Shown: piece after piece, positions 1 to 64,000 of the stretch | How the letters are laid out: every line of letters starts with the position of its first letter | Numbering within the stretch: the first letter of the stretch is position 1 | Program-made: the position numbers and the translations under genes | The notes under the pieces: model-generated | What the model was told of the DNA's origin: nothing | Seen by the model: the letters and a program-made list of their open reading frames with translations, nothing else | Database searches by the model: none | Assembly (NCBI GenBank): GCA_022649665.1 | Contig: JALCOL010000001.1 | Span: forward strand, 186,001 to 250,000 | From: Enterococcaceae bacterium | Lineage (GTDB): Bacteria; Bacillota; Bacilli; Lactobacillales; Enterococcaceae | Length of the DNA stretch: 64,000 bases | Reading direction: 5' to 3'

Positions 1-2
1 AG

Positions 3-620
3 GGGGTCAAGGTCGGGATGATGGGGCCGCTCGCCGGTGTTGGTGACCCGGTGTTCTGGTTTACCGTTCGTCCGATGCTCGGAGCGCTTGGAGCTTCCTT
101 AGCGCTTGGCGGCAATATTTTAGGACCGATCATCTTCTTTGTTGCTTGGAATATCATCCGCTGGGCATTCATGTGGTACACACAAGAGTTCGGCTACCGT
201 GCCGGATCGAAGATCACGGAAGATATGTCAGGCGGTCTTTTGCAAGACGTCACGAAAGGCGCATCGATCCTCGGGATGTTCGTCTTGGCGGCTTTGGTAG
301 AAAGATGGGTCAATATCAAATTCGTGCCGATCGTCTCTGAAGTCAAACTGAGTAAAGGTGCTTATATCGAGTGGGACAAACTGCCGGGCGGCGCAGAAGG
401 AATCAAAAAAGCGCTCGAAGAAGTAGGCTCAGGCAAAGCGCTCGCTGCGACGAAAGTGACGACGCTGCAAGACAACTTGAACCAGCTGATCCCGGGGCTG
501 GCACCGCTTCTCTTGACTTTCCTTTGTATGTGGCTTTTGCGGAAAAAAGTTTCCCCGATCGTTATCATTTTGGGATTGTTCGTTGTAGGGATTGTCGGAC
601 ACCTGATTCATTTGCTATAA
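3..620 (+). CDS. manZ: PTS mannose-family IID component (5' truncated by window edge)
   Basis: This is the C-terminal 205 residues of the membrane IID subunit of a mannose-class phosphotransferase system, which with IIC forms the sugar channel. The reading frame is open to the window edge (codons for GVKVG precede the first visible ATG), so the true start lies upstream; IID proteins are usually about 300 residues. Family marks seen are the GPLAGVGDPVFW segment near the start, hydrophobic stretches in the first 60 residues, and two hydrophobic segments at the end (PLLLTFLCMWLL, PIVIILGLFVVGIVGHLIHLL). It is followed by a strong terminator and by a DUF956 gene, the usual neighbour of man operons in lactic acid bacteria. 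Confidence 0.93.
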   Translation, partial: GVKVGMMGPLAGVGDPVFWFTVRPMLGALGASLALGGNILGPIIFFVAWNIIRWAFMWYTQEFGYRAGSKITEDMSGGLLQDVTKGASILGMFVLAALVERWVNIKFVPIVSEVKLSKGAYIEWDKLPGGAEGIKKALEEVGSGKALAATKVTTLQDNLNQLIPGLAPLLLTFLCMWLLRKKVSPIVIILGLFVVGIVGHLIHLL

Positions 621-629
621 TCGAATAGT

Positions 630-676
630 AAAAGAGGACGCACAACACTCCGCGGAGCTCTGTGCGTTCTCTTTTT
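630..676 (+). terminator. Intrinsic terminator after the mannose PTS gene
   Basis: The inverted repeat AGAGGACGCACA (633-644) and TGTGCGTTCTCT (661-672) is followed by a T run. It lies 10 bp after the stop codon and would end the man operon transcript before the DUF956 gene. Confidence 0.85.
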
Positions 677-734
677 ATGGATTTTGCCTTTTTTATTTTT
701 TGAAAGTTCAGCTCGATCAAAGAGGGAGGAGAAT

Positions 735-1124
735 ATGGTACAGTCATTGAACACAAAAGTCGATCTGGTCATGGAAGCGACCGCATTTTTGGGGATCGCA
801 CAATATGGCGAAGTGATGATCGGCGATAAAGGATTTGAATTTTATGATGCGCGCAATCCGCAGAAATTTATTCAAATTCCGTGGGATGAAGTGAATTATG
901 TGACCGCCGCGGTCGTCTTTGGCGGCAAATGGATCCCGCGCTATTCGTTTCAAACCAAACGCGACGGCACTTTTTCATTCTCTTCGAAACATCCAAAAAA
1001 AGTGCTGCGGGCAATCAGCAATTATATCGCACCAGACCACATGGTGCGTTCGATCGGCTTCTTCGATGTATTGAAGAATGCTTTCCGCTCGATCATCCAC
1101 GGTAAAAACAGTAAAAAAAAATAA
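735..1124 (+). CDS. DUF956 family protein (ManO-like)
   Basis: This 129-residue soluble protein belongs to the DUF956 family, which is found next to mannose PTS operons in Lactobacillales and is thought to influence their expression. The function is not proven. The start at 735 follows a clear GGGAGGAG ribosome site. The sequence opens MVQSLNTKVDLVMEATAFLG and has a central FIQIPWDEVNYV segment. The C-terminus is lysine-rich. No membrane segment or signal peptide is visible. A terminator separates it from the PTS gene upstream, so it may be expressed by read-through or from its own promoter. Confidence 0.85.
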   Translation: MVQSLNTKVDLVMEATAFLGIAQYGEVMIGDKGFEFYDARNPQKFIQIPWDEVNYVTAAVVFGGKWIPRYSFQTKRDGTFSFSSKHPKKVLRAISNYIAPDHMVRSIGFFDVLKNAFRSIIHGKNSKKK

Positions 1125-1202
1125 GAATCAGCTGGCAAGACTGATTCTTTGACTGAAAATGAAAGGGCTTTATATTACGGATGTGATCTCCTTGAGTATC
1201 AT

Positions 1203-1991
1203 TTATTCAGCCTTTAGCTCCGGGATGATCGCAAGACGCTCCTGCAGATAGGGAATAAAGTGGACGCCTTTGCCGTAAAACGTTTCAAGCGTCTGACGAT
1301 TCAAGATCTCTTTGCGCGAACCTTGACGGATCACTCTTCCGGCTTTCAGCAGCATGACGTGGCTGAAGACCGGCAGCAGTTCTTCGACATGGTGCGTGAC
1401 ATAGATCAGCGTCGGGCCGTTTTCCTGATTTGCTAAGTTTTTAAAGATCTGCAAAAGTTCTTCGCGGGCAAACAAGTCGAGGCTGTTGCATGGTTCGTCC
1501 AGGATCAAAACTTCCGGATCGCTCATCATCGCACGTGCAACGAGCACTAGCTGGCGCTGACCTTGCGAGAGCATTTCATACGGACGTTTTTGGATCTCGG
1601 CGATTCCCAAGACTTCTAGGATTTCGGCCGCTTTTTCAAGATCCTCGCGGGTCGTTTTTTCATATACGCCGATACTCGCGAATTTGCCGGATAAAACGAT
1701 CGACTCGACTGTGTCGAATTGATGCAGCTTCTGCTGGAGGGCGTTGGAGACCCAGCCGATCCTTTTTTGCAAAGAAGGGATCGACGTTTGGCCGAATTTT
1801 TCACCCAGTACAGTCAGATTTCCCGAAGAAGGCCACACTTGACCCGTGACCATTTGCAGCAGCATGCTTTTGCCGGCACCGTTCAATCCGAGGATCCCCC
1901 AGTGTTCATGCGGTGCGATTTGCCAGTCTATTTGATCCAATAGTTTTTTATTGTTTTTTACCAACGAAACATTTTCAAAATTCAAAATCAT
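1203..1991 (-). CDS. ABC transporter ATP-binding protein (YlmA-like)
   Basis: This 262-residue ATPase has all the ABC motifs: Walker A GLNGAGKS (residues 35-42), signature LSQGQ, Walker B VLILDEP and a switch histidine in YVTHH. It most resembles the stand-alone YlmA-type ATPases of Firmicutes. No permease or binding protein is adjacent, so the substrate is unknown. The start ATG has an upstream GGAAGGGG. The gene runs divergently from the symporter on its right. It could serve a transporter encoded elsewhere, or act as a non-transport ABC protein. Confidence 0.85.
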   Translation of the reverse strand: MILNFENVSLVKNNKKLLDQIDWQIAPHEHWGILGLNGAGKSMLLQMVTGQVWPSSGNLTVLGEKFGQTSIPSLQKRIGWVSNALQQKLHQFDTVESIVLSGKFASIGVYEKTTREDLEKAAEILEVLGIAEIQKRPYEMLSQGQRQLVLVARAMMSDPEVLILDEPCNSLDLFAREELLQIFKNLANQENGPTLIYVTHHVEELLPVFSHVMLLKAGRVIRQGSRKEILNRQTLETFYGKGVHFIPYLQERLAIIPELKAE

Positions 1992-2130
1992 ATGATCGAT
2001 CCCCTTCCTGATGATGAATTGTTTTCCAGTATATCACTAGCAGCGGCTAGAACCAATCAAAAAATGAAAATATGGCAAAATTTATTACAAATTGATGTGA
2101 AACAAAAAGGAGCAATAGGGAGGAAAAAAT

Positions 2131-3588
2131 GTGAATGTTCATCCATTACAATTAGCAATCGTAATTATTTATTTGGGCGGGATGTTGTTGATCGGCTTTT
2201 TAGTTAATAAATATAAGATCCGGACGAGTTCGGACTATATGGTCGCCGGCCGCTCGATGGGACTATTATTCATTGCCGCTTCGCTTTCAGCAAATAACGT
2301 CGGCGGCGGCAGTACGACAGGGTTGGCGGCCAAAGCGTTCGACGGCTGGGGAATGTCAGCAGCTTGGTATGTCTTGGCAGCAAGTATCGCGATGATCCCG
2401 ATGGCGTATTTTGCGCCGAAGATCCGCAAAACGCTGGCCGTGACGATCCCGGAAGTATTGTATCGCCGCTTCGGGGCACCGTCCGCCTTGATCACCGCAG
2501 TGTTGAATATCGCTTCGCTTTTCTGCTTGACGTCTTCGCAAATTTTAGCGTCAGCTTCCGTTATCTCGAGCTTGACTGGCCTTTCGGTCAATATCTCGCT
2601 CTTTTTAGCTGGCGGCGTGATCATCTTCTACACGACGATGGGCGGCTTGATGGCAGATACGATCAGCGATTTGATCCAATATTTCATTATCTTTATTGGT
2701 TTGGCGATCACGACACCATTCGTGATCGAAGGGGTCGGCGGCTGGCACGCGATCACTTCAAAAATCCCGCCAGTTGATTTAGACCTCAACAAGATCGGCG
2801 TTTTGATGATCTTGAGCTTGATCTTCAACTATTTCTGTACTTTTCTTTCGGGACCGGAAATGGTTTCTCGTTTTGAAGCAGCTGACAGCGAAAAAACCGC
2901 ACGCCGCGCCGCTCTGCTTTCGGGCTTGATGATGGCAGCGATCGCGTTTTTCCCGACATTGATCGGTTTAGCGGCGCTTTCTGCTAATCCGGGACTGGAT
3001 GGCGGTGCCGGAACGACTGCGCTTACTTGGGCAACAGCGAATTACGCGCCGAAGTTTGTCGGCGGGCTGGTCAGTGCGGCGATCATCGCCGCGACGATCT
3101 CGAGTGCCGACTCGAACCTGCTGGCCGCCTCGACGATGTTCGTAAAAGATATCTATGAACGGCATATCAATCCTTCGATCGCCGATCATAAATTGATTTT
3201 TATCACACGTGCTTGTAACGTCGTGATCTGCTTGGGCTCGATCTTTATCGGAACACTAGGGGTCAGTCTGATCACGATGAACTTGTTCGCTTTTGCGCTG
3301 CGAAGTGCGGGGCCGTTTGCGGCGTACGCGCTGGGGCTCGCTTGCCCAGGAGCGACCCGTTATACCGGGATCGTTTCGATCATCGTTGGTTCTATTTCAG
3401 CAGTTATCTGGCAGCTTGCCGGGGAACCGTTCGGTCTGTTGCCGATCGTTTTCGGCTGTGTCTGCGGGACGCTCGCGTTCCTTTTGACTTGGTGGATCGA
3501 AAAACGCATGGGTCATGGGCCGGCACCGACAGCATACTTGACGCCGGAACAAGAACGTGCGCTTGAAGAAAGTCACGGGAAACTTTGA
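2131..3588 (+). CDS. Sodium:solute symporter family protein
   Basis: This 485-residue integral membrane protein of the SSS family couples Na+ entry to uptake of an organic solute. About a dozen hydrophobic segments span the whole length. The N-terminal signature includes TSSDYMVAGRSMG and SANNVGGGSTTG. The start is GTG at 2131, just after GGGAGG; an ATG two bases earlier opens a frame closed by an immediate stop. The substrate cannot be told from sequence. The gene stands alone and ends at a bidirectional terminator. Na+ coupling fits a cell that also carries a Na+-pumping V-ATPase. Confidence 0.88.
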   Translation: MNVHPLQLAIVIIYLGGMLLIGFLVNKYKIRTSSDYMVAGRSMGLLFIAASLSANNVGGGSTTGLAAKAFDGWGMSAAWYVLAASIAMIPMAYFAPKIRKTLAVTIPEVLYRRFGAPSALITAVLNIASLFCLTSSQILASASVISSLTGLSVNISLFLAGGVIIFYTTMGGLMADTISDLIQYFIIFIGLAITTPFVIEGVGGWHAITSKIPPVDLDLNKIGVLMILSLIFNYFCTFLSGPEMVSRFEAADSEKTARRAALLSGLMMAAIAFFPTLIGLAALSANPGLDGGAGTTALTWATANYAPKFVGGLVSAAIIAATISSADSNLLAASTMFVKDIYERHINPSIADHKLIFITRACNVVICLGSIFIGTLGVSLITMNLFAFALRSAGPFAAYALGLACPGATRYTGIVSIIVGSISAVIWQLAGEPFGLLPIVFGCVCGTLAFLLTWWIEKRMGHGPAPTAYLTPEQERALEESHGKL

Positions 3589-3610
3589 TCATTTTATGTA
3601 ATTGAGAATC

Positions 3611-3659
3611 AACAAAAGAGGAGCAAGTCCCCGCGGGGACCTGCTCCTCTTTTGTTAAT
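3611..3659. terminator. Bidirectional terminator between symporter and amino-acid transporter genes
   Basis: A long near-perfect inverted repeat (arms 3611-3625 and 3642-3656, AACAAAAGAGGAGCA and its complement) has A/T runs on both sides. It serves the converging genes and overlaps the stop codon of the minus-strand gene. Confidence 0.85.
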
Positions 3660-4518
3660 CGGCGGTCACATCTTCGCCGAACCATTTTTGCGAAATTTCT
3701 TTCATCTTGCCGTCTTCTTTTAATTTCTTGAAAGCATCATTGATCTTGGCATCTAATTCTTTATCTTGTTTGCGCATCCCGACGGCAAAGTCTTCGCTCT
3801 TGAAGCCGCTGTCGAAAATCGTATATTTGGAGAGATCATCTTCATGAGAGAGGTAGTAATTGGCATAGACTCGGTCGATCAAAAGTCCGTCGATCCGGCC
3901 GGCCTTTAAATCAAGAAAGGCTTCATCGAACGTGTCGTAGAGGACCGCATCTTTATCTTTTACAAGATCTTTCAATTTTTTCGGTTGGTTGTTAAAGGCA
4001 TCGTAACCGGAGGAGCCGTTTTGCGCGCCGATGATCTTGTCTTTCATTTCTTGATCATTATTGATATTTTTATCTTTCAAAGTTACGACGACTTGTTTGT
4101 TTTTCATGTAGTCATTGCTGAATAAAACATCTTTTTCACGGGCGGGCGTTTTGGAATAGCCGTTCCAGATCAGGTCGATCGTGCCGTTTTTCAATTCGGT
4201 TTCTTTCATCGACCAGTCGATCGGCTGGAATTTCGGGGTGATGCCGTATTCAGCAAAGACGGCTTTGGCCAGATCGATATCATAACCGACGATCTCACCG
4301 GACTTGTCGCGAAAGCCCATTGGCACGAAGGTATCATCCAAACCGATCGTGATCGTTTTGCTCTTTTGTGCAGTTTCCCAAGTGTTTTTTGGCGCGGTTT
4401 TGCTGCTGGCAGTCGATTCTTTTGTTTTGCTGTCAGAGCTTTGTTTTTGTACCGAGCAGCCGGTGAATAAAAGCGCGATTACTGCAAGTGCAGCTAGCAT
4501 CCAAGTTTTCTTTTTCAT
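3655..4518 (-). CDS. Amino-acid ABC transporter substrate-binding lipoprotein
   Basis: This 287-residue extracytoplasmic receptor of the polar amino-acid family (bacterial type 3 solute-binding) captures an amino acid and delivers it to the permease encoded upstream. The lipoprotein signal peptide ends in the lipobox LFTGC with the acylated cysteine at residue 21, followed by a serine/lysine-rich linker. Family motifs include ITIGLDDTFVPMGFRD and GEIVGYDIDLAKAV. It is the last gene of a permease-ATPase-receptor operon (18 bp after the ATPase gene), read through a T-box leader. If the specifier is CAC as proposed, histidine is the best substrate guess. Confidence 0.92.
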   Translation of the reverse strand: MKKKTWMLAALAVIALLFTGCSVQKQSSDSKTKESTASSKTAPKNTWETAQKSKTITIGLDDTFVPMGFRDKSGEIVGYDIDLAKAVFAEYGITPKFQPIDWSMKETELKNGTIDLIWNGYSKTPAREKDVLFSNDYMKNKQVVVTLKDKNINNDQEMKDKIIGAQNGSSGYDAFNNQPKKLKDLVKDKDAVLYDTFDEAFLDLKAGRIDGLLIDRVYANYYLSHEDDLSKYTIFDSGFKSEDFAVGMRKQDKELDAKINDAFKKLKEDGKMKEISQKWFGEDVTAD

Positions 4519-4535
4519 AAAAATCCTCCTAGAAT

Positions 4536-5171
4536 TTATTTGACAGGGGCGACTTTCAACATTTGATCGGCGACTTTTTCGGCAAAGGCCAGATCGTGGG
4601 TCACGATGATCTGAGTCATACCGCTCTTTTTCAAACTAGTGATCAAATTTTCCACTTCTTGGCGCAGCTCAGGATCAAGTGCGCTGGTTGGTTCATCGTA
4701 ACCTAAAATTCGCGGTTTCATAGCTAATGCGCGGGCGATCGCGACACGTTGTTTTTGTCCGCCGGATAATTGGTAAGGATATTGTTGGATCAAATTGTCG
4801 ATCTGAAGCTGTTCGATCAAAGGTTCGACATCTTTAGCGGCTTCTTTTTTCGACTTTTTCAGCACCATTTCGGGAGCCAGTGTGATATTTTCCAAAACGG
4901 AAAGATGCGGGAACAGCTGAAAGTCTTGAAAAACGATACCGACGATTTGTGAAGCATTTTCCATTTCATCCGGATGAAAGACTTTTCCGTCCAGCAGCAG
5001 TTCGCCGGAATCGATCGTCTCTAAGCCAGCCAAACAGCGCAAAAGCGTTGTTTTTCCGCCGCCGGAAGGACCGACGATCGCTAAGGTTTTCTTGTCTTCG
5101 ATCACCAGATTCAGATCAGTGATGATCTTGCGGCTGCCGAAACTTTTGTTCAAATGTTTGATCTCTAACAT
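4536..5171 (-). CDS. Amino-acid ABC transporter ATP-binding protein
   Basis: This 211-residue ATPase of the polar amino-acid uptake class drives the adjacent permease. Walker A is GPSGGGKT (residues 34-41), the signature is LSGGQ, and the Walker B region reads ILGYDEPTSALDP, typical of the GlnQ/HisP group. It is slightly shorter than the 240-residue average but complete. The ATG follows GGAGGCGCGCC. It lies 14 bp after the permease gene and before the receptor gene in a three-gene operon. Confidence 0.92.
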   Translation of the reverse strand: MLEIKHLNKSFGSRKIITDLNLVIEDKKTLAIVGPSGGGKTTLLRCLAGLETIDSGELLLDGKVFHPDEMENASQIVGIVFQDFQLFPHLSVLENITLAPEMVLKKSKKEAAKDVEPLIEQLQIDNLIQQYPYQLSGGQKQRVAIARALAMKPRILGYDEPTSALDPELRQEVENLITSLKKSGMTQIIVTHDLAFAEKVADQMLKVAPVK

Positions 5172-5185
5172 GGCGCGCCTCCGTT

Positions 5186-5854
5186 TTATTTATAGTATTG
5201 ATAGTGTTTCTCGAGATGTTTCAAAATGAAAGTGAAGACAGCCGTCATGGCCAGATAGATCATGCCGACCAGGATCAGCGGCAGGAGGGTCACGTCGCGG
5301 CTCATCGCGATCTTGCCGGCTTTTAAGAGATCCCCCAGGCCAACGACGTAAACGAGAGAGGAGTCTTTGACCAAATTGATCACTTCATTGCCGACAGAAG
5401 GAAGAACGATCTTGATCACTTGCGGAATGACGATCTTGCGTGCTGTTTGCCAGCGGCTCAAACGCAATACTTTTGCTGCTTCATATTGACCGCGCGGAAT
5501 CGATTGGATCCCGCCGCGAAAGATCTCCGCAAAGTAGGCGGTGTAGTTCAAAATGAAGGCGAACAGGGCTGAACCAAAACGGCTCATCGTGAAACTGAAG
5601 ACATAACCGCCAACTGCAAATTTGAGCAGCGGCAGACCATAGAAAACGAAGATCAGCTGCAAGAGAAGCGGCGTGCCGCGCATCAGCCAAACATACACAT
5701 TCAAGATCCATTTCAGCGGCTTGATCCGCGAATTCATCAAGAGGGCGAGGATCATCCCCAGCGGAATCGAACAGACCAGAGTCAATGCAAAGATGCCTAA
5801 TGTCATTTTGGTACCGGATAATAATTCGGGTAAAATACTTTGGATATAGTCCAT
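5186..5854 (-). CDS. Amino-acid ABC transporter permease
   Basis: This 222-residue inner-membrane permease of the HisM/GlnP type has several hydrophobic segments and the cytoplasmic EAA loop (GGIQSIPRGQYEAAKVL). The start chosen is the ATG at 5854, preceded by GGAGGCGTCAC; upstream in-frame sequence runs into the T-box terminator and is not coding. It is the first gene of the T-box-controlled operon and pairs with the ATPase and lipoprotein receptor that follow. Confidence 0.92.
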   Translation of the reverse strand: MDYIQSILPELLSGTKMTLGIFALTLVCSIPLGMILALLMNSRIKPLKWILNVYVWLMRGTPLLLQLIFVFYGLPLLKFAVGGYVFSFTMSRFGSALFAFILNYTAYFAEIFRGGIQSIPRGQYEAAKVLRLSRWQTARKIVIPQVIKIVLPSVGNEVINLVKDSSLVYVVGLGDLLKAGKIAMSRDVTLLPLILVGMIYLAMTAVFTFILKHLEKHYQYYK

Positions 5855-5872
5855 GTGACGCCTCCTTAAAAT

Positions 5873-6128
5873 AAAAAAAGTCCTTTGGCTGTAAATAGCC
5901 AAAGGACGTGATTTCACGTGGTTCCACCTTTATTCTCTGTCCCCTTGCGGAGTACAGACTTGGGAAGTCGATAAACTTCTGCAGTAACGGTGCGCCCGGA
6001 ATTCCCTACTAGTTTTCGGAAATTCGACTTGGAGATGTGTTTCAATCAGCGCTTCACTGTTTTGCACCAGCCAACAGCTCTCTTGATCAGCAGACTTGAT
6101 TTACTCTTCTCGTCTTTGTCGATAAGTT
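5873..6128 (-). promoter_or_regulatory. T-box riboswitch leader, candidate histidine specifier
   Basis: Read on the minus strand, this leader has the conserved T-box AAGGTGGAACCACGTG (5915-5930) followed by a terminator hairpin (5880-5890 with 5897-5907) and a T run. Upstream is a stem I region with an AGAGTA-type bulge, a GCTGGTG element and a lower stem pairing GAGA with TCTC. The triplet just before the lower stem is CAC (6037-6039 on the plus strand reads GTG), which would be a His codon. T-boxes sense uncharged tRNA and allow read-through on amino-acid starvation. The class is certain from the T-box sequence; the specifier assignment is a manual reading and could be off by a base. Confidence 0.9.
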
Positions 6129-6134
6129 GCCACT

Positions 6135-6163
6135 AATTTATCACGGATTATTAAAGTTGTCAA
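6135..6163 (-). promoter_or_regulatory. Promoter of the T-box transporter operon
   Basis: On the minus strand a perfect -35 TTGACA (6158-6163) and a -10 TAAATT (6135-6140) are separated by 17 bp. The predicted start falls just ahead of the T-box stem I. Confidence 0.6.
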
Positions 6164-6223
6164 ATGAATTTATAGTCAAAATCAAATTTTGTTTTGACAA
6201 AAAAGTTTCAAATCGCGCATACG

Positions 6224-6252
6224 TTGTATTTACAAAAGATAACGAATATGCT
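6224..6252 (+). promoter_or_regulatory. Putative promoter of the LacI-type regulator
   Basis: TTGTAT (6224-6229) and TATGCT (6247-6252) are 17 bp apart. Transcription from here would include the hairpins at 6285-6339 before the regulator gene. Confidence 0.45.
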
Positions 6253-6284
6253 ATGCTTATGCTGTGCTTGTAAATTTCTTTGTG

Positions 6285-6339
6285 GTTCCTCCACAGGAAT
6301 GGCAGTGCAAAACCAGCGAGTTTTGTACTGCCTTTTTTT
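6285..6339 (+). terminator. Leader hairpins with terminator ahead of the LacI-type regulator
   Basis: A small stem TTCCT/AGGAA is followed at once by a strong stem GGCAGTGCAAAAC / GTTTTGTACTGCC (6301-6332) and seven T. It lies between the putative promoter and the regulator start at 6433, so it may attenuate the regulator. No known riboswitch class was recognised. The rest of 6140-6432 holds only the promoters listed. Confidence 0.6.
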
Positions 6340-6432
6340 GTGCACTGAAAGCTCGGCGAAAGCCGGACACAATAGTTGCTTGTTCACACTGCGTACTATA
6401 TGGTAAAGATAACAATCGTAAGGAGTGAGCAT

Positions 6433-7419
6433 GTGAAAACTCAAGTGACGATCCGCCAAGTGGCAGAACGGGCTGGAGTGTCAAAATCGACGATCACTAA
6501 TTATTTGCAAGGACGATTCGGGTCAATGTCGCCAGCGACGAGAGCGCGTGTTGCAAAAGCAATCCGTGAATTGAAATACCAGCCGAATTTTCATGCGCAA
6601 GCGCTTAGGAACCCGCATGCGAATCTGGTCGGGCTCGTGTTGCAAAATGATTTTCATCGCAGCCGCAGTGTGCTGATGCGCGAAATTCAAGAACAATTGG
6701 CAGTGAAAAATTATCGTTTACTGACATTTTTCTCTGATTTTTCTTTTGAACGCGAGAAGGAAATCTTAGAAGAGTTGATCGCCCTCAAGGCAGTCGGTGC
6801 GATCAGCGAAAACAATTCGATGCGCAAGACCGACTACATGTTTGCCGCTGATCGCTTGGATCTGCTCTTGATGAATCAGCCGCTCGATCAACCTTTTTTT
6901 CCGGAAACTTTCCACTGCCATCACCAGAGCTATCGTCAGCTGCTGCGTTTTTTAGCGCGGTACCATTATGATCGGCTCGTGCTGATGGGGGTTCACCGAA
7001 ACAGCTGGACGTTAAAAGAAAAGCTGCAGCTTCAAGAACTGTGCCGCCAAAACAATATCGAGTGTGCGGAATTTTATTTTGCTGAACAGAGTGGCTCACT
7101 GCCGGACTTGTTTGCCCTCAACCAAAAGCGGCGAAAGAAAACGTGCTACATGTGCTGCAGCGAGCGTTCGCTTTTGCCGATCATGTATCAGATCCAGCAG
7201 CATCAACTTGATCTGGCAAAACAGGTCGGCTTGATCGTTCTGGTCGAAGCGGAATCTTTCAAAGGATCGATGCCCGGCTTGGCCGTGATCCGGCAAAATT
7301 CAAAGCAGCTGGCAGCAGCGGTTGGCAAGCATTTCTCTGTTCAAAATGCCGCACCGCTGCCATACGGTTATTTTCATAAAACATTTCCATCGATTCTTGC
7401 CGAAGGAAAAACACTTTGA
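6433..7419 (+). CDS. LacI-family transcriptional regulator
   Basis: This 328-residue DNA-binding regulator has an N-terminal LacI helix-turn-helix (VTIRQVAERAGVSKSTITNYL, residues 5-25) followed by a hinge and a periplasmic-binding-protein-like effector domain. The start is GTG at 6433 behind AAGGAG; the ATG two bases earlier is closed by TGA. The effector domain is diverged and cysteine/histidine-rich (TCYMCCSE), so the ligand is unknown. No sugar genes adjoin it, and its target is not evident from context. Confidence 0.85.
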   Translation: MKTQVTIRQVAERAGVSKSTITNYLQGRFGSMSPATRARVAKAIRELKYQPNFHAQALRNPHANLVGLVLQNDFHRSRSVLMREIQEQLAVKNYRLLTFFSDFSFEREKEILEELIALKAVGAISENNSMRKTDYMFAADRLDLLLMNQPLDQPFFPETFHCHHQSYRQLLRFLARYHYDRLVLMGVHRNSWTLKEKLQLQELCRQNNIECAEFYFAEQSGSLPDLFALNQKRRKKTCYMCCSERSLLPIMYQIQQHQLDLAKQVGLIVLVEAESFKGSMPGLAVIRQNSKQLAAAVGKHFSVQNAAPLPYGYFHKTFPSILAEGKTL

Positions 7420-7470
7420 AGAGCCAAGTGCGCTGTTCTTGGGTATAATAACGGAAAAGGGGGAATTTTG

Positions 7471-7821
7471 ATGGCTACGAAAAAAGACTTTATCGAGCTG
7501 CAAAAGCAATTTCCGTTAGGTGAGATGAAATTCCACAATGACGGTTTTTGGCGCTTGCAAGATCTCAGCAAGAAATACGGCGAAGGATATTATGCGATCG
7601 GCTTTTTATTGCCGGGATATTGCGGCGAACATCAGGCGCATCCCGAGATCATCTTTCATTTTGATGAAGATGGAACGGCGATTCCCGACCGCTTGTACGA
7701 TTATGCAGCTACACCGCCCAAAATTATTGATTATAAACAAGGGACAGCCGATGAGCTGGAAAGTGAGCTGCAAAAATTATTCGAGCGCTTTCACGAATTA
7801 GCACTTGAAATGCCGAAATGA
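7471..7821 (+). CDS. Conserved-looking hypothetical protein
   Basis: I do not recognise this 116-residue soluble protein. The start is ATG at 7471 behind AAAAGGGGG. It is slightly acidic, with a central PGYCGEHQAHPEIIFHFDEDG segment rich in possible metal-binding residues and a helical C-terminus (ADELESELQKLFERFHELA). It lies between a LacI-type regulator and the yhgE-like gene, both on the same strand. Codon use matches the neighbours. Confidence 0.6.
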   Translation: MATKKDFIELQKQFPLGEMKFHNDGFWRLQDLSKKYGEGYYAIGFLLPGYCGEHQAHPEIIFHFDEDGTAIPDRLYDYAATPPKIIDYKQGTADELESELQKLFERFHELALEMPK

Positions 7822-7906
7822 AAAACGCGACAATTCTTTCAAGTTGTCGGTTGCAAGAATTGCTCGATGTGATAAAGTAGCCTTCGTAAAAACGAGGGTG
7901 AAATAA

Positions 7907-10609
7907 ATGTGGAAGAAACTTAAAAAAATAGCATATCTCTACCGCCAAGATTGGCGCCGGATCTTCAAAAACCCATTAGCGTTCGGCTTGGTGCTGGCAT
8001 TGATGATCATTCCTTCCTTATATGCATGGTTCAATATCGAAGCACTCTGGGACCCGTATTCGAACGCAAGCGAGCTGCCGATCGCGGTTTACAGTGCCGA
8101 TGAGAAGGCGGCGCTTGAAGGGAAGACGATCAATATCGGCGACGAAGTGATCAAAAACCTTCATCAAAACAAGCAGCTCGGCTGGCACTTCGTCCATTCG
8201 AAGCATGAACTGACAGAGGGCGTCAAATCGGGCAAATATTATGCCGGCATCTATCTGCCGAAAAACTTCTCAAAAGATTTGCTGAGTTTCACTAAAGGCG
8301 ACATCAAGAAGCCGGAGATCGATTATTATGTCAATAAAAAAATCAATGCAGTTGCTCCGAACATTACGGTCAAAGGTGCCAGCAGTCTTCAAGAGACGAT
8401 CACGAATGAATTTATCAAAACTGTCAGCTCGACATTGCTGAAAGCTTTCAATCAGCTCGGGTATGATATCGATGCGCATGCGGTCGATCTTGAAAAAGTC
8501 AAAAATCTGGTATTGACGACAAATGACCATCTAGACGAGATCAACGGTTATCTAGCGCAAGTCAGCGATTTGAAAGCGAAAATGCCGGAAATGGAGAATA
8601 AGCTGGCGCAGGCAAATCAGTTCATCGCGTATTTACCGCAAGTCGATGCGCTCAGCAAAAAAGTCATCGAACTGAATCAAAAGATGCCCGCATTGAAAAA
8701 TGAAGCGGGAGTCATTTTGACGCTCCAGCAAAAGATCCCTGAGATCCAAAATGCCGGCAAACAAGTCGCCATGGTCGACAGTGATTTTGATCAGATCGCT
8801 TCCACAATGAGTGAAGGGATCAATGAAGCGCGCAGCGGTGTAGAAGTCATCCAAAAAGTCCAAGACATTCTGCCGCAAATCGATCAAATGACGGCTGATG
8901 CCGCAGAGGTCGCGGCTAAAACACAAAGCGGTGCCGAGGCGATCAAAGCCGATCTGCCGCAGCTGGAAGCGGGCGTTGCTGCCGGATTATCTTCCGTCGA
9001 TACTGTCGCCCAATTTATCGCAAATAACAGCGGAACATGGGCTCAAGCAGTCAAAAACAGCCCGCTTACGCCAGCACAAAAAGATTCTTTGAAGCAGCAG
9101 CTCGATTCACAGATCGCTTCCGCTGAAAACGTGCAGGCGTTTCTAGCAGGGCTGATCGCGGCTTTTGAAAAACAGCTGGGCGACTGGACAAAAGTGATCG
9201 AGAAGCTCAAGACGGCCGAAGCCGATCTTGCACTTGCCAAAGAAGCTTTGACGCAGGCCCGCGCATTAATCGATCAGGATACACCGGAAAATCGTGTGAA
9301 GCTGGCACAAGCGCTTGAGGAAGCAGGCGAAAAAGCCCAAAAGGTTTCCGCTGCGATCCAAAGTATCGATCAAAACGCATTGCAGCAAGGAATCGCTGCG
9401 ATTTTGGATGCCGGGATCGCTGGTCTGTCGAACGCACAAAGTGTCTTGGCAGCGGCGCAAAAGATCGATTTAGCGACACTGCTGGATCAGACCAAAGCAA
9501 CGATCGAAAATGCACTCGCTCTTTTGGAAAAGTATCAACAAGAGCTGCCGGCGATCAAAACCGAGATCCACGACGCCAACACGCTTTTGAATGGACATAT
9601 GGGCAGTATCGTCAGCGGCATCAATACAGGAGCTGCACTGTATCAAAACGAGCTGCCGAGTGTCGAACAACAACTGAGCCAAGCCGCCACTTTTATGCAA
9701 AAAGATTGGCCGGGGATCGAGAGCGACTTGACGAATACACTCACGCTCATTAACGAAAAATTTCCAACGGTTGAAAAAGCGGTCGATTTTGCAGATGAGA
9801 TGATCCAAAATGATTGGCCGACGATCCAAGATGGCATCAAAAAAGCAGCGGCTGCTATCCAAAAAGGCGAGAATGAAGTCGATCTGGGTCAATTGATCAA
9901 ACTGCTCAAAACCGATGCTGATCAGGAAAGCGACTTTATCGCTAAACCGGTCCAATTGAAAGAAAACAATTTATATGATATCCCGACATATGGTTCCGCC
10001 TCTGCACCGTTTTATACGGCGCTTTGCCTGTGGGTCGGGGCGCTTCTTTTCGCCAGTGTCGCGACAACCAAAGTTTATCTGGAAAAGGAAGACCGCGGCC
10101 GCTTCACGATGCGCGAACAATATATGGCGCGGATGCTGACCTTTTACACGATGGGACTCGCGCAAGCGCTCATCGTTGTCTTGGGAAATGTCTTTCTGCT
10201 GAAGGCTTATACAGTATCGCCGGGCTGGAGCCTGATCTTTTCGCTTTTGATTTCATTTGCCTTTACATCGCTTTTGTATTCGCTGGTGGCGAACCTTGGC
10301 AATATCGGCAAGGGCTTAGCGGTGATCATTCTGGTGCTTTCGATTTCGGGAGGCGGCGGGAATTTCCCGATCCAGCTCTCGGGAAAATTTTTCCAGCGGA
10401 TCAATCCGTTCTTGCCGTTCACGCACGCGGTCAATCTGCTGCGTGAAGCTTCCGGCGGGATCTACTGGCCGAATGCCTACAAATATATTTTGATCATTTT
10501 GTTTGTCGGGATCTTTTTTGCGGTATTGGGCGCGGTCCTTTATCCGTGGCTTTCCCGCCAAACGGAAAAGCTTGCCCAGCGTTCGCATCAAAGCCACCTA
10601 TTTCACTAA
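7907..10609 (+). CDS. YhgE/Pip family large membrane protein
   Basis: This 900-residue protein belongs to the YhgE/Pip family, whose Lactococcus member Pip is a phage receptor; other members are linked to export of cell-surface proteins. One membrane segment lies near residues 22-46 (PLAFGLVLALMIIPSLYAWFNI), then a long extracellular region of roughly 640 residues, heptad-like and Gln/Ala/Leu-rich from about 190 to 680, then five or six membrane segments from about residue 690 to 890. The ending LSRQTEKLAQRSHQSHLFH is basic. The start follows GAGGGTGAAATAA. It appears monocistronic and is followed by an imperfect terminator. Its function here is not proven. Confidence 0.85.
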   Translation: MWKKLKKIAYLYRQDWRRIFKNPLAFGLVLALMIIPSLYAWFNIEALWDPYSNASELPIAVYSADEKAALEGKTINIGDEVIKNLHQNKQLGWHFVHSKHELTEGVKSGKYYAGIYLPKNFSKDLLSFTKGDIKKPEIDYYVNKKINAVAPNITVKGASSLQETITNEFIKTVSSTLLKAFNQLGYDIDAHAVDLEKVKNLVLTTNDHLDEINGYLAQVSDLKAKMPEMENKLAQANQFIAYLPQVDALSKKVIELNQKMPALKNEAGVILTLQQKIPEIQNAGKQVAMVDSDFDQIASTMSEGINEARSGVEVIQKVQDILPQIDQMTADAAEVAAKTQSGAEAIKADLPQLEAGVAAGLSSVDTVAQFIANNSGTWAQAVKNSPLTPAQKDSLKQQLDSQIASAENVQAFLAGLIAAFEKQLGDWTKVIEKLKTAEADLALAKEALTQARALIDQDTPENRVKLAQALEEAGEKAQKVSAAIQSIDQNALQQGIAAILDAGIAGLSNAQSVLAAAQKIDLATLLDQTKATIENALALLEKYQQELPAIKTEIHDANTLLNGHMGSIVSGINTGAALYQNELPSVEQQLSQAATFMQKDWPGIESDLTNTLTLINEKFPTVEKAVDFADEMIQNDWPTIQDGIKKAAAAIQKGENEVDLGQLIKLLKTDADQESDFIAKPVQLKENNLYDIPTYGSASAPFYTALCLWVGALLFASVATTKVYLEKEDRGRFTMREQYMARMLTFYTMGLAQALIVVLGNVFLLKAYTVSPGWSLIFSLLISFAFTSLLYSLVANLGNIGKGLAVIILVLSISGGGGNFPIQLSGKFFQRINPFLPFTHAVNLLREASGGIYWPNAYKYILIILFVGIFFAVLGAVLYPWLSRQTEKLAQRSHQSHLFH

Positions 10610-10635
10610 AAACTGCTGGAACGCCGTTCATTCGG

Positions 10636-10678
10636 TGCCGGGCCTTTGACATCACTTATGTCGCAGGTCCGCTTTTTT
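10636..10678 (+). terminator. Terminator hairpin, member of the dispersed GTGACA repeat family
   Basis: An imperfect stem with GACATCACTTATGTC at its centre is followed by seven T. On the minus strand it reads GCGACATAAGTGATGTC, nearly the same as the repeat at 18681. It follows the yhgE-like gene. Confidence 0.65.
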
Positions 10679-10786
10679 TGCAAAAAGATTAATTTTTTTC
10701 AGAGCGCAGGAGTTGTATAGTGAAAAAATATGTTTCATGCTAAACTAGAGAGCGTGTATATTTGAAAAGAAAGAAGCGAAGAGACT

Positions 10787-11818
10787 TTGTTGACTACTGA
10801 AGATTTTGATTTTGAGCTGCCGCAGGAATTGATCGCGCAGACTCCGCTGAAAGACCGTTCTTCTTCACGTCTTTTGGTTTTAGATCATAAAACCGGTTCG
10901 ATCGAGGATAAGCATTTTACTGATATTATCGATGAATTGAATCCGGGAGATGCGCTCGTAATGAATGATACGCGCGTTTTGCCCGCCCGACTATACGGCG
11001 TCAAGCCGGATACCGGCGGACATCTGGAAGTATTGCTGCTCCATGATGAAGCAGGCGACACTTGGGAAACATTGGTCAAACCTGCCAAGCGCGCGAAGGT
11101 CGGGACCGAGATCGTTTTCGGCGACGGGCGTTTGAAAGGGAAAGTGACTGAAGAGCTGGAACACGGCGGGCGGATGGTCGAGTTCTCCTATGACGGGATT
11201 TTTTTAGAGATTTTGGAAAGCTTAGGCGAAATGCCGCTGCCTCCTTATATCAAAGAACATTTGGAAGACCCTGAGCGTTATCAGACCGTGTACGCCAAAG
11301 AAAACGGCTCGGCGGCGGCTCCGACGGCAGGACTTCATTTTACGCCGGAACTTTTGCAGAAAATCGCAGACAAAGGGGTTCATTTGGTGTATTTGACACT
11401 CCACGTCGGCTTGGGAACTTTTCGGCCGGTCGATGTCAGCGAGATCGAAAAGCATAAGATGCACAGCGAATTTTACCGGCTGACACCGGAAGCGGCAGCA
11501 AAATTGAATGCAGTCCGCAAAGGTGGCGGGCGTATCGTGGCCGTCGGAACAACTTCGATCCGGACGCTTGAAACGATCGGCACAAAATTCGATGGCGAGA
11601 TCAAAGCTGACAGCGGCTGGACAGATATTTTCATCCGCCCTGGCTATCAGTGGAAAGTCGTCGATGCATTTTCAACGAACTTTCATTTGCCGAAGTCGAC
11701 GCTGGTGATGCTGGTTTCAGCATTTGCCGGCCGCGAGCTGGTGCTTAAAGCGTATGATCACGCGATCAAAGAAAAATACCGCTTCTTCAGCTTTGGCGAC
11801 GCGATGTTCGTCAAATAA
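10787..11818 (+). CDS. queA: S-adenosylmethionine:tRNA ribosyltransferase-isomerase
   Basis: QueA (343 residues, full length) transfers the ribosyl group of SAM to 7-aminomethyl-7-deazaguanine in tRNA, making epoxyqueuosine. The N-terminus [19 protein letters not shown] and the motifs [17 protein letters not shown] and [10 protein letters not shown] are typical. No ATG fits; the start is probably one of two TTG codons (10787 or 10790) behind a weak AAGCGAAGAG site. QueH, which performs the next step, is encoded 1.2 kb downstream. Confidence 0.95.
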
Positions 11819-11836
11819 AAAAGGGGGAAACAACAT

Positions 11837-12697
11837 TTGAAAGATCAAAAGACAAAAGACTGGATTTTGCGCTTTGTCAAAGGAATGTTTATCGGCTCCG
11901 GCTTTATTTTGCCGGGAGTCAGCGGCGGCGCTTTAGCGGCCGTGTTCGGGATCTATGAGCGAATCATTTCTTTTTTGGCGCATCTTACCAAAAATTTCAA
12001 AGAAAATGTGCTCTTTTTTATCCCGGTCGGTCTCGGCGGTGTGACTGGTGTGTTTTTGCTCTCTTTCGTCGTCAGCTTTTTGTTAGGGACTTATGAAACG
12101 CCGATCCTCTGGTTTTTTGTCGGCTGCATTATCGGGACTGTCCCTTCTTTATGGAAAGAAGCCGGCAAAAAAGGCCGCAACAATGCGGATGTGATCGTGA
12201 TGATCATTACGTTTATCGTCGGCTTGATCTTCTTAGCATTCGGCGAAAAATTATTCCACGGAGCAGTGGATCAAAACTTCTTTACATGGATGATCGCGGG
12301 CTTTTTGATCGGCCTCGGAATGATCGTGCCCGGCCTCAGTCCTTCCAACTTTTTGGTCTATATGGGAATGTATAAAGCAATGGCGGACGGCTTCAAAGAC
12401 GGCAACTTGGGTGTGATCGTGCCGCTGGCGATCGGTGGTTTGGTCTGCGTTTTAGGATTATCCAAGGTGATGGATTTCATTTTCCAAAAATCATATGCGA
12501 AATTGTTCCACTTTATTTTAGGGATCGTCTTTGCCTCGACGATCATGATCGTGCCGAAAGGCTATTCGGGTTTTGGCATCGGCGGCTACTTAGCTTGTGT
12601 CCTTTTGACGATCGGCGGCGCTTTGCTCGGCTGGTGGATGAGCAATCTCGAAGAAAAATATCTGCCCGATGAGGAAAAAGAAGAAGAAGTATATTAA
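11837..12697 (+). CDS. DUF368 family membrane protein (polyprenyl-phosphate translocase family)
   Basis: This 286-residue polytopic protein has around eight hydrophobic segments and two internally related motifs, SGFILPGVSGGALAAVFG near the start and GLGMIVPGLSPSNFLVYMG in the middle, as in the DUF368 family. Members of that family (PopT) have been shown to recycle undecaprenyl phosphate across the membrane. The start is TTG at 11837 behind GGGGG, 18 bp after queA, so it is probably co-transcribed with it. The C-terminal tail is acidic. The family assignment is firm; the substrate is inferred from it. Confidence 0.85.
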   Translation: MKDQKTKDWILRFVKGMFIGSGFILPGVSGGALAAVFGIYERIISFLAHLTKNFKENVLFFIPVGLGGVTGVFLLSFVVSFLLGTYETPILWFFVGCIIGTVPSLWKEAGKKGRNNADVIVMIITFIVGLIFLAFGEKLFHGAVDQNFFTWMIAGFLIGLGMIVPGLSPSNFLVYMGMYKAMADGFKDGNLGVIVPLAIGGLVCVLGLSKVMDFIFQKSYAKLFHFILGIVFASTIMIVPKGYSGFGIGGYLACVLLTIGGALLGWWMSNLEEKYLPDEEKEEEVY

Positions 12698-12702
12698 TGA
12701 AA

Positions 12703-12738
12703 AAGAGGCCGTGACAACTTTGTCACAGCCTCTTCGTC
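12703..12738. terminator. Bidirectional hairpin of the GTGACA repeat family
   Basis: The stem AAGAGGCCGTGACA / TGTCACAGCCTCTT has a four-base loop and A/T flanks. It lies between the converging DUF368 gene and the small minus-strand gene. Confidence 0.75.
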
Positions 12739-12749
12739 TATCGGATGCT

Positions 12750-12896
12750 TTATTTTACGGCTTCGGTGGCTTTGATATAGTCGAGCACTTTTGCGGCAGT
12801 TGCGCGAATCTGCGGATTTTTGTCGCCGACTAATTCAGTATAAGCAACCAATTCTTCAGCAAGTTTGATTGCTTCTTCTTGTGTGATATTTGCCAT
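12750..12896 (-). CDS. Small conserved-looking protein, 48 residues
   Basis: A 48-residue frame starts at ATG 12896 behind GAGGGATCC and ends shortly before the hairpin at 12703-12738. The product begins MANITQEEAIKLAEELVAYT, has no membrane segment, and looks like two amphipathic helices separated by GDKNPQIRATA. Codon use matches the neighbours and there is a ribosome site. I do not recognise the family. It lies divergently from queH. The chance that it is real is good, given its start signal and tidy terminator. Confidence 0.6.
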   Translation of the reverse strand: MANITQEEAIKLAEELVAYTELVGDKNPQIRATAAKVLDYIKATEAVK

Positions 12897-13004
12897 CAGG
12901 ATCCCTCGCTTTCCGGTTCTACTGCTTCATATTATGGCACAATTTTGAAAGTTTTCAAAGGGAAAGACCGTTTCGAAGCTTCAGATAGAAAGGAAAAAAT
13001 TTCA

Positions 13005-13766
13005 ATGATCGATTTGAAAAAAAGACAATGGATCAATTTGCTGGAAATCTTGGACAAGATGCAAAAGCAAAAGATCAATTATGATAAAGTACTGCAGAAA
13101 ATGAAAGCGGACTGGCAGGCAAAAAACGCGCAGCCGCGGGTTCTGCTGCACAGCTGCTGCGCACCGTGCAGTACATATACCCTGAAAAATTTGAGCGAAG
13201 CGGCCCAGGTGACTGTGCTTTACGCCAACCCGAATATCCATCCGGCAAATGAATACCACCGGCGGTTGGAAGAGCAGAAAAGATTCATCACGGCATTCAA
13301 TCAGCGAAATGCACAGACGATCGGCGTGATCGAAACAGGCTACGAACCGGAAAAGTTTGTGCGAATGGTGCGAGAAGCCGACCTCGAAAATGAACCGGAA
13401 GAAGGAAAACGCTGCACGTTGTGCTTTCAATTGCGCTTGACGCTGGCCGCGCAGCAAGCGGTGTGCGGCGGGTATGATTATTTTGCCAGTACGCTCACGA
13501 TCTCGCCGATGAAAGATGCGGAGCTGATCAACCAGCTCGGTCTAAAGCTCCAAGAACGATACGGCGTTTTGTATCTGCCGAGCGATTTCAAAAAAGGCGG
13601 CGGCTACCAGCAGTCGATCCAACTCTCGAAAGAATATGGGATCTACCGCCAGCACTATTGCGGCTGCCTGTTTGCCGCTCGTCAGCAGGGGATCGATCTG
13701 AAGACGGTCAATCAAGAAGCAAAACATTATTTGGACCAGCTGGACAGTCAAAACGCGTCTTCGTGA
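13005..13766 (+). CDS. queH: Epoxyqueuosine reductase QueH
   Basis: This 253-residue enzyme reduces epoxyqueuosine in tRNA to queuosine, the last step of the pathway. It carries the QueH Fe-S cysteines: the CC pair at residues 51-52 in LHSCCAPCS, and C137/C140 in KRCTLCFQLR. The C-terminal GIYRQHYCGC motif is also typical. The start at 13005 is chosen because AGAAAGGAAAAAA precedes it and the homology begins there. With queA nearby, two queuosine genes cluster in this stretch, although they are not in one operon. Confidence 0.93.
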   Translation: MIDLKKRQWINLLEILDKMQKQKINYDKVLQKMKADWQAKNAQPRVLLHSCCAPCSTYTLKNLSEAAQVTVLYANPNIHPANEYHRRLEEQKRFITAFNQRNAQTIGVIETGYEPEKFVRMVREADLENEPEEGKRCTLCFQLRLTLAAQQAVCGGYDYFASTLTISPMKDAELINQLGLKLQERYGVLYLPSDFKKGGGYQQSIQLSKEYGIYRQHYCGCLFAARQQGIDLKTVNQEAKHYLDQLDSQNASS

Positions 13767-13849
13767 AACCGTTTCGTTTTACTTTACCCGCACTAGAATT
13801 TATACTGGATATGATGCAAGTCGTCCAAAAATTTAAGGAGGATCAATTC

Positions 13850-14062
13850 ATGAAATTAAGTGCAAGAAATCAATTCAAAGGGAAAGTTACTAATATCGAA
13901 GACGGTGCAGTCAATGGAATCGTAACGATCGAAACAGAAGGCGGCGACGTATTCGTTTCCACGATCTCGATGGACTCGATCAAATCGCTCGGCTTGAAAG
14001 TCGGTAAAGAAGCATACGCGATCGTAAAAGCAACCAACGTAATGGTCGGCGTTGACGAATAA
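13850..14062 (+). CDS. TOBE-domain molybdopterin-binding-like protein
   Basis: This 70-residue protein is a single TOBE/Mop domain (LSARNQFKGKVTNIEDGAVNG, then VTIETEGGDVFVSTIS). Stand-alone Mop proteins bind molybdate-like oxyanions in the cytoplasm. The start at 13850 follows AAGGAGGATCAATTC, a very strong site. It is followed directly by a terminator and is monocistronic. No molybdenum enzyme genes are in view, so the physiological ligand is uncertain. Confidence 0.85.
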   Translation: MKLSARNQFKGKVTNIEDGAVNGIVTIETEGGDVFVSTISMDSIKSLGLKVGKEAYAIVKATNVMVGVDE

Positions 14063-14073
14063 TAGTTTTATTT

Positions 14074-14105
14074 GAACCGGTTCCTTTTGGGGGATCGGTT
14101 TTTTT
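14074..14105 (+). terminator. Terminator after the TOBE-domain gene
   Basis: GAACCGGTTCC pairs with GGGGATCGGTT, followed by a T run. Confidence 0.75.
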
Positions 14106-14123
14106 ATATGGAAATAGATTTGT

Positions 14124-14153
14124 TTGACAAAAAAGTTTGCGGACTTGTAAAAT
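14124..14153 (+). promoter_or_regulatory. Promoter of the yjdF-type gene
   Basis: TTGACA (14124-14129) and TAAAAT (14148-14153) are 18 bp apart, placing the start at about 14160, just before the structured leader. Confidence 0.65.
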
Positions 14154-14159
14154 AAAGAT

Positions 14160-14252
14160 GCACAAAAACACATCACGGTTGGTAGTCCGTGAGCACGGGG
14201 AAATCCGTGTCAGTAACCTTCCCTCCAGGTCGTCCAGTGCAATTTTTATCAA
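14160..14252 (+). promoter_or_regulatory. Candidate yjdF-motif riboswitch
   Basis: The leader contains CACGGTTGGTAGTCCGTG, then a CACGG/CCGTG stem, then a purine/pyrimidine-rich stretch reaching the ribosome site AAGGAGGGG. It sits directly ahead of a YjdF protein gene. The yjdF RNA class is known to sense azaaromatic compounds and usually controls translation. The assignment rests on location and stem layout; no covariance model was run. Confidence 0.65.
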
Positions 14253-14264
14253 GGAGGGGTCATC

Positions 14265-14678
14265 ATGAAACTTACAGTTTTTTTCGATGGCAGTTTTTGG
14301 TGCGGGTTAATTGAAGACTCAAGTCTGGGAAAAACCAAGATTTACAAACACGTTTTCGGTGCTGAACCAAAAAATAGTGAAATTTTGGCATTTGTTGATC
14401 ATCAGCTGACGGCGGAACTGGAAAAATTACCAAGCGTGGCAGCAGACTTCAAGAAAAAGACCGGTAAGTCAGTCAGTCCGAAACGAATGCAGCGGCTGGT
14501 GAATCGGGAAAAAAAGCGACCAGTTTTCTCGACAAAAGCCCAAATGACGATGCAAAAAACGCTTGAGATGCAGAAAGTGCAACGAAAAAAATCTGCTAAA
14601 GCACGGAAGAAAGTTGCCCAGCAAGCACAGTTTCTCAAAAAACAAGAAAAGAAGCGCCAAAAGAAAAAAGGACATTGA
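14265..14678 (+). CDS. yjdF: YjdF family protein
   Basis: This 137-residue protein has the YjdF start MKLTVFFDGSFWCGLIED and a highly basic C-terminal third built of Lys/Arg/Gln repeats. The function is unknown. In other Firmicutes it is controlled by a riboswitch that binds azaaromatic compounds, suggesting a role in handling toxic aromatics. The start follows AAGGAGGGGTCATC. It is monocistronic, with its own promoter, structured leader and terminator. Confidence 0.85.
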   Translation: MKLTVFFDGSFWCGLIEDSSLGKTKIYKHVFGAEPKNSEILAFVDHQLTAELEKLPSVAADFKKKTGKSVSPKRMQRLVNREKKRPVFSTKAQMTMQKTLEMQKVQRKKSAKARKKVAQQAQFLKKQEKKRQKKKGH

Positions 14679-14697
14679 TTTTTTTAGTGTTCAAGCA

Positions 14698-14735
14698 AAA
14701 CCCGCCCGATCTGTCATGATCAGACGGGTTTTTAT
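14698..14735. terminator. Terminator between yjdF and the TetR gene
   Basis: AACCCGCCCGATC and GATCAGACGGGTT form a stem followed by T on the plus strand; A-rich sequence on the other side may also serve the converging TetR gene. Confidence 0.7.
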
Positions 14736-14748
14736 TATGCTGCCTCGT

Positions 14749-15306
14749 TCAAACAAAATCGAAGAAGACGAATTGGTCGAGGATCGCGACTAGTTTCTCC
14801 GGCGTTTCTTTCTGCCCTGAGTTGACCCAGTGCTGGAGAGTGCCGAAGATCGCATTGCTCAAAAATGCCAGTAAATACTCTTTTTCGACATCATTCAGAT
14901 CGGGAAGGCCCTTTAGATGCGGCAGGATATTTTGGCGGGCGTTGTCTGTTACCAGCTGTTTTATTTGATTTTGGATCGTGGCGGAACCGTGATCTGAAAG
15001 GAGCAGTGCCAGTACATTGTCTTCTGCCGTCATTAACCGCAAGATCTCGAGCATGACGGCTTTTCTGCCGCGCGGAGCGACTTCTTTCATGATTTTCATT
15101 CCGCGGGCCATGATTTCCAGCTGATATTTTTCAACAAAATCATATTTATCCGTATAATGGAGATAAAAGCCGCTGCGGCTGATTTCAGCAGTCTCGCAAA
15201 TATTTTTGACCGTGATCTCGTCAAAATTCTTTTTTATCAATAAACTCGCCATAGCCGCATTGATCCGCTGTTTGGTGCGGTGATACCGCAAATCTTTTTC
15301 TTTCAT
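14749..15306 (-). CDS. TetR/AcrR-family regulator
   Basis: This 185-residue regulator has an N-terminal TetR helix-turn-helix (FDEITVKNICETAEISRSGFYLHYTDKYDF) and a helical ligand domain with a C-terminal TetR_C_7-like segment (LLAFLSNAIFGTLQHWVNSGQKETPEKLV). I use the ATG at 15306; an upstream start at 15357 is possible. It is divergent from the two-gene ABC exporter at 15457-17279 and most likely represses it, as is common for this arrangement. Confidence 0.85.
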   Translation of the reverse strand: MKEKDLRYHRTKQRINAAMASLLIKKNFDEITVKNICETAEISRSGFYLHYTDKYDFVEKYQLEIMARGMKIMKEVAPRGRKAVMLEILRLMTAEDNVLALLLSDHGSATIQNQIKQLVTDNARQNILPHLKGLPDLNDVEKEYLLAFLSNAIFGTLQHWVNSGQKETPEKLVAILDQFVFFDFV

Positions 15307-15405
15307 TATCAAACGCCCCGCTCTTTCATTGATAAGCAGTTTTCGCTGAATGTCCATTATGTCGCTTTTCTGCTTGTGGATCAGATCAAACCTTTTATAC
15401 TTGGA

Positions 15406-15434
15406 TTGTACAAACTATTTGACAGTCTGTCTAT
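15406..15434 (+). promoter_or_regulatory. Putative exporter promoter with TetR operator
   Basis: The palindrome GACAGTCTGTC (15421-15431) lies between the divergent TetR and ABC genes, within a possible promoter (TTGTAC at 15406, TCTATT at about 15429). Repressor binding there would block the exporter promoter. The link is inferred from position. Confidence 0.45.
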
Positions 15435-15456
15435 TAAAAAATCGGGAGTGAACTCC

Positions 15457-16191
15457 ATGGAAAATAAACAAGTGATCGTAGCCGAGATGAAGCACGCGTA
15501 TAAGTCGTTCGATCATCAAGCCGTATTGCAAGACGTCGCATTAGAAGTTGCGGCCGGAACGATCTTGGGTCTGATCGGGCCCAGCGGAGCGGGAAAAACG
15601 ACAGCGATCAAGTGTCTTCTCGGAATGGAAAAGCTTGATCAGGGGACGACTGAGATTTTCGGCAAATTGATGCCTGATCGCAAAATTCTTCAACGGATCG
15701 GCTATATGGGCCAAAGCGATGCGCTTTATGAAAATTTAAGTGCCCGTGAAAATTTGACTTTTTTCGGCAAACTAATGGGGATGAAGGGCGCAGTGCTTGA
15801 TGCAGCGATCGAAAAGAATATGGCGCTGGTCAAACTGACCGCGGACATTGATCGCTTAGTCCGTACATTTTCAGGTGGAATGAAGCGCCGCTTGTCGCTT
15901 GCGATCACCCTCCTTTCTGATCCGGATCTGATCATTTTGGATGAGCCGACAGTTGGGATCGATCCGCTGCTGCGTGTTGAGATCTGGAACCAGCTGCGTG
16001 CACTTGCTAAAGCCGGCAAAGCGCTGATCGTGACGACGCATGTGATGGACGAAGCGGAAAAGTGCGATGAGATCGCGCTGATCATCGACGGCCGGATCTT
16101 TGCCCGCGGAACGCCGAGCGATCTGAAAAAACAGTTTCATGCGAAAACGATCGAAGAAGTCTTTTTGAAGGCTGAGGTGAGCGCCAAATGA
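15457..16191 (+). CDS. ABC-2 type exporter ATP-binding protein
   Basis: This 244-residue ATPase of the drug/antibiotic exporter class (DrrA-like) has Walker A GPSGAGKT at residues 41-48, the signature FSGGMKRR, and Walker B LIILDEPTVGIDP. The start ATG at 15457 has GGGAGTGA upstream. It overlaps the permease gene by four bases (ATGA), indicating translational coupling. A divergent TetR gene suggests induction by a toxic compound. Confidence 0.92.
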   Translation: MENKQVIVAEMKHAYKSFDHQAVLQDVALEVAAGTILGLIGPSGAGKTTAIKCLLGMEKLDQGTTEIFGKLMPDRKILQRIGYMGQSDALYENLSARENLTFFGKLMGMKGAVLDAAIEKNMALVKLTADIDRLVRTFSGGMKRRLSLAITLLSDPDLIILDEPTVGIDPLLRVEIWNQLRALAKAGKALIVTTHVMDEAEKCDEIALIIDGRIFARGTPSDLKKQFHAKTIEEVFLKAEVSAK

Positions 16192-17279
16192 TGCGATTCA
16201 ATGCGATTTTAACACGGGTAGTCAAAGAACTGCTGCGCGACAAGCGGACGCTCGCCCTGATGCTTTTAGCACCGGTGCTCGTTTTGACGCTGATGTATTT
16301 TGTGTTCGATACGAATTCGGAAACGCATTTGAAAATCGGGGTCGATGGAAGTGTTCCCAGCGAGATCGTCAAGACATTTCCCGCAAAGGAAGTGAAGATC
16401 AAGCATTTCAGCGATCACAAGAAGATCAAAGAAAAAATAGCAGACCACGATCTGGATGCATTTATTACGTTAGAAGGGACGACTTTTCAAGTCTCTTATG
16501 AAAATGAAGACCCAAGCAGTACTGCAAAAGCCAAAGCACTGTTTGCGAATGTTTTGACGGCGGATAAAATGAAAGCAATGAAAGCCGTCCTCCAAAAAGC
16601 AGCGCAGGCGACTGGCCAAAAGCCGCAGATCCAAAATTTTTCCGTCACGAATCATTATATGTACGGAACGGCTGACAGTACTTTTTTCGATAAAATCTTT
16701 CCGGTTTTGATTGGCTTTTTCGTTTTCTTTTTTGTTTTTTTGATTTCTGGGATCGCACTTTTGCGGGAACGGACGAGTGGTACGCTCGAACGTCTGCTTG
16801 CGACACCGGTCAAACGCAGCGAGATCGTGTTCGGTTATTTGACCGGCTACGGCATTTTTGCGGTGATCCAAACGCTGATCATTATTTTTTATTCGATCTT
16901 TATTTTAGACTTGCATGTCGAAGGCAGCCTTTTATGGGTGATCATTTCCAATATCATGATCGCGCTGGTCGCGCTTTCGATGGGGATCTTTGTCTCGACG
17001 TTTGCAAACTCCGAGTTTCAAATGATCCAATTTATTCCGATCGTAGTCGTTCCGCAAATCTTTTTTGCCGGCTTGATCCCGCTGGACGCGATGAATGACT
17101 GGATCCAAAAAATCGCCTATCTATTTCCGCTCAGCTATGGCGGCAAGATCTTGACAGATGTCATGATCAAAGGTCAAGGATTCGCGGCGATCTGGCCGGG
17201 ACTTGGTGTTTTGCTGCTGTTCGTTGCGGTCTTTACTTGGCTGAACATCATCGGCATGAAGCGCTACCGGAAAGTCTGA
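16188..17279 (+). CDS. ABC-2 type exporter permease
   Basis: This 363-residue permease has one N-terminal membrane helix (LALMLLAPVLVLTLMYFVF), an extracellular region of about 140 residues, and five C-terminal membrane helices starting near residue 170, with the RERTSGTLERLLATPVKRSEI signature of this family. It is translated from an ATG overlapping the ATPase stop. It abuts the stop of the converging symporter gene with no spacer, and no terminator was seen between them. Confidence 0.9.
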   Translation: MMRFNAILTRVVKELLRDKRTLALMLLAPVLVLTLMYFVFDTNSETHLKIGVDGSVPSEIVKTFPAKEVKIKHFSDHKKIKEKIADHDLDAFITLEGTTFQVSYENEDPSSTAKAKALFANVLTADKMKAMKAVLQKAAQATGQKPQIQNFSVTNHYMYGTADSTFFDKIFPVLIGFFVFFFVFLISGIALLRERTSGTLERLLATPVKRSEIVFGYLTGYGIFAVIQTLIIIFYSIFILDLHVEGSLLWVIISNIMIALVALSMGIFVSTFANSEFQMIQFIPIVVVPQIFFAGLIPLDAMNDWIQKIAYLFPLSYGGKILTDVMIKGQGFAAIWPGLGVLLLFVAVFTWLNIIGMKRYRKV

Positions 17280-18593
17280 TTATTTTTCGCCTTTCACCAG
17301 GCGTTCATCATAGAAATGGAATAGTGTGATCATCAGCAAGTAGATCGCCAGCGGGATCCATGTATAGTTCCAGTGGATCATCCGCAGCGTTTCCGCATTT
17401 TGCAGATGATTGGCGCGGTAGCCGGAAAGATCAAATAGTCCGGCGGTGATCAAGCCGCCGATGCCCAGTCCCAAATTGACGCCAAAATCGCTCGCAGAAG
17501 AAAAGACGCCTTCCGCTTGTACGCCGAGAGTGATACCGTAGCGGATCAAATCCGCGATCATGATCGAGATCAAGCCGACGATCATTCCTTGGCCGATGCA
17601 GTTGATCGTGATCGCAGCATAGAGGAGCGGCAAAGAATGCAGCAGACTTCCGGCCGTCAAAATGATTTGCCCGCAAAGCGCGATCCACATCCCGCTCATC
17701 ATCGTACGCTTGTTGCCGCAGCGGTTGGCGATCCGGATGATCAACAGGACGCCGATCAGCGAAGAAAAAGTAAAAATATTGGCGCGGGCAACGAGGTTCT
17801 GATCATGAAAGACGTATTTAAAATAGTAGACGGTTGTCTGGTTTTTGATCGCAGTAACAAGCCAAAAAAGGAAAATGATCACAGAAAACAACAGCCAAGG
17901 TTTGTTCGCAAACGCTGCCTTGAAAATCTTGCGGAACGGCTGATGCGCGATCGCGGGCTGTGTGAAACGTTCCTTGATATGAAAAAAAGTATTCAAGATC
18001 AAAACAAGCGAGATGAGTCCAAAAAGAATGATCGTCCATAAAAAGCCGCGCTGTTCATTGCCCTTCCCAAAAAATTGGACGAGCGGCAAAGTAGCGACCG
18101 CGACGAAAATCTGGACGGAACTGCCGAAAAATTGACGGATCACGCCCAAAAGCGTCAGCTCCCGATCATTATCGGACAAAGTCGGCAAGACAGAGGTGAC
18201 CGGCAGATTCACTGTGGAATAAAAGAACCCGAGACTCAAATATGTCGCATACGCCCAAACAAGCTTGCCGCCAGCCGAAAAGTTAGGGGTGACGAAAGTC
18301 AGCACTGCGGCGACGACATAAGGAAAAGCGAACCACAGAAAAAACGGTCGGCTTTTGCCGTAGCGCGAGTGTGTGCGGTCGATCATCATGCCGACCAATG
18401 GACTTTCGATCACATCCGCTACCCGGGCGATCAGAAACAAAAGCGCCGCTTGCGCTGGTTTTAAACCGAAAATATCGGTGTAGAAAAACAATAAGTACGT
18501 CGTCATCATTTGGAAGACCAGATTATCTGCCGCATCGCTCAGCCCATAGCTGATCCGCTCTTTCCAAGATGTTCGCCACTTTGTTTTATTCAC
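17280..18593 (-). CDS. GPH-family sugar:cation symporter (MFS)
   Basis: This 437-residue, twelve-helix transporter is of the glycoside-pentoside-hexuronide type (MelB/XylP-like). Marks are SYGLSDAADNLVFQMMTTYLLFFYTDIFGL at the N-terminus and DRTHSRYGKSRPFFLW in the first cytoplasmic loop. It imports a glycoside with Na+ or H+. The start is GTG at 18593 behind GTGAGG. No glycosidase gene is adjacent, so the substrate is unknown. The gene converges on the ABC exporter with zero spacing. Confidence 0.88.
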   Translation of the reverse strand: MNKTKWRTSWKERISYGLSDAADNLVFQMMTTYLLFFYTDIFGLKPAQAALLFLIARVADVIESPLVGMMIDRTHSRYGKSRPFFLWFAFPYVVAAVLTFVTPNFSAGGKLVWAYATYLSLGFFYSTVNLPVTSVLPTLSDNDRELTLLGVIRQFFGSSVQIFVAVATLPLVQFFGKGNEQRGFLWTIILFGLISLVLILNTFFHIKERFTQPAIAHQPFRKIFKAAFANKPWLLFSVIIFLFWLVTAIKNQTTVYYFKYVFHDQNLVARANIFTFSSLIGVLLIIRIANRCGNKRTMMSGMWIALCGQIILTAGSLLHSLPLLYAAITINCIGQGMIVGLISIMIADLIRYGITLGVQAEGVFSSASDFGVNLGLGIGGLITAGLFDLSGYRANHLQNAETLRMIHWNYTWIPLAIYLLMITLFHFYDERLVKGEK

Positions 18594-18675
18594 GACAACC
18601 TCACCGCTTTCCGATTGATTTTCTCAAGTATAATTCTGCGGCTGAAAAAATTGAATCATTTGCCCTTTTGAAAAG

Positions 18676-18776
18676 AAAGGGGCCTGTGACATAAGTGATG
18701 CCACAGACCCGATATCCAAACAAACGATATTCCGAAAGCAACTTCATTTTTTTCGAAGCTGAACACTTTTGTTGCC
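18676..18776 (+). repeat. Extended dispersed repeat, copy 1
   Basis: The hairpin GGGCCTGTGACATAAGTG / ATGCCACAGACCC is followed about 50 bp later by the tail TTTCGAAGCTGAACACTTTTG. The same architecture recurs at 24709-24818 (same strand) and 47187-47308 (opposite strand). Confidence 0.75.
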
Positions 18777-18949
18777 ACTTCGGCGGCTTCATTTTGGATT
18801 ATCTGATGATTTTATGGAGGAGAAAGCTTGCGCTGAGTTTTTGGGACCAACATTTTGATTCCTCTGGGATTAAAAAAGCGGATAAATGTCAATAGAATTC
18901 GTTTTTTCATTGATTCGCATTCGAACGAATGATAGTTTTATTAAACTAG

Positions 18950-19077
18950 ATAAAAGGATAAAAGGATAAAAGGATAAAAGGATAAAAGGATAAAAGGATA
19001 AAAGGATAAAAGGATAAAAGGATAAAAGGATAAAAGGATAAAAGGATAAAAGGATAAAAGGATAAAAGGATAAAAGG
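18950..19077. repeat. Tandem repeat, 16 exact copies of an 8-bp unit
   Basis: The unit ATAAAAGG is repeated exactly 16 times without interruption (128 bp). It is intergenic. Because the unit length is not a multiple of three and no gene crosses it, it is not a coding repeat. The copy number is a likely variable-number locus. Confidence 0.97.
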
Positions 19078-19214
19078 AAAATTGGTTTGATAGAAATAAA
19101 TCATATCAGTTTCTTGCCACTTTATGACAACGATTTGTTTTCGATTTTGATTACGCATTGCGGTAGGTGATCAGCTGATAGGTCAATGGTGCACGGACAT
19201 ACGAAGCGTTAGCT

Positions 19215-19395
19215 CGTTTTTGCTGAGAGAGATTTTTATCTATGGAATCCAAAAGTTTTCAAGCCTGGTTGTCCATGGAGATATCCTTTCCAGATGACTG
19301 GTGGCTTTGGTCGACGACAGTTTATTAGTTTGGATATCTTTATTAAATAAAAAAGTGCTAGAAGAAAACCCCAAAGGATTTTCCACCAGCACTAA
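19215..19395 (-). mobile_element. Remnant of an ISL3-family insertion sequence end
   Basis: This stretch aligns by eye with 51337-51537: GAGATTTTTATCT, then GGAGATATCCTTTCC, GATGACTG, TTTTGGTCGAC-like and a terminal palindrome AGTGCT..AGCACT. In the second copy it borders an ISL3 transposase remnant, so this one is a solo end that has lost its transposase gene. Confidence 0.65.
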
Positions 19396-19652
19396 ATATT
19401 TTAATTTATAGAATTGATACTGCCTCGCGATTCTGCTTTTTTTGAATTCCTTCTCATTTATATTTTTTACGAATAAAAAAAGAAGGTTCCTTCCCTTGAC
19501 ACTTTTGAGTTTTGGGCTTTCAAATTCCTTCTGTAATTCCTTCTGTTTAGTTTGATATTCTATGACATTTAATGAAATCACGGTTTTGAAGGACAACAGG
19601 AGTTTTAAAACAAAATGCTGTTAAATCAATGTTTCTCAGAGTTAAAAATAAA

Positions 19653-19723
19653 AGCGGGTGACGAGAATCGAACTCGCGACGGAAGCTTGGGAAGCTTCTG
19701 TTTTACCACTAAACTACACCCGC
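19653..19723 (-). tRNA. tRNA-Gly (anticodon CCC)
   Basis: On the minus strand this 71-nt sequence folds as a cloverleaf: acceptor GCGGGTG / CACCCGC, D arm GTTTAGTGGTAAAAC, anticodon stem GAAGC/GCTTC with loop TTCCCAA, and T arm with GTTCGATTC. The loop centre gives anticodon CCC, reading GGG. The CCA end is not encoded. A T-rich stretch follows. The minor glycine isoacceptor stands alone, not in an rRNA-linked cluster. Confidence 0.95.
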
Positions 19724-19844
19724 AGTACTTTTCTAGTATACCTCTAGTTAAAATTGAATTGCAAGGAAAATTTTCAATAGAAATTTATCGATGCGGCCGC
19801 GCAGAGCGTTAAAAAAGCGACCTAGCTATCAAAAAAATATTTAT

Positions 19845-19873
19845 TTGTGCTTTCAAGTGCTTTCTTGTAAAAT
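19845..19873 (+). promoter_or_regulatory. Promoter of the ireB operon
   Basis: TTGTGC (19845-19850) and TAAAAT (19868-19873) are 17 bp apart, 33 bp ahead of the ireB start. Confidence 0.55.
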
Positions 19874-19906
19874 AGGAGATGTATGGAAGAATAGAGGTGA
19901 AGATAG

Positions 19907-20176
19907 ATGGGCTATACTGATGAAACAGTCCGTTTTGATTTTGATGATAACCGCAAGAAGGAAATAAAGAAAATGCTTCCATTAGTTTATGAAGCATTGG
20001 CAGAAAAAGGGTACAATCCAATCAACCAGATCGTCGGCTATTTGCTTTCGGGAGATCCGGCATATATTCCCCGCTACAAAGATGCCAGAAACCTGATCAG
20101 AAAATATGAACGCGATGAAGTGATGGAAGAGTTGGTTCGATCTTATCTTAAGGACCAGAGTATTGATGCCCAATGA
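19907..20176 (+). CDS. ireB: IreB family regulatory phosphoprotein (UPF0297)
   Basis: This 89-residue protein is a full-length member of UPF0297. In Enterococcus faecalis IreB is a substrate of the Ser/Thr kinase IreK and a negative regulator of cephalosporin resistance. Marks are [38 protein letters not shown] and the N-terminal threonines that include the phosphorylation site. A GAGGTGA ribosome site precedes it. Its stop overlaps the ruvX start by four bases, the conserved ireB-ruvX-DUF1292 order of Firmicutes. Confidence 0.95.
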
Positions 20177-20598
20177 GGATCATGGGACTTGATGTTGGTT
20201 CAAAAACGGTCGGCGTAGCACTTAGCGATCCGTTCGGCTGGACTGCCCAAGGAATCGAGATCATTCGGATCGATGAAGCCGTTGGCGAATTCGGGTTCGA
20301 TCGTTTGAAAGAACTGGTCGAAGAATATGAAGTCGATTCATTTGTCGTCGGACTGCCGAAAAATATGAACAACTCGATCGGCCCCCGCGCGGAAGCATCG
20401 CTTGCTTACGGGGAAAAGCTCGAGCAGTTATTTCACTTGCCTGTTTATTATCAAGATGAACGTTTAACGACCGTCCAAGCAGAACGAATGCTGATCCAAG
20501 AAGCGGACACCTCTAGAAATAAACGCAAAAAAGTAATCGATAAGCTTGCAGCGATGATGATTTTACAAAATTATCTCGATGCCAACAGCAGGAAATGA
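20173..20598 (+). CDS. ruvX: Holliday junction resolvase-like RuvX/YqgF
   Basis: This 141-residue RNase-H-fold protein of the YqgF family is a putative junction resolvase, also linked to pre-16S rRNA maturation. It begins [18 protein letters not shown] with the catalytic Asp, and has [14 protein letters not shown] and [16 protein letters not shown]. It is translationally coupled to ireB and followed by a DUF1292 gene. Confidence 0.95.
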
Positions 20599-20605
20599 GG
20601 AAAAA

Positions 20606-20941
20606 ATGATGGCAGATGAACATATACACACACATGACCACGAACACGATCATGAAAAAGAAAATCATGAATATATCACACTTGTTGACGAAAACGGCAA
20701 TGAAGAATTGTACGAGATCCTGATGACGATCGATGGTCAGGAAGAATTCGGCAAAAATTACGTTCTCGTTTATCCGGCAAGTACAGATGAAGATTCCGAC
20801 GAAGAGATCGAAGTCGGCGCTTATGCCTACATCGAAAACGAAGATGGCTCCGAAGGCGAATTGATGGAAATCGAAACCGACGCGGAATGGGATTTTGTCG
20901 AAGGCGTCTTCAGTGCTTTTGCTGAAGAAGAGGAAGAGTAA
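20606..20941 (+). CDS. DUF1292 family protein (UPF0473)
   Basis: This 111-residue, very acidic protein has a His-rich N-terminus ([19 protein letters not shown]) that might bind metal, followed by the DUF1292 core ([25 protein letters not shown]). The function is unknown. The start at 20606 follows GAGGAAAAA; a second ATG follows directly. It is the third gene of the ireB operon and ends at a terminator. Confidence 0.9.
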
Positions 20942-20947
20942 ATCTAC

Positions 20948-20982
20948 AAAAAAGCCTCGTGAATCGACACGGGGCTTTTTTC
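20948..20982 (+). terminator. Terminator of the ireB operon
   Basis: AAAAAGCCTCGTG and CACGGGGCTTTTTT form a stem with a T run. Confidence 0.8.
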
Positions 20983-21010
20983 AGTGAGACTTTCTGGAGG
21001 GGTTAGGTCA

Positions 21011-21322
21011 ATGGCTGAAGAAAATTTTCGATACAAAACGACGATCCACGGGAAGCCGTATACGATCATCGGACATGAAACGCGCCGGCAGATGGATGAA
21101 GTAATGAAAGTCTTCAATGACCAGCTTGAACAGATCAAGCGGCTGGCGCCGGAGATCTCGACGGAAGACAGTGCGGTGCTTTTAGCTGTCAACGCGATCA
21201 ACGACCAGCTGAAAAAGCAAGAGCGGATCTTTCAACTCGAAGAAGATCTGCAAGCAGCAGAAGACAAAATTTCGCAGTTGACAAGCGGCTCCAAAACGAA
21301 AGCGCCGCAGGAGAAAAAGTGA
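21011..21322 (+). CDS. zapA: Cell division protein ZapA
   Basis: This 103-residue ZapA homologue binds FtsZ and promotes Z-ring assembly. It has an N-terminal globular part (RYKTTIHGKPYTIIGHETRRQMDEV) and a C-terminal coiled coil (AVLLAVNAINDQLKKQERIFQLEEDL). The start at 21011 follows TGGAGGGG. It is followed by cvpA and mutS2, the common Firmicutes order. Confidence 0.9.
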   Translation: MAEENFRYKTTIHGKPYTIIGHETRRQMDEVMKVFNDQLEQIKRLAPEISTEDSAVLLAVNAINDQLKKQERIFQLEEDLQAAEDKISQLTSGSKTKAPQEKK

Positions 21323-21331
21323 GGGAACACG

Positions 21332-21883
21332 ATGCTGATTAGTTTGCTGATATTGATCGTTTTAGCGATCGGAACTTACGGCGGCGCCCGCAAGGGAATC
21401 GCGCTGGAAGCTTTTTATTTGTTTGGATATGCTCTCACTTTTTTGATCGCCAAACTGCAATACGCTAAAGTAGGTCCCAAATTTGAATTGCTGATCCCTT
21501 ATCCATCGGTCACGACCGATAGCAATCTGGTTTTTTTCAGTCATGAGATCTCGCTGAAACTCGATCAGGCATTTTACGCAGCGTTTGCGTTCATGCTGAT
21601 TTTATTCATCGGCTGGCTGTTGATCCATTTTGTCGGGATCTTCGCCGATGCCCTGCGCTTTACCCCGATCCCGCAGACAACGGATTGGATCGGCGGCGGA
21701 GTGATCGCATTCATCAATACGTATCTCGTGATCTTTATGGTTTTGTGGATCCTTTCGCTGGTTCCTTTAGACAGCACGCAAAATATTTTTCGCCATAGCG
21801 GCTTGGCCCGTCTGATCACACAAGACACCCCGCACTTTTCCAAAGAGATCTATCGGCTTTGGATAACGAATATCGTGAAGTAA
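21332..21883 (+). CDS. CvpA family membrane protein
   Basis: This 183-residue protein has four hydrophobic segments and the CvpA-family start LISLLILIVLAIGTYGGARKGIALEAFYL. CvpA proteins are linked to colicin V export in E. coli and to envelope homeostasis, and the role in Gram-positives is not settled. It starts nine bases after zapA behind GAGGGAAC, so the two are co-transcribed. A weak hairpin (21889-21918) separates it from mutS2. Confidence 0.88.
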   Translation: MLISLLILIVLAIGTYGGARKGIALEAFYLFGYALTFLIAKLQYAKVGPKFELLIPYPSVTTDSNLVFFSHEISLKLDQAFYAAFAFMLILFIGWLLIHFVGIFADALRFTPIPQTTDWIGGGVIAFINTYLVIFMVLWILSLVPLDSTQNIFRHSGLARLITQDTPHFSKEIYRLWITNIVK

Positions 21884-21888
21884 ACTAG

Positions 21889-21918
21889 GCTGAGCGGCAT
21901 CGTTCAGCTTTTTCTTTT
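21889..21918 (+). terminator. Terminator-like hairpin before mutS2
   Basis: AGGCTGAGCG and CGTTCAGCT pair around a GCAT loop, followed by TTTTTCTTTT. Confidence 0.55.
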
Positions 21919-21936
21919 ATTAGAAGGAGAGAAATT

Positions 21937-24300
21937 GTGAATCAAAAGATATTTCAAACATTGGAATTTCCAAAGATCATTCAGCAAGTCGCCCAATTTT
22001 CACGGACGCACTTAGGAAAAGAATTGATCACAAAAATGCAGCCGGCAAGCAGCAAGGATAAATTAGAAGACCGTTTGGCGGAAACGCAAGACGGGCAGAC
22101 CGTCTTGCGGCTGAAAGGCGGGATCCCGCTGCCGAAGCTTGCGAATGTCGACCCGCATATGAAGCGGATCGAGATCGGCGCGGATTTGAACGGCGCGGAA
22201 CTGGTCGAAGTGCGGCGCGTTTTAGAAGCCGCCGAAGAGCTGGGAAACTTTTTTGCCGGGATGCGCGACAATGAAGTCGAATTGCCGACACTTTATGGGT
22301 TGAGTGACCAGCTGACGATCTTGCCGGAACTGCGGCGCGATTTGCAGCGTTCGCTCGATGAAGACGGTACAGTGACCGACGAGGCGTCAAGCGAATTGCG
22401 CAGTATCCGCCAGCAGATCACCCGTCTTCAGGCGAATATCCGCCAGGAACTCGATGATATGCTGCGGCAAAAGGCCAAATATCTGACCGACACATTGATC
22501 ACGATGCGCAACGACCGTTACGTACTGCCGGTCAAAGCAGAGTATCGCAATGTGTTCGGCGGTGTGGTCCATGACCAGAGCGGTTCCGGCCAGACACTTT
22601 TTATCGAACCGCGCGCTGTCGTTGAATTGAATAATCGTTTGCGGCAGGCACAGATCCGCGAGCGTCAAGAGATCGAACGGATCTTGGCAGAACTCTCAGC
22701 CAAACTGGTGCCTGAGCGACGGGCGATTTTACAAAATGCGTATCTGCTGGGGCGGATGGATGAGATCAATGCACGCGCCTATTACGGCAAGAGCGTTCAC
22801 GGGACTGTGCCGCAGATCGCTGAAAACAATCAAATTTACTTTAAACAAGCCCGCCATCCACTGTTGGATCCAAAAACCGTTGTCGCAAACGATATTTATA
22901 TCGGCGGCGATGTCGAAACGATCGTGATCACCGGTCCGAATACCGGCGGGAAAACGATCACGCTGAAAACACTTGGGCTATTGCAGCTGATGGCGCAAAG
23001 CGGGCTGCCGATCCCTGTCGGCGAAGATTCGAAAATGGGGATCTTTAATGAGATTTTCGCTGATATCGGCGATGAACAGTCGATCGAACAGAGCTTATCG
23101 ACATTCTCTTCTCATATGACGACGATCGTCTCAGTCTTGAAAAAAGCTGATGCACGTTCGCTCGTTTTGTTCGATGAGCTGGGTGCCGGGACTGATCCGC
23201 AAGAAGGTGCGGCGCTGGCGATCGCGATCTTGGATGATCTTGCAGCGAAGGGCAGCATGGTGATGGCGACGACGCATTATCCGGAACTGAAGATCTACGG
23301 CTACAACCGGCCGAAAACGATCAACGCCAGCATGGAATTCGACGTTGATACGCTGAGTCCGACATATCGCCTTTTGATCGGCGTACCTGGACGCTCAAAC
23401 GCGTTTGAAATTTCAAAACGCCTCGGCCTTGACCCGCAGTTGATTGAAAACGCCAAAACGATCATGAATGATGAGTCGCAAGATCTGAACGAAATGATCA
23501 GCGATCTGGAAAATCAGCGCAAAATGGCAGAGACCGAATACCAAGAATACCGCCGCTACGAAGAAAAAGCTGAAAAGCTTTATCTGGATTTGAAGGAAGC
23601 CTATCAATATTTCTTCGAAGAACGCGAAAAAGAGCTGAACAAAGCCAAAAAGCGCGCCAATATCCTGGTGAATGATGCGGAAGAGGAAGCAGACAAGATC
23701 ATCAGCGATATTCGCAAACTGCAGCTGACGAGCGGCCAAAAAGGAAATGTCAAAGAGCATCAGCTGATCGCAGCTAAAACAAAATTAAAAGGGCTTCATC
23801 AAGACGAAGTCGATTTGTCGCATAATAAAGTGTTGAAAAAAGCTAAAGAGAAAAAAACATTCCATGAGGGCGATGAAGTGCTGGTGGAAACATACGGCCA
23901 GCGCGGGACATTGCTCCACCGCGTCAACCACAACGAGTGGCAAGTCCAGCTCGGCATTTTGAAAATGCAAGTCCCCGAAAAAGATCTGACGCCAGTCGCT
24001 CCGGCAAAAGAGCCGAAACAGCGGACGGTCGTCGTGCGCTCCGGGGCGGGTGCGCATGTTTCGCCGCAGCTTGATCTGCGCGGCGAACGCTACGACCAAG
24101 CGCTCCATGAAGTCGACCAGTATCTGGATGCCGCGATTTTGGCAGGTTATCCGCAAGTCACGATCATCCACGGCAAAGGAACCGGGGCGCTTCGAAAAGG
24201 GATCACCGATTATTTGAAAAATCATCGTTCCGTCAAGAAATTCGAATTTGCGCCGTCTTCGCAAGGCGGCAACGGCGCAACGATCGTATACTTCAAATAG
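21937..24300 (+). CDS. mutS2: Endonuclease MutS2
   Basis: This 787-residue MutS2 has the MutS-type ATPase (Walker A in TGPNTGGKTITLK near residue 332, and DELGAGTDPQEGAALA), a long helical linker (about residues 500-640) and a C-terminal Smr nuclease domain (LDLRGERYDQAL, then IIHGKGTGALRKGI). MutS2 acts on branched DNA, and on collided ribosomes as a splitting factor in Bacillus; it is not a mismatch-repair protein. The start is GTG behind AGAAGGAGAG. It is full length. Confidence 0.96.
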   Translation: MNQKIFQTLEFPKIIQQVAQFSRTHLGKELITKMQPASSKDKLEDRLAETQDGQTVLRLKGGIPLPKLANVDPHMKRIEIGADLNGAELVEVRRVLEAAEELGNFFAGMRDNEVELPTLYGLSDQLTILPELRRDLQRSLDEDGTVTDEASSELRSIRQQITRLQANIRQELDDMLRQKAKYLTDTLITMRNDRYVLPVKAEYRNVFGGVVHDQSGSGQTLFIEPRAVVELNNRLRQAQIRERQEIERILAELSAKLVPERRAILQNAYLLGRMDEINARAYYGKSVHGTVPQIAENNQIYFKQARHPLLDPKTVVANDIYIGGDVETIVITGPNTGGKTITLKTLGLLQLMAQSGLPIPVGEDSKMGIFNEIFADIGDEQSIEQSLSTFSSHMTTIVSVLKKADARSLVLFDELGAGTDPQEGAALAIAILDDLAAKGSMVMATTHYPELKIYGYNRPKTINASMEFDVDTLSPTYRLLIGVPGRSNAFEISKRLGLDPQLIENAKTIMNDESQDLNEMISDLENQRKMAETEYQEYRRYEEKAEKLYLDLKEAYQYFFEEREKELNKAKKRANILVNDAEEEADKIISDIRKLQLTSGQKGNVKEHQLIAAKTKLKGLHQDEVDLSHNKVLKKAKEKKTFHEGDEVLVETYGQRGTLLHRVNHNEWQVQLGILKMQVPEKDLTPVAPAKEPKQRTVVVRSGAGAHVSPQLDLRGERYDQALHEVDQYLDAAILAGYPQVTIIHGKGTGALRKGITDYLKNHRSVKKFEFAPSSQGGNGATIVYFK

Positions 24301-24313
24301 CCAAGCATAAAAG

Positions 24314-24343
24314 TTGCTTGCAAGATAGGACTAGGGGTATACT
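24314..24343 (+). promoter_or_regulatory. Promoter of trxA
   Basis: TTGCTT (24314-24319) and TATACT (24338-24343) with an 18-bp spacer. Confidence 0.45.
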
Positions 24344-24384
24344 GTTGGTGTAAAAAGAGGAATTTAATGAAGGAGTGAATCATA

Positions 24385-24702
24385 ATGATCGAAGAAGTAA
24401 ATGATACAAATTTCACTGAAGAAACAAGTGACGGCCTTGCGCTCGTCGATTTCTGGGCTTCCTGGTGCGGTCCATGCCGGATGCAGTCGCCGATCCTTGA
24501 ACAATTGGATGATGAATTCGACGATAGTCAATTAAAGATCTACAAAATGAATGTCGATGAAAATCCTGATACACCGCGAATGTTCGGCATCATGAGCATC
24601 CCGACTTTACTGCTGAAAAAAGACGGCGAAGTGATCGATCAAGTGGTCGGCGTCCATTCGCTCGATCAATTGAAATCGATCGTGAATAATAATTTAGCTT
24701 AA
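24385..24702 (+). CDS. trxA: Thioredoxin
   Basis: This 105-residue protein reduces disulfides in the cytoplasm. The redox motif WCGPC lies at residues 27-31 and the cis-proline in SIPTLLL. It starts behind AAGGAGTG and has its own promoter. An extended dispersed repeat, whose hairpin can act as a terminator, follows at once. Confidence 0.96.
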   Translation: MIEEVNDTNFTEETSDGLALVDFWASWCGPCRMQSPILEQLDDEFDDSQLKIYKMNVDENPDTPRMFGIMSIPTLLLKKDGEVIDQVVGVHSLDQLKSIVNNNLA

Positions 24703-24708
24703 ATAAAG

Positions 24709-24818
24709 CCAAAAGGCTCCGTGACATAAGTCTTGTCACGGAGCCTTTTGCCGAATAAACAGCGCTTCAAAAAGTCTCTTCTTTGGATTATTTCTCGAAG
24801 CTGAGCACTTTTGTCACC
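24709..24818 (+). repeat. Extended dispersed repeat, copy 2 (hairpin acts as trxA terminator)
   Basis: The hairpin GGCTCCGTGACATAAG / CTTGTCACGGAGCC is followed by TTTT, then about 45 bp later by the tail TTCTCGAAGCTGAGCACTTT. It is the best-preserved copy of the family. The tail ends 63 bp upstream of uvrC. Confidence 0.85.
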
Positions 24819-24880
24819 GCCGCTTTCCTGATAAAATGAGGTTGCACCGCCACTGGAGCAATTTGAAATTAGGTGAGAAA

Positions 24881-26674
24881 ATGAACGAAACAATCAAAAA
24901 TAAATTAGCACTGCTGCCGGATCAGCCGGGATGCTATTTGATGAAAGATAAAAACGGGACCGTGATCTACGTCGGCAAAGCGAAGATCTTAAAAAATCGC
25001 GTCCGCTCGTATTTTCACGGGAGCCACGATACCAAAACTGAACGGCTCGTCAGCGAGATCGCTGATTTTGAATTTATCGTGACTGAGTCGAATACTGAAG
25101 CACTTCTGCTCGAGATCAATTTGATCCACAAAAATGATCCGAAATACAATATCATGCTGAAAGATGACAAAAGCTATCCATTCATCAAGATCACGCATGA
25201 AAAATATCCGCGGCTTTTGATCACGCGCCAAGTCAAAAAAGATAAAGGTCTTTATTTTGGACCGTATCCGGATGTCGGCGCGGCCAATGAAACAAAACGG
25301 CTCTTAGACCGTTTGTTTCCATTTCGCAAATGCAAAGTCCTGCCGAAAGAAGTCTGTTTGTATTATCACATGCATCAATGTCTGGCGCCGTGCGTCTTTG
25401 ATATCCCGGCCGGGGTGTATCCAAAAATGGTCAGTGAAGTCCGCCGCTTTTTAAAAGGGAATTACAGCGGGATCGTTGATGACCTGAAAGCGAAGATGGA
25501 GACAGCTTCGAACGAGCTGGCTTTTGAGCAGGCGGCAGAATACCGCGATCAGATCAATGCGATCCATACGGTAATGACCAAACAGAAAATGACCAGCAAT
25601 GATTTGAAAAACCGTGATGTCTTCGGCTACGCGGTCGACAAAGGCTGGATGTGTGTCCAAGTCTTCTTCGTCCGCCAAGGGAAATTGATCGAGCGCGACG
25701 TCAATATTTTTCCGATCTATAATGATCCGGAAGATGATTTTTTGACATATCTCGGCCAATTTTATTTGAAAAATCAGCATATCCTGCCTTCGGAAGTTTT
25801 GCTGCCGCGATCGGTAGATGAAGGGAGTGCAGAAGCGCTCTTGAAGACGAAGATCCTCGAGCCGCAGCGCGGGCAGAAGAAAAAACTGGTCGAATTGGCA
25901 AATAAAAACGCGCGGATCGCTTTGAAGCAGAAGTTCGAGCTGGTGAGCCGCAAAGAAGAACGGACGACCGGTGCGCTCGAAGAGTTGAGCGATGCGCTTC
26001 AGATCCCGCTCGCACATCGCATCGAAGCGTTCGATAATTCAAATATTTCCGGTACGAGTCCGGTCGCAGCAATGGTCTGCTTTTTAGACGGCAAGCCGGC
26101 CAAGGGCGAGTACCGGAAATACAAGATCAAAACGGTCAAAGGGGCGGATGACTACGCCTCGATGCGCGAAGTGATCTATCGCCGCTATTCGCGCGTGATC
26201 AAAGAAAATCTGCCGCTGCCGGACTTGATTTTGGTCGATGGCGGCAAAGGACAGATCGATGCTGCCAAAGAAGTTCTCGACAATCAGCTGGGCCTCGATA
26301 TCCCGATCGGCGGCTTGGCAAAAAATGAAAAACACCGCACCAGCGAATTGATTTTTGGAGCGGACATGTCAGTGATCCCATTGAAATACAATTCACAAGC
26401 CTTCTTTTTGCTGCAGCGGATCCAAGACGAAGTCCACCGTTTCGCGATCACTTTCCACCGGCAAGTCCGCAGCAAAAATTCGTTTGCGTCGAAACTTGAC
26501 GGCATTCCTGGTTTGGGGCCGAAGCGCCGCAAAAAGTTATTGGCACACTTCAAATCGCTGAAAAAAATCAACGCGGCGGAAATGCCGGAAATCACGGCGC
26601 TCGGGATCCCGCTCAAAGTAGCGGAAGACATCAAAGCGCATTTGAATGTGAAAGAAACATCAAACAAAAAGTAA
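24881..26674 (+). CDS. uvrC: Excinuclease ABC subunit C
   Basis: UvrC (597 residues, full length) makes both incisions in nucleotide excision repair. Domains in order: GIY-YIG nuclease (about 15-95, [21 protein letters not shown]), cysteine cluster ([24 protein letters not shown]), UVR motif (about 200-235), RNase-H-like second nuclease ([15 protein letters not shown]) and C-terminal helix-hairpin-helix ([16 protein letters not shown]). The start at 24881 follows AGGTGAG. It stands alone. Confidence 0.97.
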
Positions 26675-26760
26675 GTCGCAAAGAAAATTTTTTATATTTT
26701 TGAAACGGACTATGCTATAATGTAAGCGGTGTATAGCTTCGTTTCAATAGAAAGTGAGTG

Positions 26761-28152
26761 ATGAATTTGAAACGTTTGATCAAGAATGGAATCATCTGTA
26801 CGGAAGGCGGGGCCTTTAAGGGCAGCATCAAGATTGAAAATGAAAAGATCAGCATGATCGCAACGACTTTTGATGAAAAAGAAGAAAGCTTCGATGAAGT
26901 GATTGATGCAGAAGGCAAGTATGTCGTTCCCGGCGGAATCGATCCGCATACCCATATGGAACTGCAGCAAAGTCCAAAATATCGTTCAGTCGATGACTTT
27001 TACACTGGCGGCGTCGCAGCAGCTTGCGGCGGCACGACGATGATCGTCGATCATATGAGTTTTGGTCCAAAAGGCTGCACCTTGATGTCGCGGTTCGATG
27101 AATACAAAGGACTCGGCGAAAAGTGCCCGATCGACTACAGTTTCCATGGCGTCTTTCAGCATATCGATAAAGATATTTTGAAAGAACTGGCGTGGATCGT
27201 CAGCTCACAAGGATTTCCAAGTTTTAAAGCATATACCACTTACGGTTTCCCGATGCATGACAAAGATTTGTTAGAGATTTTGGAAGTTATGAAAAAAGAA
27301 AAAGGCTTGTTGACCGTTCACGCAGAAAACGATGCGATCACGAATGTCTTAAAAGACCAATATGCGGCGGAAGGCAAATTAACTCCGATCTACCAAGCGA
27401 TCACACGGCCGAATCAAGCGGAAGCAGAAGCGGTCGACCGTTTGTTCAACTTGGCGAAGGTCGCCAAAGAAGCGCCAATCTATATCGTGCATATGTCTGC
27501 CAAAGAAAGTTTGGAAGTGCTGCGTGAATTCCGTGCGCATGGACAAAAGAATATGTATGCTGAAACATGTCCGCAATATCTGCTTTTGACTGATAAAAAG
27601 TTTGAAGAAGGCGGGCCAGAAGAAGGAATCAAATATATCCTCGCGCCGCCATTCCGGAAAAAAGCGGATAATGAAGCACTGTGGGACGGTTTGGCAAAAG
27701 GCGATATCCAAACCGTCGCTACCGACCATTGTCCTTTCACAATCGAAGAAAAAGAAGAGAATGTGGCCGATTACCGCAAATGCCCAGGTGGGATCTCTGG
27801 CGTTGAAGAGCGGATGCCACTCTTGTTCAGCGAAGGGGTCCAAAAAGGCCGGATCAGTTTGGAACGCTTTGTTGAAGTTTCGGCGACGAACGCCGCGAAG
27901 ATCTTTGGAATGTATCCGCGCAAAGGGACGATCCTTCCGGGAAGCGATGCTGATATCACGATCATCGACCCGAATCGTTCGCGCGTGATCGAAAAGAGCA
28001 ACCTCCATACAAAAGCCGGCTACAGTGCTTATGAAGGAATCAAGGTCGATTGCGTGATCGATACAGTTCTTTCCCGCGGCAAAGTCGTTGCCAGAAATAA
28101 CGAATTTCTCGGGGAGCGCGGCGCTGGCGAATTGATTCCGCGCAAACGCTAA
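26761..28152 (+). CDS. Dihydropyrimidinase / D-hydantoinase family amidohydrolase
   Basis: This 463-residue cytosolic amidohydrolase opens cyclic diamides such as dihydropyrimidines or hydantoins. The binuclear metal site is visible: HTH at residues 63-65, the carboxylated lysine K156 in SFKAYTTY, and further ligands in TVHAEND, YIVHMSAKESL and ATDHCPF. The start ATG has AAAGTGAG before it; a TATAAT at 26716 suggests a promoter. No pyrimidine-catabolism partners are adjacent, so the substrate is open. It converges on the gamma-glutamyl hydrolase gene. Confidence 0.88.
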   Translation: MNLKRLIKNGIICTEGGAFKGSIKIENEKISMIATTFDEKEESFDEVIDAEGKYVVPGGIDPHTHMELQQSPKYRSVDDFYTGGVAAACGGTTMIVDHMSFGPKGCTLMSRFDEYKGLGEKCPIDYSFHGVFQHIDKDILKELAWIVSSQGFPSFKAYTTYGFPMHDKDLLEILEVMKKEKGLLTVHAENDAITNVLKDQYAAEGKLTPIYQAITRPNQAEAEAVDRLFNLAKVAKEAPIYIVHMSAKESLEVLREFRAHGQKNMYAETCPQYLLLTDKKFEEGGPEEGIKYILAPPFRKKADNEALWDGLAKGDIQTVATDHCPFTIEEKEENVADYRKCPGGISGVEERMPLLFSEGVQKGRISLERFVEVSATNAAKIFGMYPRKGTILPGSDADITIIDPNRSRVIEKSNLHTKAGYSAYEGIKVDCVIDTVLSRGKVVARNNEFLGERGAGELIPRKR

Positions 28153-28204
28153 AACAGATCGAATAGCAGCAAGAAGCTGCTTTTGGCACAACGTTTATAT
28201 GAAG

Positions 28205-28246
28205 ATAGGAGCCGCGACAAACTTATGTCACGGCCCCCTTTTTTAT
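28205..28246. terminator. Terminator hairpin of the GTGACA repeat family
   Basis: GGAGCCGCGACA pairs with TGTCACGGCCCC, with T/A runs on either side, between two converging genes. Confidence 0.75.
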
Positions 28247-28253
28247 AGCTTAT

Positions 28254-28973
28254 TTACAGTTCATTCACAAAGTATTCGAATAGTTTCCGCTCGTTCTCTT
28301 GTTCGCGGAAATCCAGCTCAGGATGCCACTGCACCCCGATAATTTTAGAATTGCCGGTTTTTTCCTGATAGCCTTCGATCAGATGGTCGGCGCTCCAGGC
28401 AGTCGCTTCGAGATCGTCCGCGAGTTTTTTGATCGCTTGGTGATGGAAGCTGTTGACGCGCGCTTTTTCAGAAAAAAGTGCAGCTAAGCGGCTGTCTTTT
28501 GCGATCGTGACCGAATGTGTCGGAAAGATGCCTTCGGTTGGCAGCTGGTCATGCTTGACGCGCCAGTCAGGATATTCTGAAAGATCTTGATACAGGCTGC
28601 CGCCCAAAACGATGTTCAGCAGCTGAAACCCGCGGCAAACTGCAAAGATCGGCCGTCCTTTTGCCAGCGCACTTTCAAGAAGCGCCGCTTCAAAACGGTC
28701 GCGTGCCGGAGTGGTCAGCCCGAGTTTCGGACGTGGCTCCTCGCCGTAGAGCAGTGGATCGATATCTTGACCGCCGGGAACGAGTAATTTATCGACGAGT
28801 GAAATGTAAGCGTTCGCTTTTTCGGGATCAGTGATCGGCAAAACGAGCGGGATCCCGCCCGCCTCTTCAACTGCCCGGACAAAATCGTCCGGGGTGTAGG
28901 TGATCGAATGCCCGCCAAGCGCCGGCGAATGGAAAAGCTGATTGCCGGCGATCCCGATGATATTTTTTTTCAT
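28254..28973 (-). CDS. Gamma-glutamyl-gamma-aminobutyrate hydrolase family protein (class I amidotransferase-like)
   Basis: This 239-residue peptidase C26 family enzyme resembles PuuD. It would hydrolyse a gamma-glutamyl amide. The nucleophile is C113 in IFAVCRGFQLLN, with the catalytic His in GVQWHPELDF. Other marks are LLVPGGQDIDPLLY and TTPARDRFE. The start at 28973 follows AAAGGAGG. The role (putrescine, GABA or peptide catabolism) cannot be fixed from context. Confidence 0.88.
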   Translation of the reverse strand: MKKNIIGIAGNQLFHSPALGGHSITYTPDDFVRAVEEAGGIPLVLPITDPEKANAYISLVDKLLVPGGQDIDPLLYGEEPRPKLGLTTPARDRFEAALLESALAKGRPIFAVCRGFQLLNIVLGGSLYQDLSEYPDWRVKHDQLPTEGIFPTHSVTIAKDSRLAALFSEKARVNSFHHQAIKKLADDLEATAWSADHLIEGYQEKTGNSKIIGVQWHPELDFREQENERKLFEYFVNEL

Positions 28974-29048
28974 CAAGGTTCCTCCTTTGATATTTTGATT
29001 AGATGACGAAGCGATTAAAAAAATTCAAGCGTTACTTTTAAGATAGCC

Positions 29049-29077
29049 TTTTCACGGAAGCGCAAATCTGTTATACT
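29049..29077 (+). promoter_or_regulatory. Promoter of the ntp operon
   Basis: TTTTCA (29049-29054) and TATACT (29072-29077) are 17 bp apart. Transcription would start near 29084, ahead of the structured leader. Confidence 0.5.
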
Positions 29078-29099
29078 TCTTCTTAAGTTAATAACTTAA

Positions 29100-29220
29100 T
29101 GGTTGGGCATTGCGCTTCAAGGATCACGTTTCTCAAGGGGTGAGAGAAACAATGCCGTCGTGTACCAACTATTTGGACAACACACGACTTTCGGAAAAGT
29201 AAAGAAGTGTGTTTTTTTAT
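29100..29220 (+). promoter_or_regulatory. Riboswitch-like leader of the V-ATPase operon
   Basis: Nested helices are visible: GTTGG (29102-29106) with CCAAC (29165-29169), GCATT (29107-29111) with AATGC (29151-29155), and GTTTCTC (29128-29134) with GAGAAAC (29144-29150). GTCGTGT (29157-29163) can pair with ACACGAC (29182-29188). The same downstream strand is part of a terminator, AACACAC (29179-29185) with GTGTGTT (29207-29213) and a T run. The two pairings exclude each other. This is the layout of a transcriptional riboswitch or attenuator; the ligand is unknown. Confidence 0.65.
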
Positions 29221-29246
29221 TAGAAATGATTTTTGGAGGTGATTCT

Positions 29247-29559
29247 ATGGCAAAAGAAATTCTAGAACAAGTCCGTGCGGCTGAGCTGAATAATGACAAT
29301 ATGCTCGAACAGGCAAAGGTCGAAGTGGGCGAGCATCAGGAAGCAAAAAGCAGCGAATTGACGTTGATGAAAAAAGAAAGTCAAGAACGCGTCCAAAAAG
29401 CGCTGGATGACTTGCGCGACAAGGAAGAAAAGATCTTGAAAGAAGCGGAAACGAAGCTGCAAAAAGAAATCAGCGACTCGGATGCGAATTACCGCGCGCT
29501 TTATGAGAGCAATAAAAAAGAAGCAGTCGGAATGATTTTGGAGAGGGTGAAGACGCTTT

Positions 29560-29570
<11 letters not shown>
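29247..29570 (+). CDS. ntpF: V-type Na+-ATPase peripheral stalk subunit NtpF
   Basis: This 107-residue, highly charged, coiled-coil protein corresponds to NtpF (subunit G/H type), which pairs with NtpE to form the peripheral stalk. Almost the whole length is heptad-like with long Lys/Glu runs. The start at 29247 follows TGGAGGTGATTCT. It overlaps ntpI by eleven bases and opens the operon, as in E. hirae. Confidence 0.9.
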
Positions 29571-32038
<2,468 letters not shown>

Positions 32039-32051
32039 GGAGGGAAATCGA

Positions 32052-32639
32052 ATGCAAGCCATGGAAAATATCCTGAAGCAGATTCGGGAAAAAGGAGAAG
32101 CGGCGGCTTTCGAATATAAAACGTCGCATCTCAAAGCGATCGATGAACAATTTTCAAAAGAAGTGGCTGCGCTGAAAAAAGACGAAGAAGATCAGCTGCA
32201 CAAAGGATTGGAAAGTATTGAAAAAGAATACCAGCACCGCGAGCAGCGGCAAGAACTTGTCGCCCGGCAAGACGCCCTCAGCCGCAAACAAGATTATCTC
32301 TCATTGATCTTTAAAGATGCGATCGCGGAGATGGAAAGTTTTGATGCCAAACAGTTCCAAGCATTCGCTGAAATTGCGCTCGCACAGTTCAAAACGAATG
32401 ATCTTGAAGTCGTTTTGGGCGAAAAGTCGCGTCCGCTGCTTGATGAAGCGTGGCTGAAGCAATTCAACCAGAAAAACAGCACTTCTTTCAAATTATTAGC
32501 TGAAACGGTTCCGCATCAAGGCGGCCTTTTGCTGCGCGAAGGCGGGATCGAATACAACTTCTTATTCGAGAGCCTCGTGAAAGAAATCCAAGAAAAAGAA
32601 AGCTACAAGATCGCGAATGTTTTATTTCAAGGGAAATAA
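32052..32639 (+). CDS. ntpE: V-type Na+-ATPase peripheral stalk subunit NtpE
   Basis: NtpE (195 residues) pairs with NtpF in the stator stalk. The N-terminal half is a charged coiled coil (about residues 1-100) and the C-terminal half a compact domain (GGLLLREGGIEYNFLFESLVKEIQ). The start follows AAGGAGGGAAATCGA. It lies in the expected place between ntpK and ntpC. Confidence 0.92.
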   Translation: MQAMENILKQIREKGEAAAFEYKTSHLKAIDEQFSKEVAALKKDEEDQLHKGLESIEKEYQHREQRQELVARQDALSRKQDYLSLIFKDAIAEMESFDAKQFQAFAEIALAQFKTNDLEVVLGEKSRPLLDEAWLKQFNQKNSTSFKLLAETVPHQGGLLLREGGIEYNFLFESLVKEIQEKESYKIANVLFQGK

Positions 32640-32651
32640 GGAGGGGATCTG

Positions 32652-33659
32652 ATGAAGCGCGATATGCTCTATAACCAGGTCAACCCCTTGATCCGGATGA
32701 AGGAACTGGAGCTTTTGACGCCTGAAACCTGGGAACAGCTGATCAATGCGGCTGACAGCGACGGCGTCAAAGAGATTTTGAAAAATACCGTCTATAACGA
32801 AGTCCTGAGCGAACACGGTTTTCCGGGAGATTTTGAGCACAGCTTGGCCGAACATCGGCGCAATCTTTATGCGTGGGCCTATGAGATCGCTCCGGAAAGC
32901 GAATTGGTCTCGATCTATGCCAGACGCTATACTTTTCATAATTTGAAAGTATTGACGAAAGCGGAAGTCACCGGCAAAAATCTCGATCAAATGTTCCTCT
33001 ACGATGGACAATATACGCTGGCAGAAATGGAAAGCGCGATCCGCACGAAGCGTTCAAGTATTTTGGCGCCGAACTTGATGGAAGCGATCCAAGAAGTACT
33101 GGCTTATATGGAAGGGGAAGACGGCATCATCCCGGGGATCGATGTGATCTATGACCGCTATTATTTGGAAGATCAGCGGCAATTGGCTGAAAAAGTCGAT
33201 TATCCCGAACTTTTGGATGAGGTCAAAGCATATATCGATCTGACGAATATTTCGATTCTGGCGCGCGGCATTATTCAAGAGCAGAGCAAAGGTTTCTTGA
33301 ACGCGATCATCGCGGATGCTGGACGCTTGCCGAAAAAAGAATTGATCGATTTCGCCCGCAAAGATCTGAAAGATTTCATTGCTTATTTAAAAACAACACG
33401 ATATCACGAACTGTTTGAGCCGCTGATCGTTGGCGACAACGAATTCGACGTCGTTCAGCTCGATATCGTAAAAGATGATTACTTGGCAAAGTTTTACGAC
33501 CAGGCAGAAACGATCGCATTCGGACCGCTGCCGCTCTTGAATCTGTTAAATGATAAAGAGCAGGAGGCCCGCAATCTGCGGTTGATCGTTGTCGGCAAAC
33601 GCAGCGGATTTTCCAAAGAGCTGATCAGAGAAAGGATGAGACGGGGAAATGGCCTATAA
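32652..33659 (+). CDS. ntpC: V-type Na+-ATPase subunit NtpC
   Basis: NtpC (335 residues) is the funnel-shaped subunit that links the central shaft to the rotor ring. It is mostly helical, with the family pattern of three similar lobes; recognisable segments are [24 protein letters not shown] and [23 protein letters not shown]. Its 3' end overlaps ntpG by eleven bases. Confidence 0.93.
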
Positions 33660-33972
33660 AATCGGAGTCATCGGCGACCGCGACTCAGTGCTTCCTTTTA
33701 AACTCTTCGGCTTCGATGTCCGCTACGAGGCGGATGCACGCCGCGTGCGCGAAGCGATCGAAGAGATGGCGGATGCGGATTACGGCGTGATTTATCTCAC
33801 GGAGCATTTAGCCGTCCACGTTGAAGAGACGATCGATCGCTATAAAGAGAAAATGACTCCGGCGATCATTTTGATCCCAAGTCATTTAGGAACGCTCGGC
33901 ATCGGGCAGCGCCAAATCAATGAGAACGTCGAAAAAGCTGTCGGGCAAAATATTTTGTCCAGCCAAGAGTAA
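33649..33972 (+). CDS. ntpG: V-type Na+-ATPase subunit NtpG
   Basis: NtpG (107 residues, subunit F type) is part of the central rotor shaft with NtpD. It begins [22 protein letters not shown] and contains [11 protein letters not shown], both standard. It overlaps ntpC and precedes ntpA. Confidence 0.94.
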
Positions 33973-33986
33973 AGGATGAAGGAGTA

Positions 33987-35777
33987 ATGAATTTGAATAT
34001 AGGAACGATCATCAAGGTCTCCGGACCGCTGGTTATGGCAGAGAACATGGGCCATGCCAGTCTTCAAGATATGTGTTTAGTAGGGGAGATCGGCGTCATC
34101 GGCGAGATCATCGAGATGCGCGGCGATGTTGCCTCCATTCAGGTTTATGAAGAAACCTCCGGAATCGGACCAGGCGAACCGGTCAAGACGACCGGTGAAG
34201 CGCTCTCGGTCGAGCTGGCACCGGGGCTTCTTGCGCAGATGTTTGACGGGATCCAGCGGCCGCTGGACAAATTTATGGAGGTCACACATACCAACTTTTT
34301 GAGCCGCGGCGTGCAGATCGCCTCGCTTGACCGCAGCAAAAAATGGGAATTCGTTCCTCAAAAAAAAGTCGGCGATGAAGTTTCGACCGGCGATATTTTG
34401 GGAACTGTACAGGAGACCCCAGTCATCGTGCATAAAATCATGGTCCCCCAAGGTGTCAAAGGTAAATTAACAAGCATTACGGCGGGGGAATTTACGATCG
34501 AAGAAACTGTTTATGCGATCGAAACGGAAAAAGGTCTGCGTGAATTTACGATGATGCAAAAATGGCCGGTACGGCGCGAACGTCCAGTTAAAGAAAAATT
34601 GAATCCGACGGCACCGATGCTGACTGGTCAGCGTGTCATCGATACGTTCTTCCCAGTCGCGAAAGGCGGAGCGGCAGCCGTTCCAGGACCATTTGGTGCC
34701 GGAAAAACAGTCGTTCAGCACCAGATTGCCAAATGGGCAGATGTGGACCTTGTAGTGTATGTCGGCTGCGGCGAACGCGGAAATGAAATGACCGATGTAC
34801 TGAACGAGTTTCCGGAACTGGTCGATCCGAATACCGGCGAGTCGATCATGGCGCGAACTGTTTTGATCGCTAATACGTCCAACATGCCGGTAGCCGCGCG
34901 GGAAGCTTCGATCTACACTGGGATCACGATCGCTGAGTATTTCCGCGATATGGGCTACAACGTCGCGATCATGGCGGATTCGACTTCCCGCTGGGCGGAA
35001 GCGCTGCGGGAAATGAGCGGCCGCTTGGAAGAAATGCCGGGGGATGAAGGATATCCGGCCTATCTTGGAAGCCGGCTGGCCGAATATTATGAACGTGCCG
35101 GGAAAGTCGTCGCTTTAGGCGAAGACAACCGCGAAGGCAGTATCACAGCGATCAGTGCTGTATCTCCTTCCGGCGGGGACGTTTCGGAGCCGGTCACGCA
35201 AAATACGCTGCGAGTCGTGAAAGTATATTGGGGGCTTGACGCGACATTGGCGCAAAAACGCCACTTCCCGTCAATCAACTGGCTTTCCAGCTACTCGCTC
35301 TATCTGGACGAGATCGGCCAATACATGGATCAAAAGATGCAGGGAAATTGGAGCGAGCTGGCAACTGACGCTATGAAGATCTTGCAGGAAGAAGCCCAGC
35401 TGGATGAAATCGTACGCTTGGTCGGGATCGATTCGCTCTCCGACAAAGACCGCGTGACGCTTGAAGTCGCAAAATCATTGCGGGAAGATTACTTGCAGCA
35501 GAACGCCTTCGATGATGTCGACACATTCAGTTCTTACGAAAAACAATTCAAAATGTTGAAAATGATCATGACCTTCGGCGAAGAAAGCCAAAAAGCTTTG
35601 AAACTCGGCGCTTACTTTAACGAGATCATGAAAGGAACCGTCGAACTGCGCGATAAGATCGCCCGCAGCAAATATGTCAAAGAAGATGAACTTGAGAAAC
35701 TGGACCGCATCCAGCAAGAAATCAAGACCACGATGCAGAAAATTTTGGAAGAAGGGGGGATGACCGTTAATGCTTAA
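33987..35777 (+). CDS. ntpA: V-type Na+-ATPase catalytic subunit NtpA
   Basis: NtpA (596 residues) hydrolyses ATP in the V1 head. Walker [12 protein letters not shown] lies near residues 233-243, followed by CGERGNEM and the [18 protein letters not shown] segment. The V-type insertion before the nucleotide domain is present. It starts behind AAGGAG and overlaps ntpB by eight bases. Confidence 0.98.
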
Positions 35778-37143
35778 AGAATATCGGACAATCAGCGAGG
35801 TCGTCGGCCCTTTGATGGCCGTCGACCAAGTCGAAGGCGTCAAATTTGAAGAATTGATCGAGATCCGGATGCAAAATGGCGAGATCCGCCGCGGACAAGT
35901 TTTGGAAGTCGACGGCGATCGGGCGATGGTCCAGATCTTCGAAGGAACTTCCGGTCTGAACCTGCGGGACTCCAAAGTGCGCTTTTTGGGCCACCCGCTC
36001 GAACTCGGAGTTTCGATGGATATGGTCGGCCGGGTCTTTGACGGCTTAGGACGCCCGAAAGACGAAGGACCAGAGATCTTGCCGGAAAAAATGGTCGACA
36101 TCAACGGGGAAGTAATCAACCCGGTGGCGCGCGATTATCCGGATGAATTTATTCAAACCGGGATCAGCGCGATCGACCATTTGAACACGCTCGTGCGCGG
36201 ACAAAAACTCCCGATCTTCTCAGGGAGCGGTTTGCCGCATAAAGAATTGGCAGCGCAAATCGCGCGCCAAGCCACTGTTTTGAACAGTCAAGAAGACTTT
36301 GCAGTTGTCTTTGCGGCGATCGGGATCACGTTTGAAGAAGCAGAATACTTTATGGAAAACTTCCGCGCGACCGGCGCGATCGACCGCTCAGTGATGTTCA
36401 TCAACTTGGCAAACGATCCGGCGATCGAACGGATCGCGACCCCGCGGATGGCGCTGACCGCTGCGGAGTATCTGGCGTATGAAAAAGATATGCATGTCTT
36501 GGTCATCATGACCGATATGACGAACTACTGTGAAGCGCTGCGCGAAGTATCGGCCGCTCGCCGCGAAGTTCCCGGCCGCCGCGGCTATCCTGGGTATTTG
36601 TATACCAACTTGGCAACGCTTTATGAACGTGCCGGGCGGATCCGCGGACTGAAAGGCTCCGTGACGCAGATCCCGATCTTGACGATGCCGGAAGACGACA
36701 AGACCCATCCGATCCCCGATTTGACCGGGTATATTACGGAAGGGCAGATCATTCTTTCGCGCGAACTCGACAAACGCGGCATCCAGCCGCCGATCGACGT
36801 CCTGCCGTCGCTTTCCCGTTTGAAAGATAAAGGGACCGGCCCCGGCAAAACACGCGAAGACCATGCGCCAACGATGAACCAGCTGTTTACTGCTTATGCG
36901 CAAGGGAAACAGGCCAAAGAACTCTCCGTTATTTTGGGAGAAAGCGCGTTGAGCGAAACGGATAAGATCTACGCGAAATTTGCGGACCGTTTCGAAGAAG
37001 AGTATTTGAATCAAGGGTTCAACACGAACCGGACGATCTTCGAAACGCTCGACTTAGGCTGGAAGCTCTTAGAGATGCTGCCGGTCACTGAGTTAAAACG
37101 AATCAAGGAAGATATGATCGAGAAATATATGAAGAGGGCGTGA
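35770..37143 (+). CDS. ntpB: V-type Na+-ATPase regulatory head subunit NtpB
   Basis: NtpB (457 residues) alternates with NtpA in the V1 head and has a degenerate nucleotide site: the Walker A position reads SGSGLPHKE instead of GxxxxGKT. Other marks are [21 protein letters not shown] and [25 protein letters not shown]. It is translationally coupled to ntpA. Confidence 0.98.
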
Positions 37144-37147
37144 GCTA

Positions 37148-37777
37148 ATGGCAAGATTAAATGTCAATCCGACCCGGATGGAGCTCTCCCGTCTGAAAAA
37201 GCAGCTCAGCACCGCGACCCGCGGCCATAAGCTTTTAAAAGACAAACAAGACGAACTGATGCGCCGCTTTATCTTGATGGTGCGCGAAAATGACAAACTT
37301 CGAAAAGAAGTTGAAAAAGAACTGACAGCCAGCATGTCGGCGTTTGTTTTGGCCAACAGCGGCATCAACGAATACTTCACTGATGAGCTGGTCACTTTTT
37401 CCGGCGAAGAAGTCACGCTCGACATCATCGAGAAAAATATCATGAGTGTTTCCGTTCCAATGATGAATTTCCATTATGACGAAGCGGTCAATCAAGCGCC
37501 GCTGAACTACGGTTATTTGAATTCAAATGGCGAGCTCGATGAAGCGATGGATAAAGTATCCAAAGTGCTCCCCAAACTTTTGGAGTTGACGGAAAAAGAA
37601 AAAACCTGTCAATTGATGGCAACTGAGATCGAAAAAACACGGCGCCGTGTCAATGCGCTGGAGTATATGACGATCCCGCAGCTGGATGAGACGATCTATT
37701 ACATCCAAATGAAATTGGAAGAAAATGAACGGGCGGACATCACCCGCCTGATCAAGATCAAAGATATGGGGAAATAG
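37148..37777 (+). CDS. ntpD: V-type Na+-ATPase central shaft subunit NtpD
   Basis: NtpD (209 residues) is the long antiparallel coiled coil that turns inside the NtpA/NtpB head. It begins [18 protein letters not shown] and ends in a second long helix ([31 protein letters not shown]). It is the last gene before the terminator at 37808. No ntpH-like small gene follows. Confidence 0.96.
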
Positions 37778-37807
37778 GAAGCTGCGTTTAGAATACCGTT
37801 GATGCGA

Positions 37808-37850
37808 AAAGAGAGATCGTGACAGGAGTTATGTCACGATCTCTCTTGCG
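37808..37850 (+). terminator. ntp operon terminator, member of the GTGACA repeat family
   Basis: AGAGAGATCGTGACA pairs with TGTCACGATCTCTCT around GGAGTTA. The T run after it is poor, so termination may be partial and ntpJ might still receive read-through. Confidence 0.65.
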
Positions 37851-37915
37851 CTTTTCTCAGGAGCCGATGACTGATAGAATGGAGGAAGCGAATCATTTCA
37901 TAAGGAGCGGAAAAG

Positions 37916-39259
37916 ATGACGAAGAAGGAATACCCGTTTTCAGCGGTCAAGTTTTTGATGTTCGGTTTTTTGGTTTTGATTTTGATCGGCGGGGTGCTGC
38001 TTTCGCTTCCAGTATTTACGCAGGCGCAAAAAGCAACGCCGTTTTTAGATGCGCTGTTTACTTCGGCTTCCGCGGTCTGTGTGACTGGACTCAGCACACT
38101 CGATGTAGCTGCTCACTGGAATTTTTCGGGACAGCTGGTGATCTTGACGCTGATCGAGATCGGCGGTTTGGGATTTATGTGTTTTCCGGTGCTGATGCTG
38201 ACGATCTTTCGGCGGCGGGTGTCGCTCAAAGCGCAGATGGTTCTAAAAGATGACTTGAATCTGGCAAATATCAGCGACGGCGTCCGTTTAACGATGTTCA
38301 TTTTGAAATTTTCGCTCGTGATGCAGATCGGCGGCGCACTTTTATTAGCGATCCAATTTGTTCCGGAATACGGTGTAAAAAAGGGTGCGTGGTTTTCACT
38401 CTTCCATGCGATCTCGGGCTTTTGCAATGCGGGATTCGATCTGTTGGGAAATAGTTTTCTCTCCTATCAAAACAATCCATATATTTTACTCGTGCTGACT
38501 GTTTTGATCTTGGGCGGCGGACTGGGGTTTGTCGTTTGGCACGATGTCGTGAATTGGTTCAAGCTGCACCGGCGGCTCAGCGTGCATTCAAAGCTTGCGA
38601 TCACCGTGACAGTCGCGCTTTTGCTGCTCGGCTTTTTTTCCTATATCGTGCTCGATACCGTAACGCCGGTCGATAAAAAATTAGCGCCGCTGGAGAAGGT
38701 CAGCAACGCTTGGTTCATGGTCGTTTCTTCACGGACCGCAGGCTTTTATAATTCGGACTACGCGCAGTTGAACGATGCCAGTCTGATCATCACGATGTTT
38801 CTGATGTATATCGGCGGAACATCCGGCTCGACCGCTGGCGGTCTGAAGACAACGACGCTCGGCGTCTTGATCTGTCAGATGGTCAGTGTATTCCGCGGAC
38901 GCGAAGAAGCGGAATTCGATGAACGAACGATCCCGACACCGACAGTCATGCGGGCATTCACCCTTTTCTTTATGACGCTCGGCCTGAGCATTTTGGCGAT
39001 CATGATCATGAGCTTGACGGAACTGCACGGTGGGATCGCGCTGCGGCAAGTCGTGTTCGAAGTTTTCTCGGCGATCGGGACTGCGGGGCTTACGATGGAC
39101 TTGACGCCGCACTTGAGTGTCGTCGGCAAAGTGATCATCATGTTTTTGATGTTTTTAGGACGCGTCGGCATCTATACAGTCGGCTTTGCTTTGATGCGCA
39201 AGCGTCTCTTGAATCCAGATTATTATCACTATCCGAAAGGAACGGTTTTGATCGGATAA
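37916..39259 (+). CDS. ntpJ: KtrB/NtpJ family K+ transporter
   Basis: This 447-residue membrane protein is of the Trk/Ktr family. It has four pore-loop repeats with the selectivity glycines visible in VCVTGLST, SGFCNAGFD, SSRTAGFYN and IGTAGLTM. In E. hirae the homologue NtpJ, last in the ntp operon, takes up K+ while the ATPase expels Na+. Here it follows ntpD by 138 bp across a hairpin. The start follows AAGGAGCGG. The gating partner KtrA is not in this window. Confidence 0.94.
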   Translation: MTKKEYPFSAVKFLMFGFLVLILIGGVLLSLPVFTQAQKATPFLDALFTSASAVCVTGLSTLDVAAHWNFSGQLVILTLIEIGGLGFMCFPVLMLTIFRRRVSLKAQMVLKDDLNLANISDGVRLTMFILKFSLVMQIGGALLLAIQFVPEYGVKKGAWFSLFHAISGFCNAGFDLLGNSFLSYQNNPYILLVLTVLILGGGLGFVVWHDVVNWFKLHRRLSVHSKLAITVTVALLLLGFFSYIVLDTVTPVDKKLAPLEKVSNAWFMVVSSRTAGFYNSDYAQLNDASLIITMFLMYIGGTSGSTAGGLKTTTLGVLICQMVSVFRGREEAEFDERTIPTPTVMRAFTLFFMTLGLSILAIMIMSLTELHGGIALRQVVFEVFSAIGTAGLTMDLTPHLSVVGKVIIMFLMFLGRVGIYTVGFALMRKRLLNPDYYHYPKGTVLIG

Positions 39260-39278
39260 TATGAAAAGCGGCAGCAAT

Positions 39279-39332
39279 AAAATAAAACGATCAAGCCAAG
39301 AGTGCGCATGGCTTGATCGTTTTATTTTGATC
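39279..39332. terminator. Bidirectional terminator between ntpJ and the YdeI-family gene
   Basis: A perfect 20-bp inverted repeat (39279-39298 and 39309-39328, core ACGATCAAGCCA) with A/T-rich outer arms. Confidence 0.88.
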
Positions 39333-39337
39333 CTTCT

Positions 39338-39925
39338 TTAGTGCAACCGGCCGCCGTCGTTCCATAAACCGATCATTTTATGATCGCGGCATGCATTTAC
39401 AAACTTCGTCAGGCGTGATCGGAATAGTTTTGGCTGATTTTTCTTGATTTGGATCGTATCGACGCGCACTCGCTGATAGAGCGGCGGGCATGCGCAGAAA
39501 AAATCCCACGCGCCAGGACGGCTTTTGAGTGCTTTTTTGATCCTTGGATCGATTTTGAAGTGTGATGGATCCATATCGGGCAATAATTTTCTTCCAGCCG
39601 GAGTCATCCTGCCCAGTTTCTCCATCCGAAGACAGCGCGCTTTATTGAGCTCAGACCATGCACTATCTGGTTTTCGCGGAACGAAACGCTGGGAAGCCGG
39701 TTTGCCCTTTTCGATTCTTTTATAGGTGCTGTCTATCCACCCAAAACACAGCGCTTCTTCCACAGCGTCAGCATACCAAAAGTGCTCATTTCCAGTTGGG
39801 ACTCCCCGTTTGACATCGACCCAGCATTCTGATGCCGTATGATAATGAAGGGCCAGCCAATGTCGAAACTCTTCGCGATTTTTAGCTTTTAAATGATTCA
39901 TTGGATTTGTGACACTCAATAGCAA
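39338..39925 (-). CDS. YdeI/OmpD-associated family protein
   Basis: This 195-residue soluble protein is of the YdeI/OmpD-associated family, sometimes linked to peptide-stress resistance; the biochemical role is unknown. Marks are YHTASECWVDVKRG, VEEALCFGWIDSTYK and RFVPRKPDSAWSELNKARCLRMEKLGRMTPAG. The start may be the TTG at 39925, just behind GGGGG, or the ATG at 39901 without a good ribosome site. Confidence 0.82.
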   Translation of the reverse strand: MLLSVTNPMNHLKAKNREEFRHWLALHYHTASECWVDVKRGVPTGNEHFWYADAVEEALCFGWIDSTYKRIEKGKPASQRFVPRKPDSAWSELNKARCLRMEKLGRMTPAGRKLLPDMDPSHFKIDPRIKKALKSRPGAWDFFCACPPLYQRVRVDTIQIKKNQPKLFRSRLTKFVNACRDHKMIGLWNDGGRLH

Positions 39926-39966
39926 ACATCCCCCATGAGATAGTCCGCGTCAAGCCCGGTGTTTCA

Positions 39967-40344
39967 TTATTTTTTCGAACGGATCACTTCGATTTTATAG
40001 CCGTCGGGATCCGTCACGAAATAGTAGTGCGGCGCTTCGCCCGGGAGTGCGGACAGTTCACCGATCGGGATGCCGGCTTTTTTCTGCTTCTCATGCAGGC
40101 CTTCCAAATCATCAGAAGCGATCGCGATATGTCCGTAGCCGTCCCCTAAGCGATATGCAGAGTGACCATAGTTGTAAGTAAGCTCCAATTCATAATCGTC
40201 GCCCGGCAGCGCAAGATATACCAGCGTGAAATCATCATCAGGGAAATCTTTGCGGCGTGTTTCTTTGAAGCCGAATGCTTTTTCATAAAAATCGAGTGAA
40301 GCTTCCAAATCTTCGACGCGAATACATGTGTGAGCCATATACAT
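39967..40344 (-). CDS. gloA: Glyoxalase I-like (lactoylglutathione lyase) protein
   Basis: This 125-residue protein of the vicinal-oxygen-chelate fold detoxifies methylglyoxal as a thiol adduct. It has the pattern of GloA: HTCIRVEDLEASLDFYEKAFGF with a metal His at residue 5, the middle ELELTYNYG with a metal Glu, DGYGHIAIA with the second His, and FVTDPDGYKIEVI with the last Glu. The ribosome site is GGGAGG. The gene is single. Confidence 0.9.
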   Translation of the reverse strand: MYMAHTCIRVEDLEASLDFYEKAFGFKETRRKDFPDDDFTLVYLALPGDDYELELTYNYGHSAYRLGDGYGHIAIASDDLEGLHEKQKKAGIPIGELSALPGEAPHYYFVTDPDGYKIEVIRSKK

Positions 40345-40470
40345 AGTTTTTTCCTCCCTTTTTCTTCAGTATAATGAAAAAAAGTTTTTTTGGCGAATGA
40401 TTGGAAAATGCTTGTTGAAACAGCTTCCTTTCGATACAATAAATAAAAATGTGGAAAAAAGGAGAAAATC

Positions 40471-40926
40471 ATGAGAATCCCATCGTTTGGCGAAAAAGAA
40501 CCCGGGGAACAGTATCAAAAGCGCGTCGGCGTGTATGTAGTGATCCCTGACGAAAAGACGCAAGAGATCGTCCTCGTCCAAGCTCCTAACGGTGCCTTCT
40601 TTTTGCCGGGCGGCGAAATGGAAGGCACCGAAACGCGCCTTGAGACGCTCCGCCGGGAACTCTTGGAAGAGCTGGGCTATCAAGCGCTTGCGCCGGTCTA
40701 CTTGGGGCAGGCAGATGAATACTTTTTCTCGCGCCACCGCGATACGCATTTTTTCAATCCCGGCTATTTTTACGCCGCCGCCGGATTCAAACGCGAAGCG
40801 GCACCGCTGGAAGACTTTAATCATATCCTTTGGTTCCCGATCGATGAAGCGATCGAAAAGCTCAAACGCGGCAGCCATAAATGGGCTGTGGAATGCTGGC
40901 AGAAGGAATATCTCAATTCAAAATAA
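40471..40926 (+). CDS. NUDIX hydrolase
   Basis: This 151-residue pyrophosphohydrolase has a complete Nudix box from G53 onward (GEMEGTETRLETLRRELLEE). The substrate, a nucleoside diphosphate derivative, cannot be predicted. It starts behind AAAGGAG. Its 3' end overlaps the converging HAD gene by 14 bp. Confidence 0.9.
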   Translation: MRIPSFGEKEPGEQYQKRVGVYVVIPDEKTQEIVLVQAPNGAFFLPGGEMEGTETRLETLRRELLEELGYQALAPVYLGQADEYFFSRHRDTHFFNPGYFYAAAGFKREAAPLEDFNHILWFPIDEAIEKLKRGSHKWAVECWQKEYLNSK

Positions 40927-41731
40927 ATTTCCGCAGCGCTTTCGCAACGCCGTCTTCTTCATTGGAAGCAGTGATGAACTGAGCGGCTGCTTTGACTTCA
41001 GTGATTGCGTTCCCCATCGCGATGCCGCAGCCGGCTGCTTGGACCATGCTCAAATCGTTCCCCTGGTCGCCGATCGCCATCGTCGCTTCGATCGGGATCT
41101 TGAGATAGCGCGCCAGTTCGATCAACGCGATGCCTTTGGAAGCTTTTTTGCTGATGAATTCGTAGAAGAACGTTTCGCTGCGAACGCACGTATATTTTTC
41201 GTGAAATACCGGCGGGATCGCAGCGATCACCTGATCAAGTTTCGCGGGATCATTGATGAACATTACTTTGACGATCGTTGAATCCGCAGTGACTTCTTCT
41301 TGCGGGACCCAATAAAGCGGCGAGTTGGTCTGGTAGGCCTCTGTTACCGTATAGGGAGAGATGTGGCGGTTGTGGGTCACGATCCGTGCGGGGTCGAGCA
41401 GATGGATATGGACGGGGCAAGCAAGCTTGCGGCCGGTCATTTCAAGATTCAAATAATCGTCGTAGGTCAGCGGGAAACTGCTGATCGTTTTTTTGCTTTT
41501 CGCATTTTGAATGACGGCACCGTTATAGGTGATCGCGTAATCTTCCTCCCCGTTCAGTCCAAGTTTTTCAAGGTAGGGCGCAACACCGCTGAACGGCCGG
41601 CCGCTGCATAAAACGATTCTTGCGCCGGTATTTTTTGCTTCCAGCACGGTTCTTTGGACAGCTGGCCGAATCTCTTTTTCTTCATCCAAAAGCGTGCCGT
41701 CCAGGTCGATACAGATCAATTGTGGTTTCAT
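40913..41731 (-). CDS. Cof-type HAD hydrolase
   Basis: This 272-residue sugar-phosphate phosphatase of the Cof/YidA subfamily has motif I ICIDLDGTLLD, motif II in VLCSGRP, a lysine in the SKKASKGIALIELARYLKIP segment and motif IV GDQGNDLSM. The chosen start is the ATG at 41731, where homology begins. It overlaps the nudix gene tail-to-tail and follows the HD-domain gene on the same strand. Confidence 0.92.
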   Translation of the reverse strand: MKPQLICIDLDGTLLDEEKEIRPAVQRTVLEAKNTGARIVLCSGRPFSGVAPYLEKLGLNGEEDYAITYNGAVIQNAKSKKTISSFPLTYDDYLNLEMTGRKLACPVHIHLLDPARIVTHNRHISPYTVTEAYQTNSPLYWVPQEEVTADSTIVKVMFINDPAKLDQVIAAIPPVFHEKYTCVRSETFFYEFISKKASKGIALIELARYLKIPIEATMAIGDQGNDLSMVQAAGCGIAMGNAITEVKAAAQFITASNEEDGVAKALRKFILN

Positions 41732-41765
41732 AGTAAAAAGAAGCAAGCTTCTTTTGTCACATCCT

Positions 41766-43106
41766 TTATTTTAATTTATCGTTGACGATATGCGATTGAA
41801 ATTCGCGGTAGATCGTTTGGAAGAGATCTTGTCCTGAAGTTTCCAGCATTTCTCTTGGAAAATAAAAGCGGTGGTCCTCAGTCGCTTGACCAGCTAATGC
41901 CGCGACTAAGGCACTTTTGCGCGACAGCTCTTCAAGCGAACCGTCTTTTTCGATCAGCATGATCGGTGTTTTCTGGCCAGCCTGATGCGGATGATAAAAA
42001 TCATACGGCTGGTCATAGCTGGAATTGAGCGCCGTATAATAAGCGGGGTCAAAGCCGACCCGCTGCACGAGTCCTGCCAGCACATCAAGCATATCGTCAT
42101 CGCGGACCGGCGTAAAGAGCACCGATTTGAACGGTTTGCGGTTCAAAAAACGCTTGGAAAGGTCCGCCAAGATCCCATCCGCATCTTCTGCCCATTCGAG
42201 GATGCAAGTATTCAGCACGCCGTCATCCAGCTTCAAATAATCGGCCAGCGTATAAGTGCCGCGCAAAAACGGCAGCAGAAAGCGATCATTCTCGAAGTGC
42301 GCAGGATCTTTCTGGAAAAGCAGATGGGCACGTTCGAGCAGGTGGTCCAATATCACTTCCATACTGCGGGAGACCGGATGGAAATATACTTGGAGATACA
42401 TCTGATAGCGGCTGACGATATAGTCTTCAACAGCATGCATCCCGTTCATCTGAAAGACGATCCCTTTTTGATAAGGACGGATCACGCGCAGGATCCGTGT
42501 CAGATCGAACGTTCCGTATTTTGTGCCGGTATAATAAGCATCACGCAAAAGATAATCCATCCGGTCGGCATCGATCTGGCTAGAGATCAGCTGGACGACT
42601 TGCGGATTTGGATAAGTTTTTTTGATGACAGCAGCGACTTTTTCGGGAAAATCCGCACCGACGCAACTCAAGATTTTGTATACTTCAGTTTCGGGAGAAG
42701 TGATGATCTCGGTCGTGAAAGCTTCGTGGTTCGTGCGGAAGATCTGCTCAAAAGTATGTGAATATGGACCATGGCCGATATCATGGAGCAGGGCGGCGCA
42801 GAGGGCGACCAGCCGCTCCTCATCGTCCCAGCCGCCGCGCGCGATGTCGCGGGGATAGTTGCGCTCGAACAAGTCGCAGATCTGGCGAGTGATCTCGTAG
42901 ACCCCCAGCGAATGACCGAAACGAGTGTGTTCGGCGCCGTGGAACGTGAAGGAACTGGCGCCCAATTGTCTGATCCGGCGCAGCCGCTGAAATTCGCGGC
43001 TGTTGATCAGATCCAAGATCACTTGGTGGTCAACATAGATATAATTGTGGATCGGATCGCGGAATACTTTTTCAAATGCCAGCTTTTGGTCTCGATAAGG
43101 AATCAT
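41766..43106 (-). CDS. HD-domain phosphohydrolase (dGTPase-like, YwfO family)
   Basis: This 446-residue protein has the HD metal site: H in HTRFGHSLGVYE, HD in LLHDIGHGPYSH, and a later Asp in SQIDADRMDYLLRDAYYTG. It resembles the dNTP triphosphohydrolases of enterococci. The start at 43106 follows AAGGAGCG. It lies 34 bp ahead of the HAD gene on the same strand, so the two may form an operon. Confidence 0.88.
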   Translation of the reverse strand: MIPYRDQKLAFEKVFRDPIHNYIYVDHQVILDLINSREFQRLRRIRQLGASSFTFHGAEHTRFGHSLGVYEITRQICDLFERNYPRDIARGGWDDEERLVALCAALLHDIGHGPYSHTFEQIFRTNHEAFTTEIITSPETEVYKILSCVGADFPEKVAAVIKKTYPNPQVVQLISSQIDADRMDYLLRDAYYTGTKYGTFDLTRILRVIRPYQKGIVFQMNGMHAVEDYIVSRYQMYLQVYFHPVSRSMEVILDHLLERAHLLFQKDPAHFENDRFLLPFLRGTYTLADYLKLDDGVLNTCILEWAEDADGILADLSKRFLNRKPFKSVLFTPVRDDDMLDVLAGLVQRVGFDPAYYTALNSSYDQPYDFYHPHQAGQKTPIMLIEKDGSLEELSRKSALVAALAGQATEDHRFYFPREMLETSGQDLFQTIYREFQSHIVNDKLK

Positions 43107-43277
43107 CAGCAACGCTCCTTTAGCCGGCGAAACGACCGGCATAGTTACTTGTCTTCCTTATTATATCGGATAATGGAAAAAAATGCTTTGACCCGCGCCG
43201 CAAAGAACATTTGACAAAACGGCGGAAAAACGAAACAATAAGAGTATTCTATGCAATTTTCGATGGAGGGAAAAGAA

Positions 43278-43712
43278 ATGGATCTCAGCAAAGGATTGCC
43301 GGTTTCGATCCACTTGGAAACCGAAGTGGATCAAGGCGGCGAACATACGCAATTTATCTTTGACTTGATGGGGCAAATCGTCACGATCGGCGACACCATA
43401 TACATACGCTACAAAGAAACGACGGACGAGGGCCAGCAAGTTCCGGTCACGCTCAAAGTCGAACCGGACGGCAAAGTCCAATTGACACGCAGCGGGGAGA
43501 ACCGGATGCGGCTGAAGTTCGATTACCGCCGAAAGATCGAGACCTTTTATCAAACGCCGTACGGTCAATTCGCGATCACAACGTTTACAAAGGATATGCA
43601 TTTCAGTCTGCGCGACACGCCGGTTGCCGGCGCTTTGAAGCTCGACTATGAGCTGCTTGCCGGTCCGGAAAAGATGGGCGATTATCGGCTGAATCTGCAA
43701 TTTAGTGCCTGA
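43278..43712 (+). CDS. DUF1934 family protein (YwiB-like)
   Basis: This 144-residue beta-rich protein of DUF1934 (calycin-like) has no known function. It starts at 43278 behind GGAGGGAAAAG and contains IYIRYKETTDEGQQVPVTLKVEPDG and the C-terminal KLDYELLAG. It precedes rpoE, as often seen in Lactobacillales. Confidence 0.85.
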   Translation: MDLSKGLPVSIHLETEVDQGGEHTQFIFDLMGQIVTIGDTIYIRYKETTDEGQQVPVTLKVEPDGKVQLTRSGENRMRLKFDYRRKIETFYQTPYGQFAITTFTKDMHFSLRDTPVAGALKLDYELLAGPEKMGDYRLNLQFSA

Positions 43713-43795
43713 ACGGCAAGAAGTCGCGCCAGGTGATTGTTTTTCAAAAAAGGATATTGTATGATTAGGGGTAGACTTGGAAAGGACGTGTCATA

Positions 43796-44413
43796 TTGGA
43801 CATCAAAGCATTCGACGGGGTGGACCGCAAAGAACTTTCAATGATCGAGGTTGCCCATGCGATTTTAGAACAAAAACACGAAGTAATGGATTTTTCAGAT
43901 CTTGTCAATCAAATCCAGACCTATTTGAATAAATCAGACGCAGACATCCGCCAAAATTTGGCGCAATTTTACACTGACTTGAATATCGACGGCAGCTTCA
44001 TTTCTTTAGGCGATAACCGCTGGGGGCTGCGCAGCTGGTACCCGATCGATTCGATCGATGAAGAAGTCACGCACGGCGGCGACGAAGAAGATGAAGAACG
44101 TCCCAAAAAACGCAAACGCAAAAAAGTCAACGCCTTTTTAGGCGCAGCTGCAGACGATGACGACGTGATCGACTACAATGCCGACGATCCGGAAGACAAT
44201 GATCTGGACGATGACGATGAGGAAGAACTCTTCGACGACGATGATGATGACGAGGATGACGATGAAGAAATCGCCGCATACGATAAAGACCTCAAAGAGA
44301 TCGGCGCAGATCACAACGACGATGACGAAGAAGAAGTGCCGGAAAGTGTCGAAGACGATTTGACGATCATCGATGATGATCTTGATGACGATGACGACGA
44401 AGATGATTTGTAA
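43796..44413 (+). CDS. rpoE: RNA polymerase delta subunit
   Basis: RpoE (205 residues) binds core RNA polymerase in Firmicutes and speeds its recycling and promoter discrimination. Residues 1-90 form the folded HARE-HTH domain ([46 protein letters not shown]). A basic patch follows ([10 protein letters not shown]), and then an almost wholly Asp/Glu tail of about 90 residues. The start is TTG at 43796 behind AAAGGA. A terminator separates it from pyrG. Confidence 0.96.
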
Positions 44414-44490
44414 GAATTGATTTTTCTGCTTGACGTTTTCGGGCAATGCCGTTAAGATACTACTTGGGCACCTTTAGAACGTAATGAATT

Positions 44491-46195
<1,705 letters not shown>

Positions 46196-46295
46196 TGCCC
46201 GTAACGGCACAGTTTAGTAGTATTCTCCTGTGATGTTTGCTAAAATGAGGATGGTTTCAACAAATTCATTTAATACGCATAGGGGGATAAAGAGT

Positions 46296-47165
46296 ATGGC
46301 ATTAGTATCAGCAAAAGATTTTTTGATTGCAGCGCGTAAAGGCGGCTATGGCGTGGGCGGTTTCAATACGAACAACTTGGAATGGACGAAAGCGATCCTT
46401 AAGGGAGCTGAAGAATCCCAAGCACCAGTTTTGATCCAAACATCGATGGGCGCAGCGAAGTATATGGGCGGATACAAAGTCTGCTACGACCTCGTCAAAG
46501 ATTTGATCGATTCGATGGACATCACTGTTCCGATCGCTTTGCACTTGGATCACGGCGAATATGAAGATGCGTTGAAATGTATCGAAGTCGGCTACAGCTC
46601 TGTGATGTTCGACGGCAGTGCGTTGCCATTTGACGACAATATCAAAAAAGCAAAAGAAATCGTGGCTGCAGCGCATGCGAAAGGCGCTTCCGTTGAATGC
46701 GAAGTCGGCTCGATCGGCGGCGAAGAAGACGGCGTGATCGGCCGCGGCGAATTGGCTGACATCAACGAATGTGTGGAAATGGCGAAGACGGGGATCGACT
46801 TCTTGGCTTGCGGCATCGGCAACATCCACGGCATTTATCCAGCAAACTGGGAAGGGCTTGATTTTGAACACTTGAAAGCAATCGCGAAAGCAGTTGGTCC
46901 TGATATGCCGCTTGTACTGCACGGCGGATCCGGGATCCCGCTTGACCAAGTTCAAAAAGCGATCTCGCTCGGCGTTTCGAAGATCAACGTCAATACTGAA
47001 TGCCAGCAAGTCTTTGCTGCCGCAACCCGCAAATATATCGAAGAAGGCAAAGATCTTGAAGGCAAAGGCTTTGACCCGCGCAAATTGCTCGCACCAGGAA
47101 CACAAGCTGTAACAGATCTAGTGAAAGCTAGAATCGAATGGTTCGGTTCCCAATACAAAGCATAA
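46296..47165 (+). CDS. fba: Class II fructose-bisphosphate aldolase
   Basis: This 289-residue Zn-dependent aldolase cleaves fructose-1,6-bisphosphate in glycolysis. Zn and catalytic residues are in LHLDHGEYED, ECEVGSIGGEEDG, GIGNIHGIYP and VLHGGSGIP. The start at 46296 follows AGGGGGATAAAG. It ends just before an extended dispersed repeat. Confidence 0.97.
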   Translation: MALVSAKDFLIAARKGGYGVGGFNTNNLEWTKAILKGAEESQAPVLIQTSMGAAKYMGGYKVCYDLVKDLIDSMDITVPIALHLDHGEYEDALKCIEVGYSSVMFDGSALPFDDNIKKAKEIVAAAHAKGASVECEVGSIGGEEDGVIGRGELADINECVEMAKTGIDFLACGIGNIHGIYPANWEGLDFEHLKAIAKAVGPDMPLVLHGGSGIPLDQVQKAISLGVSKINVNTECQQVFAAATRKYIEEGKDLEGKGFDPRKLLAPGTQAVTDLVKARIEWFGSQYKA

Positions 47166-47186
47166 TTTTACCGCATGAATACCGAA

Positions 47187-47308
47187 GAGGTTGTGACAAA
47201 AGTGCACAGCTTCGAGAAATAAGAAAGAAAATCCAGAAATAGGTTTTCATATTTTTGGATTTTTCGGATACGGAACCGTGACAAGACTTCTGTCACGGTC
47301 CTTTTTTT
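47187..47308 (-). repeat. Extended dispersed repeat, copy 3 (inverted)
   Basis: In reverse order relative to the other copies, the tail (GTGACAAAAGTGCACAGC, TTCGAGAAATAAG) comes first and then, about 60 bp on, the hairpin GGAACCGTGACA / TGTCACGGTCC with a seven-T run. The hairpin can act as the fba terminator. Confidence 0.8.
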
Positions 47309-47404
47309 GCTGGGATAGCGGAAAAATCTAAAAAAGTGTATTATACTAAAAACAGCATGACTTAAGTCCCGATGCGGACAATATAAAGATAAATGGTGAT
47401 AGAA

Positions 47405-48667
47405 GTGAAAAAATTTATTATCAACGGCGGGAAGCCGCTAAAAGGACAAGTATCGATGAGCGGGGCTAAAAATGCCGCAGTCGCTTTGATCCCAGCCGCG
47501 ATCCTCGCTGATTCTCCAGTCATTTTGGAAGGCGTGCCGGATATCCAAGACGTGCATTCTTTGATGGAAATATTGGAAGAGATGGGCGTCAGGGTCTCTT
47601 TTCGGAATCATGAATTGACGATCGACCCGACAAAAATGGTCTCGGTCGCGATGCCGAACGGCAAGATCAACAGCTTGCGCGCTTCTTATTATTTTATGGG
47701 AGCTCTCTTGGGAAAATTCGGCCAAGCAGTGGTCGGACTTCCAGGCGGCTGCTATTTGGGACCGCGGCCGATCGACCAGCATATCAAAGGCTTTGAAAGC
47801 CTCGGCGCGGATGTCAGAAATGAACATGGCGCGATCTATTTGCGTGCGGAAAAAGGATTGCACGGGGAACGGATCTTCTTTGATGTGGTCTCGATCGGCG
47901 CGACGATCAATGTGATGCTGGCGGCGGTCAAGGCGCACGGCAAAACCGTGATCGAAAATGCCGCCAAAGAGCCCGAGATCATCGATGTCGCGAACCTGCT
48001 CAATAAAATGGGGGCCAATATTCGCGGTGCCGGTACAGACGAGCTGCGGATCGAAGGCGTCGAGACGCTCCACGGAACACGCCACGGCATCATTCCCGAC
48101 CGGATCGAAGCAGGTACATATTTGGCGCTTGCCGCCGCAAACGGTGCGGGTGTCACGATCTCCAACGTGATCCCGGAACACTTGGACAGTTTCATCGCGA
48201 AATTGTCGGAAATGGGTGTGCCGCTCGAAGTCGGCGAAGACGAGATCTTTGTCGGCCCGGCACCGAAACTTAAAATGATCAATGTCCGCACGGTTCCCTA
48301 TCCGGGATTTGCGACCGATCTCCAGCAGCCGATCACCGCTTTGATGCTGCGTGCGACCGGCGTCGGCGAAGTGATCGATACGATCTATCCGCAGCGCATC
48401 AACCACGTGCCGGAAATGGCGCGAATGGGCGCTGAGATCAGCGCAGAAGGCAATGCGGTATTGATCAAAGGGCCGAACAAATTAAAAGGTGCGGAAGTCG
48501 TTGCCAGCGATCTGCGCGCCGGCGCAGCGCTCGTGATCGCCGGGCTGATGGCAGAAGGGCAGACCGTTATTTATAATGTGGAATATATTTTGCGCGGTTA
48601 TGACCATATCATCGACAAGCTCTCCTCGCTTGGCGCCGACATCCGGATGGCAGAAGAAAAAGAATGA
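47405..48667 (+). CDS. murA: UDP-N-acetylglucosamine 1-carboxyvinyltransferase
   Basis: This 420-residue MurA (second paralogue type, MurZ/MurAB by neighbourhood) transfers enolpyruvate to UDP-GlcNAc, the first committed peptidoglycan step. The active-site Cys, target of fosfomycin, is at residue 116 in [16 protein letters not shown] prefer the GTG at 47405, giving [14 protein letters not shown] with GGTGAT upstream; an ATG four codons earlier is possible. It precedes rpmE2 directly, with no rho gene between. Confidence 0.95.
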
Positions 48668-48788
48668 TTTTTGTGCAAGTTTGAATTGCCAAATCGCAAA
48701 CTTCATGCTATTATTTTACTTGTTGCGAAGCCGCACATAGAAACTCTGAGGCAGCAAATGGTTCAGGGCAAAGGAGAGAGAATACATC

Positions 48789-49052
48789 ATGAAACAAGGA
48801 ATTCATCCAGATTATCATCCAGTCGTATTTATGGATTCAACTACCGGATTCAAATTTTTGTCAGGCTCTACAAAAGGCTCTGACCAAACGATCGAATGGG
48901 AAGACGGCAAAACGTATCCATTGATCCGGGTCGAAGTTACTTCTGATTCCCATCCATTCTACACTGGGCGTCAAAAATTCACCCAAGCAGACGGACGTGT
49001 CGACCGTTTCAACAAAAAATACGGTCTCAAAGATACCAACGCTGCAAAATAA
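48789..49052 (+). CDS. rpmE2: 50S ribosomal protein L31 type B
   Basis: This 87-residue L31 lacks the zinc-binding cysteines of the type A form. It has the typical [20 protein letters not shown] start and [13 protein letters not shown]. The start follows AAAGGAGAGAG. Part of its 3' end and the terminator after it are duplicated 0.8 kb downstream. Confidence 0.97.
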
Positions 49053-49116
49053 TCAAAACATTGTGTATACAACGTTTAGCAGACTTCACGATAGGTGGAG
49101 TCTGCTTTTTTGTATT
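49020..49116 (+). repeat. Direct repeat, left copy (rpmE2 3' end plus terminator)
   Basis: This segment recurs at 49826-49922. The first 20 bases, TACGGTCTCAAAGATACCAA, are identical; the rest, including the stop codon, the ATACAACGTTT stretch and the terminator stem, is similar but diverged. Confidence 0.85.
49078..49116 (+). terminator. Terminator of rpmE2
   Basis: AGCAGACTTCAC and GTGGAGTCTGCT form a stem followed by TTTTTT. Confidence 0.85.
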
Positions 49117-49178
49117 TTGATTCTTAAAGTACCAGCTATTTTACTAGTTTTTTCATTTCAATCGAAAGGGGTAAGTCA

Positions 49179-49580
49179 TTGAATAATAAAAAATCAAAAA
49201 ACAGAAAAATTATTGTAATTATTGTTCTTATTGTAGGAATAATCGGCATATTTGGAGTGAAAAAAATGACAGAGCCGACTCAAAAAGAAAAACAAATCGC
49301 CGTTTTGAAAGAGCATGAGGAAGAGCTGACTAACTATGTTAAATCTAAAAATTCCAAGATCACCACTGTTCAATATGATTGGGAGAGTGTAAAAACGGAA
49401 ACGATCGGGAACGGAACACCGATGGGGGCAGGAAAGATCATAACTATTCAGGGAGGATTTAATAAAATCAAAGATTCGAATTTTATTTTATCCTTTAAAA
49501 TTGATAATGAGGAACTACCAAAAATAAGTACGATCGCACTATTAAGTTCGTTGTATATCGGAGGAACGATTTTTGAATAA
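49179..49580 (+). CDS. Small membrane-anchored protein of unknown function
   Basis: This 133-residue protein has an N-terminal basic stretch and one membrane helix (KIIVIIVLIVGIIGIFGVKKM), leaving an outside domain of about 100 residues with TVQYDWESVKTETIGNGTP and IITIQGGFNKIKDSNFILSFKID. It may belong to one of the small DUF families of exported proteins in Lactobacillales (DUF1310 is a guess). The start is TTG at 49179 behind AAAGGGG. It is more AT-rich than its neighbours and lies between the two copies of the rpmE2 end, so it was probably acquired. Confidence 0.6.
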   Translation: MNNKKSKNRKIIVIIVLIVGIIGIFGVKKMTEPTQKEKQIAVLKEHEEELTNYVKSKNSKITTVQYDWESVKTETIGNGTPMGAGKIITIQGGFNKIKDSNFILSFKIDNEELPKISTIALLSSLYIGGTIFE

Positions 49581-50051
49581 TTTAGAAAATTTTGACAGAA
49601 AGAGAAATTGATCACGTTAAGGATAGTGAATGGGATTTGGCGCAGCTTCGTGAAACACGATCCTGAAGATGCTTAGAATCATTGGGAGACCAGACGCTTG
49701 AATTGTCACGGGTCTTCTCAATCAAATGTTTAGTGAGTTTGAATATTTTTTATGATTCTTCAAAAAGTCAGTCTTTAAGCTATTTACGGCTTATCAGATA
49801 TTACCATAAGGAAGCCATCTCACAGTACGGTCTCAAAGATACCAATATTGCGAAATAATCAAAATAATGTGCATACAACGTTTGTCAGACTGCATCTCTT
49901 GGAGACAGTCTGTTTTTTTGTATGGTTTGAAAGCCACCTGCTATGCGGGTGGTTCAGGGGAGCTTCCAGCGAGGTATAAAAAAAGCCTCCTAAAATGATA
50001 AACTGATGTTGGTTTCTCGACCGTATCATGATCAGATTAGGAGGTGCCCTT
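49581..50051. other. Gene-free scar region
   Basis: 49581-49825 shows no intact gene or recognised element. 49826-49922 is the second copy of the rpmE2 end with its own terminator. From about 49931 the left end of an IS200/IS605-type element begins, with the hairpin CCACC..GGGTGG. Confidence 0.7.
49826..49922 (+). repeat. Direct repeat, right copy (rpmE2 3' end plus terminator)
   Basis: It carries the last codons of an rpmE2-like gene, a stop codon in the same place, and a terminator stem (CAGACTG / CAGTCTG) with seven T. It is not preceded by the rest of the gene. See the left copy at 49020. Confidence 0.85.
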
Positions 50052-50665
50052 ATGAAAAAGGACGCAAACAGTTTAGCACATACCACATGGAGAGGTAAGT
50101 ATCACATTGTTTTCGCTCCCAAGTATCGTAGCCAAGCCATTTATGGAAAATATAAACAAAGTATCGGAGAAATTATTCACGCACTGTGTGAAAGAAAGGG
50201 TGTCGAGAGCATTGAAGCCAATGCATGCAGGGATCACGTTCATATGCTGGTAAGCATCCCACCCAAATTAAGCATGTCGCAGTTTAATCGGTTATTTAAA
50301 AGGAAAAAGTAGTTTGATGATTTTTGATCGTCATGCCACTTAAAATAGCGATATGGAAACCGAAAATTTTGGTGTCACGGATATTATGTGGATACGGTCG
50401 GACGAAACAAGGAGAAGATCGCAGAATATATTCGCGAGTAAATCAAAGAAGACTATTTAGCAGATCAGCTCACCCTGTTTGAAGAATATGACCCGTTTAC
50501 AGGAAATAAGAACAGCAAAAAAGATCATCGCTAAAGGATTCTTTTAGAATAAGTGCGTAAAAGTGGTGCGAGAGGGAAAACCACTCAGAGGGCCTTTTAG
50601 GCCGTGCCGGCAGAAGAGGCTTTCAGCCGCAGAGCAAGCCACCCGTTCGCACGGGTGGTTTTGAT
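49931..50665 (+). mobile_element. IS200/IS605-family element, degenerate
   Basis: Both ends carry the small hairpins typical of this family (AGCCACCTGCTATGCGGGTGGTT at the left is a CCACC/GGGTGG stem; at the right 50636-50661 has CCACCCG/CGGGTGG). Between them lies a single tnpA reading frame that is broken. No tnpB follows. Just upstream of tnpA, GCCTCCTAA (49987-49995) can pair with TTAGGAGG and hide the ribosome site, as known for IS200. Confidence 0.8.
50052..50531 (+). pseudogene. tnpA: IS200-type transposase TnpA, inactivated
   Basis: The frame opens at ATG 50052 behind AGGAGGTGCCC and codes for 87 residues of a Y1 HUH transposase, with the HUH motif in RDHVHMLVSIPPKLSMSQF. A one-base change in the A-rich stretch near 50300-50309 shifts the frame and stops it. 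The remainder (MIFDRHA, KFWCHG, YYVDTVGRNKEKIAEYI with the catalytic Tyr) continues in another frame with two further stop codons. The element cannot transpose by itself. Confidence 0.85.
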
Positions 50666-50687
50666 TGTTTCGAGAAAATGGATCTTT

Positions 50688-51375
50688 TTAAGCAGTTTTT
50701 TCGGTGTGGAGAATGGAATGGTCTTGAAAAACAAGTCCTTGGATCCTGTAGATCCGCACGCGAAAGTTCAAGAAGTTTCGATAGCCGTGTGGGCAAATCT
50801 TTTCATGACTTTGATCTCGTTGTTTGTTCCTTCGACCGGACCGTTGTTGTAGTTGACTCGCAGGGCATTTTCGATCCCTGAGCGGTAATGTTGGAAGAAG
50901 CGGGTCCAGCGAATCGATCAGCTCAAAGAAGTGTCGGCTGTTTTTTTGTTTGAAGTGGCAGCACAGAAGCTGACAAGTTTCATAGGCAGAACGCAAGCGC
51001 TCATCATAGGTCAGTAACTCGTTCAAGATCGCCTGGTCCGCAATGAACTGTTTGAAAGAGCGATCATACCGGTAATTCGAGCTGTTCAAATCATCGGAAT
51101 CTTTTAAAAGGAGCTTCCAAAGCCGCTTCAGCCGCTGATACTTTTGGGGATTCGCTTTTTTGAAGCGATTCATCGTCTGGACGCGCGGCTGATTGAACGA
51201 GCGGGGTCTGTCCACTGAACATCGCGCCGCATTCTTTGCACAAAAAGCGGGAGCGCTTCAACTCCAAGATCGTTTTCTGAGACTGGATCGGCAAGATCTG
51301 GACCGTCAGCTGGTCTTCTTTTCGTTCGGTCAGCCAATTTTTGCTGAAGCTGAAAGAGAGATTTTTATCTGTCAA
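50688..51375 (-). pseudogene. ISL3-family transposase remnant
   Basis: Two pieces of an ISL3-type transposase are visible on the minus strand. The N-terminal piece (51180-51375) has KDKNLSFSFSKNW-like and KRSRFLCKECGAMFSG segments, the latter from the zinc-binding region. The C-terminal piece (50688-51180) has NPQKYQRLKRLWKLLLKDSDDL, DLRETY-like ERLRSAYETCQLL and NFRVRIYRIQGL. The catalytic core between them is missing and the frame is broken at least twice. Intact family members are about 430 residues. Confidence 0.8.
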
Positions 51376-51537
51376 ACCTAAAAGTTTTCTAGGATGATTA
51401 TACTAGGGAGATATCCTTTCCTGATGACTGTTTATTTTGGTCGACTACATTTTATCAGTTTGAATATCTCTATTTCTATCCTCAAAAGTAAAAAATAGTG
51501 CTGGAAGAAAAACCCGCAGGATTTCCACCAACACTAT
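51337..51537 (-). mobile_element. ISL3-type insertion sequence end
   Basis: This is the upstream end of the remnant above, matching 19215-19395 over most of its length and ending in the palindrome AGTGCTGG..CCAACACT (51497-51534). Confidence 0.65.
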
Positions 51538-51914
51538 TGACGAAGAGCTATTATCTAGACTGTACTATCAGCTTCGAAATCACACTGAATCATGCCATGC
51601 GATTCGCAGGCTAATATACCACCGGTAGGAAATTACACCCTGCCCTTAAGATTGTTATCAAATTCAATATAGTAATATAAGTCTGAACTGTCAATCGCTT
51701 TTTGAAAATTCAATGACTATCTTGCTGATCATTCGAGTTCTTTCGACTGTCGGATGAGATGCAAATAACATTTTAAGGGGCAGCTTGCGAGAGGCTTTTG
51801 TGTTCGTTGGATGAATTCTTTTACATCTAGCAAGCGGAAGTTTTTTCAATGATTGGAGCAATACGACTCAGAGATCGAGAAAACAGAGGATTGAATTATC
51901 TAGTAGATATTTAA
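51538..51914. other. Junction between IS debris and the AT-rich island
   Basis: Nothing intact is present. 51705-51867 is the degenerate fragment listed separately; the rest shows no coding signal. Confidence 0.7.
51705..51867 (-). pseudogene. 3' fragment of a zinc-type quinone oxidoreductase gene
   Basis: On the minus strand this encodes HPTVERTRMISKIVIEF, close to HQTIEGNRMIGKLVIEF at the end of the intact gene at 61377-62390. The similarity runs about 160 bp upstream with frameshifts. The stop codon of the intact gene is changed here. It is a diverged leftover of a paralogous or orthologous gene. Confidence 0.75.
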
Positions 51915-52763
51915 TTACACAAAGAATAATTTCTTTTCACTTTCAATCAATTCATATGAGAATTTATCTTCAAATAATGCTGCTATATCAAGAGCCTTTT
52001 TAATTAGTTTGTCATCTTTTGTTAAAAAACTTTTGCGAGCAATGGCCAATGAGTAGTAATCATAACGTTTAATTTTTTTTGCGATGATAATAGCCTTGTC
52101 AATGACAGTTTCGGCATAACTAAATTGCTTATTTTGGAGACATAATAACGTAATGTTTAAATAAATAGCACATTGTAAAGAATTTGTGTCTTCCAAATCA
52201 TCGTATTTTTTTAATTGCTGAATTAATTGGTTAGAAATGTGAATAGAAGTTTCAAGAGGGAACATATATAAGCAACAATTAATAAGCTTGATATCATCCA
52301 TATTCCAAGAGGAATATTTTTGGAGATTTTCCCATGGCACAGATAGGATTATTTTCGGAAGACAAGGAATATCTTTTTTATCGTTAGTTGAAAGTTCAAT
52401 TAATGAATTAATAATATAGTGCAATAATTCAATTGTTCTGCTGAAAGAATTTTCTTGAAGTAAAAGACATTTTTTTTTGAGTTCAAGTAAATGACTTTCT
52501 TGTTGATTGGAAAATAAAGAGAAAAAGAGGTGAAGTATCCGTTGCTTCTCATTAAGTTTATAATCTTGATTAATATAAAGAAATTCGTTAAAACCAATAT
52601 CAAGACGATTTAACAATTCTATAAAAGTTGTCACAGAAGGTATTAATTTTCCGTTTTCAAATTTAGATAAGGTAGTTCTTGAAATTAAGTTTTTACAAAC
52701 TACAGCCTGCGATATTCCCCGATTTTTTCTGAGTTCACGATAAGTTACCCCAAAGTCATTCAT
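51915..52763 (-). CDS. Rgg-family transcriptional regulator
   Basis: This 282-residue regulator has an N-terminal helix-turn-helix (YRELRKNRGISQAVVCKNLISRTTLSKFENG) and a helical repeat domain of the Rgg/MutR C-terminal type (SWNMDDIKLINCCLYMFP, then repeats to the end). Rgg proteins are activated or inhibited by imported short hydrophobic peptides. The ATG at 52763 follows GGGGGAG. The gene is AT-rich, unlike the core genome. It is divergent from a pheromone-like gene and a peptide-modification operon, the arrangement of streptococcal Rgg/SHP-controlled RiPP loci. Confidence 0.88.
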   Translation of the reverse strand: MNDFGVTYRELRKNRGISQAVVCKNLISRTTLSKFENGKLIPSVTTFIELLNRLDIGFNEFLYINQDYKLNEKQRILHLFFSLFSNQQESHLLELKKKCLLLQENSFSRTIELLHYIINSLIELSTNDKKDIPCLPKIILSVPWENLQKYSSWNMDDIKLINCCLYMFPLETSIHISNQLIQQLKKYDDLEDTNSLQCAIYLNITLLCLQNKQFSYAETVIDKAIIIAKKIKRYDYYSLAIARKSFLTKDDKLIKKALDIAALFEDKFSYELIESEKKLFFV

Positions 52764-52841
52764 GAGTATCTCCCCCAATAATGTGATTATAGTTTACATA
52801 CCATTTTTTGTGCTGTCAATAGCATAAAATGAAACTCAGAT

Positions 52842-52856
52842 AACGAATTATTCGTT
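52842..52856. promoter_or_regulatory. Inverted repeat between rgg and the pheromone gene
   Basis: AACGAA TTA TTCGTT is a perfect inverted repeat 22 bp upstream of the small-peptide start and in the divergent control region. It could be a regulator site or a 5' UTR hairpin. Confidence 0.4.
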
Positions 52857-52899
52857 GTTAAAAAAGGGGAGATTATAATGAATATTTATAGTTTGTTGA

Positions 52900-52905
52900 T
52901 TTTAG
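52900..52905. repeat. Target-site duplication, left (TTTTAG)
   Basis: The six bases TTTTAG flank the element on the left and recur at 55063-55068. Confidence 0.85.
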
Positions 52906-53009
52906 TGTCAACGGCACCTTTAAAATGTAGGAAAACGGCAATTTAAAATTGTTGGTTTTCCTACATTTTTGTATGCTCTTCTTATCCCAAATGAAATGGA
53001 GGCTCAGGG

Positions 53010-54248
53010 ATGAGAAAAGACATACGCGAAGGAGTGATGATCTACATGATCAATGAAATCAAACCCAATTATGCTGCACTGGCAAAACAATACGACTGCG
53101 ACTACCGAACAGTTAAGCGTGCTTACGAAGAAGCTCAAGATAAAGAATCAAAACCTCCAGAACGTAAGAAGCGCCCGAGTAAGTTAGATCCCTACAGAGA
53201 AATCATCCAAGATAAAATTAAAGACCAATGCAGTGCTTACAGTATTTTTAAGTTTATTGAACGCAAAGGATTTGGAGGAAGCTACAGTTTAGTAAAGACC
53301 TATTGTCGTCAGCTTAAGCAGGCGAAAGTACACAAGGCAACCGTCCGAGTCGAACATAGTCCCGGGCTTTCTGCTCAGGTTGATTGGAAGGAAGATATGC
53401 GACTAATCAGTAATCATGGCGAAATTTTTGAATTCAATATCTTTTTGTACGTCTTGCCATATTCCAAGAAAAAATATGTCACACTAACTTTCGACCGGAA
53501 ACAAGACACACTCTTTGAGTGCTTAGATGACGCGTTTTATCAAACCGGTGGCGTTCCCAAAGAAATCTGGTTCGATAATATGAAGACAGTCGTTGACCAT
53601 TCTCGTAGTCAGTTTTCCAAACCGCATTTCAACGAACGTTTTTATGCCTTCAGTAAGGATGCCGGCTTCACGCCCATTGCCTGTCGGGCATTTCGCCCGC
53701 AAACAAAGGGCTGTGTCGAAGCTTTAGCCAGGACTGTTGACCGCCTACGGGTCTATAATCATGAATTTTATGATGCCGTTGAGCTGTGCCATTTAGTGAA
53801 TGACCTTTGTGTTGAGCTAAATAACGAGGTTTCTCAATCAACTGACCAAACACCAGATGATCGTTGGCAGACAAACGAAAAAGAGCACCTGCATCCATAC
53901 CCAAAAAACCTTTTGAATCCCTATTTTGAAGACTTTATTCGCCGTAAAGTCACCAAGGAAGCAATGGTCATTTTCCGTAAATGCAGGTACTCTGTGGCGC
54001 CTCGCTATATCGGTAAAGAAGTCGAGATCGAACTCTCCGATAAAGAAGACCAAGTACAGATTTATTATAACGGAGAACTGATTCGGTCGCATCCATTAAC
54101 GACAAAACAACTGAACTACCACGAGGAAGACTATTTCCAAATCTTGAAATCCGATGTCATGAGTCACAAAGAAGACGATGAAATCAGAGCGTATACTCGT
54201 GAAAGTCTCAAGCAATATGATCTGGTGGAGGTTGCTGATGAAGAATAG
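53010..54248 (+). CDS. istA: IS21-family transposase IstA
   Basis: IstA (412 residues) is the DDE transposase. It has an N-terminal helix-turn-helix (NYAALAKQYDCDYRTVKRAYEEA) and the catalytic residues in AQVDWKED, EIWFDNMKT and TKGCVEALAR, then a C-terminal beta-barrel-like domain. The ATG at 53010 follows GGAGGCTCAGG. It overlaps istB by eleven bases and is uninterrupted. Confidence 0.95.
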   Translation: MRKDIREGVMIYMINEIKPNYAALAKQYDCDYRTVKRAYEEAQDKESKPPERKKRPSKLDPYREIIQDKIKDQCSAYSIFKFIERKGFGGSYSLVKTYCRQLKQAKVHKATVRVEHSPGLSAQVDWKEDMRLISNHGEIFEFNIFLYVLPYSKKKYVTLTFDRKQDTLFECLDDAFYQTGGVPKEIWFDNMKTVVDHSRSQFSKPHFNERFYAFSKDAGFTPIACRAFRPQTKGCVEALARTVDRLRVYNHEFYDAVELCHLVNDLCVELNNEVSQSTDQTPDDRWQTNEKEHLHPYPKNLLNPYFEDFIRRKVTKEAMVIFRKCRYSVAPRYIGKEVEIELSDKEDQVQIYYNGELIRSHPLTTKQLNYHEEDYFQILKSDVMSHKEDDEIRAYTRESLKQYDLVEVADEE

Positions 54249-54978
54249 CCATTACCAAGAACTGATGACCAACTTAGAGACTCTTGGTTTGAATCATATG
54301 CGGGAATATGTTCCTAACTACATCGAAGTGGCCAATCGAGAGGAGCTTTCTTTAACGGAAGCCCTTCTTGAGCTGACACGCAGAGAAGTGGATCATCAAA
54401 ATAAGCAAAAAATGAATCGTGTGGTGGCACGCGCCCGCTTTCCTAAGAGAACCAGCCTGGAAGAGTTTGATTTTGCCTTCCAGCCAAGTATCAATAAGCG
54501 TGAAGTGCTAGACTTAAAGCACATGGGTTTTGTGGAAAAACATGAGAACTTAGTCTTTATCGGCAGTCCTGGTGTGGGCAAGACGCATCTGACGATTGCA
54601 TTGGGAATTGAAGCATGCCGTCAAGGCTATCGGACACTATTCATCACCTGTCATGAGCTACTTTTGCGTCTGCGAACAGCCTATGAAAAAGGTACCCTAG
54701 AACGTGTCCTCAACCGATACGCTCGCTATGACGTCTTGATTATTGATGAAATTGGCTATCTTCCGATTCATAAACAAGAAGCTGATTTATTCTTTCAGCT
54801 TCTTGCCATGCGCTATGAACACCGCTCTACGATCATTACGACGAACATTGTCTTATCTCGTTGGGGCGAGTTGTTCCAAAGTCCTGAGATCGCAGCTGCC
54901 ATCCTTGACCGTTTAGTACATCACGTCAAAGTGTTCAAGATTACAGGCAAGTCTTATCGTATGAGAGACAAGATCTAA
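54238..54978 (+). CDS. istB: IS21-family ATP-binding helper protein IstB
   Basis: IstB (246 residues) is the AAA+ ATPase that selects target DNA and helps IstA. Walker A is GSPGVGKTH, Walker B LIIDEIGYLP, with sensor TNI. The start at 54238 follows GGTGGAGG and overlaps the istA stop. Confidence 0.95.
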   Translation: MKNSHYQELMTNLETLGLNHMREYVPNYIEVANREELSLTEALLELTRREVDHQNKQKMNRVVARARFPKRTSLEEFDFAFQPSINKREVLDLKHMGFVEKHENLVFIGSPGVGKTHLTIALGIEACRQGYRTLFITCHELLLRLRTAYEKGTLERVLNRYARYDVLIIDEIGYLPIHKQEADLFFQLLAMRYEHRSTIITTNIVLSRWGELFQSPEIAAAILDRLVHHVKVFKITGKSYRMRDKI

Positions 54979-55062
54979 AGTGTCGATTGCCGACAATTAT
55001 TACTGCCGAAAACCTACATTTTTATCCTGCCGAAAACCTACAATTTTAAGCTGCCCTTGACA

Positions 55063-55068
55063 TTTTAG
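55063..55068. repeat. Target-site duplication, right (TTTTAG)
   Basis: The second copy of the 6-bp target duplication, followed by the 3' half of the pheromone gene. Confidence 0.85.
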
Positions 55069-55153
55069 TAACTGGTTGGATAATTGGTGGATAAATAGCT
55101 GTTATTTAGAGTGTAATAACTCTTTATATAAAATAATTAAAGGAGGAAAAAAG

Positions 55154-55249
55154 ATGAATAAACCAAAATTTTTCAGTGTTGATTCTCTAAAAACAGTCTC
55201 ACTTCTAGCGGGTACAACACCAAAGCAATGCGCACAAGGAAGAATTTAA
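55154..55249 (+). CDS. Candidate RiPP precursor peptide, 31 residues
   Basis: A 31-residue frame starts at ATG 55154 with an excellent AAAGGAGG site. The N-terminal part is lysine-rich with a hydrophobic stretch (VSLLAG); the C-terminal part reads AGTTPKQCAQGRI with a single cysteine at residue 26. It lies 170 bp upstream of a radical SAM maturase gene and 59 bp after the broken pheromone frame. Size, ribosome site and place fit a radical-SAM-modified peptide precursor. It does not show the KxxxW, NxxC or GRC motifs I know from streptococcal families. The modification is unknown; thioether, epimer or carbon crosslink are all possible. Confidence 0.7.
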   Translation: MNKPKFFSVDSLKTVSLLAGTTPKQCAQGRI

Positions 55250-55418
55250 GTAGTTAATAAGAATAAATTATATGGGAAAAAGGTATAATTTCCTAGCTGA
55301 CTTATAGTTGGGAAGTAAAGTCTTTTATTTGAATTAGCTTTAATCTATTGATTCAATTAAGAGATTTTTGCTTTCCAATTATTTTTAGGCTATTCAAACT
55401 AAAGATAGGAATGATTGG
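55250..55418 (+). promoter_or_regulatory. Leader between precursor and maturase genes
   Basis: It contains TATAAT (55284-55289), a possible internal promoter, and a weak TTGAAT/ATTCAA hairpin (about 55337-55363). No gene was seen. Confidence 0.35.
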
Positions 55419-56705
55419 ATGTACATATCTTTGAAAAATAATAACTTTATACTTGAACAACCGAATAAAATACTTTTTTCTTATATCATAAAAGGTTCCA
55501 GAATGTTGGTGAACATTAATGATAGTGCAAAACAAATCTTACTGAGATTGAATGGGATATATACAATAGATGAAATTATTAGGGCATTAGGCAAAGAATA
55601 TCAAGAAGATTTTTTAATCGTTAAAATGATGGTTGAAAATTTTTTAGATGAATTAAGGGAGAATTCTCTTTTAGAAGAACATTCTATTTCAATTGAGAAA
55701 AATATAAAAAGGGGATATAGCAATCTCTATACTCCAGAACATGTTACGTTAGAGTTAACACATAATTGTCCCTTAAAATGCCAACATTGTTTTTTAAATG
55801 CCGGAATTGGAAAAGAAATGCCTTTCGAAAAATGTGAACAGGTCGTAACAGAGTTACTTGAATCGGGTACAAGAATATTTCAGTTAACAGGTGGGGAACC
55901 TTTTTGTTTCAAAAAAATAAATAAGATAATTAGTCTATTAATTAGTGAAGGAGCGGAGATACATATTTCTACAAGTGGATATATTTTAAATGATGAAGTA
56001 AAAAAATCTCTAGAAATGTTAACTAGAAATGGCAATGCAATTATTCAAGTTTCAATAGACGGTACAAAAGAATCACACAATTATATTCGTGGAAGAAAAG
56101 ATGCCTATGAGAAGGCAATTGATTTTGCTAAATATTCAATATCAAAAAAAATCTCAACAGTTGTTGCGACAACACTGATTCATCAATCACTTGAAGAAAT
56201 AGAAGAGCTTGTAGCCTACTTGAAAGAAATAGGTGTTAATAAAATACGACTTGGGCTAATTACCAATCAAGGAAGAGCATATCAAAATAATTTGAAAGGA
56301 TACACATTATCACATTATAAAAAAATGTTGGTGTATTTAAAAGAAAAGTATGACGATAAATTGTTTCGAGTAGAAGAATCAGAAGAAATTTCGAATAGTT
56401 TGAAAAGTTGTGGAGCTGGCTATAAAACCATTAAGATAACGCCGCAAATGATCGTAACGCCGTGTGCAATGATGCAATTAAATATAGGAGATCTAAAAAA
56501 AGAAAGTTTAACCAGAGTTTTGGAAAGAAGTTATATAAATTTTTCCAAACTAGAATTTCCACAGAAAGATTATTGTGAAAATTGCTTAGAAGAAGAATAT
56601 TGTCATGATTGTATTTCTGAATCAATAATTAGAAAAAACAATGTAGAGAATTGCACATGGGAAGATAGTCAGCATGAAGTTTTGAATGCTCTAACGAATC
56701 AATAG
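55419..56705 (+). CDS. PqqD-like/radical SAM/SPASM peptide-modifying enzyme
   Basis: This 428-residue enzyme has three parts. Residues 1-88 form a PqqD-like recognition domain (NINDSAKQILLRLNGIYTIDEII) that would bind the leader of the precursor. The radical SAM domain carries the 4Fe-4S motif C117-x3-C121-x2-C124 (NCPLKCQHC) and the SAM-binding TGGEP (157-161). The SPASM domain has cysteines near 331, 349, 386, 389, 395, 398 and 412 for two further clusters. The layout matches sactipeptide- and streptide-type maturases. The gene is AT-rich and follows the precursor candidate. The ribosome site is AGGA. Confidence 0.9.
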   Translation: MYISLKNNNFILEQPNKILFSYIIKGSRMLVNINDSAKQILLRLNGIYTIDEIIRALGKEYQEDFLIVKMMVENFLDELRENSLLEEHSISIEKNIKRGYSNLYTPEHVTLELTHNCPLKCQHCFLNAGIGKEMPFEKCEQVVTELLESGTRIFQLTGGEPFCFKKINKIISLLISEGAEIHISTSGYILNDEVKKSLEMLTRNGNAIIQVSIDGTKESHNYIRGRKDAYEKAIDFAKYSISKKISTVVATTLIHQSLEEIEELVAYLKEIGVNKIRLGLITNQGRAYQNNLKGYTLSHYKKMLVYLKEKYDDKLFRVEESEEISNSLKSCGAGYKTIKITPQMIVTPCAMMQLNIGDLKKESLTRVLERSYINFSKLEFPQKDYCENCLEEEYCHDCISESIIRKNNVENCTWEDSQHEVLNALTNQ

Positions 56706-56724
56706 TCGTTTGAGAGAGGAAAAT

Positions 56725-57934
56725 ATGAATAAAAACAAAGGATTTATTAAATTGATCACAGGTCAAACGATTGCAAATATTGGAGATACGATTTATATCG
56801 TTGTAATAATCATGTCGGTTTTTAGTTGGACGAATTCCGTTTTTGCGACGTCTCTCATCCCGGTGCTAGTGACAGGCGGGACGGTTGTTGCGGGTTTTAT
56901 TTCTCCCGTAATCACCTCCCGTTTTCGCTTAGAACAAGTATTGAAAATTAGTCAGTTTTGCAAGACGCTCTTACTATTTTTTATGACTTTTTATCTATAT
57001 CTGCGAGGGTCGACAATGAATCTTCTTGTATTATATAGTCTGGTGGTGATGATCTCCTGTGTAGATGGCTGTTCCGAGCCGATCAGCCGAGCTCTGATTC
57101 CAATATATGTCAAAAAAGAAAAACTGATCCAAGCAAATGGAATATTTAATTCAATACTCCAAATAGTAAGTATTGGAAGTTGGATGCTAGGGACATCGCT
57201 ATTGATTTTTTTTTTCCATCTATCAGTTGATCTTGTTTGATACCTTTTTATTTTTTTTAGCGTCTTTGATATTAGTATCTTTACCAAAAACAAAAAGAAA
57301 TGATTATAAAAATAGATCAATTTGGGTGGAATTATTTAATGGGTGGTATTTTATCGTCAAAGAGCCACTTGTTCGAATGATCGTTGGGATGGATATCTTA
57401 GAGAGTATCGCGAACACTGCGTGGCTTTCAGCGATCGTTCTGGTTTTTGTACGGGAAGCAATGAATGTGTCGGATAGTTGGTGGGGATATATTAATGCTA
57501 CTTATTTTGCCGGAGCACTTATCGGGAGTTTTTGTGTGATAAGATTTTCTTTGAAGTTCGAAAAAAATGAAGCTTCAGCAGTCATCATTGGATCAATCTG
57601 GGGCGGGTTAGCAACCATAGCTGTTATTTTGGTAAAAAACAATCTTTTTATTTTATTTTTATCTGTGTCTATTGGCATTTTTTCACAAATAAAAAATATT
57701 CCCCAAGCTTCATTGCTCCAACAAAGAATTCCTAGTGAACGATTAATGCCTATTTATGCAGCCTCTGGGATTTTGAATTCTGGGGCATTTGCACTCGCGG
57801 CTCTGTTCATGGGACAAATCGCAGATATTTTCGATGTCAAGATCGTTTTCGTCTGTTCGGGAATTCTGCTGATTATCGTCGGAATGCTCGCCATTCGAAA
57901 TCAAGAGCTGATCTCAAATGAAGAGCCATGCTGA
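56725..57934 (+). pseudogene. MFS exporter, frameshifted at a T10 tract
   Basis: The first frame (56725-57240, 171 residues) begins NKNKGFIKLITGQTIANIGDTIYIV, typical of MFS efflux pumps. It stops shortly after ten consecutive T (57206-57215). The second frame continues to 57934 with six more helices and the ending RNQELISNEEPC. Removing one T joins them into a protein of about 402 residues, the usual length. The gene lies 20 bp after the maturase and would export its product. The break may be a real mutation, a phase-variable or slippage site, or a sequencing error. Base composition is mosaic, with host-like stretches. Confidence 0.8.
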
Positions 57935-58046
57935 TCATTCATTGAGTGTATTTCCACCTAAGACACGGTTTCGAAGAAGTGATAAACTGGAGAAAATCAA
58001 AACTTTCCAATTTTATTTGCTTCAATCGGTGTCTGGAGGACAGTTG

Positions 58047-61000
58047 ATGAATAATAAAATAGATATATTGAACGCGTGGATCACGATCGAGCAGTTATCT
58101 GAAGGTGCGATCAGTAAAACGGATAAAAATCTCAGGAAATTCAGCGCACAGCAAAGCGACGAGTTTTCGGAGATGTTTATAGAATTTTTGAATACACAAA
58201 AGAAAACACACAAACTTTCCGAGAGAAGATTCAAAAAGTCGGGACTGGTCGTTTATTTCGATATTTTCAGTTTCCAGGAAATCATCGATATCTTGCGGCG
58301 AAATTATCATATTCCTGCAACGTATGAAGAAATCGATCCCTCGAACAAATTTACTTTTGCTTTATATTTCGATAATGAGCTGGGTTTTATTCCCGAAAAG
58401 CTTTTCTTTACGATCAGCGGCTACATTCGCTACAAAGGAGAATTGCCGCAGAAATTTTTAAAAGCGGAAGAAGAGTTGCGCGATGATTTGAAGAAGCAGT
58501 TCACTGATAAGAAATTTGATGATGTCATCAGGGATCTCTTGGTGCAATACAACGTATCGCTGCAAGACTGCCGCTATGCGTTCCTTGAGAATCTTGAGAC
58601 GAGCGATATCAATCTGCATTCTTTTTTTATTGATGATCTCGAGAAGGCAAAATCACTCGATACCGCAAATTTAACACGCTATTTCTCAGGTTTTTCTGGA
58701 CAAAGGATCAACTTGGACAGCAAAGCTGACTCTCCCAATTTTGATCCGCAGCCTTTTTTTGAAATTTTGCAGCCAGACCATTACCCGTTAGGACGTTTTC
58801 CTAGTAATTCAGATTATGCACTTTCGTTTATGCAGGAAGTCGCGGTCAATTTGGCGCTGAATGATAAAAATGATATCCGCAGTGTCAATGGTCCTCCGGG
58901 AACGGGGAAGACGACTTTGCTGAAGGATATTTTTGCGGAGCTGATCGTTCGCCAAGCCGCCGAAATTTGCGCACTTGCCGATAAAAAAGCCGAGGGCCGC
59001 CTAGTTTACTGGAAAAATGCCAAACTTGGCACACTTCCGCAGCAAATTTCAAATAAAAACATCGTCGTCGCCAGTTCGAATAATGGAGCAGTCCAAAATA
59101 TCGTCAATGAGTTGCCCCAGATCGATCAAATATCTGAAGAATTTCGTGATGAGATCATGAAGACAGACTATTTTAAACAGGTCGCCAATTCTAAATTAGA
59201 AGCCAAATGGGAAAATAATGAGGGTAAAAAGACACGGGAACTCAAAAGCGAAGCCCTTGAAGAGAAGAATTGGGGAGCGTTTTCGCTTGAAGGCGGCCGG
59301 TCGGAGAATATCAGCAATTTGCTGCTGAATATTGAGTTCATGGAGAACTCTCTGAAAGATGAATACGAATCTGATCCAAGCATCTATCAAGAATTTTCCA
59401 CGCAGCTCCAGGAGCTGCAGGGCGAGCGCAGCCAAATGCAAAAAGATTATGAAATGCTCAAAGAACTTGCGATTTTAAATAAAAAATACGAAAAAACAAG
59501 CAAAGACTATGCTGACGAAAGAGAGCAGCGAAAGGCCGCGCTGGAAAATGCGCGGCAAGCAGCAGATCAGCAGCTCACCCAGTTGCAAACAGCAATCAAA
59601 ACAACGACCTCAGCGACAAAAGAAATGGAAGAGGAGTTATCAGAAACATTACAGCTTCTCACCGAAGCCCAAAGAAATTTTGAGGTCGTCCAGACGCAAA
59701 AGCCCAGTTTGCTCTGGCTGCAGAAAATTTTTAACAAAAACAAAGCAGAACATTATTTTTCCGAATTAAATTTGGCAAATCAAAAATTGACAGAACTAGC
59801 GGCAAAGCGACAGCACTTGAAAACAGAAAAAAAGAAACAGCTTAAAGAGAAGGCTGAACAAGAGAAAGAACAAAGCGACATCAAAACAGCAATCGAAGAC
59901 ACCAAAACCGCATTTGACCGCTGGGAAAAGCTCCAGCAAAAAGAAGCGGCCGACTTGGAAGGTAAAATCGATTCACTGACGGAAGCGAGAAAAGAGCGAG
60001 ATATCGAAGAATTGGATTTTTCCAAGTCATATGCTGAACTGCAAAAGTCAAATCCGTGGTTTGCAAAAGGGTATCGCATCAAGCAATCAAAATTATTTAT
60101 ACGTGCACTGGCGGTCAGAAAACAATTTTTATTTGAAAATCGCCGAAATTTATCCGCTGCGCGGAGGATCTGGGAACGCCAAAGCGAGTATGTCGCGAAA
60201 GAGAACGGACACGTGCTGTTGAGCGAAGCATGGCAGTGGCTGAATTTTGCGGTGCCGGTAGTGAGCACCACCTTTGCAAGCTTTGGGAGGATGTTCAAAC
60301 ATCTCCCGAAAGAGGCGATCGGCAATTTATTTATTGACGAAGCAGGACAAGCTTTGCCGCAAGCAAGCGTAGGCGCGGTATTCAGAAGCAAACGAGTGAT
60401 GGTCGTCGGTGATCCGGCACAGATCAAGCCGGTATTGACATTGGATGCAAAAGTCTTGAATCTTTTAGGCCAGCATTTTGAGGTCGATGAAGCGTTCGTT
60501 TCCGCTGATGCCTCGACACAAACGATCGTCGATGCGGCAGGTCAATACGGATTTCAAAAGACGAAGGAAGAATGGATCGGGATCCCGCTGTGGGTCCATC
60601 GCCGTTCAGATGATCCGATGTTCACTATTTCAAATGAAATTTCTTATCATGGGTTAATGGTCCAAGGGAAGCCGCCGGAAAAGTCTCAAGGAAAATCAGA
60701 ATGGTTCGATGTTTCCGGGAAAGCAAATGATAAATACGTCAAAGAACAGGCGGAGCTTTTAAAAGAAAAGATCAGCCAAAAGCTGCGAGAAAATCCTGAA
60801 TTGGCCGACGAAATATATGTTATTTCACCGTTTAAGAATGTGGCCTTCCAGCTCGCACGGCATCTAGACAGCATTGGTTTTACGAAGCGGGAAAACGGAA
60901 AACCGGTAAATGTCGGGACGGTCCACACTTTCCAAGGAAAAGAAGCCAAAATCGTTTATTTTGTGCTCGGAGCAGATTCCAGCAGCAAAGGAGCTGCGAT

Positions 61001-61169
61001 GTGGGCCGTTTCTGAGCCGAATATCATGAATGTGGCGGCAACGCGCGCTAAAGAAGAGTTTTATGTTATTGGCGACAAACATCTGTATGGAACATTAGGA
61101 AGCAAAGTGGCCGATCAGACGATTTCGATCATCGAACAGTTCAATCAGAAAAGCGCTATATCATCATAG
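58047..61169 (+). CDS. Large superfamily 1 helicase / AAA ATPase
   Basis: This 1040-residue protein has an N-terminal region without a recognised domain (about 1-260), a helicase domain 1 with Walker A GPPGTGKTT (near 281-289), a long coiled-coil insertion (about 450-720), Walker B NLFIDEAGQALPQA (near 760-773), and helicase domain 2 with VGTVHTFQGKEAKIVYFVLG (near 955) and NVAATRAKEEFYVIGD. This is the Upf1-like SF1 architecture. The start at 58047 follows GGAGG. Composition is close to the core genome. It stands alone; roles in RNA or DNA processing, or phage defence, are open. Confidence 0.82.
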   Translation: MNNKIDILNAWITIEQLSEGAISKTDKNLRKFSAQQSDEFSEMFIEFLNTQKKTHKLSERRFKKSGLVVYFDIFSFQEIIDILRRNYHIPATYEEIDPSNKFTFALYFDNELGFIPEKLFFTISGYIRYKGELPQKFLKAEEELRDDLKKQFTDKKFDDVIRDLLVQYNVSLQDCRYAFLENLETSDINLHSFFIDDLEKAKSLDTANLTRYFSGFSGQRINLDSKADSPNFDPQPFFEILQPDHYPLGRFPSNSDYALSFMQEVAVNLALNDKNDIRSVNGPPGTGKTTLLKDIFAELIVRQAAEICALADKKAEGRLVYWKNAKLGTLPQQISNKNIVVASSNNGAVQNIVNELPQIDQISEEFRDEIMKTDYFKQVANSKLEAKWENNEGKKTRELKSEALEEKNWGAFSLEGGRSENISNLLLNIEFMENSLKDEYESDPSIYQEFSTQLQELQGERSQMQKDYEMLKELAILNKKYEKTSKDYADEREQRKAALENARQAADQQLTQLQTAIKTTTSATKEMEEELSETLQLLTEAQRNFEVVQTQKPSLLWLQKIFNKNKAEHYFSELNLANQKLTELAAKRQHLKTEKKKQLKEKAEQEKEQSDIKTAIEDTKTAFDRWEKLQQKEAADLEGKIDSLTEARKERDIEELDFSKSYAELQKSNPWFAKGYRIKQSKLFIRALAVRKQFLFENRRNLSAARRIWERQSEYVAKENGHVLLSEAWQWLNFAVPVVSTTFASFGRMFKHLPKEAIGNLFIDEAGQALPQASVGAVFRSKRVMVVGDPAQIKPVLTLDAKVLNLLGQHFEVDEAFVSADASTQTIVDAAGQYGFQKTKEEWIGIPLWVHRRSDDPMFTISNEISYHGLMVQGKPPEKSQGKSEWFDVSGKANDKYVKEQAELLKEKISQKLRENPELADEIYVISPFKNVAFQLARHLDSIGFTKRENGKPVNVGTVHTFQGKEAKIVYFVLGADSSSKGAAMWAVSEPNIMNVAATRAKEEFYVIGDKHLYGTLGSKVADQTISIIEQFNQKSAISS

Positions 61170-61185
61170 TGATTGTTTTCATCAC

Positions 61186-61278
61186 AAAAAAAGCGCCTAC
61201 CGATAAAATCGGTAAGCACTAAACCATAAAACCATGCTATGCACGGGGTAGAGGCGCTGTAACGCCTCTACCTACTAT
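61186..61278. ncRNA. Structured intergenic element with nested hairpins
   Basis: ACCGAT AAA ATCGGT (61200-61214) and GTAGAGGCG / CGCCTCTAC (61249-61272) are two strong stems, and the outer GCGCCTA pairs alternatively with TAGAGGCGC. On the minus strand the element ends GGTAGGCGCTTTTTTT, a good terminator for the oxidoreductase gene. It may be just a composite terminator or a small RNA; the ncRNA label is tentative. Confidence 0.35.
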
Positions 61279-61376
61279 TAAAGTATATCATATCCAAAAA
61301 ATATAATCAAAAAACTTCTTTTCAGCCTGCCGTGAATAAATAAGTAGTCCTTGCAGTTAACGCTGCGAAGTCGATA

Positions 61377-62390
61377 TCAAAATTCAATGACAAGTTTGCC
61401 GATCATTCGATTTCCTTCGATGGTCTGGTGGGCTGCAAACAAGGTTTCAGGAGTCAGACCGTGAAGCACTTTGGTGGTCGTTGGACGGATCTTTTTTGCC
61501 TCCAGCAAACGGCTGACTTTCTCAAGGATCGCTCCTTGTGTCGCCACTTGATAGTCAAAGTCTGTTTTCACAAACATATACTCCCAATCCCAGCTCGCTG
61601 ATTTATTTTTCAGCAGATCCAGCTGATGGGGCTGCGCCGTTTCGACGATTGAAGCGACGTGCCCGAAAGGCGCGACGAGGCCCGCCATTTCATCGAAATA
61701 TTCATCCGTCGAATGCAAGATCAAGATCGCCGGCAGAAGCGAAATCGCCTGTGCTTTCAGCTGCTGTGTGATATTTTTATGGTGATCAATGACTAGATCC
61801 GCCCCCAGACGCGTGACCCAGTCGATTGTTTCTGTTCGCGAAGCGGTCGCGATGACTGTCGCGCCGCTCCACTTGGCAAGCTGGACAGCAGCGGAACCTG
61901 CCCCGCCCGCTCCGTTGATGATCAAAAGCTTCACTCCTTGGTTGGCACCTTCTTCGGGGATCAAGCCGATTTTTTCAAACAGGACTTCGTAAGCAACTAA
62001 AAAGGTCAGTGGCAAACCGGCAATTTCAGCGATTGTACATTCAGCAGGAGCATGAGCGGCGATACGCGCATCGACGACTTGCTTTTCGCTATAGCTGCCT
62101 AAGCGTTTCGTGCTCCCGGCGTACATGACTTCATCGCCGACTGTGAAATTTTGGACAGCGGCGCCTTTGGCAGTGACGATCCCGACTGCGTCATAACCAA
62201 GAATAGGCGGGTCCGGCAGATCTGTTCCGGCTTGCCGCAGCTTTGTATCGACTGGATTGACTGAGATCGCTTCGACATCGACGAGCAGATCATGCTCACC
62301 AAGTGGCGGCAGCTCCATTTCGATTTTTCTGAATAAGTTGCCCTCTGATAGGAGAAAAGGATGTGCAAAACTGATCGCATTTGTTTTCAT
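61377..62390 (-). CDS. Zinc-type alcohol dehydrogenase-like quinone oxidoreductase
   Basis: This 337-residue NADPH-dependent oxidoreductase is of the MDR superfamily, QOR/YogA-type. The N-terminal GroES-like domain has ISVNPVDTKLRQ and ILGYDAVGIV, followed by the Rossmann motif GAGGAGSAAVQLAKWSGATVIATASR. Catalytic Zn ligands are absent, as in quinone reductases. The start at 62390 follows GGAAGG; an in-frame GTG three codons upstream is less likely. A decayed copy of its 3' end lies at 51705-51867. Confidence 0.9.
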   Translation of the reverse strand: MKTNAISFAHPFLLSEGNLFRKIEMELPPLGEHDLLVDVEAISVNPVDTKLRQAGTDLPDPPILGYDAVGIVTAKGAAVQNFTVGDEVMYAGSTKRLGSYSEKQVVDARIAAHAPAECTIAEIAGLPLTFLVAYEVLFEKIGLIPEEGANQGVKLLIINGAGGAGSAAVQLAKWSGATVIATASRTETIDWVTRLGADLVIDHHKNITQQLKAQAISLLPAILILHSTDEYFDEMAGLVAPFGHVASIVETAQPHQLDLLKNKSASWDWEYMFVKTDFDYQVATQGAILEKVSRLLEAKKIRPTTTKVLHGLTPETLFAAHQTIEGNRMIGKLVIEF

Positions 62391-62517
62391 TTTTTTCACC
62401 TTCCTGCTATTGACGATAGCACAGTGAAAAAAATTATCCTATTCAGAAGACTTGCGGAGGGAGGTGTGCGCGGCAATAATCGCGGGTTTTTAGAAGGTTT
62501 TTTTTTCAGTTGAAATA

Positions 62518-62545
62518 TTGAAAAAATTTCATTTTATGTTATACT
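62518..62545 (+). promoter_or_regulatory. Promoter of the TPP riboswitch transcript
   Basis: TTGAAA (62518-62523) and TATACT (62540-62545) with a 16-bp spacer, just ahead of the THI box. The rest of 62391-62517 shows nothing else. Confidence 0.5.
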
Positions 62546-62567
62546 CGACTCACATTTGAATAGAAAC

Positions 62568-62645
62568 ATTTGGGGTGCTTTTAGCTGAGATTATACCCAC
62601 TGAACCTGACACAGGTAATACTGGCGAAGGGAAATGTGATCGATT
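62568..62645 (+). promoter_or_regulatory. TPP riboswitch (THI element)
   Basis: The conserved THI sequence is present: TTGGGGTGC, GCTGAGATTATACCC, TGAACCTGACACAGG and TAATACTGGCGAAGGGAA. It binds thiamine pyrophosphate and switches off the downstream transporter. A terminator follows, so control is by premature termination. Confidence 0.96.
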
Positions 62646-62665
62646 TGCATGCAAAATGCTTTTTC

Positions 62666-62699
62666 GCACCCGTCTGAATTGGACGGGTGCTTTCTTTTT
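62666..62699 (+). terminator. Riboswitch-controlled terminator
   Basis: GCACCCGTC and GGACGGGTGC form the stem, followed by TTTCTTTTT, 20 bp after the TPP aptamer. Confidence 0.85.
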
Positions 62700-62775
62700 G
62701 CTGCGGTCGCCGATCGATAAATTTCAACCTCTTTTGCTTCTATTTTCAAATAGATGACAAAGGAGGTTTTTTATT

Positions 62776-63342
62776 TTGAAAGAAAAATGGACATTGCCGC
62801 AAGTGGTGCTTTTGGCGATCGTCGCTTTTTTGTTTGGCGGGATTTTTATGGGAGCGGACGCGCTCTATACAGCGCTTTTGGCGCTGTTGACGCCGCTCGG
62901 CTATGCACCGTTTGCCAATGAGATTTTGTTTGGTCTTTGGACGATGGCCGCACCCGTCGCCGCAATGCTGATCCCGCGTCCGGGAAGCGCGATTTTAGGC
63001 GAAGTGTTCGCCGCGCTTGCTGAAATGCTGTACGGTTCCTATTTTGGAGCGGGAGCGGTGCTCTCAGGATTTATTCAAGGCTTGGGGACTGAAGCTGGGT
63101 TTGCAGCGACACGATATAAGCGGTATGACACGTTTTCACTTTTTTTGGCGGCGATCGGGACGACCGTCTTCAGTTTTGTCTATGAATTTTTCAAATTCGG
63201 CTACGGGACTTACGGGATCGGGATGATCATTGCCCTTTTCGTGGTGCGCTTGGCATCGGTTTCGTTTTTCGGGATCGTGTTGGCGGGGGAAGTCAGCAAA
63301 CTGTATCAACGTGTCGTAAAGATCAAGGCGCTGCACCCATGA
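62776..63342 (+). CDS. ykoE: ECF transporter substrate-binding subunit, YkoE family
   Basis: This 188-residue protein with about five or six membrane segments belongs to the YkoE family, the S-component for a thiamine precursor (hydroxymethylpyrimidine or thiamine). Marks are LFGGIFMGADALYTAL and PRPGSAILGEVFAALAEMLYGS. The start is TTG at 62776 behind AAGGAGG. The TPP riboswitch ahead confirms the thiamine link. It overlaps the ATPase gene by four bases. Confidence 0.93.
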   Translation: MKEKWTLPQVVLLAIVAFLFGGIFMGADALYTALLALLTPLGYAPFANEILFGLWTMAAPVAAMLIPRPGSAILGEVFAALAEMLYGSYFGAGAVLSGFIQGLGTEAGFAATRYKRYDTFSLFLAAIGTTVFSFVYEFFKFGYGTYGIGMIIALFVVRLASVSFFGIVLAGEVSKLYQRVVKIKALHP

Positions 63343-64000
63343 TCGAGTTGCGAGAGCTGACATTTCTGTGCGGAAAGCAGCCGATCTTTGACAAATTGGA
63401 TTTTACCTTTTCGCCGCAAGCATTCACACTTTTGACCGGCGCGAGCGGCAGCGGGAAGTCGACGCTTTTGCAGCTGATCGCGGGCTTTTCAGAAATGGAG
63501 TATGCCGGCGAAATCGTCGCTAACGGCAAAGAGCGCCGCAAAACTTCGATCCAAGAACGCGCGCAAACAGTTGGCATGATCTTTCAAGATCCTGCAAAAC
63601 AGTTCACGATGAGTACTTTGCGCCGTGAAATAACGTTTGCGCTTGAAAATATCGGCTGTCCGCCGCAAGAGATCAGGCAAAGGATCACGCGCGCGCTTGA
63701 AGGCGGCCGAACGGTCGAACTGGCTGATCGCTTGCTGAATTCTTTATCAGGCGGCGAACAGCAGCGGGCTGCGCTCAGTGTCGTGCTGGCGCTTGACGCG
63801 CCGATCCTGCTTTTGGACGAACCGTTCGCGAGCATCGACCGGGCGTCGCGGATCGCGCTGATCAAGCTCTTGGCAAGTCTTAGAAAGCAAGGGAAGACGA
63901 TCATCGTCAGCGACCATGATGTTTCGGATTATCAGCCGTGGATCGATCGCTGGGTCGAATTAAAAGACGGCCGACTCGCGGAGAAAGATCCCCGGACTTT
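63339..64000 (+). CDS. ykoD: ECF transporter ATP-binding protein, YkoD family (3' truncated by window edge)
   Basis: The first 220 residues of an ABC ATPase are visible: Walker A GASGSGKST, Q-loop MIFQDPAKQFTMSTL, signature LSGGEQQR, Walker B ILLLDEPFASID and switch VSDHD. YkoD proteins have two ATPase halves, so about half is likely to lie beyond the window. The start ATG overlaps the ykoE stop (ATGA), showing coupling. It powers the thiamine-precursor ECF transporter; the T-component gene should follow. Confidence 0.92.
   Translation, partial: MIELRELTFLCGKQPIFDKLDFTFSPQAFTLLTGASGSGKSTLLQLIAGFSEMEYAGEIVANGKERRKTSIQERAQTVGMIFQDPAKQFTMSTLRREITFALENIGCPPQEIRQRITRALEGGRTVELADRLLNSLSGGEQQRAALSVVLALDAPILLLDEPFASIDRASRIALIKLLASLRKQGKTIIVSDHDVSDYQPWIDRWVELKDGRLAEKDPRT

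Follow-up and report, generated by a model that had tools for sequence, protein, structure and literature searches.

The question raised by this locus is whether a 31-codon open reading frame (ORF) lying before a radical SAM maturase gene encodes a real peptide precursor and, if so, what the maturase would do with its single cysteine. The window, that is, the whole stretch of 64,000 nucleotides from an Enterococcaceae bacterium that was analysed here, carries in order an Rgg-like regulator gene, an insertion sequence, the short ORF, the maturase gene and an exporter gene. The reading discussed below, to which about even chances are given as a whole, is that the short ORF encodes the precursor of a rare, unlisted "CAQGR" subfamily of Rgg-linked radical-SAM peptides, with a Cys26-Gly29 thioether, export by an MFS protein and former control by Rgg.

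The precursor gene

The ORF at 55154-55249 on the forward strand (ATG at 55154-55156, TAA at 55247-55249) reads as the 31-residue peptide MNKPKFFSVDSLKTVSLLAGTTPKQCAQGRI, in which the leader carries KPxF and the single Cys is residue 26, close to the C-terminus AGTTPKQCAQGRI. The codons of CAQGRI, Cys26 to Ile31, occupy 55229-55246 (+), and Trp and Tyr are absent, the aromatic side chains being confined to Phe6 and Phe7 in the leader. A strong ribosome site, AAAGGAGG, stands upstream of the ATG, and under the rule used for short ORFs (AGGA, GGAG or GAGG before the start) this is the sole ribosome-site ORF of 15-90 aa that starts between the end of the insertion sequence at 55062 and the maturase gene, from which it is separated by 169 bp. 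Between the two genes lies a candidate terminator-like hairpin (55288-55316, +), a match to the consensus only; no such hairpin was found in the stretch scanned around the related cluster of genome G085 described below.

Conservation beside related maturases

A profile search with the maturase through 105 genomes of the window's family (E 1e-40) matched four genomes, the window's own included, and the closest maturase found elsewhere, that of G085 (locus L002), shows 50-52% identity. In the same position relative to that maturase is a 32-aa ORF, MMGKPEFVLSNSNQNATMGSGSTVVNCAQGRK, which ends in CAQGRK. Twelve of the 31 aligned residues of the two precursors are identical, including KP, F and CAQGR as well as an upstream Gly and Thr, and none of 20,000 shuffles reached 12 identities, the maximum being 10; residue 25 is Gln in the window precursor and Asn in that of G085. 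The first-pass annotation had taken 55154-55249 for a real single-Cys precursor and had proposed that precursors beside close maturase homologues be compared, a lack of conservation there counting against it. The position, the ribosome site and the G085 counterpart, which keeps CAQGR, confirm the precursor.

The motif is narrow. In a tree of 12 maturases, the window and G085 enzymes form one clade with 99/100 support, and just one of the nine other genomes on this branch carries CAQGR; the other eight maturases of the branch (28-37% identical to that of the window) adjoin different cores, as do for example those of G080 and G024, at 34% and 28%, respectively. A profile search of a second family (f3, 245 genomes, E 1e-30) matched eight genomes, six of them on the window's branch, and in all six CAQGR was not seen among the ribosome-site ORFs beside the maturases and the corresponding DNA pattern was absent. 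This pattern, C-A-Q-G-[R/S]-x-stop with TAA or TAG as the only stops, occurs in three of the 105 family genomes, namely in the window's (G000:C1:241229-241249, equal to window 55229-55249), in G085 and, as CAQGS, at a third site whose open frame spans 12 aa. Matches in eight of 240 f3 genomes were considered as further relatives and rejected: all share identical matched letters within an open frame of 10 aa, so that none is a precursor of the CAQGR kind. As only two precursors carry CAQGR, the invariance of each residue of the motif is weakly tested. A second feature, [KT]-P-x-[FIV] near the N-terminus, is shared more widely: among the branch precursors, which were chosen by eye from lists of short ORFs, it is present in seven of ten genomes (G000, G085, G080, G816, G806, G799 and G790) and absent in G024, G820 and G832.

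Wider searches with the maturase gave four of 395 genomes in an order sample (E 1e-60; the own genome included and all four in the window's family) and two of 398 in a class sample (E 1e-50; the own genome included), and none among 29 and 201 genomes of two further families (E 1e-40, without a positive control). In a wider contig scan the single match, an unrelated locus, reached 24% across residues 106-282 of the query, and viral contigs gave no match. All 184 matching plasmid records are less than 60% identical to the maturase (21.6-27.1% among the 20 matches listed), and the four matching phage records reach 22.9-23.8% only. A search for the StsB family at 1e-100 matched none of 240 genomes, but also none of 14 controls, and so carries no weight.

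Several loci met in these searches are recorded here in their own right. In G820 and G832 (both f3), several ribosome-site peptides precede one branch maturase, 36-37% identical to the window's; those of locus L012 at 208-285, 658-744 and 1369-1458 are MKRAKLCAQEPKACPLWHHISSKPF, MESAKIVALNVGGCPFLTTWYPRPYWKS and MAEAKIFEREMFTCTEIIPFCAPWKHWKF, and similar ORFs, also MKRAKMFSLFPRACEISTTWCPPPYWK, are present in L013. With their Cys-, Pro- and Trp-rich ends, they possibly belong to another unlisted radical-SAM peptide family. In G080 (L003, 2828-3305, -), three tandem precursors of the form M[EQ]KPE[VI]L-x-C-N-[IL]-G-V-C... stand beside a maturase gene and also adjoin an ABC transporter and some apparently Agr-like genes, judged so by eye. 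The f3 matches in G950 and G909 are more distant than the six branch members; L018 of G950 (199-2751) has an Rgg-like regulator, a subtilosin-like precursor and an AlbA-like maturase, and L019 of G909 matches similarly. A second locus of G790 (L020 / L030) holds a decayed relative, a maturase copy with four internal stops near a short METPTIEVSQVALYIAVDVLPY peptide.

The maturase

The maturase gene (55419-56705, +) is intact and encodes 428 aa with a PqqD-like N-terminal domain, a radical SAM core with CPLKCQHC and a SPASM domain with seven Cys, all three domains exceeding the Pfam cut-offs. The cluster cysteines (117, 121 and 124; 331, 349, 386, 389, 395, 398 and 412) are invariant in 11 sequences. 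The claim of the first-pass annotation that the peptide adjoins a radical SAM maturase is thus borne out by gene order and domains, and the pairing of a short precursor with an adjacent radical SAM/SPASM maturase is one of the features expected of RaS-RiPP loci.

An AlphaFold2 model built from an 11-row alignment has a mean pLDDT of 87 and a pTM of 0.86. Its best solved structure by Foldseek is SkfB (6efn, E 2e-23, 21% identity), followed by SuiB and CteB, and VIA-align gives SkfB a Z of 32.3 over 360 residues (model residues 7 to 415, the N-terminal domain included), SuiB 27.9, CteB 21.9 and EpeE about 19.9. The sequence profile searched against solved structures agrees (6efn, E 2e-27; CteB, 9e-11). 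Among the NCBIfam models, SkfB (TIGR04403) is the best at 116.3 of 300 bits, followed by AlbA (NF012164; 98.6 of 850 bits), and the StsB-family sactipeptide maturase (NF045574) gives 54.1 of 625 bits, all three being below their cut-offs; the G085 maturase scores 153 bits with AlbA. Because the scores are far below the SkfB and AlbA cut-offs, the enzyme is regarded as related to those families without belonging to them. The PqqD-like domain, the SPASM domain and SkfB as the best fold make up the feature set of sactisynthase-type enzymes (RRE plus SPASM or twitch), although the fold leaves the chemistry unfixed, since SuiB, a carbon-carbon crosslinker, is also close.

Proposed former control and the IS21 insertion

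Divergent to the cluster is a gene for an Rgg-like (RRNPP) regulator of 282 aa counted from ATG (51915-52763, -). Its HTH_3 and Rgg_C domains exceed the Pfam cut-offs, and it reaches 27.3 of 36.9 bits with NCBIfam RGG_Cterm; among solved structures Lmo0325 (4ryk, E 7e-15) comes closest, and three weaker regulators also match. With the regulator of G024 it aligns significantly only over 64 N-terminal residues, and no Rgg-like regulator was seen by eye within 15 kb around the G085 cluster. A candidate operator is the perfect palindrome of 15 bp at 52842-52856, AACGAAT-T-ATTCGTT; at the window's own rate, about 0.1 palindromes of this kind would be expected in the 142 bp.

Between the regulator and the precursor is inserted an intact IS21-family element (52906-55062, +; istA 53010-54248, istB to 54978), with the ends TGTCAA...TTGACA and flanked by the target-site duplication TTTTAG (52900-52905 and 55063-55068). 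IstA (239.8 of 160 bits), IstB (278.3 of 200), the ends and the 6-bp duplication place it in the IS21 family. Joining the flanks as an empty site restores an ATG...TAA ORF of 17 aa, MNIYSLLILVTGWIIGG, divergent to the regulator gene and preceded by the ribosome site AAGGGGAG. Its 5' part now lies at 52878-52905 (+) and its 3' part at 55069-55094 (+, TAA at 55092-55094), ending 59 bp before the precursor ATG. The known Rgg signals include the hydrophobic GG-ending peptides DIIIIVGG and ETIIIIGGG, and the ORF also bears some likeness to VITGWWGL, a form of ComS. With its 17 aa it falls short of the pheromone peptides of 20-26 aa predicted for Streptococcus thermophilus (PMC12445099), and it is without the Asp/Glu of groups I and II. 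The Rgg-like regulator and its own pheromone would once have controlled expression of the precursor, and the IS21 element appears to have split the pheromone gene.

No second full copy of the element exists in the assembly, and this together with the perfect duplication makes the insertion look recent. It is about 95% identical to DNA of eight plasmid records, and in two of these the match spans at least 80% of its length. All eight are from Enterococcus, which suggests an Enterococcus-like host, and the streptococcal origin implied in the first-pass annotation is unsupported. The right end of the element may supply a hybrid promoter for the precursor (55057-55084, +), in which TTGACA of the IS end and GATAAT of the flank are spaced by 16 bp (11 of 12 consensus positions); an outward -35 box is a known feature of IS21-type elements, and fusion promoters of this sort are known to arise from them (PMC9330008). 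This is the best-scoring of 17 promoter-like sites, which as a class are not significant, as 14.6 occur in shuffles. The insertion is a natural experiment on the fate of such a peptide after loss of its pheromone gene.

The region around the cluster seems to be rich in mobile elements. Upstream, 50028-50312 (+) and 50688-51375 (-) resemble, by eye, remnants of IS200-type and zinc-finger transposases. Downstream, 57918-61169 (+) encodes a 1083-aa superfamily-1 helicase-like ATPase (AAA_11, AAA_12) with a weak match to the PLuB defence helicase; the frame listed for this ATPase opens within the last part of the exporter gene.

The exporter and the state of the locus

The MFS exporter gene (56725-57934, +) reads in two frames, 56725-57240 and 57227-57934. 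The best family match of the two pieces is the ryptide export MFS (NF041056; 96.8 and 145.2 bits), and the G085 exporter scores 233.2 bits with the same model, the cut-off being 575; every family match of the window pieces is below its curated cut-off. In G085 the exporter is one open frame of 398 aa after the maturase, and it aligns end to end across the window frames (residues 1-163 at 50%, 163-398 at 47%), the pieces meeting at a tract of ten T (57206-57215). This tract may be a slippage site, a read error or a true lesion. Directly after the G085 exporter follows a methyltransferase-like gene with weak family matches (L006, 4041-4736, -), and a similar one is situated about 8 kb away (L006, 12835-13548, -). 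The former could be a tailoring enzyme or a mere neighbour, and further tailoring in G085 is therefore possible.

The frameshift in the exporter gene and the split pheromone-like ORF may be signs of a cluster in decay, with the precursor and the maturase as left-over parts. This is conceivable but doubtful: the precursor and the maturase are intact with all cluster cysteines present, the insertion looks recent, and the exporter breaks at a T10 tract, where a read error or a reversible slippage is possible. Decay would, moreover, be compatible with the chemistry proposed in the next section.

Predicted chemistry and its alternatives

In the pathway proposed, the PqqD-like domain of the maturase would bind the N-terminal KPxF stretch of the leader, and the enzyme, being of the SkfB/AlbA kind, would remove the alpha-hydrogen of one residue and link its alpha-carbon to the Cys26 sulfur. 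Gly29 would be the likeliest acceptor, because the C-x-x-G-R spacing equals that of the second ring of streptosactin, a likeness of spacing only; the ring would then comprise the four residues Cys-Ala-Gln-Gly, with Arg next to it. A host protease would then trim the leader and the MFS protein would export the trimmed peptide. That a thioether is formed from the Cys, whatever its acceptor, is quite probable, and for Gly29 as the acceptor of this alpha-thioether the chances are evenly balanced. Of the suggestions made in the first-pass annotation, a single thioether is thus the best reading, the Cys being conserved and the fold closest to SkfB, and it stands as predicted chemistry. The annotation had also pointed to the GR dipeptide as a processing or crosslinking site; its Gly and Arg are indeed conserved beside the closest maturase, and a special role beyond this conservation is unsupported.

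The same precursor may instead carry its Cys thioether at another carbon or to another acceptor, namely Arg30 (i+4), Gln28 (i+2), residue 25 or Thr22, which is rather unlikely. Arg30, Gln28 and Thr22 are, like Gly29, identical in the window and G085 peptides, and a Gln28 acceptor would resemble the one-residue rings of suisactin, QMP rings holding one residue. An acceptor at residue 25 would resemble the thiomorpholine of the enteropeptins, and the methyltransferase-like gene directly after the G085 exporter could hint at tailoring of that type. Against this, residue 25 differs between the two peptides (Gln and Asn), none of the eight window proteins scanned around the precursor matches an arginase or a methyltransferase, and the presence of a second such gene about 8 kb from the first in G085 makes its tie to the cluster unsure.

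It is improbable that the maturase makes no use of the Cys, acting by epimerisation or a carbon-carbon crosslink and leaving the Cys free for another purpose. The fold matches do include SuiB, which forms a Lys-Trp crosslink, and EpeE, an epimerase, but SkfB ranks above both, the peptide has no Trp or Tyr for crosslinks to these residues, and the two precursors share the Cys although they differ at most other positions. Hardly credible is a chance ORF with a maturase acting elsewhere, to which the shortness of 31 codons would lend itself, since the closest maturase has a CAQGR peptide at the corresponding place, with a likeness attained by none of the shuffles, and since no other ribosome-site ORF of such size starts in the interval from the IS end to the maturase. 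If the ring is as predicted, this peptide of 31 residues with one Cys would offer a very simple substrate with which to study how the acceptor is chosen.

Comparison with known peptide systems

The first-pass annotation found no match of the C-terminus to the precursor motifs familiar from streptococcal radical SAM peptides, and this agrees with the absence of CAQGR from the list of 16 named RaS-RiPP subfamilies, compared by motif names and not by precursor sets. The string CAQGR was not found in the literature searched, most subscription journals lying outside its coverage. NxxC chemistry was rejected, there being no Asn three residues before the Cys. The ryptides (RRR subfamily) resemble the window in the exporter, whose fragments match the ryptide export family best though below its cut-off, but the window peptide has no Tyr for an Arg-Tyr crosslink, and their chemistry was rejected on this ground. 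The enteropeptins (KGR subfamily) of Enterococcus cecorum are likewise small one-Cys peptides with a nearby Arg, from an enterococcal setting such as would apply here. In their core KGRCPP, however, the Arg is directly before the Cys, and an arginase and a methyltransferase are needed. The window peptide has no Arg before its Cys, and neither enzyme is among the eight window proteins scanned (G085 has the methyltransferase-like neighbour), so that enteropeptin chemistry was not retained as the first choice.

SkfA/SkfB and subtilosin A/AlbA of Bacillus subtilis provide the closest maturases by profile and fold. SkfA has one thioether, as is predicted for the CAQGR peptide, with Met12 as the acceptor, from which SkfB abstracts the C-alpha hydrogen (PMC8326336). 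SkfA and subtilosin A, however, have longer hairpin cores (26 residues in SkfA; PMC8326336) with Cys in the N-terminal part, whereas the Cys of the window peptide is six residues from the C-terminus.

Streptosactin (GGG subfamily, S. thermophilus), NASCGPSHSCGGGR (PMC12445099), likewise has C-x-x-G-R at the core end, and its radical-SAM cluster is Rgg-linked, as the window's may be. Its links are Cys25-Ser28 and Cys31-Gly34 (PMC8172795, of which one passage prints Cys15 for Cys25), that is, it has two rings, C-G-P-S and C-G-G-G, whereas the window core has one Cys; the second ring reads C-G-G-G-R and the window peptide C-A-Q-G-R. The maturases were compared through the StsB-family model, which may not represent GggB, and the window enzyme reaches 54 of 625 bits with it. 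A more specific picture, which is distinctly unlikely as a whole, would be a minimal one-ring sactipeptide whose C-x-x-G-R ring arose apart from that of streptosactin in the SkfB/AlbA-like line, and whose pheromone control was replaced by the outward IS21 -35 box, so that production of a density-regulated peptide no longer needs a signal. Should the predicted ring prove right, the same C-x-x-G thioether would be the product of two maturases scoring as different families, and the comparison of the CAQGR peptide with streptosactin would show what the enzyme reads in its substrate.
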